Made by a program: the position numbers and the translations under genes. Shown here piece by piece: positions 1-43,910 of a stretch of DNA of 43,910 nucleotides. The notes under the pieces are model-generated. The model was not told the origin of the DNA, did no database searches, and saw only the letters and a program-made list of their open reading frames with translations. Position 1 is the first letter of the stretch, and each line of letters begins with the position of its first letter. Source of the stretch: Arthrobacter sp. Br18 (GTDB lineage Bacteria; Actinomycetota; Actinomycetes; Actinomycetales; Micrococcaceae); NCBI RefSeq assembly GCF_000520555.1, contig NZ_KI914857.1:102432-146341 (forward strand). Direction: 5' to 3'.

Positions 1-38
1 GGCCGGGAGCCGCCGATCAGCGGATTCTCAACGCTCAC
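1..38 (-). CDS. purQ: Phosphoribosylformylglycinamidine synthase subunit PurQ (5' end only)
   Basis: Only the first 12 or so codons are inside the window. A GTG at 38-36 overlaps the purS stop codon as GTGA, and the reading begins MSVENPLIGGSRP before the edge. This resembles the short N-terminal lead found before the glutaminase domain in PurQ of Arthrobacter-type bacteria. PurQ supplies ammonia from glutamine to the PurL synthase, with PurS as the bridging subunit, in the fourth step of purine synthesis. The identification rests mainly on the translationally coupled position after purS, the usual order in Gram-positives. Confidence 0.72.
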   Translation of the reverse strand, partial: MSVENPLIGGSR

Positions 39-295
39 TGCGCGTCCTCGTCGATGACCTCCACGCGGGTGACGTCTTCGATCACCGGGTTCGACAGGAG
101 TGTCGTCGCAGCCTGGCGTGCCTGCTCGAGTACCTCGGCGGTCACCTCGCCCTCGACCGTGAGCTCGAAGCGCTTTCCCTGGCGGACACCGGCGAAACCG
201 GTGAGGCCGAGCCGCGGGAGTGCCCCGGCAATGGCTTTGCCCTGTGGGTCAAGGATCTCGGGCTTGGGCATGACGTCGACGACAATCCGGGGCAT
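35..295 (-). CDS. purS: Phosphoribosylformylglycinamidine synthase subunit PurS
   Basis: An 86-residue protein of normal PurS length. The N-terminal strand MPRIVVDVMPKPEILDPQG and the later RQGKRFEL and NPVIEDVTRVEV segments are typical of the family, a small ferredoxin-like subunit that dimerises and links PurQ to the small-type PurL in FGAR amidation. The ATG at 295 has an AGGAG ribosome site at about 303-307. The stop overlaps the purQ GTG, so the two are probably translated together. The upstream 197 bases have a possible -10 (TAGACT, minus strand, 404-409) and a 6-bp hairpin (TGCTGG/CCAGCA, 321-337) in the presumed leader. I do not recognise a riboswitch there. Confidence 0.93.
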   Translation of the reverse strand: MPRIVVDVMPKPEILDPQGKAIAGALPRLGLTGFAGVRQGKRFELTVEGEVTAEVLEQARQAATTLLSNPVIEDVTRVEVIDEDAQ

Positions 296-320
296 CCGGC
301 AACTCCTGTGGGGCGGCGAG

Positions 321-409
321 TGCTGGGATTACCAGCATTAAATGCGGTAGCCCGGAAGTGCCGTCTTACGCTGGTGGACAGCGCTCCGCGAGCTTGCCAT
401 ACAAGTCTA
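321..409 (-). promoter_or_regulatory. Possible purSQ promoter and leader hairpin
   Basis: On the minus strand TAGACT (409-404) fits the actinobacterial TANNNT -10 pattern and would give a leader of about 100 bases. The leader contains a short hairpin, TGCTGG/CCAGCA with a 5-base loop (321-337). No convincing -35 and no known purine riboswitch or PurR box is seen, so this is a weak prediction. Confidence 0.25.
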
Positions 410-492
410 TTGCACATCGTTCCCGGGCATCGACGTGAGGATTCCAGGCGGCAGCGCGCGTACGGAGCCTGAACCTGCCTATCCGGACCTGC

Positions 493-1050
493 CTATGTTG
501 CGCCGCCGGTGCCGAGGATGCTCCGGACGGCGTTCCATCGCGAGATCTCGCAGCCGTCCGTCAGTGCGAATGACGCAAGGATCTGCGTGCCGTCGACCGT
601 GCCGGTAATCGAGGCGGTCTGCGGTCCTCCGTACTGCTGCGTACAGGCGACGTTCCTGTCCGGCAGGGCGTTGAAGAAGGACGCCCCGAGGCTTGCCACC
701 GTGGCGCAGGCCTCCTCGGCGTTGGGCAGGGTGGTGTTCGGACCCGGTGTGGCACTGGAGCATTCAAGGACATACCGAACCGGCTCTGCGGTGTCGGACT
801 GCCGGATCTCGACGGTGAGGAGAGTGCTTGCCTGGGCACCAGGGGCGGAAGGATCTGCCGGCGACGGCGTAGACGGCATGGCGGACGACTCCTGAGGGGT
901 TGGGCTGTGTGTGGGACTCCGGGGTGCATCCGGCTCTGCGGGAGCACCGGCGGGAGCGCCGCAGGCCGCGAGGCCGAGCGTCAGAGTGAGGACGGTGAGC
1001 GCAATCCCGCGCCGCAGAATCCGTGCGGGCTGCGTGTGGACGCGATCCAT
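493..1050 (-). CDS. Lipoprotein with a subtilisin-inhibitor-like (SSI) domain
   Basis: A 185-residue lipoprotein. Residues 11-30 form a signal peptide ending in the lipobox LAAC, with Cys30 as the lipidation site. A Pro/Ser/Ala-rich spacer (31-72) follows, then a globular domain with four cysteines at 97, 115, 136 and 167. Their spacing (18, 21, 31) closely follows the two disulfides of Streptomyces subtilisin inhibitor (about 15, 21, 30). The segments around them (ECSS, EACATV, CTQQY, TVDG, GCEI) align with SSI blocks. The residue at the SSI P1 position would be Gln138 rather than Met or Lys, so inhibitory activity is uncertain. A strong GAGGAGG site precedes the ATG. A secreted subtilase lies about 1.1 kb away. 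The SSI assignment is by motif recognition. Confidence 0.75.
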   Translation of the reverse strand: MDRVHTQPARILRRGIALTVLTLTLGLAACGAPAGAPAEPDAPRSPTHSPTPQESSAMPSTPSPADPSAPGAQASTLLTVEIRQSDTAEPVRYVLECSSATPGPNTTLPNAEEACATVASLGASFFNALPDRNVACTQQYGGPQTASITGTVDGTQILASFALTDGCEISRWNAVRSILGTGGAT

Positions 1051-1075
1051 GGGCCTCCTCGTTGCACTTTCGTTC

Positions 1076-1102
1076 AGCCTAGCTTCTGGCCTGCAAGCTC
1101 AA
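1076..1102 (-). promoter_or_regulatory. Candidate promoter of the SSI-like lipoprotein gene
   Basis: On the minus strand TTGAGC (1102-1097) and TAGGCT (1081-1076) are separated by 15 bases. Transcription would begin near 1069, giving a leader of about 18 bases that carries the GAGGAGG ribosome site. The lipoprotein gene can therefore be expressed independently of the gene upstream of it. Confidence 0.4.
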
Positions 1103-1989
1103 CCTCCTGCAAGGTCAACCGCCTGCTCGAGTTCAGCGAGGAGCCGGCGCCGGAGTTCCTGAGACTCCATGGCGAAGGCGCGCTGCTCACGGACATACTC
1201 GGCCTTGCCCTCCGGAAGTTCGATCCGGATCGGCGCAAGTCCCCACCGGGTGAGGTCGTAGGGAGATGCGCGCATGTCCATGGCCCGGATGCGCCAGGAG
1301 AGTTCGAAGCAGTTCAGGACGATCCCGCTCGACAGCAGGGGTGTCAGCTTGTACGCCCACTTGTAAAGGTCCATGTTCGCGTGCAGGCACCCGGGTTGTT
1401 CGAGGTGCCGCTGGTTCTCACGTGTCGGCGTGAGCTCATTGAGCGGGGCCGCCTCGGGTGCGTAGAAGCGGAAGGCATCGAAGTGGGTGCAGCGGATTTT
1501 CTCACCTTCGACGACGCCGTCCGTCCCTTTCGCGCCCAGCCTCAGCTCAAGGTACTCATGGCGCACTCCGTTGAGTTCGGAACGATAGGCCATTGCCCAC
1601 TCATGGAGGCCGAAGCAGCCGTACTGCGCCGGACGCGCTGCTGTCCCGGACAGGATGGTGCGGGTGAAATCGACCGTCGACTGGCGGTCGCGAAGGAAGG
1701 CTGCGACATCGACGCCCGCTCCGCCGCCGTCGTGGGTGTAGTACTTCCACCCCGCGCGCTCCAGTGCCGCGTTCCCCGCCAACCTCACGCCGGCCCCGGG
1801 GTGCCACCGCAGCAGCTGCCCCGGTTTCAGGTTGTAGTAGGTGAAGAGGAAGTCCTCGACGGGATGCTTCGCGCCGGTGGAGCGGCGGAGCAGATACGGC
1901 TCGGTGAACCTGCGGACACGTGCCTGATGGGCCTCCTGGAGTGGGACCCACTCCGTTTCGGAAGAGAGCGTGGCGTGGTGCAGGGGCAT
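1099..1989 (-). CDS. Conserved actinobacterial protein, often labelled 3-methyladenine DNA glycosylase
   Basis: A soluble protein of 296 residues from the ATG at 1989. A TTG at 2034 would add 15 residues, and the best ribosome-site match (GGAGG, 1991-1995) is too close to the ATG to decide between them. Recognisable blocks are HPVEDFLFTYYNLKPGQLLRW, GWKYYTHDGG, CFGLHEWAMAY and GCLHANMDLYKWAYKL. I recall this family in many actinobacteria under the name 3-methyladenine DNA glycosylase, but I see no helix-hairpin-helix with catalytic Asp and no AAG-type fold signature. The name is best treated as unproven. Conserved His, Cys and Tyr residues suggest an enzyme or metal site. Confidence 0.7.
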   Translation of the reverse strand: MPLHHATLSSETEWVPLQEAHQARVRRFTEPYLLRRSTGAKHPVEDFLFTYYNLKPGQLLRWHPGAGVRLAGNAALERAGWKYYTHDGGGAGVDVAAFLRDRQSTVDFTRTILSGTAARPAQYGCFGLHEWAMAYRSELNGVRHEYLELRLGAKGTDGVVEGEKIRCTHFDAFRFYAPEAAPLNELTPTRENQRHLEQPGCLHANMDLYKWAYKLTPLLSSGIVLNCFELSWRIRAMDMRASPYDLTRWGLAPIRIELPEGKAEYVREQRAFAMESQELRRRLLAELEQAVDLAGG

Positions 1990-2088
1990 TCCTCCATTAT
2001 CACCCTCCCGGATTTCCGCACCGGTCGGCAACAATTTGCTCGAGACTTCCGCTTTTCCCTAGGCGGACGGTGTTGCCTAGGGTAAGTT

Positions 2089-2122
2089 TGTGACCGCTGT
2101 GACGCTTGTGACCGTAGTCACA
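2089..2122 (+). promoter_or_regulatory. TGTGAC repeat array and CRP/GlxR-like palindrome before the subtilase
   Basis: TGTGAC occurs at 2089, 2098 and 2107, an exact 9-base step. The third copy is the left arm of a perfect palindrome, TGTGACCGTAGTCACA (2107-2122), which fits the CRP/GlxR pattern TGTGA-N6-TCACA. The array lies 78-111 bases before the subtilase ATG at 2200. The match to CRP-family sites is seen in the sequence. Regulation by such a protein is inferred. Confidence 0.5.
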
Positions 2123-2199
2123 CGGTGTGTCCTATCCAGGAGTTCCAGCATGAGGGGATCGGCGATGCCGCGCCCGCACTGACGAAAGGCATTTTTCCT

Positions 2200-5100
2200 A
2201 TGACACGACAAGGTCAAGCCGTGCTGCGGAGCTCCAGGCTCCGCGCAGCCACGGCCATTGCTTTGGGGTTGCCGTTACTGATGGCATCGGCCTCGCTGGC
2301 CCCGGCCGCGATCGCGGCACCGGCGCCCCTGCAGACCGCGCCAGAGCTCCAGGGCGCCGAAAGTTTTGAGGACGGGTCCTACATTGTGATGCTGCAGGAG
2401 CATCCGCTGGCTTCCTACGACGGGGGAACCGAGGGAATCGCGGCTACGAAGCCCGGCAAGGGCGAGAAGCTGAACCTGGCTTCCCCGAACGCGCGGGCCT
2501 ACGAAGCGCGGCTGAAGCAGAAGCAGCAGGACGTCGCGGCGGCCGTCGGGATCGAGGCTAACTCCTCCTACACCGTCGCCCTGAATGGCTTTTCCGCAGA
2601 ACTGACGGCGGGCCAGGCAGCGCAGTTGGCCAAGAACCCCGACGTCTACGCCGTGGCGCCCAACGTGCAGAACAGCCCCGACTACTCAAGCACCGAGTTC
2701 CTTGGCCTTCCGGGTGAGGACGGCGTGTGGGCCAACCAGTTCGGCGGTGCTGAAAACGCGGGCAAGGGCACTGTTGTCGGTGTCATCGACACCGGCTACC
2801 GGCCGGAGAATGCATTCCTGACGGGAGAACCGGTCCAGCCCCTTGAGGGCACCCCGGTGGTCGGAGAACCATATCGGACTCCGGATGGCGGGATCGCCAT
2901 GCTCAAGGCGGACGGCACCACATTCCTGGGCGAGTGCGAAGTCGGCGAGGACTTCGACGGCACCGCGTGTAACTCGAAGGTCCTCAGTGCCCGCTACTAC
3001 GCGGACGATTTCCTCAACTTCGCCACCCCCTCGGCGGCCGAGGTCATCTCGCCGCTGGATATTGATTCCCACGGCACACACACCGCCTCGACGGCCGCAG
3101 GCAACGCTGACGTCCCGGTGTCCGTCGACGGACGCGACTTCGGCAACGGCGCCGGCGTCGCCCCCGCGGCGGCAGTGTCGGTCTACAAGGTCTGCTGGGA
3201 AAACGCAGCGGCAACGGGCGGTTGCTACACCTCCGCCTCGGTGGCGGCGATCGAGCAGTCGATCATCGACGGCGTGGACGTCCTGAACTATTCCATCTCG
3301 GGAAACACCAATTCCACCACCGATCCCGTGGCCATGGCATTCCTGTCGGCGGCATCCGCGGGAATCTTCGTGTCAGCGTCGGCCGGTAACTCCGGCCCGA
3401 CCGCGAGCACGGTGAACCACAGTTCTCCCTGGCTGACCACGGTGGCCGCCAGCACCTTCTCCCACGAGCTCCAGGGCACGGTCGAGCTCTCGGACGGCAC
3501 CAAGTACCGGGGCGCTTCAGTCATGAACCGTGAGGTTCCCCAGACCGCCGTCGTGCTCGCCGCCAACGCGGGCCGTGAGGGCGCGTCTGCCTCGCAGGTC
3601 GCCCTGTGCACGCCGGGCACCCTCGATCCGGCGAAGGTCTCCGGCAAGATCGTGGTCTGTGACCGCGGAGTCATCGACCGTACATTCAAGAGCGCCGCCG
3701 TGCTGGAAGCCGACGGCGTGGGCATGGTCCTGGTGAACCTGACTCCGGGATCGCTCGATCTCGACCTGCATTCAGTGCCCACCGTCCACATCGACGGCGG
3801 TGCCATCAAGGAAAAGCTCGCGGCGAACCCCGCGCTCACCGCTGCGCTGATCGATGAGGACACTACCGGCCTTCCCACTTCGCCTGATCCCCAGGTCGCG
3901 GCGTTCTCCTCGCGCGGGCCGTCACTCGCCGTGAACTCCGACCTGCTGAAGCCCGATGTGGCAGCACCCGGCGTCAATGTGCTGGCTGGCATCTCCCCGG
4001 TAGGCACGGGCGAGAACTACGGATTCCTCTCCGGAACCTCCATGGCCGCTCCCCAGGTTGCCGGGCTCGGAGCCCTCGTCCTGGCGAAGAACCCGGCCTG
4101 GTCACCGGCGGCCGTGAAATCCGCCCTCATGACCACCGCCGGCGACCTCGTCAATGAGGACGGCAGCACCAACGAGGACCTTTTCGCCACCGGAGCAGGA
4201 CATGTGAACACGGCAGGCCTGCTCAACCCGGGTCTCGTGTACGACGCGGATGCCGATCACTGGAACGGCTTCCTCCAAAGCCTCGGAGCGGAGCTCGGAC
4301 TGAACAAGAAGCAGGTTGTGGAGGCACGGGATGTCAACGTGCCGTCCTTCGCGGTGGGTAACCTCACCGGCAAGGTCACCGTTACCCGCACCGTCACCGC
4401 CACCGCACCCGGCAGCTACACCGCCAGTGTTGACGTTCCCGGGATCGACGCACGCGTTTCCCCCGCGAAGCTGAACTTCCGGGCAGCAGGGGAATCGAAG
4501 GAATTCAAGGTCACTTTCGAGAATCGGACGGCGGCACTTGACGCATTCGCCATGGGCCACCTCACCTGGACCGAGAGCAAGGGGACCACGGTCACCTCGC
4601 CGGTCACGGTGCGTCCGGTCACTGCCGTGGCCCCCGCCTCCGTTGCACTGACCTCCGCCGAGGGCACCGGATCCGGGACCTTCAACGTGGTGTCGGGAAC
4701 CGACGGCACAGTTCCCATGACCGTGAAGGGCCTCGCCGGGGCGAACCGCAGCGACATCGAACTGGTGCCGGGCGACCCCAACTACTTCGAGACGGATGCC
4801 AGCAACAACGTCAGTGAAGTGGTTGTCCCCGCGGGAACGTCACTCGCGAAGTTCGCAGTGAACGCAGCCGACACCGCTGACGACTTCGACCTGTTCATCG
4901 TCACGCCACGGAACGAGCTCCTGTCGGCAGCAACAGCTTCCGCCAGCGAGGCGCTCGTGCTGAACAACCCGATTCCGGGCACTTACCGGATCGTCGCCAG
5001 CCTGTACAGCACAACCGACAACGGTGCCGGAACAGGCACCGTCGAGTCCACGGTCCTGGCCGGGGACGAGGGGAACATGACCGTCAGCCCCAACCCGCTG

Positions 5101-5313
5101 AAGGTCAAGAACGGCAAGGAGTCCCAGGTCACCGTCTCCTGGAGCGGCCTTGAACCGGGCAACTACGTGGGACGTATCGAATTCGGTACCGGGTCCGCGA
5201 CCGCCGTCAGCCTCACCGTTGGTGCCGATGGAAGCGCAACCGCCGCTTCCACCGAAGCCACGGTCGTGGTGGACGGTGGAGCTCCCGCCGTCGAAGGTTC
5301 ACTGCTCCGCTAG
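2200..5313 (+). CDS. Secreted S8 subtilase with I9 propeptide, PA and C-terminal Ig-like domains
   Basis: A 1037-residue exported serine protease. Domains in order: signal peptide (1 to about 40), inhibitor I9 propeptide (about 59-155), and a peptidase S8 domain with Asp197 (VIDTGY), His291 (DSHGTH), oxyanion Asn397 (SAGNSG) and Ser614 (SGTSMAAP). A protease-associated (PA) insert lies at about 440-555. A fibronectin-III-like domain (about 715-810) and a pre-peptidase C-terminal-like region (about 887-945, DFDLFIVTP) follow. All catalytic residues are present. There is no LPXTG or membrane anchor, so it should be released or loosely wall-bound. The ATG at 2200 was chosen because it begins the signal peptide and has GAAAGG at 2183-2188. 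The frame stays open to 2125. It probably degrades external protein for nutrition. An SSI-like lipoprotein gene is nearby. Confidence 0.93.
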   Translation: MTRQGQAVLRSSRLRAATAIALGLPLLMASASLAPAAIAAPAPLQTAPELQGAESFEDGSYIVMLQEHPLASYDGGTEGIAATKPGKGEKLNLASPNARAYEARLKQKQQDVAAAVGIEANSSYTVALNGFSAELTAGQAAQLAKNPDVYAVAPNVQNSPDYSSTEFLGLPGEDGVWANQFGGAENAGKGTVVGVIDTGYRPENAFLTGEPVQPLEGTPVVGEPYRTPDGGIAMLKADGTTFLGECEVGEDFDGTACNSKVLSARYYADDFLNFATPSAAEVISPLDIDSHGTHTASTAAGNADVPVSVDGRDFGNGAGVAPAAAVSVYKVCWENAAATGGCYTSASVAAIEQSIIDGVDVLNYSISGNTNSTTDPVAMAFLSAASAGIFVSASAGNSGPTASTVNHSSPWLTTVAASTFSHELQGTVELSDGTKYRGASVMNREVPQTAVVLAANAGREGASASQVALCTPGTLDPAKVSGKIVVCDRGVIDRTFKSAAVLEADGVGMVLVNLTPGSLDLDLHSVPTVHIDGGAIKEKLAANPALTAALIDEDTTGLPTSPDPQVAAFSSRGPSLAVNSDLLKPDVAAPGVNVLAGISPVGTGENYGFLSGTSMAAPQVAGLGALVLAKNPAWSPAAVKSALMTTAGDLVNEDGSTNEDLFATGAGHVNTAGLLNPGLVYDADADHWNGFLQSLGAELGLNKKQVVEARDVNVPSFAVGNLTGKVTVTRTVTATAPGSYTASVDVPGIDARVSPAKLNFRAAGESKEFKVTFENRTAALDAFAMGHLTWTESKGTTVTSPVTVRPVTAVAPASVALTSAEGTGSGTFNVVSGTDGTVPMTVKGLAGANRSDIELVPGDPNYFETDASNNVSEVVVPAGTSLAKFAVNAADTADDFDLFIVTPRNELLSAATASASEALVLNNPIPGTYRIVASLYSTTDNGAGTGTVESTVLAGDEGNMTVSPNPLKVKNGKESQVTVSWSGLEPGNYVGRIEFGTGSATAVSLTVGADGSATAASTEATVVVDGGAPAVEGSLLR

Positions 5314-5344
5314 GGGAACCTGACGAACAGGATTTTCCGGCAAA

Positions 5345-5378
5345 GGAGGGACCGGCAGCCACGGCTGCCGGTCCCTCC
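5345..5378 (+). terminator. Strong hairpin terminator after the subtilase
   Basis: A perfect 15-bp GC-rich stem (5345-5359 with 5364-5378) with a 4-base loop, 32 bases after the subtilase stop. There is no U-tract, as is common in actinobacteria. Confidence 0.85.
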
Positions 5379-5403
5379 CGCCTTCCCGTGGCCGCCGGTG
5401 CAC

Positions 5404-5409
5404 TAAGCT
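5404..5409 (+). promoter_or_regulatory. Candidate -10 element of the 80-residue protein gene
   Basis: TAAGCT fits the TANNNT pattern. A start near 5416 would give a leader of about 26 bases containing GGAAAGG (5425-5431) before the ATG at 5442. No clear -35 is seen. Confidence 0.35.
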
Positions 5410-5441
5410 GGAAGTGCTCTCCGTGGAAAGGCGCAGCCAGA

Positions 5442-5684
5442 ATGGACATGAATCCGGTCAACAGGAATGACGATCAGGCAAAGCCGGGCATGGTCGAGCG
5501 CTTCATGAAGGTCACCGGCAAGGCGCGGGTATTTTTCGGACCGGCGCAGTCGAGCGCTCTGGACCATCCCATGACGGCGGAGAACGAAGCGTTGCTCAAA
5601 CAACAGCATTCCGAGGCAGGGCAGTGGGAAACGGTGACGCGTGCCGACGGCAGCACGTACATCGTTCCGCGCCGAATCCGATAG
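5442..5684 (+). CDS. Small conserved protein of unknown function
   Basis: An 80-residue soluble, basic protein. The ATG at 5442 has GGAAAGG 10 bases upstream, and reading from there starts MDMNPVNRND. The central segment VERFMKVTGKARVFFGPAQ and the C-terminal WETVTRADGSTYIVPRR look structured, with a basic tail. No signal peptide, membrane segment or known motif is seen. It has its own promoter-like element after a strong terminator and ends convergently with lysC, which suggests a free-standing gene. I recall similar short proteins in Arthrobacter but no function. Confidence 0.7.
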   Translation: MDMNPVNRNDDQAKPGMVERFMKVTGKARVFFGPAQSSALDHPMTAENEALLKQQHSEAGQWETVTRADGSTYIVPRRIR

Positions 5685-5710
5685 GCCCCGCCGTGCGCCC
5701 GGCCGGAAAG

Positions 5711-7009
5711 CTAGCGGCCCGAGCCTGCGTACACCGTGGCGGCAGCGTCCCCGTCGAGCTCGAAAGCCGCGTGGACTGCGCGAACCGCAGTGTCCAGCAG
5801 ATCGGCGCTCGTCACCACTGAGATACGTATCTCCGACGTCGAGATCATGTCGATATTGACGCCCGCATCGGACAGGGCCCGGAAGAACCGGTACGACACC
5901 CCGGGATTGGACCGCATTCCTGCTCCGATCAAGGAAAGCTTGCCGATCTTCTCGTTGTAGTCGACGGCTTCGTACCCCACCCGGGCCTGCGCCTCTCCGA
6001 GTGCCGCGAGTGCGGCGGCTCCGTCCACGATGGGGAGGGTGAAGGAAATGTCGGTGCGGCCCGATCCATGCGTGGAGACGTTCTGGACGATCATGTCGAT
6101 GTTCGTGTGAGCGCCCGCCACGATCCCGAAGATTTCGGCGGCCTTGCCGGGAATGTCCGGCACCCCGACGACTGTGACTTTGGCCTCCGAGCGATCGTGC
6201 GCCACTCCCGAAATGATTGGCTGTTCCAAGGGTTCTCCCTCTTGAATCGTGGTCTGGTCGTCGGGGCTGGGCAGTACCCAGGTTCCCTCATGGTGGCTGA
6301 AGGAGGACCGCACGTGAAGAGGCACCCCGAACCGGCGGGCGTATTCGACGCAGCGCAGATGCAGGATCTTTGCGCCGGATGCTGCCATCTCAAGCATCTC
6401 CTGGCTGGAGATGGTATCGATTTTCCGGGCGGACGGCACGACGCGCGGGTCGGCCGTATAGACGCCGTCGACGTCGGTATAGATTTCGCAGACGTCCGCT
6501 TTGAGGGCGGCAGCCAGGGCGACGGCGGTGGTGTCCGATCCTCCGCGTCCGAGCGTCGTGATGTCATTGCTGTCACGGCTCATTCCCTGGAAGCCGGCCA
6601 CGATGGCGACGTCGCCCTTCTCAATCGCTGTGCGGATCCGGTGGGGTGAAACATCGATGATTCGGGCCTTGCCGTGGATGGCATCCGTGATCATCCCGGC
6701 CTGGCTTCCGGTGAAGGACTGCGCTGAAGCTCCGAGGGCGTTGATGGCCATCGCAAGGAGGGCCATGGAGATCCGCTCCCCGGCGCTGAGCAGCATGTCC
6801 ATTTCACGGGCATGCGGGGCATTCGACACCTGGGCGGCCAGATCGAGGAGTTCGTCCGTGCTGTCACCCATTGCGGAGACGACCACGACGACCTGGTTGC
6901 CTCGGGCCTGCGTGTCGACGACCCGGCGGGCCACGCGCTTGATGCCCTCGGCATCCGCGACCGAGGATCCGCCGAACTTTTGAACTATGAAGCCCATGCG
7001 CTCACTCAC
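5711..7009 (-). CDS. lysC: Aspartate kinase
   Basis: A 432-residue aspartokinase of normal length for the monofunctional, lysine/threonine-sensitive type. The N-terminal kinase signature is [11 protein letters not shown], with [16 protein letters not shown] and [15 protein letters not shown] in the catalytic domain. Two ACT domains follow (about 265-415), ending with [18 protein letters not shown] and EIRISVVTS. It phosphorylates aspartate at the entry to lysine, threonine, methionine and diaminopimelate synthesis. The start could be the GTG at 7009 or the ATG at 6997, and neither has a strong ribosome site. The aspartate-semialdehyde dehydrogenase gene that often follows lysC is not here: the next gene is convergent. 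Confidence 0.95.
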
Positions 7010-7210
7010 CGATCATTGACATTGAGTTGACGGTGCCCAACCCGGATAGTTTTCAAATCTGCGATCCGACCAGCACGGCTCCCCTGGCGACCGATGCGGC
7101 CGTCCGGGGGTCATGCCGGATGCGGACGGGACACCGTGCAAGTCTAACGGTGGGACCGGAAGCCCCTAAATCCTGGGTCGGATTGCAGGGACGGGAAGGT
7201 GCCTTTCCGT

Positions 7211-7216
7211 TATGGT
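7211..7216 (+). promoter_or_regulatory. Candidate -10 element giving a leaderless ABC transporter mRNA
   Basis: TATGGT ends 6 bases before the ATG at 7223, so the transcript would begin at or beside the A of the start codon. No ribosome site is present at the expected place, which fits leaderless translation. Confidence 0.45.
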
Positions 7217-7222
7217 CAAGCT

Positions 7223-8155
7223 ATGACCAACGAACATGGGGGAATCGTTGTCGAGGGTGTCGCACGGAACTTCGGTTCGGTGCAGGCCATCCGACATATC
7301 GACTTCGTGGCCCCGCCCGGTGAAGTGACGGCCCTGATCGGCCCCAACGGTTCGGGGAAGACCACGCTCATGCTCATTCTGGCGTCGCTTCTCGCGCCTG
7401 ACCATGGAACGGTGCGGGTGGGTGGTTTCGACCCGGTGACGCAGACTGCTGCCGTGCGTGGCGCAGTCGGCTGGATGCCTGACACTCTTGGTTTCTGGGA
7501 ATCCCTGACGGCTCTTGAGGTCCTGACGACGCTCGGGGCACTGTATGGCATGCAGCGCGAGCACCGCACGGAGCGGGCACACGAACTGCTGGAGACGGTA
7601 AGCCTTGCGAGTTATTCGACGCAACCCGCGAGAGTGCTGTCCAGGGGGCAGCAGCAAAGGCTGTCCCTGGCGCGGGCCCTCATCCACGATCCGCAGATCC
7701 TGTTGCTCGACGAGCCGGCGTCGGGCCTCGATCCGGGCTCGCGGGTGGACTTGCGGACACTGCTGCGGAAACTCGTTGCCGGGGGCAAGACGGTCGTCGT
7801 GTCGAGTCACGTCCTGTCCGAACTGGACGAGATTGCCGACCGCGCCGTCTTCGTCAGCGGCGGAAAATCCGTTCGAAGCCAAACCATCGACGAAGCAGGC
7901 TCCCAGACCCGCCGCTACTGTGTCCAGGCGGAACCGATGTCAGCTCTTGCTGCAGTATTCGCGCGCCACGGCGTCCGCTTCGTGGAACGCGGCGATTCAC
8001 GGCGCATCGAGTATCAGGTGGAACTGACAGGTACGAAGGAAGCAGCGTGGCTGCTGCGCACCCTCGTGCTGGCCGACGTCGTCGTGACAGCCTTCGCGCC
8101 GGCCGGCGGCGCACTGGAAGAGACCTACATGAGCCTGGAGACGGACAGACGATGA
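7223..8155 (+). CDS. ABC transporter ATP-binding protein (ABC-2 type exporter)
   Basis: A 310-residue ATPase. Walker A is GPNGSGKTT, the signature is LSRGQQQRLSLARAL, Walker B is ILLLDEPASGLDP, and the switch His lies in VVVSSHVLSEL. The first 215 or so residues are the nucleotide-binding domain, and a C-terminal extension of about 90 residues is typical of ABC-2/drug-export ATPases. The ATG at 7223 is preferred over the GTG at 7199 because a -10-like TATGGT sits 6 bases before it, suggesting a leaderless start. The stop overlaps the next gene's ATG (ATGA), so the pair forms one exporter. The substrate cannot be told. The pair lies between recR and lysC. Confidence 0.92.
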   Translation: MTNEHGGIVVEGVARNFGSVQAIRHIDFVAPPGEVTALIGPNGSGKTTLMLILASLLAPDHGTVRVGGFDPVTQTAAVRGAVGWMPDTLGFWESLTALEVLTTLGALYGMQREHRTERAHELLETVSLASYSTQPARVLSRGQQQRLSLARALIHDPQILLLDEPASGLDPGSRVDLRTLLRKLVAGGKTVVVSSHVLSELDEIADRAVFVSGGKSVRSQTIDEAGSQTRRYCVQAEPMSALAAVFARHGVRFVERGDSRRIEYQVELTGTKEAAWLLRTLVLADVVVTAFAPAGGALEETYMSLETDRR

Positions 8156-9267
8156 GCACCGAAATCGACCCCCGCCCCCTGCCCGGGAGAACAGCGGCCG
8201 GCAAGGTGTCCAGACGGTCAGCCATCGGAACGGTGTTCTGGCTCGAAATGCGCCAGCGACTTCGGGCCCGGGGGTGGTACATCATGCTGGCCATCTGGTT
8301 CGTCGTCATCGGGCTGATCTTCGTTCTGGCCCATGCCTTCCTGGGTGCGAGCGACAATGTAGGACCGATCCTCTTCGACATGGTCGTCGGGTTCGTGCTG
8401 TTCTTCGGTCTGCTCGTGGCGCCCGGGCTCTCGGCAAATGCCGTGAACGGCGATCGTGCAGCGGGAACGCTGGCAATACTCCAGGTCACCCTGCTCACGC
8501 CGGGCCAGCTGCTCGTGGGTAAATGGCTGGCATCCTGGGCAGGCTCACTCGCCTTCCTCGTGGTGAGCTGCCCGTTCATCTTCTGGGCCCTGGCGCTGGG
8601 GGGAGTGCAGGTCGGAGAAGCGTTCGTATCCCTCGGTATGCTCGCGGTGGAGTTGGGCCTGATCGCCGCGATCGGAGTGGGTGTGTCCGCCCTCGCGAAC
8701 CGCCCCCTCTTCTCCATCGTCATCACCTACATGCTCGTTGCGATGCTGACCTTCGGGACGCTCATCGTGTTCGCCCTGACCATGCCGCTGGTTTCCGAAA
8801 GGACCAGAGTCACCACGTCCTATCAGTCCTACAGCGGTGGCGAACTGCTGGACTCGACGACGCTCCCCGATCCTGCTGACTTCGAGTGCGTCACCGAAAC
8901 GTTCGTCCAGGATGTCCCCCGCACCGAGCGGACCGCGTGGCTTCTCGCGGCGAATCCGTTCGTTGTTGTCGCTGACGCTGTCCCTTATGCGCGTGACCAG
9001 CCGGACTATGTGCCGGTCGGTGGGAGTTTCGAACAGCCCGGCGTTCTGGAGGCGATCAGCCAGGGCGTCAGGGGCCTGCAGGCGGGTCCAGACAACAACG
9101 TGACCTGTGACGAGATCGGCGCGGCCCGCGACGTTGAAGGACAGCCGCCCATCTGGCCCCTGGGAATCGCCCTGCAGGGCCTCCTGGCGGGTGGGCTTCT
9201 GTTGCTGGGACGAAAAAAGCTGACGACGCCGGCGTCCCGTCTGGCGCCGGGGACCAGAATCGCGTAG
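8152..9267 (+). CDS. ABC-2 type transporter permease
   Basis: A 371-residue membrane protein translationally coupled to the ATPase. After a cytoplasmic N-terminus of about 35 residues (FWLEMRQRLRARGWY at the membrane entry) there are about five hydrophobic helices. The motif GDRAAGTLAILQVTLLTP after the second helix is characteristic of ABC-2 permeases. A polar domain with two cysteines (about residues 215-335, DFECVTETF and NNVTCDE) lies between the fifth helix and a last one near the C-terminus. This layout suggests an extracytoplasmic loop with a possible disulfide. The exported substrate is unknown. Confidence 0.88.
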   Translation: MSTEIDPRPLPGRTAAGKVSRRSAIGTVFWLEMRQRLRARGWYIMLAIWFVVIGLIFVLAHAFLGASDNVGPILFDMVVGFVLFFGLLVAPGLSANAVNGDRAAGTLAILQVTLLTPGQLLVGKWLASWAGSLAFLVVSCPFIFWALALGGVQVGEAFVSLGMLAVELGLIAAIGVGVSALANRPLFSIVITYMLVAMLTFGTLIVFALTMPLVSERTRVTTSYQSYSGGELLDSTTLPDPADFECVTETFVQDVPRTERTAWLLAANPFVVVADAVPYARDQPDYVPVGGSFEQPGVLEAISQGVRGLQAGPDNNVTCDEIGAARDVEGQPPIWPLGIALQGLLAGGLLLLGRKKLTTPASRLAPGTRIA

Positions 9268-9328
9268 CGGCTACGGGCTGGACAGCTACAACCGGATTCC
9301 TACGACCTGGTACTTGCCACTCAGGTAT

Positions 9329-9925
9329 TCATGACATTGCGCGGCGCCCCTCGAAAGCCCGGCCGAGGGTGACTTCGTCGGCGTATTCGAGGTCGCCGCC
9401 AACCGGCAGCCCCGATGCCAGGCGGGTGACCGGAATGCCGATGGTCTTGAGCATCCGTACAAGGTAGGTGGCAGTCGCCTCGCCCTCCAGATTGGGGTCG
9501 GTGGCAATGATGATTTCCTGGATCTTTTCATCGGACAGCCTGCTGAGAAGCTCGCGGATGCGTAACTGTTCGGGCCCGATGCCTGCGATGGGATTGATGG
9601 CGCCACCCAGCACGTGATACCGGCCGCGGAATGAGCGTGTCCGCTCCACAGCGATGACGTCCTTCGATTCTTCCACGACGCAGATCATGGTGGGGTCCCG
9701 ACGTGGGTCGCGGCAGATTCCGCACGTCTCCTGTTCCGTGATATTCCCGCAGACCGTGCAGAACTTCACGCGTTCCTTCACCGTGGTGATCGCGGTGACA
9801 AGCCGCTGCATGTCGTCACTGTCCGCTTCAAGGATGTGGAACGCGAGTCGCTGCGCGGATTTCGGGCCCACTCCCGGGAGGCGTCCCAGCTCGTCGATCA
9901 GCTCCTGGACTGCACCTTCGTACAC
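9329..9925 (-). CDS. recR: Recombination mediator protein RecR
   Basis: RecR of 198 residues from the GTG at 9925 ([20 protein letters not shown]), the normal family size. A longer frame reaches 9994, but the GTG has AGAAGG four bases upstream and matches the usual RecR N-terminus. Features are the helix-hairpin-helix ([17 protein letters not shown]), a four-cysteine zinc finger ([16 protein letters not shown]), and a Toprim domain with VVEE and the [12 protein letters not shown] motif. With RecO it loads RecA on SSB-coated DNA during gap repair. It lies 74 bases after dnaX, the common bacterial order. Confidence 0.96.
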
Positions 9926-9999
9926 GTAACCTTCTTCGTCTAGCTGATGATCAGGGGCCGCTGTTCCAGCCGGCGTTCCGACAGGGCGCAGCACGCACC

Positions 10000-12834
10000 C
10001 TACTGCGGTTCGACGCTTCGCTCTTCCACCAGGCGCCCATTGAGTATGCGTTCAATTGCGGTTCGGCCTACGAGGCCGGACTCCTCGAGCGTTTCATCGT
10101 CGGCGCTGGGAACGTCTTCGACATACCGGAAGTCTACGGCGCTGTTGTTTGCCGCAGCCGACTCCACCCGCTTGCGCTCAGCCTCATCCAGCAACCGCTG
10201 GTACCGGCTGGCTGTCCTGTTCCTCTCCTCCGGAACAGCATCAGCTGCACGGGTGTCGTTCGTGCGACCGGCGCTGTTCGTCGACTGGGGACCTGCCGCC
10301 ACTGGAGTCGGTGCCGGCGCCTTCACCGGTGTCGTCGCCTTCACCGGTGCAGTCTGCGGAGCTGAAGCCTGTGCCGTCGGCTGGACCGGGGTCCCGGCCG
10401 GAGCCGCGGGACGAACCGGCGTCGATCCTGTTGGCTCGGTTGCCCCCGGAGGGGAACCCGCATCCGGGGCGTTGTTGTTCCACCCCGGTTCAGGATCGTA
10501 GGGATCTTCTGGGGGCTCCACCATGGCCCAGGAATCGTCCGAGTCGCTGGGGCTCGGACGGCCGGCGACCTCGTGCGGGGCACCTCCGGTGCCGGTTGTT
10601 GAGCTTCTACCGGTGGTGGCCTCCGTCGCGTTCGACGTGACAGCAGGGCCAGAATCCGAAGCCGGATCGCTTCCCCCGCCGGATCCGCTGCCGGAACCGG
10701 AAACGGATTGCAGAGGCCTGTCCCCGTTCGATCCGGATGTTTTCCTGGCGTCGGCGTCGGCGTCGGCGTCGGCATTGGCACCAGCACCAGCACCGGATAA
10801 GGTCCCGGTTTTGTCCCCGGGGTGGGGCGGAGCTTCGGTTCTGTTCCCGGTGTGGGATTGGGTCCCTGCCGGTGCGACAGCGCCGATAGGGTTCTCGGTT
10901 CTGGTGATGGCTTCGGGCGCGGCCCGCGCGTCGTCCCTACTCGGAGCCGGCCGGACGGCCGGTACTTTTGGGCTCGCCCCACCTGCCGCCGCGCCGTCGT
11001 GCAGTGCCTCGATTTCGCAGGCGAGTCCGAGGACCGTTTTGATGGCCTGCTTCACATTGTCGGAGTGGGGCCCCCGCTGGAACGCGATGGCATTGCCCGG
11101 CGTGGCGAAGGCAAGCACCAGGACATTCCCCTCAAGCGAACGGGGCCTGGCGGCCACATTGACGTTCAACCAGGTGATGCGCTTGATTTTGGCCAGTTCG
11201 TCCATGATTTCCGGCCAGGCACGCCGAACCATCTCGATCTGCCCGGAGCCGCCCGCACCCGCACCCGGTGCTGGAGCCGAACTGGCAGCCGGAGCAGAAG
11301 TTGGAGCGGCGGCTGGAGCGGGAGCGGGAGCAGGAGCGGGAGCAGGAGCAGGAGCAGGAGTTGGAGCGGCGGCTGGAGCGGGAATGGCGGCGGAAGTCGG
11401 GGTGGAAGGAAGCGTCTCTGCGGGTACCTGGGCAGGATCGGAACCGCCACCGGCAGGGCCGTCACCTGAAACGGCGGGCGCCTGGGCCGACTGCTCGTTG
11501 TCCCAGGATCGGTCTTCAGGGGGTGCTTCTGTCTGGGTCGAAGGTTCACCCATAGCGGTTCCCGCGTCGGAGGGCGGGCCATTCCGCCGCGGAGCGGCGG
11601 TGTCAGGGACGGCTTCCCGTCGGCCCTCCGGAGCGGATTGGCCGGTGTCCTGCACGGCCACGCCGCCGTTTGCGTACTCGAGCCGGCGTTCAATGCGGTC
11701 AACCCGCGCAAGCGTTCCCCGGATCGACTGATCCGCTGCGGGAAGGAGCAGGCGCGCGCACAGGAGCTCGAGGTGCAGGCGGGGAGACGTGGCACCCGTC
11801 ATCTCGGTGAGCGCTGTATTCGTCACATCCGCGGACCGCGACAGCTCGCCGCTTCCCAGTTGGTTCGCCTGGGTCCGCATCCGGTTCAGCTGGTCGTCCG
11901 GAATGCCGCGGAGGATCGATGCGGCACCTTCCGGAACAGCGTTGATGACGATGAGGTCGCGGAAACGTTCCAGCAGGTCCTCGACGAACCGCCGTGGATC
12001 GTGGCCCGTCTGGATGACACGGTCGACTGCGTTGAAAACAGTTCCGGCGTCGCCCGCAGCGACGGCGTCGACGACGTCGTCCAGGAGCGTCGCGTGCGTA
12101 TATCCCAGCAGTGAGACCGCCAGTTCGTAGTCCAGTCCTGTCTCACTCGCGCCCGCCATGAGCTGATCGAGCACGGACAGCGAATCGCGAACCGATCCGC
12201 CGCCGGCCCGCACCACGAGTGAAAGAACGCCCGGTGCGATAGGGACGTTTTCCTGGCGGCACAGAAGTTCCAGATAGGCCATGAGCGGTTCCGGCGGAAC
12301 CAGCCGGAACGGGTAATGATGGGTGCGCGAACGGATGGTGCCGATGACCTTGTCGGGCTCGGTGGTCGCGAAAATGAAGAGAATGTGTTCGGGCGGTTCT
12401 TCGACGATTTTGAGCAACGCGTTGAAGCCCGCCGAGGTGACCATGTGGGCTTCGTCGATGATGAAGATCTTGTACCGGTCCCGCACCGGAGCAAAAGTGG
12501 CGCGTTCCCGAAGGTCCCGCGCGTCGTCGACGCCTCCGTGGCTCGCTGCGTCGATCTCGATGACGTCGAGGCTGCCCGAGCCGTTGCGCGCCAGTTCCAC
12601 ACAGCTGTCACAGACCCCGCAGGGCGTTGAGGTAGGACCATCTGCACAGTTGAGGCACCGGGCGAGGATCCGCGCCGACGTCGTCTTGCCGCAGCCGCGC
12701 GGTCCGGAGAAAAGATACGCGTGGTTGACGCGGTTCTTGTCGATCGCGGCCATGAGCGGATCGGTGACGTGCTCCTGACCGATGACATCCGCGAAGCTTT
12801 CCGGGCGGTATCGGCGGTAGAGGGCTGTACTCAC
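10000..12834 (-). CDS. dnaX: DNA polymerase III subunit gamma/tau
   Basis: A 944-residue clamp-loader subunit, long even for actinobacteria. The AAA+ core (about 1-370) has Walker A at 44-51 (GPRGCGKT), zinc cysteines 63, 72, 75 and 78, Walker B IIDEAHM and the sensor [10 protein letters not shown] conserved middle domain appears at about 535-620 ([17 protein letters not shown]). It is flanked by low-complexity linkers with Pro-Ala and Asp-Ala repeats. The C-terminus carries the short conserved block [20 protein letters not shown]. No A-rich frameshift heptamer like that of E. coli dnaX is present, so only the full-length form is expected. gluQ ends 10 bases upstream and recR follows, suggesting co-transcription. 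Confidence 0.96.
10749..10795. repeat. Hexanucleotide repeats inside dnaX (Asp-Ala run)
   Basis: Four tandem GCGTCG units followed by CACCAG-type units. On the coding strand they give alternating Asp-Ala residues in the linker before the C-terminus. Because the unit is 6 bp, copy changes keep the frame. Confidence 0.75.
11295..11385. repeat. Nested repeats inside dnaX (Pro-Ala linker)
   Basis: A block of about 23 bases starting TTGGAGCGGCGGCTGGAGCG occurs at 11301 and again at 11361, exactly 60 bases apart. The space between is filled with about seven GGAGCG/GGAGCA hexamers. It encodes the Pro-Ala linker before the conserved middle domain. In-frame length variation between strains is likely. 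Confidence 0.8.
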
Positions 12835-12844
12835 AGAATGAACC

Positions 12845-13777
12845 TTATCGGTTGGGGGTGACAGAAGGCATGCCGGTGGAGGAAAGGCGACTGGGAGAGA
12901 CTATCCAGGGCGCTCGGGGGAGGTTCGAGGGATCGAAGGCCACCAGCGCATCGGCGAGGGACGCGGTGGGCAGGCCGAGCGAACCGAGGATGACATCCCG
13001 TACCTGCGAGGCGTCAAGGCCCTGGGAAGCAAGGTCCTCGAGCGTCACTGCGCCGTCGCGTTTCGCGAGCCGTCGGCCGTCCGGGTTGAGGGCCAGTGGT
13101 ACGTGCACATAGCGCGGAGTGGGAAGGCCCAACAGCTCGCCGAGATAGGCCTGACGTGGCGAGGAGCTCAAGAGATCATATCCCCGCACTACCTGGTCGA
13201 TGCCCGCCGCTGCGTCGTCGACGACCACCGCGAGGTTGTAGGAGGGAACGCCGTCATTTCGCCGCACCACGAAGTCATCCACGGAACCGGCGTAATTCCC
13301 ATTCAGCTCATCGATGATGGTCCAGGTGTCGACGCCGGACCGCAGCCGGAGTGCCGGCGGTTTGGCGAGGCGCAGGCGCGCGCGTTCTGCCTCTCCAAGG
13401 TCGCGGCAGGTGCCGGGGTAGATCCCGGGAACGGCGTGCGGCGCGGAGGAGGCATCTGCGATGTCACGGCGGGTGCAGAAGCACTCGTAGAGCATGCCGG
13501 CGTGGCGCAGATTCTCCAGGGCCCTGACGTAGCGGTGGCCGTCGTCGCTTTGCCGGGTCAGGGGTGAATCCCAGGTCAGGCCCAACGCCATGAGTTCGCG
13601 GAGCTGGGCCTGTTCAGCCCCCGCCCGGACACGGTCGAGGTCCTCGATCCGAAGCAGGAACCGGCGATCAGTACTGCGCGCGAAGAGCCAGGCCAGAATG
13701 GCCGTACGGAGATTCCCAACGTGCAGCTCACCCGTCGGACTTGGAGCAAAGCGCCCTGCTCCAGTACTTTCCCGCAC
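12845..13777 (-). CDS. gluQ: Glutamyl-Q tRNA(Asp) synthetase
   Basis: A 310-residue protein matching the catalytic half of glutamyl-tRNA synthetase without the anticodon-binding domain, the mark of GluQRS. It has the HIGH-type motif in GRFAPSPTGELHVGN, LLRIEDLDRVR, zinc ligands of the ECFCTRRD and GIYPGTC type, and a KMSKS-like LAKRDGAVTL. The known enzyme attaches glutamate to queuosine in tRNA(Asp), which fits the tgt gene elsewhere in this window. The GTG start at 13777 directly precedes the HIGH block. It ends 10 bases before dnaX. Some actinobacterial homologues are simply called tRNA glutamyl-Q(34) synthetase. Confidence 0.92.
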   Translation of the reverse strand: MRESTGAGRFAPSPTGELHVGNLRTAILAWLFARSTDRRFLLRIEDLDRVRAGAEQAQLRELMALGLTWDSPLTRQSDDGHRYVRALENLRHAGMLYECFCTRRDIADASSAPHAVPGIYPGTCRDLGEAERARLRLAKPPALRLRSGVDTWTIIDELNGNYAGSVDDFVVRRNDGVPSYNLAVVVDDAAAGIDQVVRGYDLLSSSPRQAYLGELLGLPTPRYVHVPLALNPDGRRLAKRDGAVTLEDLASQGLDASQVRDVILGSLGLPTASLADALVAFDPSNLPRAPWIVSPSRLSSTGMPSVTPNR

Positions 13778-13910
13778 TCGCCCGACCCTCGCCCTTTCCG
13801 AAGACAGAATCCTCGCCCCAATGACGCGACATCGAGTCCTTCGGCCAGGTTTGCAGTCATTGCCGATCCAAAGTACCGACTTGCAGTCTCAGGTGCCAGC
13901 TTAAAGTGAA

Positions 13911-13997
13911 GACCCCTCATGCACCTGCCAGAGCCCGCTTACCCTTGCTACCTTCCGGTCCTGGGGGAGTTCACAGGGTGACACCACATGAGGGGCC
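13911..13997 (-). ncRNA. ffs: 4.5S signal recognition particle RNA (small bacterial type)
   Basis: On the minus strand the molecule reads CCCCTCATG at the 5' end (13995-13987) and closes with CATGAGGGG at the 3' end (13921-13913). The apical region contains the conserved GGACCGGAAGGTAGCAAGGG, the Ffh-binding tetraloop and symmetric-loop region. Length of about 85 bases is typical of the short SRP RNA. It lies upstream of gluQ and dnaX on the same strand, the usual neighbourhood in this bacterial group. The rest of 13778-14102 shows no other gene. Confidence 0.93.
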
Positions 13998-14102
13998 GGG
14001 AAATAGTCTACACAAAAACGCCTGCCGCCATTTCTGGCTTGGAGGAAGGTTGGGCGCGATGTCACCGCTGACCGCCGTCGCCCCGGCCGTTCTGCGGTGA
14101 CC

Positions 14103-15692
14103 TCAGAACGGTGGTAGGTCGACCCTCACGGATGCCTCCGCGTCCATCCCTGCGTCCATCCCCACGGATGCCTCCGCCGGGTTCGACGGCGGAGCTTCCG
14201 GCGTGGTGCTGTAGCGCCGGCCGGTGGGCGAGAACCACTCCAGAGTGCTCCCGGGGTGCTGGCGGACAGACCACCCTGCCTCGTGCTTCATCCGGTGGTG
14301 CTTGCGGCACAGGGAAGCGAGATTGTCGTGGTTGGTTGGTCCGCCGTCTTCCCAACTGACGGTGTGGTCAAGGTCGGCCCGGGCTGCAGAAGAATTGCAG
14401 CCGGGGAATCTGCAGGTTCTATCACGTACGCGGATGTAGGTTCGAAGCCCTTTGGGCACCCGATAGCGGCGTCGGCCGACATTGAGCACAACGCCGTCCA
14501 CAGGGTCGGTCAGCAAACGGATCAGGCTGGGTGCACCTGCCGCAAGTTGCCGGGCGACATCCGCCGGAATGGGCCCGTAGCCCTCAAGATCGGCAGGGGC
14601 GTCGCTGCGTCCGAGCAGGGACAGCATCGGAATGGTCACGAGCACCTGGGCCTTGACGCCTCGGGCATGGGAGTTCCCGTTTCGCCCCGACCCTCCACCG
14701 CCGACGACGAGGTCGGTGAGGACGTCCGCCCTCAACTGTCCAAGTGTTCGTGATTCATCGGCATCCTGAAGCGACCGTGCCATCTCGCTCACGCGGTTGA
14801 ACAGTGCAAGGGCGCTTTCGGCCGGAAGGAAGGCCCCGAGGTACGCCATGCCGTCCTCCGCCGGTTCCACATATACGCGTCGCTCCAGTTCGGCCTTCCT
14901 CCGGCGATCCGCTTGTGCCTCAGGGTGCTCGCATTCGCGAAGCCGCCGGGCGCGAGCCGCCAGTTGGACCCTGGTGAGATCCGGCGCCACCTGGAGCAGT
15001 TTGTCCTCGAACCCCGACCGGGCTCCTGCCGGAAGGCTTCCTCCCTCACGAATGATGGCCTGTGCATGCTGATAATGGATGTGGCCGTTTTCCAGGGACT
15101 GAAGGGTAGCCGGAAAGTCCCGGACGAGAGCGATGGACTCGTTGACGAGGTGACCGGCTACTCCTTCCGGCACACGCAGTATGCAGGCGGTTTCACTTAC
15201 CGCGTTCATGGCGGCAAGCTCTCGTTGACGCGCAGTCCCGCCCCCTGTTACCAGCGATTCATCGACGCGGTGGATGATGCGTGCCTTGAGCGCAGCCAGC
15301 CAGCTCTCCAGACGGGCAGCGGCCCCGAGTGTCCTGACTGCCCCTTCCGGTGAGAGTGCACCGATAGCGGTCGGGTTCAGCTCCGTGAGAGCCCGGGCAA
15401 TGGTTAGCGGATCCTTCTCGAGGAAGTCATGGAGCGACTCCTCAGAGAACGCGTCGTCGAAAGCCTGTCCGTGGAAAGCCTGCTCATCAAAGGATTGCTC
15501 GTCGAAGACCTGATCGTCGAAGACCTGATCGTCGAAAACCTGATCCCTGAAGAACGGCTGGTCCATGATTGAGGCATCGTCGAAGACGAAGGTATACGGC
15601 AAGAACGGTCCGTCCTCGACGGCGCCGGGAAAGGGGCGGACGGGGACGCGGCGCGCATCCTGCGCCGTCGTGCCTGCTGACCCTTGAACCAT
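14103..15692 (-). CDS. DUF222/HNH endonuclease-domain protein (13E12 repeat family)
   Basis: A 529-residue protein. DUF222 occupies the middle (about 105-400: LESWLAALKARIIHRVDESL, AQAIIREGGSLP, RRRKAELERRVYVEPAEDGMAYLGAFLPA). A C-terminal HNH domain has RDRTCRFPGC, DLDHTVSWEDGGPT, NLASLCRKHHRMKH and GW, so the cysteine and histidine ligands are intact. Such proteins are multicopy in many actinobacteria and are suspected of homing- or mobile-element-like spread, but their substrate is unknown. Unusually, residues 48-82 are seven copies of a pentapeptide of type F-D-D/E-Q-V/S/A. The ATG at 15692 has only a weak ribosome site, and Met43 is an alternative that would retain the repeats. Confidence 0.88.
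   Translation of the reverse strand: MVQGSAGTTAQDARRVPVRPFPGAVEDGPFLPYTFVFDDASIMDQPFFRDQVFDDQVFDDQVFDEQSFDEQAFHGQAFDDAFSEESLHDFLEKDPLTIARALTELNPTAIGALSPEGAVRTLGAAARLESWLAALKARIIHRVDESLVTGGGTARQRELAAMNAVSETACILRVPEGVAGHLVNESIALVRDFPATLQSLENGHIHYQHAQAIIREGGSLPAGARSGFEDKLLQVAPDLTRVQLAARARRLRECEHPEAQADRRRKAELERRVYVEPAEDGMAYLGAFLPAESALALFNRVSEMARSLQDADESRTLGQLRADVLTDLVVGGGGSGRNGNSHARGVKAQVLVTIPMLSLLGRSDAPADLEGYGPIPADVARQLAAGAPSLIRLLTDPVDGVVLNVGRRRYRVPKGLRTYIRVRDRTCRFPGCNSSAARADLDHTVSWEDGGPTNHDNLASLCRKHHRMKHEAGWSVRQHPGSTLEWFSPTGRRYSTTPEAPPSNPAEASVGMDAGMDAEASVRVDLPPF
15447..15551. repeat. 15-bp tandem repeats at the 5' end of the DUF222/HNH gene
   Basis: Seven consecutive 15-base units encode the pentads FRDQV, FDDQV, FDDQV, FDEQS, FDEQA, FHGQA and FDDAF on the minus strand. 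The GTCGAAGACCTGATC copies are identical or differ by one base, while the outer units are degenerate. This gradient is typical of expansion by slippage. Confidence 0.85.
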
Positions 15693-15787
15693 AAAAACAT
15701 TCCATCATCCGCCACTGACAAAACTAGGAGCCGCCCCGATTCGGCACATCAACCATGTGCGGGTAGTCTGGTATCTGCTCCGAATCA

Positions 15788-15872
15788 GGAGGATTCGCCT
15801 AGCGGCCTATGGCGCACGCCTGGAACGCGTGTTGGGTTCACGCCCTCGGGGGTTCAAATCCCCCATCCTCCG
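15788..15872 (+). tRNA. tRNA-Ser, anticodon GGA
   Basis: An 85-base class II tRNA. The acceptor stem GGAGGAT (15788-15794) pairs with ATCCTCC (15865-15871), with discriminator G at 15872. The anticodon GGA is at 15822-15824, the long variable arm follows, and the T-arm is GGGGGTTCAAATCCCCC. CCA is not encoded. It reads UCC and UCU serine codons. A strong hairpin follows 18 bases after the 3' end. Confidence 0.95.
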
Positions 15873-15890
15873 CGATTGTTGAAACCGGAT

Positions 15891-15931
15891 ATCAGGAAAG
15901 CCCCCGTCATTATGGCGGGGGCTTTCCTGAT
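15891..15931. terminator. Bidirectional terminator between tRNA-Ser and the MpaB-like gene
   Basis: A perfect 16-bp stem (15891-15906 with 15916-15931) and a 9-base loop. It lies just after tRNA-Ser on the plus strand and 10 bases beyond the stop of the convergent minus-strand oxygenase gene, so it can end both transcripts. Confidence 0.88.
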
Positions 15932-15940
15932 TCTGAATTG

Positions 15941-16858
15941 CTACGCGGGTGGCTCGTCGGTCCCGGAAACTTTCGTGACCCGAGCAATCCGCCGCTTCGC
16001 CGCTGCCTCACTCGGGCCCTCGGGCCCGAGGCCGAGCCGGACCAGACCCATCACAAGCCGCGTAGCGCTCCTGATCGGCAGCGGAAACGGACCGACGGCC
16101 GGGGATCGGAGTCCCAGCATGTCCCGGTGGCGTGGCTCGAGCGTGGCAACTGCTGCGGCGAACAGCACACGGTACCCGGCCCGTTGCGAGAGCGGCAACG
16201 GGGGCTTCCTGATGTGTCGGAGGGCCTCCTGGACCTGGGCGCTGTTGGTCAGCTCGGCGTCGAAGGAAGCCAGCTGCGCGGCGAGATCGGTCTCGGACCG
16301 CGGCGGACTGTCGGCTCCCATCAATTCGCCTGCCTGTGCCCATTCGGCGACATACTGGTCGGGCCCGCCGGGGATCGGCCCGCCGTATGCTTTATGCGCC
16401 GAGAGGAATGCATCGGTGAAGGCGAGGTGTACCCAGCGGACGAGATCAGGGTCCGCGGCGGTGTACGGCCGACTGACACCCTTGCTGTCGAGGTACGTAC
16501 CGGTCACCCGGGTATGGAGCTTCTGGACGAAGGCCGATCCTTCCTTCGCAGCAGCTGTGGACCCGTAGGTGACAGTGAAGATCCAGCGAATGGTATTGGC
16601 CAGCCGGCCCAGGGGGTCCTCGCGGAACGAGGAATGGTCGTGGACTCCCGCCATCGCTCCGGGATGGAGAGTCTGCAGCAACAGCGCACGGATTCCCGCG
16701 ACAAGCGGTGTCATCGAGCTGTGGACCACCCATGCGGCCGATTCCGGCGGGAAGTAGCCGACGTCGTCGCCGGAGTCGAGCTCCTCCGCCCATGTCGGAG
16801 GTTCGTCGCTGTTCGCGGTGAACGTCTTGCGAAGCTGGGTGCGCCATCGTGAAACCAT
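15941..16858 (-). CDS. Oxygenase MpaB family protein (DUF2236)
   Basis: A 305-residue protein from the ATG at 16858. A GTG at 16867 would add three residues, and no clear ribosome site separates them. The family blocks are visible: SSMTPLVAGIRALLLQTLHPGAMAGVHDHS near the N-terminus, LGRLANTIRWIFTVTYGS, and a central DLVRWVHLAFTDAFL. Spaced His and Asp residues resemble the haem-binding set of the MpaB/latex-clearing-protein superfamily. The physiological substrate in actinobacteria is generally unknown. No signal peptide or membrane helix is evident. The gene is alone, convergent with tRNA-Ser and just downstream of the HAD phosphatase gene, 23 bases apart on the same strand. Confidence 0.85.
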   Translation of the reverse strand: MVSRWRTQLRKTFTANSDEPPTWAEELDSGDDVGYFPPESAAWVVHSSMTPLVAGIRALLLQTLHPGAMAGVHDHSSFREDPLGRLANTIRWIFTVTYGSTAAAKEGSAFVQKLHTRVTGTYLDSKGVSRPYTAADPDLVRWVHLAFTDAFLSAHKAYGGPIPGGPDQYVAEWAQAGELMGADSPPRSETDLAAQLASFDAELTNSAQVQEALRHIRKPPLPLSQRAGYRVLFAAAVATLEPRHRDMLGLRSPAVGPFPLPIRSATRLVMGLVRLGLGPEGPSEAAAKRRIARVTKVSGTDEPPA

Positions 16859-16881
16859 GCCTGCCACCCGGTCATTATTGC

Positions 16882-17769
16882 CTATGGAGCTGGACGTTCG
16901 ACCGGCGGACCCTCGAGCGACGCCACGCAGCGCGCAAGGAAAGCGGCGCCCGCGGCCTCGTTGATGAGGTTCCCTTCGGTGAGGACCGGGTAGGGAGTTG
17001 CCGGCACACCGTCGGAGGGCCGGACGTCCACGTGCGCAACACCGTACCCATGCTCATGAAGGTAGTCGGCCATCGCATAGTCGGTGCGCGAATCTCCGAC
17101 GGTCCTCCACCGCAGGGGAATCTCGGTGAACGGTGCGAGGAGCTTCAGGGCGCGCTCGGCCCCCAGATCCTTGCCGACCCGCACTGACTCGATGTCGCTC
17201 GAGATGATCGTCGGATCAATCCGGTAGTCGATGTTGCCGCTGCTGTCCGGCTCCTCGCGTGCAAGCCGGCACGCTCCCATGTCGTGGCTGTGCAGGATGT
17301 CGAACGCGTCAGCGTCGAACAACTTCTGCGCCCTGAGGTAGTCCGCGCTCGAAGCACTGAGGGACTGCTCGACCGATACCATCGCGCGCTTGGTCTCGTC
17401 GAAGAACATCATGTGGGCGTACTTCTCCTCCACCAGATCCCGGATGTCGTCACCGAAACTCAGCGAAAGGGCCAGATCCAGATCCACCAGCACCTCGCCG
17501 GCTCCTGTTCCATCGAAGCTGAACCATGCCGCGCCCTTCTCGCAGATGGCGAAGAAGCGCACACCCTCGGGTATGCCCGCGGCAAGCATGGGCGCGAGGA
17601 CCTGCTCCTGGATGAACTGGTCCGACCGGCCGGTGTTGAACACGACAGGCCAGCCAGCGGCCGCCAATGTCAGGAGATCATTGATGATCTGCGGTGGAAC
17701 CGTGCGGGTTGTGGGACTGGCGATGGGGCCATCCACGTCCAGAAGGAGGCCGGTGCGCGAAGAAGGCAT
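16882..17769 (-). CDS. HAD-superfamily hydrolase
   Basis: A 295-residue phosphatase-like protein. Motif I is LLLDVDGPIA with nucleophile Asp11 and Asp13, the motif II Thr is in VVFNTGRSD, a Lys of motif III is likely in RVGKDLGAERALKLL, and motif IV is TVGDSRTDYAMADYL. The large cap between motifs II and III (about residues 65-200) resembles the Cof/sucrose-phosphate-phosphatase (IIB) group. The substrate cannot be predicted. It lies 23 bases upstream of the MpaB-like gene and may be co-transcribed with it. The 230 bases upstream (17770-17999) hold the divergent promoter region and no gene. Confidence 0.85.
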   Translation of the reverse strand: MPSSRTGLLLDVDGPIASPTTRTVPPQIINDLLTLAAAGWPVVFNTGRSDQFIQEQVLAPMLAAGIPEGVRFFAICEKGAAWFSFDGTGAGEVLVDLDLALSLSFGDDIRDLVEEKYAHMMFFDETKRAMVSVEQSLSASSADYLRAQKLFDADAFDILHSHDMGACRLAREEPDSSGNIDYRIDPTIISSDIESVRVGKDLGAERALKLLAPFTEIPLRWRTVGDSRTDYAMADYLHEHGYGVAHVDVRPSDGVPATPYPVLTEGNLINEAAGAAFLARCVASLEGPPVERPAP

Positions 17770-17987
17770 CCCCCATTATGTTCCGGAGCCTGGCGGACAT
17801 CGCTCAGCGACGCGGTTGGGGACCACAGGGCCCGTCTGCATCCGGTGCCGGCAGTATGCCCGAAGCACCTCGGTGGGGTACTTCCCCCGTGGGTGAGACG
17901 GTCCTGCGCGGTCGAGGGTGGTGGTGCCCGGAGCAACCCGGGACCGGCCCCGCAAGGATCCGCTTTCCATTGCGCGCGAGTTTTCCC

Positions 17988-17993
17988 TAGGCT
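17988..17993 (+). promoter_or_regulatory. Candidate -10 element giving a leaderless start at 18000
   Basis: TAGGCT ends 6 bases before the GTG at 18000, so transcription should begin at the start codon. No ribosome site is present. A leaderless GTG start is a known actinobacterial arrangement. Confidence 0.5.
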
Positions 17994-17999
17994 GTAGCA

Positions 18000-18299
18000 G
18001 TGATCTTCAAAGCAGTGAGTGACGGCCGACCGTATCCGGACCATGGACACGTAACTCCCAAGGACTGGGCGGAAGTGCCTCCCCGGCAGGTCCGGCTCGA
18101 CGAATTGGTGACCACGAAAACTACCCTCGACCTCGGGGCGCTCCTCGCGGAAGACTCGACTTTTTTCGGCGATCTCTTCCCGCACGTCGTGCAGTGGAAG
18201 GGCATTCTGTACCTTGAGGACGGCCTGCACCGCGCTGTCCGCACGGCACTCCACCAGAGAACCATCCTGCACGCTCGTGTTTTGGTCGTCGATGCCTGA
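18000..18299 (+). CDS. Conserved actinobacterial small protein of unknown function
   Basis: A 99-residue soluble protein starting at a GTG that is probably leaderless (TAGGCT at 17988). Strong family blocks are DGRPYPDHG at the N-terminus, VPPRQVRLDELVTTK, LLAEDSTFFGDLFPHVVQW and LYLEDGLHRAVRTAL. The order 'LDEL ... DG.HR.A' loosely recalls ParB/sulfiredoxin-type folds, but the resemblance is too weak to name it. I recall close relatives across actinobacteria, sometimes labelled antitoxin-like, without proof. The stop lies within the start of the next gene, so the LytR_C protein is probably co-translated with it. Confidence 0.8.
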   Translation: MIFKAVSDGRPYPDHGHVTPKDWAEVPPRQVRLDELVTTKTTLDLGALLAEDSTFFGDLFPHVVQWKGILYLEDGLHRAVRTALHQRTILHARVLVVDA

Positions 18300-18972
18300 G
18301 TTGCCACCGCGCAATGAGCGGGCGGAGGCGAGGCGGGACCCCACGGAGTGGCACGGCCACCGGATCGTCACCGAGGCGGACCTCGGCGCCGTCTTCGCCG
18401 ACGACGACGTCGAGACCGTCCACTCGCCGCGCCCGAACCTGAAGAAGGTTCTCCATGGACTGGTTCTCGTGGTGCTTATCGGCCTGCTGATCATTGCGGT
18501 TTTCCTGGCGCTCGCCATCCAGCGCGGGGAGATCAACGTCGGGGCTTCTGAACCGACGTCCGGACCGACGGCGCCGTCGTGCCCTGCCGGTCCGTTCGAC
18601 TACCAGGACCCCAGTGCGATCACGGTCAACGTCTACAACAGCACCACCATCAACGGTCTTGCGGATACTGCGGCAGCCCAACTGCGTGGACGCGCCTTTG
18701 CGGTAGCCGCTATCGGCAACCGGGATGCAGGCGGGGCGGGTACGACCGCCGTCATCGTGTCAGGTCCGGACGGCGCCGCCAACGCCTTCACCGTGCAGCG
18801 GACCATCCCGGGATCGCTGTATCTCAGCGACGAGCGCACGGACCGCACGGTCGACGTCGTGCTGGGCCCGGAGTACGGCGGGATCGTGCCGCCTGAAGCG
18901 GTGGACATCACCCCTGCCGGATTGAACTGTCTCGAGGAGGCAGCCGGTGAACCTGCTCCCGCAGGGCCGTGA
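18292..18972 (+). CDS. Membrane protein with a LytR_C domain
   Basis: A 226-residue single-pass protein. The ATG at 18292 overlaps the end of the preceding gene by 8 bases. A cytoplasmic N-terminus of about 55 residues is followed by a helix (LKKVLHGLVLVVLIGLLIIA), then an external domain. Residues from about 110 (ITVNVYNSTTINGLADTAAAQL) to the end match the LytR_C domain, with a Cys in APSCPAGPF and another in LNCLEEA that may form a disulfide. The family is linked to the cell envelope (for example Cei of mycobacteria), but this gene lacks the LCP catalytic domain. It forms a two-gene unit with the small conserved protein. Confidence 0.85.
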   Translation: MPELPPRNERAEARRDPTEWHGHRIVTEADLGAVFADDDVETVHSPRPNLKKVLHGLVLVVLIGLLIIAVFLALAIQRGEINVGASEPTSGPTAPSCPAGPFDYQDPSAITVNVYNSTTINGLADTAAAQLRGRAFAVAAIGNRDAGGAGTTAVIVSGPDGAANAFTVQRTIPGSLYLSDERTDRTVDVVLGPEYGGIVPPEAVDITPAGLNCLEEAAGEPAPAGP

Positions 18973-18999
18973 CGGTACCGCAACGATCCACGCCGGCCT

Positions 19000-19698
19000 T
19001 CAACTGCACCTGTCAGGGCCGCAAACCTCGGCGCCGTCCACCGGCGCCGCTATGACGAGCGGATTGCTTTCCCGCCAGTAGCTCGCCAGGGCATCGGCGA
19101 AAACCGCGGTCGGTTGCGCTCCCGAGATTCCATACTTCCGGTCGATCACGAAGAACGGGACGCCGCTGACCCCGAGGCTGCCGGCCTCGTCCATGTCACG
19201 GCGAACCTCCTCTGCGAACCGGTCGCTGCCGATCGTGCTGCGGATTTCGTCCTCGTCCAGACCGATCGATGCGCCCAGCGTCACCAGGAAATCGACGTCG
19301 CTGGTGTCTTCCCCCTGCTCGAAATGAGCGGACAGGACCGCCTCCTTCGCCTCGGCGCCGAGCCCGTGCGACTTCGCGAGGTGCAGGAAGCGGTGAGCTG
19401 TGAACGAGTTGCCCACGACGACGTCGTCGAAGCGGAAGTCGAGTCCCTCGCCCGCGGCCTGCTCGACGAGGTTGTCCCACATCCTGCGGACCTGCTCGGC
19501 GGGGATGCCCTTGCGCTCGGCGAGGTACTGCTGCTCGGTGCCCTCGTAGTGGTCGGGGAGGGAAGGATCGAGCTGGAAGCTCCGCCAGGTCACGTTCACC
19601 TGGTCGCGGTGAGGAAATGCGGCGAGGGCCTTCTCGAAGCGTCGCTTGCCGACAAAGCACCAGGGGCATTTCACGTCGGAGAAAATTTCGATGTCCAT
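19000..19698 (-). CDS. DsbA-family protein, FrnE-like thioredoxin-fold oxidoreductase
   Basis: A 232-residue cytoplasmic protein with no signal peptide. The thioredoxin-fold N-terminus carries CPWC (Cys11, Cys14) in IFSDVKCPWCFVGKRR. A helical insert follows (about 50-150) with FRFDDVVVGNSFTAHRFLHLAKSHG. The cis-Pro region is VSGVPFFVIDRKYGISGAQP. This matches the FrnE/2-hydroxychromene-2-carboxylate isomerase-like branch of DsbA. It is likely a cytosolic disulfide oxidoreductase or isomerase linked to oxidative stress, but the partner is unknown. The protein ends GPDRCS, an extra C-terminal cysteine. It stands alone, convergent with the LytR_C gene. Confidence 0.9.
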   Translation of the reverse strand: MDIEIFSDVKCPWCFVGKRRFEKALAAFPHRDQVNVTWRSFQLDPSLPDHYEGTEQQYLAERKGIPAEQVRRMWDNLVEQAAGEGLDFRFDDVVVGNSFTAHRFLHLAKSHGLGAEAKEAVLSAHFEQGEDTSDVDFLVTLGASIGLDEDEIRSTIGSDRFAEEVRRDMDEAGSLGVSGVPFFVIDRKYGISGAQPTAVFADALASYWRESNPLVIAAPVDGAEVCGPDRCS

Positions 19699-19772
19699 AC
19701 TTCGCGCAACGTGTCCGGCTGCGGCTCCTATTCCCCAGTGCGCCTACGTGCTTCGTCAGCGGACCGGGACTG

Positions 19773-21401
19773 TCAGGCCGCGGAGAACTCGCGGCTTTCC
19801 TGGAGGTAGCGGTCGTAGGCCGGAGTGGTCAGGAACGCGGGGAACTCCTCGCCGAGTGCAACCTCCTCGAAGAGTTCCCGCGCGTCGTCGAACCGGTCGC
19901 CGTCGAAGCGCTCCAGGGCCGAGAACTCCTCGTCGAGGAGGGTTTCGACCCATCCGCGGGTGATGATCTCGCCGTCGTTCGTCACTGCGTTCGTGTAGAT
20001 CCACTGCCAGATCTGGGATCGCGAAATCTCGGCAGTAGCGGCATCCTCCATCAGGTTGTTGATGGCCGCCGCTCCGCTGCCCCGCAGCCAGGACTCGATG
20101 TAGCGGACGCCTACCTCGAGATTGTCGCGGATTCCCTGCTCGGTGATGGAGCCGGGAGTGGCGGCGATATCCAGGAGTGCCCTGTCATCGGGCACGACGT
20201 CGTCCCGCAGTCGGTCCAGCTGGTTCGGCCGCGTGCCGAGCCGGGCATCGAAGACCTCCATCGCCACCGGCACAAGGTCCGGATGGGCCACCCACGATCC
20301 GTCGAAGCAGTCCTCGGCCTCCCGCGTCTTGTCGACGCGGACCCTGTCGAAGGCCGCCGCATTGGCTTCCCCGTCCCGTCGGTTGGGGATGAAGGCCGCC
20401 ATCCCACCGATCGCGTGGGCGCCCCGGCGGTGGCAGGCCCGGACGAGCTGCTCGGTGTAGGAGCGCATGAAGGGTGCCGTCATGGTCACCGAACTGCGGT
20501 CCGGGAGGACGAAGCGCGGGCCGCGGGTCCGGAAGTTCTTGATGACGGAGAAGATGTAGTCCCAGCGGCCCGCGTTGAGGCCGGAGGAGTGGTCCCGCAA
20601 TTCGTAAAGAATCTCCTCCATCTCGAAGGCCGCAGTAATCGTCTCGATCAGCACCGTCGCCCGGATGGTGCCCTGCGGAATCCCGAGCAGCTGCTGGGCC
20701 TGGATGAAAATGTCGTTCCACAGCCGTGCTTCGAGGTGGTTCTCGAGCTTCGGCAGGTAGAAGTAGGGGCCGCGCCCCTGCTCGATGAGTGTCCGGGCAT
20801 TGTGGAAGAAGTACAGGCCGAAATCCAGGAGCCCTCCCGCTACCGGCACGTTATGGATCAGCACGTGCTTTTCCGGCAGGTGCCAGCCGCGAGGGCGCAC
20901 CACGATCGTGGGACGACTCCCCGGCGGGTCCGTGAGCCTGTATTCCTTTCCCTCGGGCGAGGTGAAGTCGATCCGGTTCCGGAGCGCATCCTTCAGGTTC
21001 AGTTGTCCGTTGATCACGTTGGCCCACGACGGCGTCGAGGAATCCTCCAGATCGGCGAGCCACACCTTCGCCCCCGAATTCAGCGCGTTGATGGTCATCT
21101 TCCGCTCCGCCGGTCCGGTGATTTCCACGCGGCGGTCCTCAAGGCCCGGGGACACCGGTGCCACCTGCCAGGAGGCGTCCTCACGGACGTGGCGCGTCTC
21201 CGGCAGGAACCGGGGATCAGCCCCGTCGGCAATGCGCTGGCGCTGCAGGCTGCGGAACCGAATCAGCTCCGCCTGCCGCGCAGAGGTGGCCTTGTGGAGT
21301 TCCTTGACGAAGTCCAGGGCCTCCCGCGTGAGGATCTCGCCCTGGCGCTTCACACTCGGAGCGGTCAGGGTGATGCCGTTGAGGGTATACGTGTGGTTCA
21401 T
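19773..21401 (-). CDS. aceB: Malate synthase A
   Basis: A 542-residue class A malate synthase, normal length. Recognisable blocks are EITGPAERKMTINALNSGAK, WLADLEDSSTPSW, the family signature DHSSGLNAGRWDYIFSVIK, and MGGMAAFIPNRR-type sequence near the acetyl-CoA site (here IGGMAAFIPNRRD). It condenses glyoxylate with acetyl-CoA to malate, the second step of the glyoxylate shunt. The ATG at 21401 has AGGAG seven bases upstream. It lies 55 bases after aceA on the same strand, so the two probably form an operon. The neighbouring RamB-like regulator is the likely controller. Confidence 0.96.
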   Translation of the reverse strand: MNHTYTLNGITLTAPSVKRQGEILTREALDFVKELHKATSARQAELIRFRSLQRQRIADGADPRFLPETRHVREDASWQVAPVSPGLEDRRVEITGPAERKMTINALNSGAKVWLADLEDSSTPSWANVINGQLNLKDALRNRIDFTSPEGKEYRLTDPPGSRPTIVVRPRGWHLPEKHVLIHNVPVAGGLLDFGLYFFHNARTLIEQGRGPYFYLPKLENHLEARLWNDIFIQAQQLLGIPQGTIRATVLIETITAAFEMEEILYELRDHSSGLNAGRWDYIFSVIKNFRTRGPRFVLPDRSSVTMTAPFMRSYTEQLVRACHRRGAHAIGGMAAFIPNRRDGEANAAAFDRVRVDKTREAEDCFDGSWVAHPDLVPVAMEVFDARLGTRPNQLDRLRDDVVPDDRALLDIAATPGSITEQGIRDNLEVGVRYIESWLRGSGAAAINNLMEDAATAEISRSQIWQWIYTNAVTNDGEIITRGWVETLLDEEFSALERFDGDRFDDARELFEEVALGEEFPAFLTTPAYDRYLQESREFSAA

Positions 21402-21456
21402 GGTGGCTCCTGGGTCCGGCGGAACGAAGATGCGGCTGAGGAAAAGGAAGGATGCC

Positions 21457-22800
21457 TCAGTGGAACTGCTGGGTCTCGGTGGAGCCGGCCAGCGCGAGGG
21501 TGCTCCCGGTCGGATTCAGCGCGGTGGCCACCTGGTCGAAGTAGCCCGTTCCCACTTCGCGCTGGTGCCGAGTGGCGGTGTAGCCGCGGGCCTCAGAGGC
21601 AAATTCCTTCTCCTGAAGTTCGACGTAGGCGCTCATACCGTCGCGGGCGTAGCCGTGGGCAAGGTCGAACATCGAGTAGTTCAGCGCATGGAAGCCGGCC
21701 AGGGTGATGAACTGGAAGGTGAAGCCCATGGCGCCGAGTTCACGCTGGAACTTCGCGATCGTGGCGTCGTCGAGGTGTTTGCGCCAGTTGAACGACGGCG
21801 AGCAGTTGTAGGACAGCATCTGGTCGGGGAACTCGGACTTGACGGCTTCTGCGAACGTGCGGGCGAGCTCCAGGTCGGGGGTTCCGGTCTCCATCCAGAT
21901 GAGGTCTGAGTACGGGGCGTAGGCCTTGGCGCGGGCGATGCAGGGTTCGATGCCGTTGCGGACCTTGTAGAAACCTTCCGGGGTGCGCTCGCCGGTGACG
22001 AATTCCTGGTCGCGGGGATCGACGTCGGAGGTGATGAGCGTTGCTGCCTCGGCGTCGGTGCGGGCGATCACCACGGACGGGGTGCCGGCCACGTCGGCTG
22101 CCAGGCGCGCGGCGTTCAGGGTGCGCACGTGCTGCTGCGTGGGGATCAGGACCTTGCCGCCGAGGTGGCCGCACTTCTTTTCCGATGCGAGCTGGTCCTC
22201 CCAGTGAACGCCCGCGGCTCCCGCCTGGATCATGGACTTCATCAGCTCATAGGCGTTGAGCGGGCCGCCGAAGCCGGCCTCGGCGTCGGCGATGATGGGT
22301 ACCATCCAGTCCTCGACGCTGGAGATGCCCTCGGCCCATTCGATCTGGTCCGCCCGCAGCAGGGCGTTGTTGATGCGTCGCACCACGGTGGGAACCGAGT
22401 TTGCCGGGTACAGCGACTGGTCAGGGTAGGTGTGGCCCGAGTTGTTGGCGTCGGCCGCGACCTGCCAGCCCGACAGGTAGATGGCCCGCAGGCCCGCCTT
22501 GACCTGCTGGACGGCCTGATTGCCGGTCAGGGCGCCGAGGGCGTTGGTGTAGCCGCCGGTTTTCGCCTCGGTGGCCAGCTGCTCCCACAGCTTCTCCGAC
22601 CCGCGGCGCGCCAGCGTGTGCTCCTCCTGCACGCTGCCGCGGAGGCGCACGACGTCGGCGGCTGTGTAATCGCGGCTGACCCCTTCCCAGCGGGGATCAG
22701 CGGACCACTCGTGCTCGAGTTCGTGCGCAGCGGCGTCCAGGGCATGCTGGCGGCCAGCGGCGGGGCTGGTGCTGTCCGGCTGGGTCGAATCCTGCGTCAT
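21457..22800 (-). CDS. aceA: Isocitrate lyase
   Basis: A 447-residue isocitrate lyase. The catalytic KKCGHLGGK motif with the active-site Cys is intact. Other blocks are [15 protein letters not shown] (metal and substrate site), [13 protein letters not shown] and [16 protein letters not shown]. It splits isocitrate into succinate and glyoxylate, allowing growth on acetate or fatty acids. The ATG at 22800 has AAGGAG six bases upstream. The intergenic region shared with ramB holds a perfect palindrome and probably overlapping divergent -10 elements. Confidence 0.97.
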
Positions 22801-22819
22801 GGTGATCTCCTTCGGATGG

Positions 22820-22836
22820 ATCGAGGGTTTCTCGAT
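22820..22836. repeat. Short inverted repeat in the aceA leader
   Basis: ATCGAG and CTCGAT flank a 5-base spacer, just before the aceA ribosome site. It could be a leader hairpin or a minor operator. It is too short to be sure. Confidence 0.3.
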
Positions 22837-22872
22837 TGCTGTAGGACCAACGATTCGGTATTTTTCCCGTTG

Positions 22873-22928
22873 CGCCTAGGCTTCAGCTCTGGCAAGAAAT
22901 GCATTTCTTCGCGTATCGTCAAGAAATG
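22873..22928. promoter_or_regulatory. Divergent aceA/ramB promoters with candidate RamB operator
   Basis: GCCTAGGC (22874-22881) provides a -10 on both strands: TAGGCT (22877-22882) for ramB and TAGGCG (22878-22873) for aceA. A perfect 16-bp palindrome, AAGAAATGCATTTCTT, occupies 22894-22909. It would cover the aceA -35 region and the early transcribed ramB sequence. One more arm, AAGAAATG, lies at 22921-22928 and includes the ramB ATG. The repeats are seen directly. Binding by the neighbouring regulator, with repression of aceA and of itself, is inferred. The motif differs from the C. glutamicum RamB consensus as I remember it. Confidence 0.55.
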
Positions 22929-24425
22929 ACGACTTCCCCGTGGTCCCGCGACAGTATGCCTCCCCTGCCCGGTACCTCTGGTCTCCCCGGCACCGCGGAC
23001 ACCCTCGACCTCATCAGCCTCGGCAGGCGCGTCCGGCACCTGCGCAAGGGCAGGGGGATGACCCTCGATGACCTCGGCCGAAAGGTGGGCACTGTCGGCT
23101 CGCAGCTGTCATTGATCGAGAACGGCAAACGCGAGCCGAAGTTGGGGATGCTGCAGGGACTCGCTGCCGCCCTGGGGGTCAGTATCGATGAACTGCTCGG
23201 TGCGGAGCCGCCGACCCGCAGGGCCGCCCTTGAGATCGAACTCGAGCGGGCGCAGCGCGGGCCCCTGTACGGGTCCCTCGGTCTTCCCCGGGTCCGCATC
23301 TCCTCCCGTCTGCCCATGGAGGTGCTGGAATCCCTCGTCGGCCTGCAGGCTGAGCTGGAACGGCGCCTCAACGAACAGGTGGCGACGCCGGAGGAGGCGC
23401 GGCGTGCCAATGCTGAATTGCGCGCCATCATGCGCCGGAAGAACAACTACTTCCCGGAGATCGAGGCCGAGGCACAGCAGGTGCTCGATGCCGTGGGGTA
23501 TTCGGGCGGCCCGATGTCGGAGCACCTGATCGCCGACATCGCCGTGCACCTCGGCTTCACCCTGCACCATGTCAGCGACCTGCCGCACTCGACGCGGTCC
23601 GTGACGGACCTCAAGAACTCCCGGATCTACCTCACGCAGTCCCGGCACTCGGACCACGATCCGCGGTCGGTGCTCCTCCAGGCACTCGGGCACTACGTGC
23701 TCGAGCACCGTCCACCGGAGAACTACGGCGAGTTCCTCCGCCAGCGCGTGGCCACCAACTACTTTGCGGCAGCCCTGCTGCTGCCCGAGAAGCCGGCGGT
23801 CGAGTACCTGCGCCGGGCGAAGGCCGCGAAGGAGATAGCCGTCGAGGACATCCGCGACACCTTCGCCGTGTCCTACGAGACGGCGGCGCACCGGTTCACC
23901 AACCTTGCGACCGAGCACCTCGACATCCTCACGCACTTCCAGAAGACCCACAAGAGCGGCATCATCTACAAGGCCTATGAGAACGACGGCGTGACGTTCC
24001 CCCAGGATCACACCGGGGCGATCGAGGGCCAGCCCTCGTGCCGGCGGTGGACCTCGCGGGTAGTGTTCGACGTCCAGGACAAGTTCCGCGCCTACAACCA
24101 GTACACCGACACCCCCAGCGGGACGTACTGGTGCACGGCGCGAACCGAACGCGGACCGAACGGCGAGTTCTCCCTCAGTGTCGGCGTACCCTACGCGCAG
24201 GTGAAATGGTTCCGCGGCAGGGACACCGACATCCGGGAAAAGTCCTTCTGCCCCGATGAAGCGTGCTGCAGGCGTCCGCCGTCGTCGTTGGCAGCGGAAT
24301 GGGCGGGCAACGCGTGGCCCAGTGCCCGGGCGCACTCGCACCTTCTCGCGGCCATGCCGCCCGGCGTGTTTCCCGGGGTGGACGAGACAGAGGTGTATTC
24401 GTTCCTCGCTGCGCATTCCCACTAG
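22926..24425 (+). CDS. ramB: RamB-like helix-turn-helix regulator of acetate/glyoxylate metabolism
   Basis: A 499-residue regulator from the ATG at 22926; an in-frame upstream ATG at 22899 lies inside the operator palindrome and is less likely. An XRE-type helix-turn-helix sits near residues 30-85 (LGRRVRHLRKGRGMTLDDLGRKVG, SQLSLIENGKREPK). A middle domain related to ImmA/IrrE follows, but its metal site is degenerate (LGHYVLEH instead of HExxH). The C-terminal ScfR/DUF2083-like domain contains CPDEACC. This is the architecture of RamB, which in corynebacteria and mycobacteria controls isocitrate lyase and acetate genes. Its divergent position to aceA supports that role. Confidence 0.9.
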   Translation: MTTSPWSRDSMPPLPGTSGLPGTADTLDLISLGRRVRHLRKGRGMTLDDLGRKVGTVGSQLSLIENGKREPKLGMLQGLAAALGVSIDELLGAEPPTRRAALEIELERAQRGPLYGSLGLPRVRISSRLPMEVLESLVGLQAELERRLNEQVATPEEARRANAELRAIMRRKNNYFPEIEAEAQQVLDAVGYSGGPMSEHLIADIAVHLGFTLHHVSDLPHSTRSVTDLKNSRIYLTQSRHSDHDPRSVLLQALGHYVLEHRPPENYGEFLRQRVATNYFAAALLLPEKPAVEYLRRAKAAKEIAVEDIRDTFAVSYETAAHRFTNLATEHLDILTHFQKTHKSGIIYKAYENDGVTFPQDHTGAIEGQPSCRRWTSRVVFDVQDKFRAYNQYTDTPSGTYWCTARTERGPNGEFSLSVGVPYAQVKWFRGRDTDIREKSFCPDEACCRRPPSSLAAEWAGNAWPSARAHSHLLAAMPPGVFPGVDETEVYSFLAAHSH

Positions 24426-24437
24426 GGCAGGGAACGG

Positions 24438-24860
24438 CTACTGAATCCTCGCCATTCTCCACACGCTCCACCGAGCGATGGCAGCGGCTCCTCCGACGAC
24501 TACGGCGAGGGGCAGGTTCTGGGCTGTTCCGGAAACACTGACGAGGGCGATTCCGACGAACCCGGCTGCAGTGAACACGACGAAGAAGGCCAGAACGTGG
24601 AGCCACTGGTTCCGTACCCGGCGGAGGGTGAGGCTGAGGCCTGCACCGAGCGGAAAGCCGGTGACGATTCCGATGGGCAACCCGTAGACCAGCGCCAGGG
24701 TGAACGTTCCGAGGAAGTCGTTTCCGGAGAGGGCCCAGCTCAATCCCATCGCCGCAGCGAGGATTGCCACGGCGACCACGAGTCCGACAAGCAGGGCGCC
24801 GAAGCCGAGCGTCACACGGGGTTCGGGCCCGTCCGGCTCCCGCGTGTCCAGCTCATCCAC
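24438..24860 (-). CDS. Small four-helix membrane protein of unknown function
   Basis: A 140-residue protein with a short acidic N-terminus (about 15 residues) and four predicted transmembrane helices: about 18-42, 50-77, 86-108 and 113-132. A basic patch RRVRNQWLH before the third helix suggests a cytoplasmic loop. No enzymatic motif is seen. It converges with ramB, with stops 12 bases apart. The family is not recognised. Confidence 0.72.
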   Translation of the reverse strand: MDELDTREPDGPEPRVTLGFGALLVGLVVAVAILAAAMGLSWALSGNDFLGTFTLALVYGLPIGIVTGFPLGAGLSLTLRRVRNQWLHVLAFFVVFTAAGFVGIALVSVSGTAQNLPLAVVVGGAAAIARWSVWRMARIQ

Positions 24861-24965
24861 TGCCGCACAACGGAATTGCGCCCATGATGCTCCTTCGAAC
24901 GTGGTCCGCTCATCGTAGTGCGTGGTGCTCCCGCCTGTCCGGAACAGGAACGCCGATGGGACGGG

Positions 24966-24997
24966 AGAACCCCCGGCGGTTCCCCGCCGGGGGTTCT
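24966..24997. terminator. Terminator after the L,D-transpeptidase operon
   Basis: A perfect 14-bp stem (24966-24979 with 24984-24997) and a TTCC loop, 28 bases past the stop of the minus-strand LGFP gene. On the minus strand it ends with a short T-rich tail, so its main role is probably for that operon. Confidence 0.88.
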
Positions 24998-25024
24998 TCG
25001 GGCTCAGTGCAGATGGAACAGCCG

Positions 25025-27286
25025 CTAGTGGAACAGGTCAGCGGCCACGCCCATGATGATGCGGTCTCCGGGAGTGGACTTCCTCAGGTAGTCCTCCACG
25101 GCCCAGTCGTCGAGTGCAATGCAACCGGCTGTCGGAACCTTGTTCTGGTGCAGGAAGATCGCGAAGCCCGCATCCTGCACGATGGGCGAATCCGGTGGGC
25201 GGTTGTAGTTGATCACAGCGCCCTGCCGGTAATCGTGGGTAGCACGTGTAGCGAAGTACCACATGTCCTCGTCATAGCCCACCCAGGTGGAGGACTCGAA
25301 GTACTTGTTGTAGGTGTCCGTGTAGGGGTTGCCGCCCCAGCGTGAACGGGGGTTGAGCGTCCGGTAGGGCAGTGCGGTGCCGGGGTTACCCAGGCCGAAG
25401 GCCTCGGTCACCGAGTAGGAGCCGGTGGGAGAGAAGTTGAAGCGTGTCGGCCCGGACGGGACTCCCGGCCTCTTGAAGCCGCTGGCTCCCACCGTCGCGT
25501 CGGTCTTCCAGTCGGTGACGTAGGTTCCCGCCACCTTCTGGCAGTACACCGCGCTGGCGTAACTCTGGCCATACCCGCCGGCGATGGTGAGGAGGACCCG
25601 CTGCGCCCCGCCTGTCGAGTATTTGGAGCGGCCGTCATTCAGCGTGGTGCACTCGGTGTGCCGGTGGTCCCTGTTGCCGGCCGCGTTCCAGGTGATGAAA
25701 CCGCCCTGGAACGGCTGGACACACTCGCCTCCCTCACAGCGCTCCGGCGTCTGGGGGTAGCCGAGGTAGCTCTGGTGCATGGCCATCGACTCGTACTTCG
25801 CCTTCACTCCACCGCGGACGGGTTGGGAGCCGGTGGCAGGGGACCAGAAAATCAGGCCGCCCTGGAACCACTGGTAGCAGCCGCCGTTGCGTTGACCACA
25901 GATTTCAGCCGTCAGCGGGTATCCCAGGTAACCGTTGTGCGCGCCCAGGCTTTCGTAGCGGCCCTTGATGTCGCCATTCACTGACTGTCCGCCTGTTGTG
26001 GGAGACCAGTAGGTTGTGCCTCCCTGGAACTTCTGGAAACACCCGCCTCCCGACTGGCCGCACACCTCGTTCTCGAGGGGATAGCCCAGGACGCCGTTCT
26101 CGGCGCCGCGTGCTGCCCACGCGTCCCGCATGCCGCCGCGGACAATCTGGGCACCTGTTGCCGGTGACCAGGAAATTACTCCGCGCTGGTAGGTCTGCTG
26201 GCAGCCGGACGATCGCAGCCCGCAGTTCTCCCGAGTAATGGGATACCCCAGCCATCCGGCTTCTGCTCCGGTGCGTGAGTAGGCCCCGCCCATAGCACCC
26301 GGGCCCCAGACGCCGTAGGCGCCCGACGACGCGGACCAGACGATCCGGAAGCCGCCGAATTCCTGGACGCATCCGTTGTCACGCTTGCCGCAGACCTCGG
26401 CGGACGACGGGTAGCCGACAGCAGCGTAGCCGCCGTACAGGTTGTACAGTGCCCCGCCGATAGCGCCACGGGTCCATACCTGCTGGTGCCCCGCCGTCGT
26501 GCTCCAGGTGAGGTCGATCCCATCCGAGAACCGCTGGGAGCATCCGCCTGGCGTGCACTGCTCATCGGTGACCGGGTAACCGAAGGCGCCCAGGGCGCCT
26601 GTGGCTGCCCACCGGGGACCGGTGTTGCCGGAGGTGAACAGCACTGCGTGCGCTCCGGTGGAGGGGGTGAAATGGATTTCCCCACCGACGAAGGTCTCCA
26701 CGCAGTGTCCTGCTGCATTGCAGGATTCATTCGAGGTCGGTTCGCCCAGCGGGCCCGCGGCTCCTCCGAGTTCCCTCCACTTGGCCGCAATGCCTCCGAT
26801 GGGAGTGAAGGGACCGGCGGCAGCAGCGCCGGCCTCGGGGCCCGGTGCTTCCGCCGAGGCCGTCGGCTCCTGCGCTGCGGGCACCTCCGGGGAGGGTGGT
26901 TCAGGTGCGGCTTCCTCCGCTGGAACGTCAGTCCCAGGATCGGTTGGAGCCGTTGTTCCCTGCTCCGGCAGGGCGGGAAGCTCCGTCGGGAGCGCCTCGG
27001 GGGTCGTCGCGTCCGGAGCTGATCCCGAAGTTCCCGGCTCGGGATCCAGCAGCCCGGCAGTCGGGGGAGTCGTCGTCGTGCCTGAATCCGGATACGTCGC
27101 GGCCTGCCCGGGGGAAGGCGTTGTTGCCGGGGCCTGCTCCGTGGCCGGAGCTGAGGGTGCGGCGGGTGCCGCGACGGCGCCCGGAGCGAGCCCGGACAGA
27201 AGGAGTGCGGCCAGCGAGATAACAGCTAGCGTGCGCCCCGGAAGGAAGGTGGATGGATGGTTCACCGGAAGACAACCGCCTGACAT
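25025..27286 (-). CDS. Secreted LGFP-repeat protein with C-terminal L,D-transpeptidase-like domain
   Basis: A 753-residue exported protein. The signal peptide spans about 12-40. A long Pro/Ala/Thr/Glu-rich linker runs to about 160. Seven LGFP-type repeats of about 50 residues follow (GAFGYP, AAVGYP, GWLGYP, GVLGYP, GYLGYP, SYLGYP and a first GPLGEP), each with a conserved Cys pair and CxQ(R)F/W-type motif. The last 200 or so residues form a YkuD-related L,D-transpeptidase-like domain with His713 and PTAGCIALD, where Cys722 is the expected nucleophile. LGFP repeats are thought to bind the cell wall, so the protein probably remodels peptidoglycan. The ATG at 27286 overlaps the upstream lipoprotein gene by 25 bases; a GTG at 27265 would overlap its stop as GTGA and still keep the signal peptide. 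Confidence 0.88.
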   Translation of the reverse strand: MSGGCLPVNHPSTFLPGRTLAVISLAALLLSGLAPGAVAAPAAPSAPATEQAPATTPSPGQAATYPDSGTTTTPPTAGLLDPEPGTSGSAPDATTPEALPTELPALPEQGTTAPTDPGTDVPAEEAAPEPPSPEVPAAQEPTASAEAPGPEAGAAAAGPFTPIGGIAAKWRELGGAAGPLGEPTSNESCNAAGHCVETFVGGEIHFTPSTGAHAVLFTSGNTGPRWAATGALGAFGYPVTDEQCTPGGCSQRFSDGIDLTWSTTAGHQQVWTRGAIGGALYNLYGGYAAVGYPSSAEVCGKRDNGCVQEFGGFRIVWSASSGAYGVWGPGAMGGAYSRTGAEAGWLGYPITRENCGLRSSGCQQTYQRGVISWSPATGAQIVRGGMRDAWAARGAENGVLGYPLENEVCGQSGGGCFQKFQGGTTYWSPTTGGQSVNGDIKGRYESLGAHNGYLGYPLTAEICGQRNGGCYQWFQGGLIFWSPATGSQPVRGGVKAKYESMAMHQSYLGYPQTPERCEGGECVQPFQGGFITWNAAGNRDHRHTECTTLNDGRSKYSTGGAQRVLLTIAGGYGQSYASAVYCQKVAGTYVTDWKTDATVGASGFKRPGVPSGPTRFNFSPTGSYSVTEAFGLGNPGTALPYRTLNPRSRWGGNPYTDTYNKYFESSTWVGYDEDMWYFATRATHDYRQGAVINYNRPPDSPIVQDAGFAIFLHQNKVPTAGCIALDDWAVEDYLRKSTPGDRIIMGVAADLFH

Positions 27287-27822
27287 GTAGATGATGCTGG
27301 GGCCCCATCGGCGAAGGCGTCAGCGCGAACTTCAGCCGTGCCGCCGGCTGGTACTGCCTGTTGGATGTTTGCGCGGCCGGCCACGCTGCTGGTGCTGCCG
27401 ACAGCGACGACAACGGAGAAGGTCACGGTGGTGTCAGCAGTGTTGGTCAGGGTCCCGGAAAAGGACCAGACACCCGCTGCGTCCGCCGTACACACCACAT
27501 TGCCCAGCGCCTCGTTGGCGATGGCGGTGGGATTCGCGGGCACGGACTCCATGCTGGTTTCCAGTGTCGCCTCGACGCTCGGTCCCGGATCGGGGGGGAC
27601 CGTTGCCGGCAGGTCAGTCCCGGTCGCTGCAGCCCCTGATGGTGCTGATCCTGTGTCCGGGGACGCCGGCATCGTGTTTTCTCCAGTGCTTTCTGCGCCG
27701 GGGACCGTCGCCGGTCCTGATACTGCCGGTGCGTCCGGCGCATCGGTAGGTGGCGAAGTGCAGCCGGAAAGGGCAGCGACGCCCACCGCCGCCCACAAAA
27801 AGAGCGGTCTGAGACTCCGCAT
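27262..27822 (-). CDS. Putative lipoprotein of unknown function
   Basis: A 186-residue lipoprotein with lipobox LSGC at 18-21 (Cys21). A Pro/Thr/Ala/Glu-rich spacer (about 22-95) leads to a C-terminal beta-rich domain of about 90 residues with two cysteines (NVVCTADAA and SSTCQAVV) placed to form a disulfide. The pattern (WSFSGTLTNTADTTVTFSVVVAVG) looks like an Ig-like or FxLYD-type fold. It is the first gene of a two-gene unit overlapping the L,D-transpeptidase gene, so it may assist in wall remodelling. The function is not recognised. Confidence 0.78.
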   Translation of the reverse strand: MRSLRPLFLWAAVGVAALSGCTSPPTDAPDAPAVSGPATVPGAESTGENTMPASPDTGSAPSGAAATGTDLPATVPPDPGPSVEATLETSMESVPANPTAIANEALGNVVCTADAAGVWSFSGTLTNTADTTVTFSVVVAVGSTSSVAGRANIQQAVPAGGTAEVRADAFADGAPASSTCQAVVFR

Positions 27823-27885
27823 TGTTCCCCTATTTTTTTGCTGTGAACTTACCGTTCGGGAACCAGGGGCTTTTTGACCGGGAAG

Positions 27886-27891
27886 ATTGTA
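27886..27891 (-). promoter_or_regulatory. Candidate -10 for the lipoprotein/L,D-transpeptidase operon
   Basis: TACAAT on the minus strand fits a -10, with transcription starting near 27879 and a leader of about 57 bases that ends with AGGGGA before the ATG at 27822. The surrounding DNA is AT-richer than its neighbours. No good -35 is seen. Confidence 0.35.
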
Positions 27892-27971
27892 CAGACGGAG
27901 ATTATCAGCGAATTCCCGCGCCCCGGTCGATCATCCGATAACAATTCCACCCATCTTCTGAGGAACTAGGT

Positions 27972-29300
<1,329 letters not shown>

Positions 29301-30248
29301 TCAGGCCAGGGTGTCGAGCGCCCGGTTCAGGGCCGAAAGGGCAACAATCTCGGATTCGATCCGCCGCTCCAGCACCTCCCGGGTCAGCGTCTCCGACCCC
29401 CCGTGGGCCCGCAGGTAAAGAAGAACCCCCAGACGCAGCACCCGCCAGTCCTTCTCGGCCGACTTGTTTCCGGACACGGTGGCCCGGACGATCTCCGGAT
29501 CGTACACGTTCGGATCATTGAGCTGGCGCTGCCGGACGGTTGCCGCCAGCTTCGCGCGCAGGGGGTCCGTCTCGGCGTCGTCCGCGGAACGCAGCGCTGC
29601 CGAGTACGCAGCTGAACGTGTGTCGTCGTGCCGTGAAAGGTAGGCGGTCATGGCCAACGCGCCTTCGATCCACTTCCAGCGGCCGAAGTTCCCGTCGAAC
29701 GGCAGTACGGTCAGGAGGTCCGCGACAGTGAGGGCGTTGGCGGGGTCAGCGTGGTCGACGAGAAGCGAGACAGCGAGGTGGTGCAGGTCCTGCAGGTTGC
29801 TGCCCGACTTCAGGTTGATCCCACGGAGCAGCCGGCTCGAGAGCTCCTGCACTCCGGTGCTCGCCGGGTACGTGCCGGCAATCCGTGCCACCACAGCTTC
29901 GGGTGAACCGTGGTCGGCCGCGACGGCTGAGACCTCTGCTGCGCCGGTTGCCTCGATGGACACGCTGGAGCCGCTGGCCATCGTGACGGTGGTCCCGGTG
30001 GCGAGCTCGGCAACGATCAACGCCGGGGCGCCGAAGTCGTCGTTCCGGGTTGAAACGTCCTTCACCTCGACTGCCGCGCCGCCGCCCGGCGGGACCAACG
30101 AGTCGCCGGCCCTGAGTGACTCAGCGGTCACAGACCGGAGCTCCTGCCGATTCCGTTCGCTCTCTTCCACGTCGACTCCGTTTTCGCCCCCTGCACTGCT
30201 GTGTCCGCCGGATGCCGGCACATCTCCACGATAGGGTAAGCCGTTCAT
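29301..30248 (-). CDS. Uncharacterised protein coupled to a DUF4916 gene
   Basis: A 315-residue protein. The ATG at 30248 overlaps the upstream gene's stop as ATGA, so this start was preferred over longer readings in the same frame. The N-terminal 125 or so residues are Gly/Ser/Val-rich and look like a beta-sandwich (VPPGGGAAVEVKDVS, GTTVTMASGSSVSIEATG). The C-terminal half is helical (LLVDHADPANALTVADLLTV, RWKWIEGALAMTAYLSRHDDT). No signal peptide or membrane segment, and no catalytic motif. I do not recognise the family. Confidence 0.72.
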   Translation of the reverse strand: MNGLPYRGDVPASGGHSSAGGENGVDVEESERNRQELRSVTAESLRAGDSLVPPGGGAAVEVKDVSTRNDDFGAPALIVAELATGTTVTMASGSSVSIEATGAAEVSAVAADHGSPEAVVARIAGTYPASTGVQELSSRLLRGINLKSGSNLQDLHHLAVSLLVDHADPANALTVADLLTVLPFDGNFGRWKWIEGALAMTAYLSRHDDTRSAAYSAALRSADDAETDPLRAKLAATVRQRQLNDPNVYDPEIVRATVSGNKSAEKDWRVLRLGVLLYLRAHGGSETLTREVLERRIESEIVALSALNRALDTLA

Positions 30249-30784
30249 CGGCCCCAGCCGGCGTGGGCGAGGGCCTGCCGCAGGAGGTCCGCCCGGCCGC
30301 CGGAGAACTCCTCCTGGATCGATGGACTCAGGGCTTCCGACGGCGTGAGCCAGGACAGCTCGAGTGCATCCTGCCGGGGATCGCATTCCCCCGAGACCGG
30401 AATGAGGTAAGCCAGCGCGACGGCGTGCTGGCGGTCGTCGGTCAGCCCGGTTTCCGATGGCGAAGGGAAGTATTCGGCAATGGTGAAGGGAACGGGCGAC
30501 GGCGGCAGCTGCGGAAGCGCGAAGGGGCCGAGATCCTTCTCCAGGTGGCGCAGCAGCGCTGCACGGATGGTCTCGCGGTACATCACCCGGCCCGACACGA
30601 AGGTGCGCACCATCTCCCCCTGCTCACTGGCCTGCAGGAGCAGACCCACCTCGTTGACATACCCGAGGGAGTCGCAGCGCACGGGAATCGCTTCGACATA
30701 GACCATGGGCAGGCGGCGGCGGGCTTCGTAAAGATCGTCTTCGGAGAGCCAGCCCGGATTGGGGTCGGGGGTGCGAACGTTCAT
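30245..30784 (-). CDS. DUF4916 / NUDIX-like protein
   Basis: A 179-residue protein. WLSEDDLYEARRRLPMVYVEAIPVR near the N-terminus and MYRETIRAALLRHLEKDLGP in the middle are typical of actinobacterial DUF4916, which has a NUDIX-like fold. The classical NUDIX box (GX5EX7REUXEEXGU) is not intact: RETIRAALLRHLEKDLG keeps only part of it. Hydrolase activity is therefore uncertain. It is the first gene of a two-gene unit and overlaps the uncharacterised gene after it by four bases. Confidence 0.8.
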   Translation of the reverse strand: MNVRTPDPNPGWLSEDDLYEARRRLPMVYVEAIPVRCDSLGYVNEVGLLLQASEQGEMVRTFVSGRVMYRETIRAALLRHLEKDLGPFALPQLPPSPVPFTIAEYFPSPSETGLTDDRQHAVALAYLIPVSGECDPRQDALELSWLTPSEALSPSIQEEFSGGRADLLRQALAHAGWGR

Positions 30785-30896
30785 ACCTCAGTTCTAGCGC
30801 AGACTGGCCAAGCGGGGGGAGCGGCACGCGCTTCTTCGGCCGCCGGCTGAATCGGGCGGGGGGGGAAACCGGCTGGTCCTTCGAGCATCGGTGGCC

Positions 30897-30902
30897 TAGC
30901 GT
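30897..30902 (+). promoter_or_regulatory. Candidate -10 element of the YdeI-family gene (leaderless)
   Basis: TAGCGT ends 6 bases before the ATG at 30909, so the transcript would begin at the start codon. No ribosome site is seen. Confidence 0.42.
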
Positions 30903-30908
30903 GGCTTC

Positions 30909-31514
30909 ATGAAGCCCGAGGTTCCCGAACTGCTGCTGCAGGACGCCGCCGAGTGGCGCCGCTGGCTCGAGGAGAACCACGCGGCATCGCCCGGCGTCTG
31001 GCTCGTCCTCTCGAAAAAAGGCGGCTCCCTGACGACCCTCACGTATGCGCAGGCGCTTGACGAGGCCCTGTGCTTCGGATGGATCGACGGGCAGATCCGC
31101 CCCCGGGACGCAATGAGCTTCGGGCAGCGCTTCACGCGGCGCGCGGCGCGAAGTATCTGGTCCGTCCGGAACCGCGGGCATGTGGAGCGGTTGGAGGGGG
31201 CGGGCCGCATGCAGCCTGCCGGCCGCGTCGCGGTGCAGGCGGCAGTGGACGATGGCCGCTGGGAACGCGCCTACGCCGGTTCCGCAACTGCTGAGGTGCC
31301 CGCGGACCTGCTCGCCGCCATCGCCGGGAACCCGGCGGCGCAGGCTATGTTCGACGTACTGTCGGCGCAGAACAGGTATGCGCTCATCTTCCGGCTGAGC
31401 CAGCTGAAGACCGAGGCGGCGCGGCAGCGGAACATCGCCGCGTTCACCAGCATGCTCGGGCGCGGCGAAACCCCGTATCCGCAGCGGGCACATCCGCCTA
31501 CACCGAACGTGTAG
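30909..31514 (+). CDS. YdeI/OmpD-associated family protein
   Basis: A 201-residue cytoplasmic protein. The N-terminal block DAAEWRRWLEENHAASPGVWLVLSKK, the central LTYAQALDEALCFGWIDGQ and the RRAARSIWSVRNRGHVERL region match the YdeI/OmpD-associated (bacteriocin-protection, YdeI-type) family. The C-terminal third ends with the usual helical tail. The function in actinobacteria is unclear; in E. coli ydeI relatives have been linked to stress and envelope tolerance. It overlaps the end of the convergent iron-transport ATPase gene by 17 bases. Confidence 0.87.
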   Translation: MKPEVPELLLQDAAEWRRWLEENHAASPGVWLVLSKKGGSLTTLTYAQALDEALCFGWIDGQIRPRDAMSFGQRFTRRAARSIWSVRNRGHVERLEGAGRMQPAGRVAVQAAVDDGRWERAYAGSATAEVPADLLAAIAGNPAAQAMFDVLSAQNRYALIFRLSQLKTEAARQRNIAAFTSMLGRGETPYPQRAHPPTPNV

Positions 31515-32604
31515 CGGCAGGGGCGCCGGGAAAGGCAACCCCTTCCCCCACGACACTGAGCCTCAAGCGGGTGCCGATCCGGGCCATCGCCGCATTCCAG
31601 TGCCGGATCGTGATGACCTCCCCGCCCGCTCCAGCCGGGCCGGGACCCTCCAACCGGATGGTGACCGTCACCTCGGGGCCGAAGAAGTCCGTCTCCAAAA
31701 CGGTTCCGGCAATCGTGCCATGCTCGGTGATGCGGATCTGCTCCGGCCGAAGCATCAACTGCACGGCGCCCTGGCAGCTGGGCCGGCGGACAGGAATCGC
31801 GCCGAGCGCGCAGTACGCCAGTGAACCCTGGAGATCGGCCTCAAGAATGACCGCGTCACCCAGGAATTCGGCGGTCTGCCGGTCGACCGGCCGCGTGTAG
31901 ACGACGAAGGGATTGCCGACCTGTGCGAGGACTCCTTCCCGCAGCACCGCGACCTGGTCGGAGAAGGACAGTGCCTCCGACTGGTCGTGGGTCACCAGGA
32001 TGGTGGTGACTCCCGTTTCGGCGAGCGTTGCCGCGACAGCCTTGCGTGTTGCGACGCGAAGACCGGCGTCCAGCGCAGAGAAGGGCTCATCAAGCAGCAT
32101 GAGTGACGGACCGCGGGCGAGCGCCCTGGCCAGGGCCACCCGCTGCTGCTGGCCGCCGGACAGTTCATCCGGCCGGCGGTCGGCGTAGCTGGAGTCCAGG
32201 GACACCATCCCCAGAAGCCTGACGACCCGTGCCCGGGCAGATCGGCGCGGGTAGGCCCGGCGGTCGAGGCCGAAAGCGACATTCTCCCCGACGGACAGGT
32301 GGGGGAACAGGGCGCCGTCCTGGGCCACGTAGCCGATGTTGCGCCGATGTGCGGGAACCAGCACCCCAGGACCGGCAACGAGGTTCCCCTGCAGCGAGAC
32401 GGTTCCCGAGTCCGGGGAATCGAATCCGGCAATGATCCGCAACAGCGTCGTCTTCCCCGACCCTGACGGTCCGACGATGGCTGTGGTGATTCCGCCCTGC
32501 ACCGAAAGCGTGAGCCCCTTGAGGACTTCGACGCCGTTGAAGGACCGTGCCACGTCGACCAGGTCGAGGTGATTTCCGTCCGGGGTTGCCGGGTGGGTTG
32601 TCAT
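31498..32604 (-). CDS. Ferric-iron-type ABC transporter ATP-binding protein
   Basis: A 368-residue FbpC-type ATPase. Walker A is GPSGSGKTT, the signature is LSGGQQQRVALARAL, Walker B is LMLLDEPFSAL, and the switch is VTHDQSEAL. The C-terminal TOBE-like domain (about 240-360: VQLMLRPEQIRI, VTVTIRLEGPG) is typical of the family that includes iron, spermidine and sulphate importers. It is the last gene of the three-gene iron operon, 17 bases after the permease gene. Its end overlaps the convergent YdeI gene. Confidence 0.92.
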   Translation of the reverse strand: MTTHPATPDGNHLDLVDVARSFNGVEVLKGLTLSVQGGITTAIVGPSGSGKTTLLRIIAGFDSPDSGTVSLQGNLVAGPGVLVPAHRRNIGYVAQDGALFPHLSVGENVAFGLDRRAYPRRSARARVVRLLGMVSLDSSYADRRPDELSGGQQQRVALARALARGPSLMLLDEPFSALDAGLRVATRKAVAATLAETGVTTILVTHDQSEALSFSDQVAVLREGVLAQVGNPFVVYTRPVDRQTAEFLGDAVILEADLQGSLAYCALGAIPVRRPSCQGAVQLMLRPEQIRITEHGTIAGTVLETDFFGPEVTVTIRLEGPGPAGAGGEVITIRHWNAAMARIGTRLRLSVVGEGVAFPGAPAATRSV

Positions 32605-32621
32605 GGAAAATCCTCCGGGAG

Positions 32622-34187
32622 CTACTGGCCGACGGCTTTTCGCGATTGCCGGTACAGGAGGTATGTCATGGGCAGGGACAACAGAATCAGCAGCAGCGCA
32701 TAGGGTGCGGCCCCGGCATAGTCTATTTCAGAACTCAGCGACCAGAAGCGCGTGGCGAGGGTGGACACGCCCGACGGCGCCAGCACGAGGGTGGCGGTGA
32801 GCTCGTTGGAGATGCCGAGGAAAACCAGGGCTGCACCACCAGCGGCCGCCGGGGCGCACAGGCGGAGCGTCACCCTCAGGAAGGAGGCAAGGGGCGGCTT
32901 GCCCAGCGCGCGCGAGGCCTCTTCGAGTTCGCGGGGAGCCTGGGCGATCCCCGCGCGGAGGCTGACGAGCGCGCGGGGCAGAAAGAGCAGGGCGTAGGCC
33001 GTGATGACCACGGGTGCCGTCTGATAGAACGGGTACGCGATGTTGATGGTCACGGTCACGAAGGCGAGCGCCACCACGATTCCGGGCATCGAGCTCGTGA
33101 TGTAGTTGCTGCTCTCCAGCAGCCGGCTGAACTTCCCGTTGTGGCGCACTGCAAGCCAGGCGATCGGGAAGGCGGCCACCACAGTGACGACTGCGCCGAT
33201 GAGGCCGTAGCTCAGCGTCTGGAGGAGGGCCGTGGAGAGTTCGGCTGCTTCCCAGACCTCCAGCCCGCCGGCGATGAGCCAGCGGGCGACGTTCCAGAGC
33301 GGCACCCCCAGTGCGAGGCCGACCAGCGCCAGGGTGGCGGCCACCCCCAGCGGCCTCCAGCCTCCCAGGACGTAAATCCCAGGCGAGGACGCCACACCGG
33401 AGCCGAGCCGGGCGTAGCGGGCGCGGCCGCGCGTCGAGGTTTCGGCCAGCAGGAGCACCAGGCAGAGAAGGACGAGAACGCTCGCGAGCATGTTCGCCGC
33501 CGCGCTGTTGAACGTGGACTGGAACTGCTGCAGGATCGCCGTCGTGAACGTGTCGAAGCGGATCATGGAGAACGCGCCGAATTCGGCGAGCAGGTGGAGG
33601 CCCACCAGGAGCGAGCCTCCCCCCATGGCCAGGCGGAGTTGCGGAAGCACGACCCGGAAGAAGGCCTGCCAGGGCCCGAGCCCCAGCGATGCAGCCGATT
33701 GTTCCAGGCCGGGGTCGAGGCGCCGGAGCGTCGCTGCTGCGGGAATGTAGACCAGCGGGTAGTAGCTCAGCACTGAAATGAGGACTCCGCCGCTGATGCC
33801 GGACAGGGACGGGATGGTGCCGGCCCACGCGTAGCTGTTGACGAATGCGGGCACGGCGAGCGGGGCTGCGAGAAGGAAGGAGAGGGGCCGCGCCCACGGA
33901 AGGTCGGTGCGCTCCACCAGCCACGCAGCACCCACACCAAGGAGGAGGCAGACGGGGATGGTGAGGATCAGCAGGGCGATCGTGTTGAAGAGCAGTTCGC
34001 CGACCCGCGGGCGGAACACGAGTTCTGCCGCGGCTTCCCATCCCGTCGCAAGTGTCATCGAGACGACGAAGCCGAGGGGCACCAAGGTTGCAAGGGTCAC
34101 CAACACCACCGCCGCCACCACGCCGGCCGGCGGGCGGGAACCGGTGTTCCTGCCCGCCGTCGTGCGGATCTTCCCGGCCCAGGTCAT
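32622..34187 (-). CDS. Ferric-iron-type ABC transporter permease (fused two-unit)
   Basis: A 521-residue permease of the FbpB type, in which two binding-protein-dependent transport domains are joined in one chain with about 12 transmembrane helices. EAA-like loops are visible: [29 protein letters not shown] in the first half and [25 protein letters not shown] in the second. It conducts iron delivered by the lipoprotein encoded just upstream (34 bases away). A basic, Thr/Gly-rich N-terminus of about 20 residues precedes the first helix. Confidence 0.92.
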
Positions 34188-34221
34188 GGGCGACGCTGCA
34201 GTTCCGACGCTGCAGTCTGCC

Positions 34222-35295
34222 TCAGAGCAGTCCGGCCGAGGTCATGAGCTCCACGACTTTCTCACCGTTGAGGTCGGCTGGATCGATGGCCGGTGCCTCA
34301 AGTTCCTCGAGCGGTACAAGCCCTTCGCGCGGCGCCACGTCAGCACTGATGGGGTATTCGTAGTCGCTGCCCGTGCTCAGGGTTTCCTGGCCCTCCTTGC
34401 TGGTGATGAATTCAAGGAACGCGTTCGCGGCAGCCGGGTTGTCGGAGGACTCCAGCACTCCCGCACCGGAAACCGAGACGAAGGCTCCTGCGTCCTCACC
34501 CTTGAAGTAGTAGGGAGCCACATTGCTGCTGTTCTCGCCGGTGCCTGCCTGGTCCGCGGTGTAGTAGTAGTGGTAGATCACTGCCGCATCGACCTCACCG
34601 GAGTTCACTGCCTTCATCGCGGCACCGTTCTTGGGGTAGATCTTCGCGCTGTCCTTCATGGCGCCGAGCCAGTCGGCGGTGGCTTCCTCGCCCTCGACGT
34701 CGAGCATCGCCGAGACGATCGCCTGGAAGTCGGCGCCCCCTGCCGCAGCGCCCCATCGGCCCGACCACTCCGGGTCCGCCAGGTCCAGCAGCGACTCCGG
34801 AAGGTCGGCCTCGGGAACCTTCTCCGGGTTGTACACGAAGAGGGTGGACCGTGCCGCAACGCCGGCCCACTTGTTGGTGGACGGGCGGTATTCCTCGGGA
34901 ACGTTCTGCTCCGTTTCCTCCGTGAGGTCGGAAAAGAGGCCCGCGTTCTCCACCTGCGTCATGGCTGGTGAGTTCTCGGTGATGAACACGTCCGCGGGCG
35001 AGCGCTCGCCTTCCTGGAGGATCTGGTTGCTCATTTCCGTATCGCTGCCCTGGCGGAGTGTGACCTCGACGCCGGTCTGCTCCGTGAATTCATCGACCCA
35101 CGCCTGGGTCATCGACTCATGCTGTGCGTTGTACACGGTGATCTCGCCGCTGATCCCGGCCGGCTCCGCTGACGCGGGGCCGGTTGACGGAGCGGTTTCG
35201 GCGGCCGGCTCGGTGCCACCACCGCATGCGGTGGTGGTGAGGAGGAGGGCAGTTGCCAGCACTGCTGAGCGGGCCGACGTGGAACGGAGCTTCAT
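34222..35295 (-). CDS. Ferric-iron-type ABC transporter substrate-binding lipoprotein
   Basis: A 357-residue lipoprotein with lipobox TTAC (Cys24) and a Pro/Ala/Thr-rich spacer, then an FbpA-like periplasmic-binding fold starting [28 protein letters not shown] tyrosine cluster, [10 protein letters not shown], is at the position where FbpA-family proteins bind Fe3+. The match to the transferrin-like class, the order of the three genes and an IdeR/DtxR-like box upstream together support ferric iron uptake. The binding residues need alignment to be named exactly. The ATG at 35295 has AAAGG in the leader. Confidence 0.92.
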
Positions 35296-35373
35296 TGGAG
35301 CCTTTCAAAGGACATTACCGGGCAGGGTGGGGCCTGACGGCGGAACGGGTGCTGGTGCCCGGGGAACGGTGCG

Positions 35374-35392
35374 CCAGGTAAGCCTTGCCTAA
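35374..35392 (-). promoter_or_regulatory. IdeR/DtxR box before the iron transporter operon
   Basis: On the minus strand TTAGGCAAGGCTTACCTGG matches the DtxR/IdeR consensus TTAGGTTAGGCTAACCTAA at 14 of 19 positions, with both half-sites preserved. It lies 79-97 bases before the substrate-binding gene start and overlaps a possible -10 (TAGGCA). This predicts repression when iron is plentiful. Confidence 0.75.
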
Positions 35393-35438
35393 GAAGTTCT
35401 CGGCAATACCGAAAGTGTCGCACGTCTCCGGAAATTAG

Positions 35439-36554
35439 TCACATTCCTGTGTCGTTATTATGCGCGGGGCCTGCCGCTTGGACCCGTGCGGCGGCCTCGA
35501 AGATCATCCAGGCCTGGAGCTGGGTCGACAGGCTGACGGGCTTGGAGCCCTGCCCGTTGCTCCCTGGCGGGAACACCGAGGAATTCCGCGCGCTGCCGGG
35601 GGAGCGGCGCCTCCAGAGTGCATCGGAGGTTGCGTCGAGGAGTTCGACGGCCGCCCGGACGGCGTCACCGGCCAGGCCCGGGGTGTGCGCCGCCAGCGCG
35701 AGGTACCGAGCCAGGATGCCGGTGAAGAGCCCGGCGTCGCCCCCGGCGGTCATGCGCAGTACGCCAGCACTGTCGGCCAGGTGAGCCTTGACCGCGTGGA
35801 TCAGGCCGGCGGCTTCGGCCAGGTGCTCCCGGCCTCCCAGGGTCACGAGCGCGCCGAGGACCGTCCCCTGGTTGTAGGTGTGGATAGCGTGGACAATCGT
35901 GCCGGAAGCCGGCGTATCAGGGTCGGCCCGAACGCCGTCGAAATACAGTCCGGTCGCGCCGTCCCGGAGGTTCTCCCTCAACCAGGTCATCAGGTCGGTA
36001 GCCCGCTCCTGTTCGCCGGAACGCGCGAAGTACAGCGCGGCGGGCGCCGTCGTCGCCGTGTTCTTGTAGTCCCGTGTCGTATTCCAGAAAACCCCACCGC
36101 CGAGCTCGGCGGTGTGCGCCGAGCGAAGCGCGTTTTCGAGGGGTGTGATACCGGTGCCGCGCCATCGTCGTCCGGCTGCTGTGGATGCTGCCTCGAGGCG
36201 CTGGAGAGCGAGCGCGAGCCAGGCCATGTCGTCGTAGTAGGAGTTCGTCCAGTGCAGGCCGTTCCGCACCCAGATTCCGCGCGCGAGCCGGGATGCCCGC
36301 CGCAGGGCCACGGCGGCCTCTCCCGGGTCACTTTCCGCCAGGCGTTCGTACTGGTCGATCAGGCAGTCCATATAGTGTGCCTGCCACCAGTAATGCCAAT
36401 GGCCGCGCAGGCCGACGGGGTGCGGGAAGGCAACCGCTGCGAGCCGCGTTCCCGGTAGCCCGAGGGAACGCCCGCCGAAAATCGCCTCCACGCTTGCGGC
36501 GGCAAAGCGCGCCCTCGATGCGGGATCGGGCCGGGCGGGAGGCACAGTGAGCAT
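35439..36554 (-). CDS. Glycoside hydrolase family 76 protein
   Basis: A 371-residue protein of the GH76 (alpha-1,6-mannanase-like) fold. Diagnostic blocks are [35 protein letters not shown] with the Asp pair that serves as catalytic residues in the family, [19 protein letters not shown] and [15 protein letters not shown]. Unlike most extracellular GH76 enzymes, there is no signal peptide: the N-terminus is [17 protein letters not shown]. It may therefore act on imported or cytoplasmic oligosaccharide. It lies on the same strand upstream of the iron operon, but the 143-base gap with the IdeR box suggests separate transcription. Confidence 0.9.
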
Positions 36555-36707
36555 AAAACCACCCTAGCGAAGGGTGGTGCGGCCGGTCTTGAGCAGATTG
36601 CTCAATCCCATGGCCGCTGGATGCGCTATGCCGTACGTCACAGTACTCTGGCGTTGGCATCCGGAATTCCCGGAGCGCAGCATCATTCGCATAAAGGACG
36701 GCCTTCC

Positions 36708-37484
36708 ATGGACATCGCAGGCTCAGTGGCACTGGTGACAGGGGGTGCGTCGGGTCTCGGACGGGCGACCGCGGAAAGATTGCTCGACGACGGTGCTTCC
36801 GTGGTTCTGGTGGACCTGCCGCACTCGGCGGGTGCTGACCTGGCGGCAGGGCTGGGCGCGCGTGCCCGCTTCATCGGGGCCGATGTGACCGACGAAGCCC
36901 AGGTGCAGGCGGCGATCCGGGCCGCCGGCGAACTGGGACCGCTGCGGGTGCTCGTGAACTGTGCCGGCATCGCCACTCCGGGAAAGGTTCTTGGCCGGGA
37001 CGGCGTCCTGCCCCTCGCCGACTTCGCCCGCGTCATCAACGTCAACCTCATCGGAACCTTCAACGTCATCCGGCTCGCGAGCGAGGCGATGGCCGCCATC
37101 GAGCCCGTGCGTCCCGCAGGCGGCTCCGACGAGCGCGGCGTCATCATCAACACCGCCTCCGTGGCAGCATTCGACGGGCAGGTCGGCCAGCCCGCCTACT
37201 CGGCGTCGAAGGGTGCCGTCGCTGCGATGACGCTACCGATCGCCCGGGAGCTCGCGAGGTACCTGATCCGTGTGGTCACCATTGCGCCGGGCATTTTCGA
37301 AACCCCCATGATGGCGGGACTGCCACAGGAGGCGCAGGACTCCCTCGGCCGCCAGGTGCCGCACCCCTCGAGGCTCGGGAAACCCGGAGAGTATGCGGCG
37401 CTCGTCGCGCACATCGTCCAGAACCAGATGCTCAACGGCGAGACCATCCGGCTCGACGGCGCCATCCGGATGGCGCCGAAATGA
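36708..37484 (+). CDS. Short-chain dehydrogenase, 3-hydroxyacyl-CoA dehydrogenase (HSD10-like)
   Basis: A 258-residue SDR. The NAD-binding motif is VTGGASGLG near the N-terminus, LVDLPHS gives the acidic residue that favours NAD, and the catalytic set is Ser in INTASVAAF with YSASK. The C-terminal [19 protein letters not shown] is typical of the HSD17B10/type II 3-hydroxyacyl-CoA dehydrogenase branch. It likely oxidises a 3-hydroxy (or 2-methyl-3-hydroxy) acyl-CoA. The ATG at 36708 has AAAGGA upstream. The stop overlaps the acyl-CoA dehydrogenase start as ATGA, so the two enzymes act in one degradation pathway. Confidence 0.9.
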
Positions 37485-38689
37485 TGGACGATCTTCCCTC
37501 CGCGGATTTCCTCGGCTTTGAATCCCTCCTCACCAAGCCGGAGCGCGACAAGCTGCAGGACGTTCGCGACTTCCTTGCCAAAGAGGTTGCCCCGCAGGCC
37601 GTCGAATGGTGGAACCGCGCCGAGTTCCCGCACGAGATCCTTCCCAAACTCGCTGCACTGCAGCTCAGTACCCCGGTTCACCAGGGCTACAGCCACCTTT
37701 TCGGCGGAATGGTGATCGCGGAAATGACACGGGCCGACACCTCGCTTGCCACCTTCTTCATGGTTCACCATGACCTGTTCGTCGAAGCCCTGCATGCGTT
37801 CGGGTCCGAGGACCAGAAAACGCGTCTCCTGCAGGACGCGATGGACCTGCGCATCACGGGGGCCTTCGCGCTCACCGAGCCGCAGCACGGGTCCGACGTC
37901 GCCGGAGGCATGGCCACCACCGCTACGCGGGTGGGGAACGAGTGGGTCATCAACGGGGCGAAGCGCTGGATCGGCAACGGCACCTTCTGCGATTACATGC
38001 TGCTGTGGGCGCGGGACGCGCAGACGCAGGGTATCCGGGGGTTCATCCTCGACGCGACCCTTCCCGGGGTGACACGCACCCGCATCGACAACAAGACGGC
38101 GCTGCGTACAGTCCAGAACGCTGATATCACGCTCGACGCCGTTCGGGTTTCCGAGGCCGACAGGTTCGCCGGGATCTCGAGCTTCTCCGATACGCGGGAA
38201 CTGCTGCGCGGCTCACGCATCCTCGTGGGCTGGCAGGCGGTGGGCCAGCAGCTCGCCGCGTTCGACATCGCCCGTCAGTATGCGCTGGAACGTCACCAGT
38301 TCGGGCGCCCGATCGGGAGTTTCCAGCTGGTGCAGGACCAGTTGGTCACGATGCTCGGCAACGCCACGGCAAGCCTGGCCATGATGGTGCGGGTGGCGCA
38401 GATGCAGGACGAGCAGCAGTCGAGGGTAAGTGGGGTCGAAAAGGCCCAGGCGGAACACCCCGGAGCGGGTATGCCGCAGGCCGCGCTCGCCAAGGCGTAC
38501 ACCACCGCGCGCATGCGTGAGACGGTGGCACTGGGCCGCAATATCCTCGGCGGCAACGGCATTGTGACCGACTACGGTATGGCCAAGGTCTTTGCCGATG
38601 CGGAGGCCGTCTATACCTATGAGGGTTCCTACGAGATCAACTCGTTGATCGTGGGCCGTGCAATCACCGGGATCTCAGCCTTCGCCTGA
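37481..38689 (+). CDS. Acyl-CoA dehydrogenase
   Basis: A 402-residue flavoprotein. Blocks: [18 protein letters not shown], the flavin-binding [31 protein letters not shown], and near the C-terminus [20 protein letters not shown], where Glu381 is at the position of the catalytic base. The sequence is closest to the glutaryl-CoA dehydrogenase-like/large-pocket group. It introduces a double bond into an acyl-CoA using FAD, passing electrons to ETF. Coupled to the SDR, it suggests fatty-acid, branched-chain or dicarboxylate degradation. The exact chain cannot be told. Confidence 0.92.
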
Positions 38690-38749
38690 CGTGTGCAGCC
38701 CGCTGGCGCGCCCGCGGGGACCGCAGGCGTACGGGCGAAGGATCAGCCA

Positions 38750-40177
38750 CTAGCGGTCGGCGTCGTCGGGCTCGCGCGTGGCGAGGAGGTCGAGGGGTTC
38801 GCGCGTGGCGTCCTGCTGAGCGCGGGTCCACCGCCGGTAGTTGTGGTCCACCTGATGCCGGCGCGATCCTGCTGAGACGAGGACCAGGAAGACGGCAAAG
38901 GCTGCGGCAAACGCCACCACCGGTGCCGTAGGTTCGCCGAAGAACCGTTCGACGGCGATCCACGTCAGTCCCCAGCAGGCAGCGAAGGCGACGGAGAGCC
39001 GTCCACGATCCGTCATGCACACCATCATGGTGCCGAGGGTCACTGCAGCAAGGCCCACCAGCGCCCAGACCAGCCCGCCCCAGCCGAAGAGGTCGGCCCG
39101 CCCGGCGGTGGCAACCGAGGCGATGTTCGCCGCTGCCGCCACGATGACCCATCCCAGGTACAGGCCGAGGGGTACGTCCACGAGCAGGCCTTCCCAGCGC
39201 GAGCGCGGGCGCGTGCGGTTCAGGATCCGCAGCGCGTACAGGAGCACGCCGAGCAGGAGCAGGATCACGCCGAGGCTGAGGGAAAGCATCGAAGCCTGCA
39301 CACTCAGGATCCAGGCGACATTGAGCAGCATCGACGACGCAACCACCCAGCCGAGCCGACGCTGCCGCTTGCCGGCGCGCTGGGAGGGAAGCCACTGATA
39401 AAGGGTGAAGAGAATCAGCCCGGCGTAGATGACGCTCCAGATGGTGAACGCCCTGGATGCAGGCGCCAGCAGGGTTGCGTCCGGCGCCAGGATGCCGCCG
39501 GCGGCATCGCTGATCGACGCGCCACCGAACGCTCCGACTCCGGCGGCCGATCCTCCGATGCAGGCGATGGCCGCCAGGCTCACCGCAACCTGGCGGACTC
39601 TGTCGGGGTCCCACGAGCGGACATTCGCCGTTGTGGCGGATGCACCCCGTCGAACAAATTTTCCCGACGTGTTTCCCGCGTCCCGGACCGCCCGCGAGGC
39701 GGTTGCGGCCCCTCGTGCCGCCGTCCGGGCGGTTGCGGCCCCTGCTGCCGCAGCCCGGGCAGCGGCGCGGGTAGCGGCAGGCGTCGCTGGCTCCTGTGGG
39801 CGAACGGCACTGTCGGCACTGTCGGTGGCGGCGCGGGTAGCGGCAGGCGTCGATGGCTCCTGTAGGCGAACGGCACTGTCGGCACTGTCGGTGGCGGCGC
39901 GGTGCTCCGGTTCCCCGTTGCCCGCTTTCCCGCCGTCGTCCAGCCCAGCAGGAGGGGCGACCGACGACGTGTCAAGAGCCGCCATGCCGGGCCTGGCTGC
40001 CTTGAGCCGCTCCAGCACTCCCGGCTTGCCGCTGTGCGCGCCGCCGGCGACCGGCTTTTCCGCTTCGGTACTCCGCACGTCGGCCGCAGCCTGTGCAGCG
40101 GTAGCAGCCGCTGCGTCCGAGGGCGGCGAGGACGGCGCGTGCGGCAGCCTAAGTCCCTGGTTCTGCGGGGTGTTCAT
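38750..40177 (-). CDS. TspO/MBR-like membrane protein with long repetitive N-terminal region
   Basis: A 475-residue protein. The first 200 or so residues are Ala/Arg/Pro/Ser-rich and probably disordered, and include a 22-residue unit repeated twice (SADSAVRLQEP type). The C-terminal 260 or so residues have six or more hydrophobic helices: AFTIWSVIYAGLILFTLYQWLP and MLLNVAWILSV carry Trp-rich segments as in tryptophan-rich sensory (TspO/MBR) proteins, which usually are about 160 residues. The extra helices (LGLYLGWVIVAAAANIAS and AFAACWGLTWIAVERFF) agree with the larger TspO-like relatives of actinobacteria. Ligand unknown. It overlaps dedA by 29 bases. Confidence 0.78.
   Translation of the reverse strand: MNTPQNQGLRLPHAPSSPPSDAAAATAAQAAADVRSTEAEKPVAGGAHSGKPGVLERLKAARPGMAALDTSSVAPPAGLDDGGKAGNGEPEHRAATDSADSAVRLQEPSTPAATRAATDSADSAVRPQEPATPAATRAAARAAAAGAATARTAARGAATASRAVRDAGNTSGKFVRRGASATTANVRSWDPDRVRQVAVSLAAIACIGGSAAGVGAFGGASISDAAGGILAPDATLLAPASRAFTIWSVIYAGLILFTLYQWLPSQRAGKRQRRLGWVVASSMLLNVAWILSVQASMLSLSLGVILLLLGVLLYALRILNRTRPRSRWEGLLVDVPLGLYLGWVIVAAAANIASVATAGRADLFGWGGLVWALVGLAAVTLGTMMVCMTDRGRLSVAFAACWGLTWIAVERFFGEPTAPVVAFAAAFAVFLVLVSAGSRRHQVDHNYRRWTRAQQDATREPLDLLATREPDDADR
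39762..39903. repeat. 66-bp tandem repeat in the TspO-like gene
   Basis: A 66-base unit beginning GCGGCGCGGGTAGCGGCAGG occurs at 39762 and 39828 with only a few mismatches, and the first bases of a third copy begin at 39894. The unit equals 22 codons, so the frame is kept. It encodes the repeated Ala/Thr/Asp/Ser-rich segment in the N-terminal region. Confidence 0.9.
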
Positions 40178-40775
40178 TGGTTCTTCTGACCTTCCGATGT
40201 TGTTTGACCGCGAGGACAGCAGCGGTCATTCCCCCCACCAGCGTACCGACCAGCATCCCGAGGAGGGCGCTCACCCACAGCGGCAGGCCCGTCGTGGCTC
40301 CGGTGACGTACCCCAGACCCAGCAGCCAGGCGGTCCACAGCACTGCCCCGATGGCCGTGGCGACGAGGAAGGGTTTCAGTGAAACCTCGGCAATGCCTGC
40401 GGCGGCGACACTCGCCGTGCGGCCGCCGGGAAGGAACCGGACGGCAACCAGCCCGGCGTAGGTGGGTGACTTCCCCGCCTTCTCCACGGCGCTCCGCAAA
40501 CCGCGGTGCACCGAGCGCCCCCAGCGGAAGCGGTCCAGCCAGTGGGTGAGGCGGCGGCGGAAGATCAGGAACAGGGCGAGGTCGCCCAGCCAACTTGCCG
40601 TCACCGCTGTCAGAACGGCCCAGGGGAGGAACAGTGCACCGTGGGAAGCCATGGTGCCTGCCGCGATCACCATGAGTTCCGAGGGCACGATCGGGAACAC
40701 TACATCCACGAAGATGACGGCGAACATGGTGAGGAAGTAGAGCAGGACTGGAATGTCGGCACCGGGCAGTTCCAC
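40149..40775 (-). CDS. DedA family membrane protein
   Basis: A 208-residue membrane protein of the DedA/VTT (SNARE-associated) family. Hallmarks are IFVDVVFPIVPSELMVIAAG with the re-entrant Glu, SWLGDLALFLIFRRRL and VAVRFLPGGRTASVAAAGIAEVSLKPF with conserved Arg. Five or so hydrophobic segments are visible. Members act as lipid scramblases or undecaprenyl-phosphate transporters and affect membrane energetics. It overlaps the start of the TspO-like gene by 29 bases, so the two are probably co-transcribed. Confidence 0.9.
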   Translation of the reverse strand: MELPGADIPVLLYFLTMFAVIFVDVVFPIVPSELMVIAAGTMASHGALFLPWAVLTAVTASWLGDLALFLIFRRRLTHWLDRFRWGRSVHRGLRSAVEKAGKSPTYAGLVAVRFLPGGRTASVAAAGIAEVSLKPFLVATAIGAVLWTAWLLGLGYVTGATTGLPLWVSALLGMLVGTLVGGMTAAVLAVKQHRKVRRTNEHPAEPGT

Positions 40776-40800
40776 AGCTCCAATGTACCGCCAGGGTACT

Positions 40801-41724
40801 TCAGGCGAATCCGGAAAGCTCCAGGGAAGACTCGAAGAAGGACTCGGCGCCGCTCAGGGGATCGGTGAAGGCAATGCTTTTCGCGAGAAGCTGGAGCGGC
40901 TTGTCGTAGTCGTCCGGCTGCTGGGGTTGGAGTACCGGGTAGAACGGGTCGTTCATCAGGCCGAGGCCGAGGCCGGCCATATGCAGCCGCAACTGGTGGG
41001 TCTTGCCGGTGCGGGGCTGCAGGCGGTAGCGCCCCAGCACCCCTTGCGGGGTGATGCGCTGCTCGGTCAGGCGAATCGTCGTTTCCGTGTTCGGTTCGCC
41101 CTCCACCTCCTGGGCCAGCAGGTAGGTGCGTGACTTGATGATCCTGCTGCGCACGGTCAGCGGCTCGATTCCGAGGTCCAGCTCCGGCCGGACGGGGGCA
41201 ATCGCCTCGTATTCCTTGCTGATCCGGCGGTTCTCGAAGAGCAGCTGGTAGTTGCCGCGGGTTGCCGGGTTGACCGAGAACAGGAGAATGCCGGCGGTCA
41301 TCCGATCCAGCCGGTGCATCGGGATGAGGTCGGGAAGCTGCAGTTGGACGCGCAGGCGCACGAGCGCGGACTCCGCAACGTACATGCCGCCCGGGGTGGT
41401 CGGCAGGAAATGTGGTTTGTCCACGACGAGCAGGTTGTCGTCCTGGTGAAGGATGGTGACGTCGACAGGGAGCCGTTGCTCGACGGGAAGTTCCCGGTAG
41501 TACCAGACAAAGGTGTGATCCGTCAGCGGAGTCTCCCGCGTCAGGACGGTCCCGCCGAGTGCGACCACCTCGCCGCGGTCGAAGCGCTCACCGATTCCCT
41601 GCGGATTCACATGATCGAAGCGGTCGAGGATGTACTCGAGCGCCGTGCCCCAGGGCCCCTCGGCAGGGAGGCGAAGACGCGTGGCGTTGACGCCGTTTCG
41701 CACGGGCAGCGGAGATTTCATCAC
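40801..41724 (-). CDS. RluA-type pseudouridine synthase
   Basis: A 307-residue protein with the RluA-family active site HRLDRMTAGILLFS, whose Asp is the catalytic nucleophile, plus LLVVDKPHFLPTTPGG and PRTGKTHQLRLHMAGLGLGLMNDP. The N-terminal 80 or so residues are not a classic S4 domain. It isomerises specific uridines in rRNA or tRNA to pseudouridine; the target site cannot be told from sequence alone. It stands 25 bases from dedA on the same strand. Confidence 0.92.
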   Translation of the reverse strand: MMKSPLPVRNGVNATRLRLPAEGPWGTALEYILDRFDHVNPQGIGERFDRGEVVALGGTVLTRETPLTDHTFVWYYRELPVEQRLPVDVTILHQDDNLLVVDKPHFLPTTPGGMYVAESALVRLRVQLQLPDLIPMHRLDRMTAGILLFSVNPATRGNYQLLFENRRISKEYEAIAPVRPELDLGIEPLTVRSRIIKSRTYLLAQEVEGEPNTETTIRLTEQRITPQGVLGRYRLQPRTGKTHQLRLHMAGLGLGLMNDPFYPVLQPQQPDDYDKPLQLLAKSIAFTDPLSGAESFFESSLELSGFA

Positions 41725-41749
41725 CCGTCAAGCCTACGGGCCCACGGGC

Positions 41750-42559
41750 CTATGGGCCGCCGGGCTGCAGGGGGGCGGGCTGGCAATGGGGGCAGTAATA
41801 GAGGTCGCGCAGTTCCGTGTCATTGTCGCCGAGCTGTTCCAGGGTGACGGGCGTGCCGCAGCGCAGGCAACCGCGATGGGAGCGTCCATAGACCCACAGG
41901 TTGTTGCCCCTCAGCTGTCCCGTGGTCGCCCGGGTGCTGCGCAGTTTGTTCGCCTCGAGCAGCTTCTTGGCAAGCTCCACCATTCGCGGAAGATTGGGGA
42001 CCCGGGATACGGGAGTCAGCGGATGAACCCCTGCCAGGAAGCAGAGCTCGCAGCGGTACACGTTGCCGATGCCGGCGAGGTTCCGCTGGTCGAGCAGTGC
42101 GAGCCCGATCGGCCGGTCGGGCTGGCTGGACAGGCGGCGCAGCGCTTCCCCGGGGTCCCAGCCAGGTCCCAGCAGGTCCGGACCCAGGTAGCCGAGGGCT
42201 TCCTCCTCGTCGGCGCGGGCGATCACGCGCAGGAAACCGAGTTCGAAGCCGACGACCACGGAGTCGCTGGTCTCGAGGATGCAGCGGGCCTTGAAGGCCG
42301 GCCGCCGCCACTTCTCCCCGCGGGCATAGACATGCCAGAGGCCCTCCATCTTCAGGTGGGAATGGATGTCCCACCCATCGCTGCCGCCGCCGCGGATGAG
42401 AAGATGCTTGCCGCGTGCCACGGCGTCCTCGACGGTATCCCCGGTGAAATCGACCGTCGCGAACCGGGGTACCCGGATATCGCACCGGGTGAGCTTTCTG
42501 CCGGCGAGGGCCTTGTTGAGCTCGCGGGCCGCGCGCCATACTGTGTCACCCTCAGGCAC
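41750..42559 (-). CDS. nei: Fpg/Nei-family DNA glycosylase (endonuclease VIII type)
   Basis: A 269-residue bifunctional glycosylase. The N-terminus PEGDTVWRAARELN has the catalytic Pro2 and Glu3, and the form PEGDT is of the Nei branch rather than PELPE of MutM. A helix-two-turn-helix with LLDQRNLAGIGNVYRCELCF and a C-terminal zinc finger (CLRCG and YYCPHCQ) complete it. It removes oxidised bases, mainly pyrimidines, and nicks the strand. The GTG start at 42559 overlaps the stop of the Lhr-type helicase by 8 bases. The pairing of lhr and nei is common in actinobacteria. Confidence 0.92.
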   Translation of the reverse strand: MPEGDTVWRAARELNKALAGRKLTRCDIRVPRFATVDFTGDTVEDAVARGKHLLIRGGGSDGWDIHSHLKMEGLWHVYARGEKWRRPAFKARCILETSDSVVVGFELGFLRVIARADEEEALGYLGPDLLGPGWDPGEALRRLSSQPDRPIGLALLDQRNLAGIGNVYRCELCFLAGVHPLTPVSRVPNLPRMVELAKKLLEANKLRSTRATTGQLRGNNLWVYGRSHRGCLRCGTPVTLEQLGDNDTELRDLYYCPHCQPAPLQPGGP

Positions 42560-43910
42560 GGATCCTCAATCCCCTCGGAGTCGTATAGAAACCGGCCGCA
42601 CCCAACGCCGTACCGGCAGTGGTTCCAAGGATCTCCCCGCCGTTCACCTTCTCCAGCGCCATCTTCTCGGCAGCACCCCGCCGGATGATCGAGACCAGGG
42701 CGGAGGCTGCTGCCTCAAGCGTCGCGGTATCCTCCGTGAACGCCAGGAGGGTCTTGCCGCCGCGTTCAACATACAGCGCCAGCGCCCCGTCCACCAGAAC
42801 CACCAGGGCGCCGGCCTTGCGCCCTGCACGGTGCCCGCCGTCCGCGGAGGGCCAGGGGAGTGCGGCGCCGTAGGGGTTGGCCGGATCGGTGGCGGCCAGG
42901 GCAGTGGCCTGCAACGGGGCACGGGTTGCGCCGAGGATGTCCGACGACGTTGCCGGCTGGTTGTCGGCGCTGAAGGAGCGCAGCCGGTCCACAGTGGAAG
43001 GAACAGCGAACTGTGCGGCGCCGAGGTGCTCGATGAAGTAGCCCCGGCGGCAGCGTCCCATCTCCTCGAGGCGGGCCAGCACCTTGTACATGAGGCCGAA
43101 GCCGCCCGGGATGCCCTCATTGCCTACCGCGCCACGCGTGACCACCCCGTACCGGTCGAGCAGCAGCTCAGCCGTTGCATGGGCGTGCAGCGTCGTCTCC
43201 TCCTCAAGGGGCGGCAGGAGGTTCCACCTGCCCGCGGCCAGCGGGGGCGTGCTGCGCTGGAACCCGCCGCCGCCGTCGGACCCGGACTGCAGGCGCATCG
43301 ATGCACCGGTGAGGGACTTGCCGGGAGCGCGGCCGAGGCGCCCTGCGCGCGATGACCGGGCACGTGGCGGGGCCGGACGCTGTTTGTGCGCAGTCTTTCC
43401 ATTGGCCAGCAGCGCGCGCACGGGCGTGAACGTGTCGTTGCTGATCCGCCCTGCCCAGACCAGGTCCCAGAGGGCGGTCACCACCTCGGGGTCCGACGGC
43501 CCATCCTGGACGGGCAGGAGGTTTGCCAGCTGGCGCAGGAAGAAACCGCCACCGCCTCCCAGGAGCTCGAGCAGTGAGGTGTGCAGGGCGGTGGGCTCGA
43601 AGGCCGTGTCGGGCCGGAGCGTCAGTGGAGCGTTCTCGGCGAGGTGCAGCGCGATCCAGCCGTCGTTTCCCGCCAGCGATCCCGCGCCGGACCACACCAC
43701 TTCACCCGTCGCGGTGAGTTCATCGAGCATCGCGGGCGAATAGTTCGCCACCCGCTGGCCGAGGACCAGTGGCTCCCACGCCGAGGCGGGGATGGGCACC
43801 CCTGACAGCTGGTCGACCACCGTCGCCACGCCGTCGAGCCCGCGCAGCCCGGAACCCACGTGCTGCCAGGCGGGCAGGAACCTGCCGTATGCCGCCGGAT
43901 CCACCGGCTC
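42552..43910 (-). CDS. lhr: Lhr-type ATP-dependent helicase, C-terminal part
   Basis: The frame is open to the right edge, so about 452 residues of the C-terminus are present and the helicase motor lies outside the window. The visible part matches the C-terminal extension of large Lhr helicases: VDPAAYGRFLPAWQHVG, GWIALHLAENAPLTL, a winged-helix-like region (GRISNDTFTPVRALL), RWNLLPPLEEETTLHAHATAELLLDRYGVVTRGAV, and RCRRGYFIEHLGAAQFAVPSTVDRLR. Lhr unwinds RNA:DNA hybrids and is tied to DNA repair. It is followed directly by nei with an 8-base overlap. Confidence 0.9.
   Translation of the reverse strand, partial: EPVDPAAYGRFLPAWQHVGSGLRGLDGVATVVDQLSGVPIPASAWEPLVLGQRVANYSPAMLDELTATGEVVWSGAGSLAGNDGWIALHLAENAPLTLRPDTAFEPTALHTSLLELLGGGGGFFLRQLANLLPVQDGPSDPEVVTALWDLVWAGRISNDTFTPVRALLANGKTAHKQRPAPPRARSSRAGRLGRAPGKSLTGASMRLQSGSDGGGGFQRSTPPLAAGRWNLLPPLEEETTLHAHATAELLLDRYGVVTRGAVGNEGIPGGFGLMYKVLARLEEMGRCRRGYFIEHLGAAQFAVPSTVDRLRSFSADNQPATSSDILGATRAPLQATALAATDPANPYGAALPWPSADGGHRAGRKAGALVVLVDGALALYVERGGKTLLAFTEDTATLEAAASALVSIIRRGAAEKMALEKVNGGEILGTTAGTALGAAGFYTTPRGLRIRA

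Follow-up and report, generated by a model that had tools for sequence, protein, structure and literature searches.

This analysis identifies, in a stretch of 43,910 nucleotides of DNA from Arthrobacter sp. Br18 (the window), a gene for a lipoprotein-type member of the Streptomyces subtilisin inhibitor (SSI) family, here called SSI-a. SSI-a is probably a surface-tethered protease inhibitor with the SSI fold. The subtilase encoded nearby, SUB, is one plausible target and not the only one, because the inhibitor persists where SUB is absent. As predicted from its sequence, the SSI-a prolipoprotein would cross the membrane, receive a lipid at Cys31 and stay attached to the membrane on its outer side. 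A flexible linker of about 41 residues would hold the domain out into the wall zone, where a disulphide-braced loop (C136-T-Q138-Q-Y-G-G-P) would insert into a serine protease like a substrate, with Gln138 at P1. Such inhibition would protect surface proteins, with SUB as a plausible target.

The SSI-a gene and its product

The SSI-a gene (493..1050, minus strand) begins with ATG behind an SD motif (GAGGAGG, 1054-1060) and encodes 185 residues. A lipobox (LAAC, residues 28-31; 958..969, minus strand) is followed by a 41-residue linker rich in Pro, Ser and Ala (835..957, minus strand) and by an SSI-type domain (residues ~76-171; 538..825, minus strand). Among the compiled family genomes the lipobox is found in 125 of the 128 four-cysteine copies, and the linker of 125 relatives has a median length of 42 residues (range 5-97). 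The earlier note had described SSI-a as a membrane-anchored lipoprotein; the lipoprotein signal is present, and anchoring is predicted from it.

Pfam places the domain at residues 78-157, and phmmer aligns residues 67-171 to the solved SSI structure 3ssi (E 1.9e-5); a profile search matched 2sic at 6.5e-7. The Pfam SSI score (PF00720, MEROPS family I16) straddles the cut-off of 23.9 bits, at 24.6 and 23.4 bits. SSI-a falls far under the cut-offs of the NCBIfam inhibitor models (25.1 of 197 bits), which counts against a surface inhibitor. The match to PF00720 is not a chance hit: it is the only one in its own genome, and 14 control genomes have none. Within the genus, 35 of 38 genomes match by Pfam, 32 of them above the cut-off, and the A1 profile recovers SSI in two of the three that Pfam missed (G026, G028). 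The median dN/dS of SSI-a in the genus is 0.26 (14 sequences, 89 of 91 pairs usable), consistent with a conserved surface inhibitor.

Structure prediction agrees with the SSI-like fold proposed in the earlier note. With the AF2 model (pLDDT 87.9), the 13 best Foldseek rows were all of the SSI family. VIA listed eight SSI entries with Z scores of 8.9-9.8, and its next match reached 4.7. The predicted fold is thus that of SSI. The rmsd to SSI structures is 4.3-5.4 A, which argues in the other direction. Besides Cys31 of the lipobox, SSI-a has cysteines at 97, 115, 136 and 167, exactly where they had been reported. Their spacing is near that of SSI, though not identical to it (18/21/31, against 15/21/30 in the 2sic alignment). 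They occupy the SSI positions and would form two disulphides. All four positions are Cys in 127 of the 128 copies of class a, the class of SSI-a, which is defined by the presence of the first two of the four cysteines.

The reactive loop

The loop CTQQYGGP (residues 136-143; 622..645, minus strand) aligns with SSI such that Gln138 falls on the reactive Met (CTQQY and CPMVY), the P1 residue of SSI. Gln138 is therefore the P1 equivalent, as the earlier note had it. The same note considered Gln unusual at this position. In the four-cysteine subgroup it is in fact the commonest P1 residue (80 of 128 copies), and Gln138 is normal there since P1 is Gln, Met or Glu in 124 of 128 and never Lys or Arg. 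The P2 Thr and the Pro of the loop do not vary across a 27-row alignment, but some of the copies compiled afterwards depart from this. In these bacteria this branch of SSI almost always takes the form of a lipoprotein, with Gln, Met or Glu characteristic at P1, and it offers a simple system for testing whether surface-tethered inhibitors protect the surface of their own cell.

The subtilase and the genes between

SUB (2200..5313, plus strand) is a secreted S8 subtilase with an I9 propeptide, a PA domain and fn3_6; its frame is open from 2125, and ATG at 2200 is the probable start. The S8 domain (PF00082) scores 135.1 bits and the catalytic Asp, His, Asn and Ser are present, so the earlier description of a large, catalytically complete subtilase holds. 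These residues are kept in all 76 SUB frames longer than 700 residues, the window's included (three shorter matches were left out of the count). A catalytically dead second subtilase in genus g10 was considered and ruled out, as its sites read HGSH rather than HGTH. A comparison of the SUB propeptide junction with the SSI loop gave no readable cleavage residue, the pattern matching only part of the 76 copies.

The distance of about 1.1 kb reported between inhibitor and subtilase is close to the gap found, about 1.07 kb, but this gap holds a gene that the earlier note omitted. GLY (1099..2034, minus strand) shares the strand of SSI-a, lies upstream of it and is matched in 193 of the 197 genomes of the family. 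Searches of Pfam, NCBIfam and PDB sequences gave no match for GLY; Foldseek returned no rows under E 0.5 and the best VIA Z was 5.8. The label '3-methyladenine DNA glycosylase' that such proteins carry is not adopted here.

The CRP-like palindrome TGTGACCGTAGTCACA (2107..2122) lies between the divergent GLY and SUB. In the window taken by itself, finding a site with at most one mismatch is unsurprising (55 of 100 shuffles have one). The four genus loci without any SUB (L079, L092, L238, L239) also lack the site, which ties it to SUB only, and joint control of SSI and SUB through it was rejected. Scans for sigma-70 promoters and terminators gave nothing above shuffles, and a plasmid search gave partial matches only, in two records.

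Conservation of the SSI and SUB neighbourhood

The neighbourhood is conserved: SUB lies within 5 kb of SSI in 51 of the 55 genomes that have both. The co-occurrence of the two genes is looser, with no SUB orthologue in 54 of 109 SSI genomes and no SSI in 17 of 72 SUB genomes. The earlier proposal that SSI-a could guard the cell surface against its own neighbouring subtilase is therefore weakly supported, because each gene often occurs alone. The five S8 genes in the genome also count against a SUB-specific target.

It is possible, if rather unlikely, that the cluster of SSI-a, GLY and SUB is inherited synteny, and that SSI-a inhibits foreign or other endogenous proteases with no special tie to SUB. 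The many SSI genomes without SUB are in keeping with this. The near-universal GLY is also a closer neighbour of SSI (122 of 135 loci) than SUB (74 of 135), and purS is near in 71 of 135. A search of the fetched flanks of SUB-less SSI loci for S8 proteases, the one family covered, found none at 59 of 59 family loci and, again in keeping with inherited synteny, none at 20 of 20 more distant loci. The downstream neighbour purS (35..295, minus strand) served as a synteny control. On a first pass SUB was near SSI at 28 of 33 loci in five genera (g7, g10, g20, g25, g28) and purS at none. The idea that SUB had outlasted purS beside SSI in these genera was dropped, because in at least four loci (L104, L107, L242, L095) purS is more than 3.5 kb off yet still in the same region, 4-5 kb away, as inherited synteny would have it. 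Only g25 is therefore counted as a clear break in synteny, and it stands against inheritance alone: in seven g25 genomes the matches of a second SSI copy, SSI-b, and of SUB lie 139-307 bp from each other, at a new location common to all seven, with GLY, purS and ASK all absent within 3.5 kb. Three g10 genomes (G046, G155, G193) have two copies of SUB, and every SUB copy there adjoins an SSI copy. Partial distance correlations (mirror-tree) gave a mixed result for SSI and SUB, 0.40 over 46 loci and 0.15 within the genus, and are not counted in favour of the pairing; the value for SSI and GLY within the genus was 0.46.

The proximity of GLY also bears on whether SSI-a is an inhibitor at all. The two genes are neighbours in either order (GLY then SSI-a in 100 of 128 copies, the reverse in 23, and no GLY in the locus in 5), as might be expected if the SSI fold had taken on a binding or structural role that is not inhibitory, perhaps together with GLY. 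Such a role is very unlikely for SSI-a, which retains the features of the canonical loop. Moreover, GLY has no hydrophobic leader and therefore should not meet an exported SSI-a, and SSI copies stand apart from GLY in g25 and g29.

A second copy without a leader

In five related genera SSI-b lacks the first disulphide. It also lacks a leader in four of the five (18 of 18 copies), and in five SSI-b genes upstream stop codons leave 6-21 residues before the domain, no room for a signal peptide. SSI-b thus looks intracellular, having no export signal. Two features would suit a non-inhibitory role: the start overlaps the GLY stop codon in 11 of the 18 leaderless copies, and the g20 copies of SSI-b retain neither the canonical loop nor any of the four cysteines, yet have a median dN/dS of 0.29 (4 sequences, 6 pairs).

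We tentatively suggest, while leaning somewhat against it, that duplication gave the Micrococcaceae a two-compartment set, with SSI-a at the surface and a leaderless, presumably cytosolic SSI-b that lacks the first disulphide, mostly starts on the GLY stop codon and mostly abuts the subtilase. Inside the cell SSI-b may restrain subtilase that has been mis-activated, with SSI-a protecting the surface; alternatively, SSI-b may have become a partner of GLY. If so, the SSI fold would function with its first disulphide missing and, in one genus, with none of the cysteines needed for either bond.

Comparison with known systems

SSI is a textbook secreted inhibitor, known chiefly from Streptomyces. 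A search of the open-access literature turned up no account of an SSI that is a lipoprotein, nor of a bacterial SSI lacking a leader. SSI-a resembles Streptomyces SSI in its fold, its four-cysteine pattern and the site of the reactive bond, in the loop that follows the third cysteine; structural alignment with 3ssi and with 2sic gives 23% identity. It differs in its lipoprotein signal and long linker, in Gln at P1 and in a loop with one extra residue after P2' (YGGP, in place of YDP). With its lipobox and YGGP, SSI-a lies outside the classical Streptomyces subgroup, which combines free secretion with a YDP-type loop. The earlier statement that SSI proteins are normally secreted free fits the Streptomyces-like genomes compared here and does not fit the family of SSI-a, in which lipoproteins predominate.

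The presumably cytosolic SSI-b may be compared with Bacillus subtilis IPI, an intracellular subtilisin inhibitor (PMC3901451). IPI resembles SSI-b as an inhibitor without an obvious leader that is tied to a subtilisin, and differs in its Ig-like fold. The paper also raises an alternative IPI start with a signal peptide, for which the five SSI-b genes with upstream stops have no space.

Streptomyces-like genomes contain a second SSI-like type, perhaps that of SCO4010, a name that appears in PMC5853079. In G556 A1 gives its top score to the locus that Pfam SSI scores lower, and vice versa, so that two SSI types coexist there. The second type shares the YGGP-type loop and a GCEI..W-type motif with SSI-a but, unlike SSI-a, has a lipobox in none of 11 loci.

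Results and discussion

The sequence and a structural model indicate that SSI-a, the gene at 493-1050 on the reverse strand, encodes an apparently surface-anchored, real and conserved variant of the known SSI inhibitor family. Its 185 residues begin with a lipoprotein signal (LAAC, Cys31), which a 41-residue linker rich in Pro, Ser and Ala joins to a domain of approximately 100 residues. A phmmer search of solved structures returned SSI (E 1.9e-5) and aligned Gln138 with the reactive-site Met of SSI. The Pfam SSI model scored 24.6 bits when the genome was searched and 23.4 bits with hmmscan, on either side of the cut-off of 23.9, and a 27-row alignment of relatives used as a search profile matched 2sic at 6.5e-7. 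The AF2 model (mean pLDDT 87.9) was compared with SSI, as the earlier note had proposed, and the strong structural matches were SSI entries only: rows 1-13 of the Foldseek output (E 8.0e-5 to 2.2e-3, query TM 0.49-0.57) and the leading VIA entries (Z 8.9-9.8; next fold Z 4.7). Because the rmsd is 4.3-5.4 A, the model shows a predicted distant cousin of SSI.

The observation in the earlier note of an SSI-like lipoprotein near a subtilase was right. The neighbouring SUB (2200-5313, forward strand) is complete as an S8 enzyme and also carries an I9 propeptide and the PA and fn3_6 domains; Asp, His, Asn and Ser are present in 76/76 aligned copies longer than 700 aa. The genome carries five S8 genes, represented by six matched pieces of which two share a frame, and a single SSI match. 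A small conserved ORF 3' of SUB (5388-5684, forward strand, 98 aa), with no Pfam match, is found no more than 3.5 kb from SSI at 35 of 135 loci. The SSI-a gene, its lipobox, the SSI-type domain, the constrained loop and the conserved neighbourhood are established.

SSI was found by Pfam in 35/38 genomes of the genus and by the profile in 109 of 197 genomes of the family Micrococcaceae, G112 and G195 having fragments only. Across the phylum 29/396 genomes matched the profile, 11 of them from the Streptomyces-like genus g39. Every g39 genome gave a single strong match, with a best E between 1.8e-19 and 5.7e-27, and nine of them also gave one to three weaker matches. In one genome, G556, the places strongest by profile and by Pfam are separate genes; therefore, two SSI types coexist there. 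An Arthrobacter-type SSI gene with 65% identity also occurs on contig WNZI01000008.1, listed under the title Vibrio cholerae strain 35D, probably a mislabel. The compiled set comprises 153 SSI ORFs from 133 family genomes, 128 of which retain the first two Cys (class a). A lipobox was called in 125 of these 128; the other three comprise one with LPAC, one truncated by a contig end and one ambiguous. The P1 residue in class a is Gln in 80, Met in 25, Glu in 19, Asp in 2, and Ala and Thr in one each, with Lys or Arg in 0/128. At P1 the 20 more distant loci have Met (9), Glu (5), Gln (4) or Phe (2), and a rule-based lipobox call was positive in 0/11 from g39 and 6/9 others. Two further divergent SSI-like lipoproteins (L241 in G061 and L323 in G131) have a degenerate reactive loop and are distant from SUB and GLY, the gene that separates SSI-a from SUB in the window.

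SSI-a would be lipidated, would sit on the cell surface and may act by canonical inhibition with Gln138 as P1. The side chains of Gln, Met and Glu are of similar length and SSI itself has Met as its reactive residue, so we infer that SSI-a could plausibly inhibit a subtilisin-like enzyme. SUB may be one target. The earlier note had suggested that the lipoprotein could guard the surface against this adjacent protease, a reading that was half right: the conserved, apparently surface-anchored inhibitor variant stands, but the tie to SUB is suggestive and not exclusive. Among the 197 family genomes 55 have both genes (G195 by virtue of an SSI fragment that contains a stop), 54 SSI only, 17 SUB only and 71 neither. 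Where both occur they lie within 5 kb in 51/55, the exceptions being G168, G166, G071 and G195. Ordinary synteny accounts for much of this proximity: across 135 loci the neighbours within 3.5 kb of SSI are GLY in 122, SUB in 74, purS in 71 and ASK in 44. The clearest sign of a tie beyond synteny comes from seven genomes of genus g25, in which a second SSI copy (SSI-b) and SUB matches are spaced 139-307 bp apart at a single common new location, probably as one event, GLY being on a different contig or no closer than 283 kb. In three g10 genomes an SSI-GLY-SSI block lies between two SUB copies, every SUB adjoining an SSI. Counting against the tie, the fetched flanks of SUB-less family loci (59 of 59) and of distant loci (20 of 20) yielded no S8 gene, and the distance-correlation test gave mixed values, 0.40 across 46 loci and 0.15 inside the genus.

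A perfect palindrome at 2107-2122, between the divergent genes GLY and SUB, is a putative CRP-type site. It is one of only two exact sites in the 3.54 Mb of the genome, which also has five CRP-type HTH matches above cut-off. In the genus 28/29 SUB-bearing loci have the site with no more than one mismatch, and in 19 of them it is exact. Six genus loci were scored as lacking SUB; L069 and L074 are truncated by contig ends inside SUB, L074 with the site, and the site is absent from 4/4 loci without any SUB. Therefore, it goes with SUB in the genus and is uninformative on SSI. Among SUB-bearing loci of other genera it was found in 1/34.

GLY (1099-2034) shares the strand of SSI-a, its stop lying 48 bases ahead of the SSI-a start, and is matched in 193/197 family genomes. 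Its sequence had no match in Pfam, NCBIfam or PDB, and its confident model (pLDDT 93.7) gave no clear known fold in structure searches. Many residues are invariant, several Cys, His and Trp among them, and GLY may be an uncharacterised enzyme.

More surprising than the anchored SSI-a is a leaderless SSI-b paralogue in relatives. The 25 copies that have lost the first two Cys, and with them the predicted first disulphide (class b), belong to g10 (11), g25 (7), g20 (4), g29 (2) and g19 (1). Those of g25 have a lipobox in 7/7, and neither lipobox nor hydrophobic leader was found in any of the 18 others, L243, L098, L102, L111 and L242 among them. In five of the 18 the open frame allows just 6-21 residues N-terminal to the domain, and thus no room for a signal peptide. 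Relative to the GLY stop, nine have a 4-base overlap and two a 1-base overlap (11/18 starting within the stop codon), three start 29 bases past it and one 3 bases past it; one is ambiguous (-8 or -44), and for two the locus contains no GLY. SUB was not found at the g29 and g19 loci. NG86 gives median dN/dS values of 0.24 for g10, 0.29 for g20 and, from one pair, 0.27 for g29; these are rough, many pairs having high dS, and the single g19 sequence was left out. The loop C-T-Q-Q-Y-G-G-P is retained in 11/11 g10 copies, and those of g20 have none of the four Cys and no canonical loop. In the tree 20 of 24 distinct class-b rows group together with support 0.95, the four g20 rows form a separate clade (1.00), and both clades lie within a wider group of 26 (0.78). 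Because g25, with its lipobox, is nested in the larger clade, the leader may have been lost once or several times.

No description of a lipoprotein SSI or a leaderless bacterial SSI was found in the open-access literature searched. The SSI domain is reported from Actinobacteria only, mostly Streptomyces, two fungi aside, with four Cys conserved across 19 sequences and one fungal SSI-like protein predicted to be cytosolic (PMC5238444). Two SSI-like genes are named in S. coelicolor (PMC5853079), IPI is described as an intracellular inhibitor (PMC3901451), and PMC4255298 cites SSI work. Compared with SSI, the loop of SSI-a has one residue more after P2', YGGP in place of YDP.
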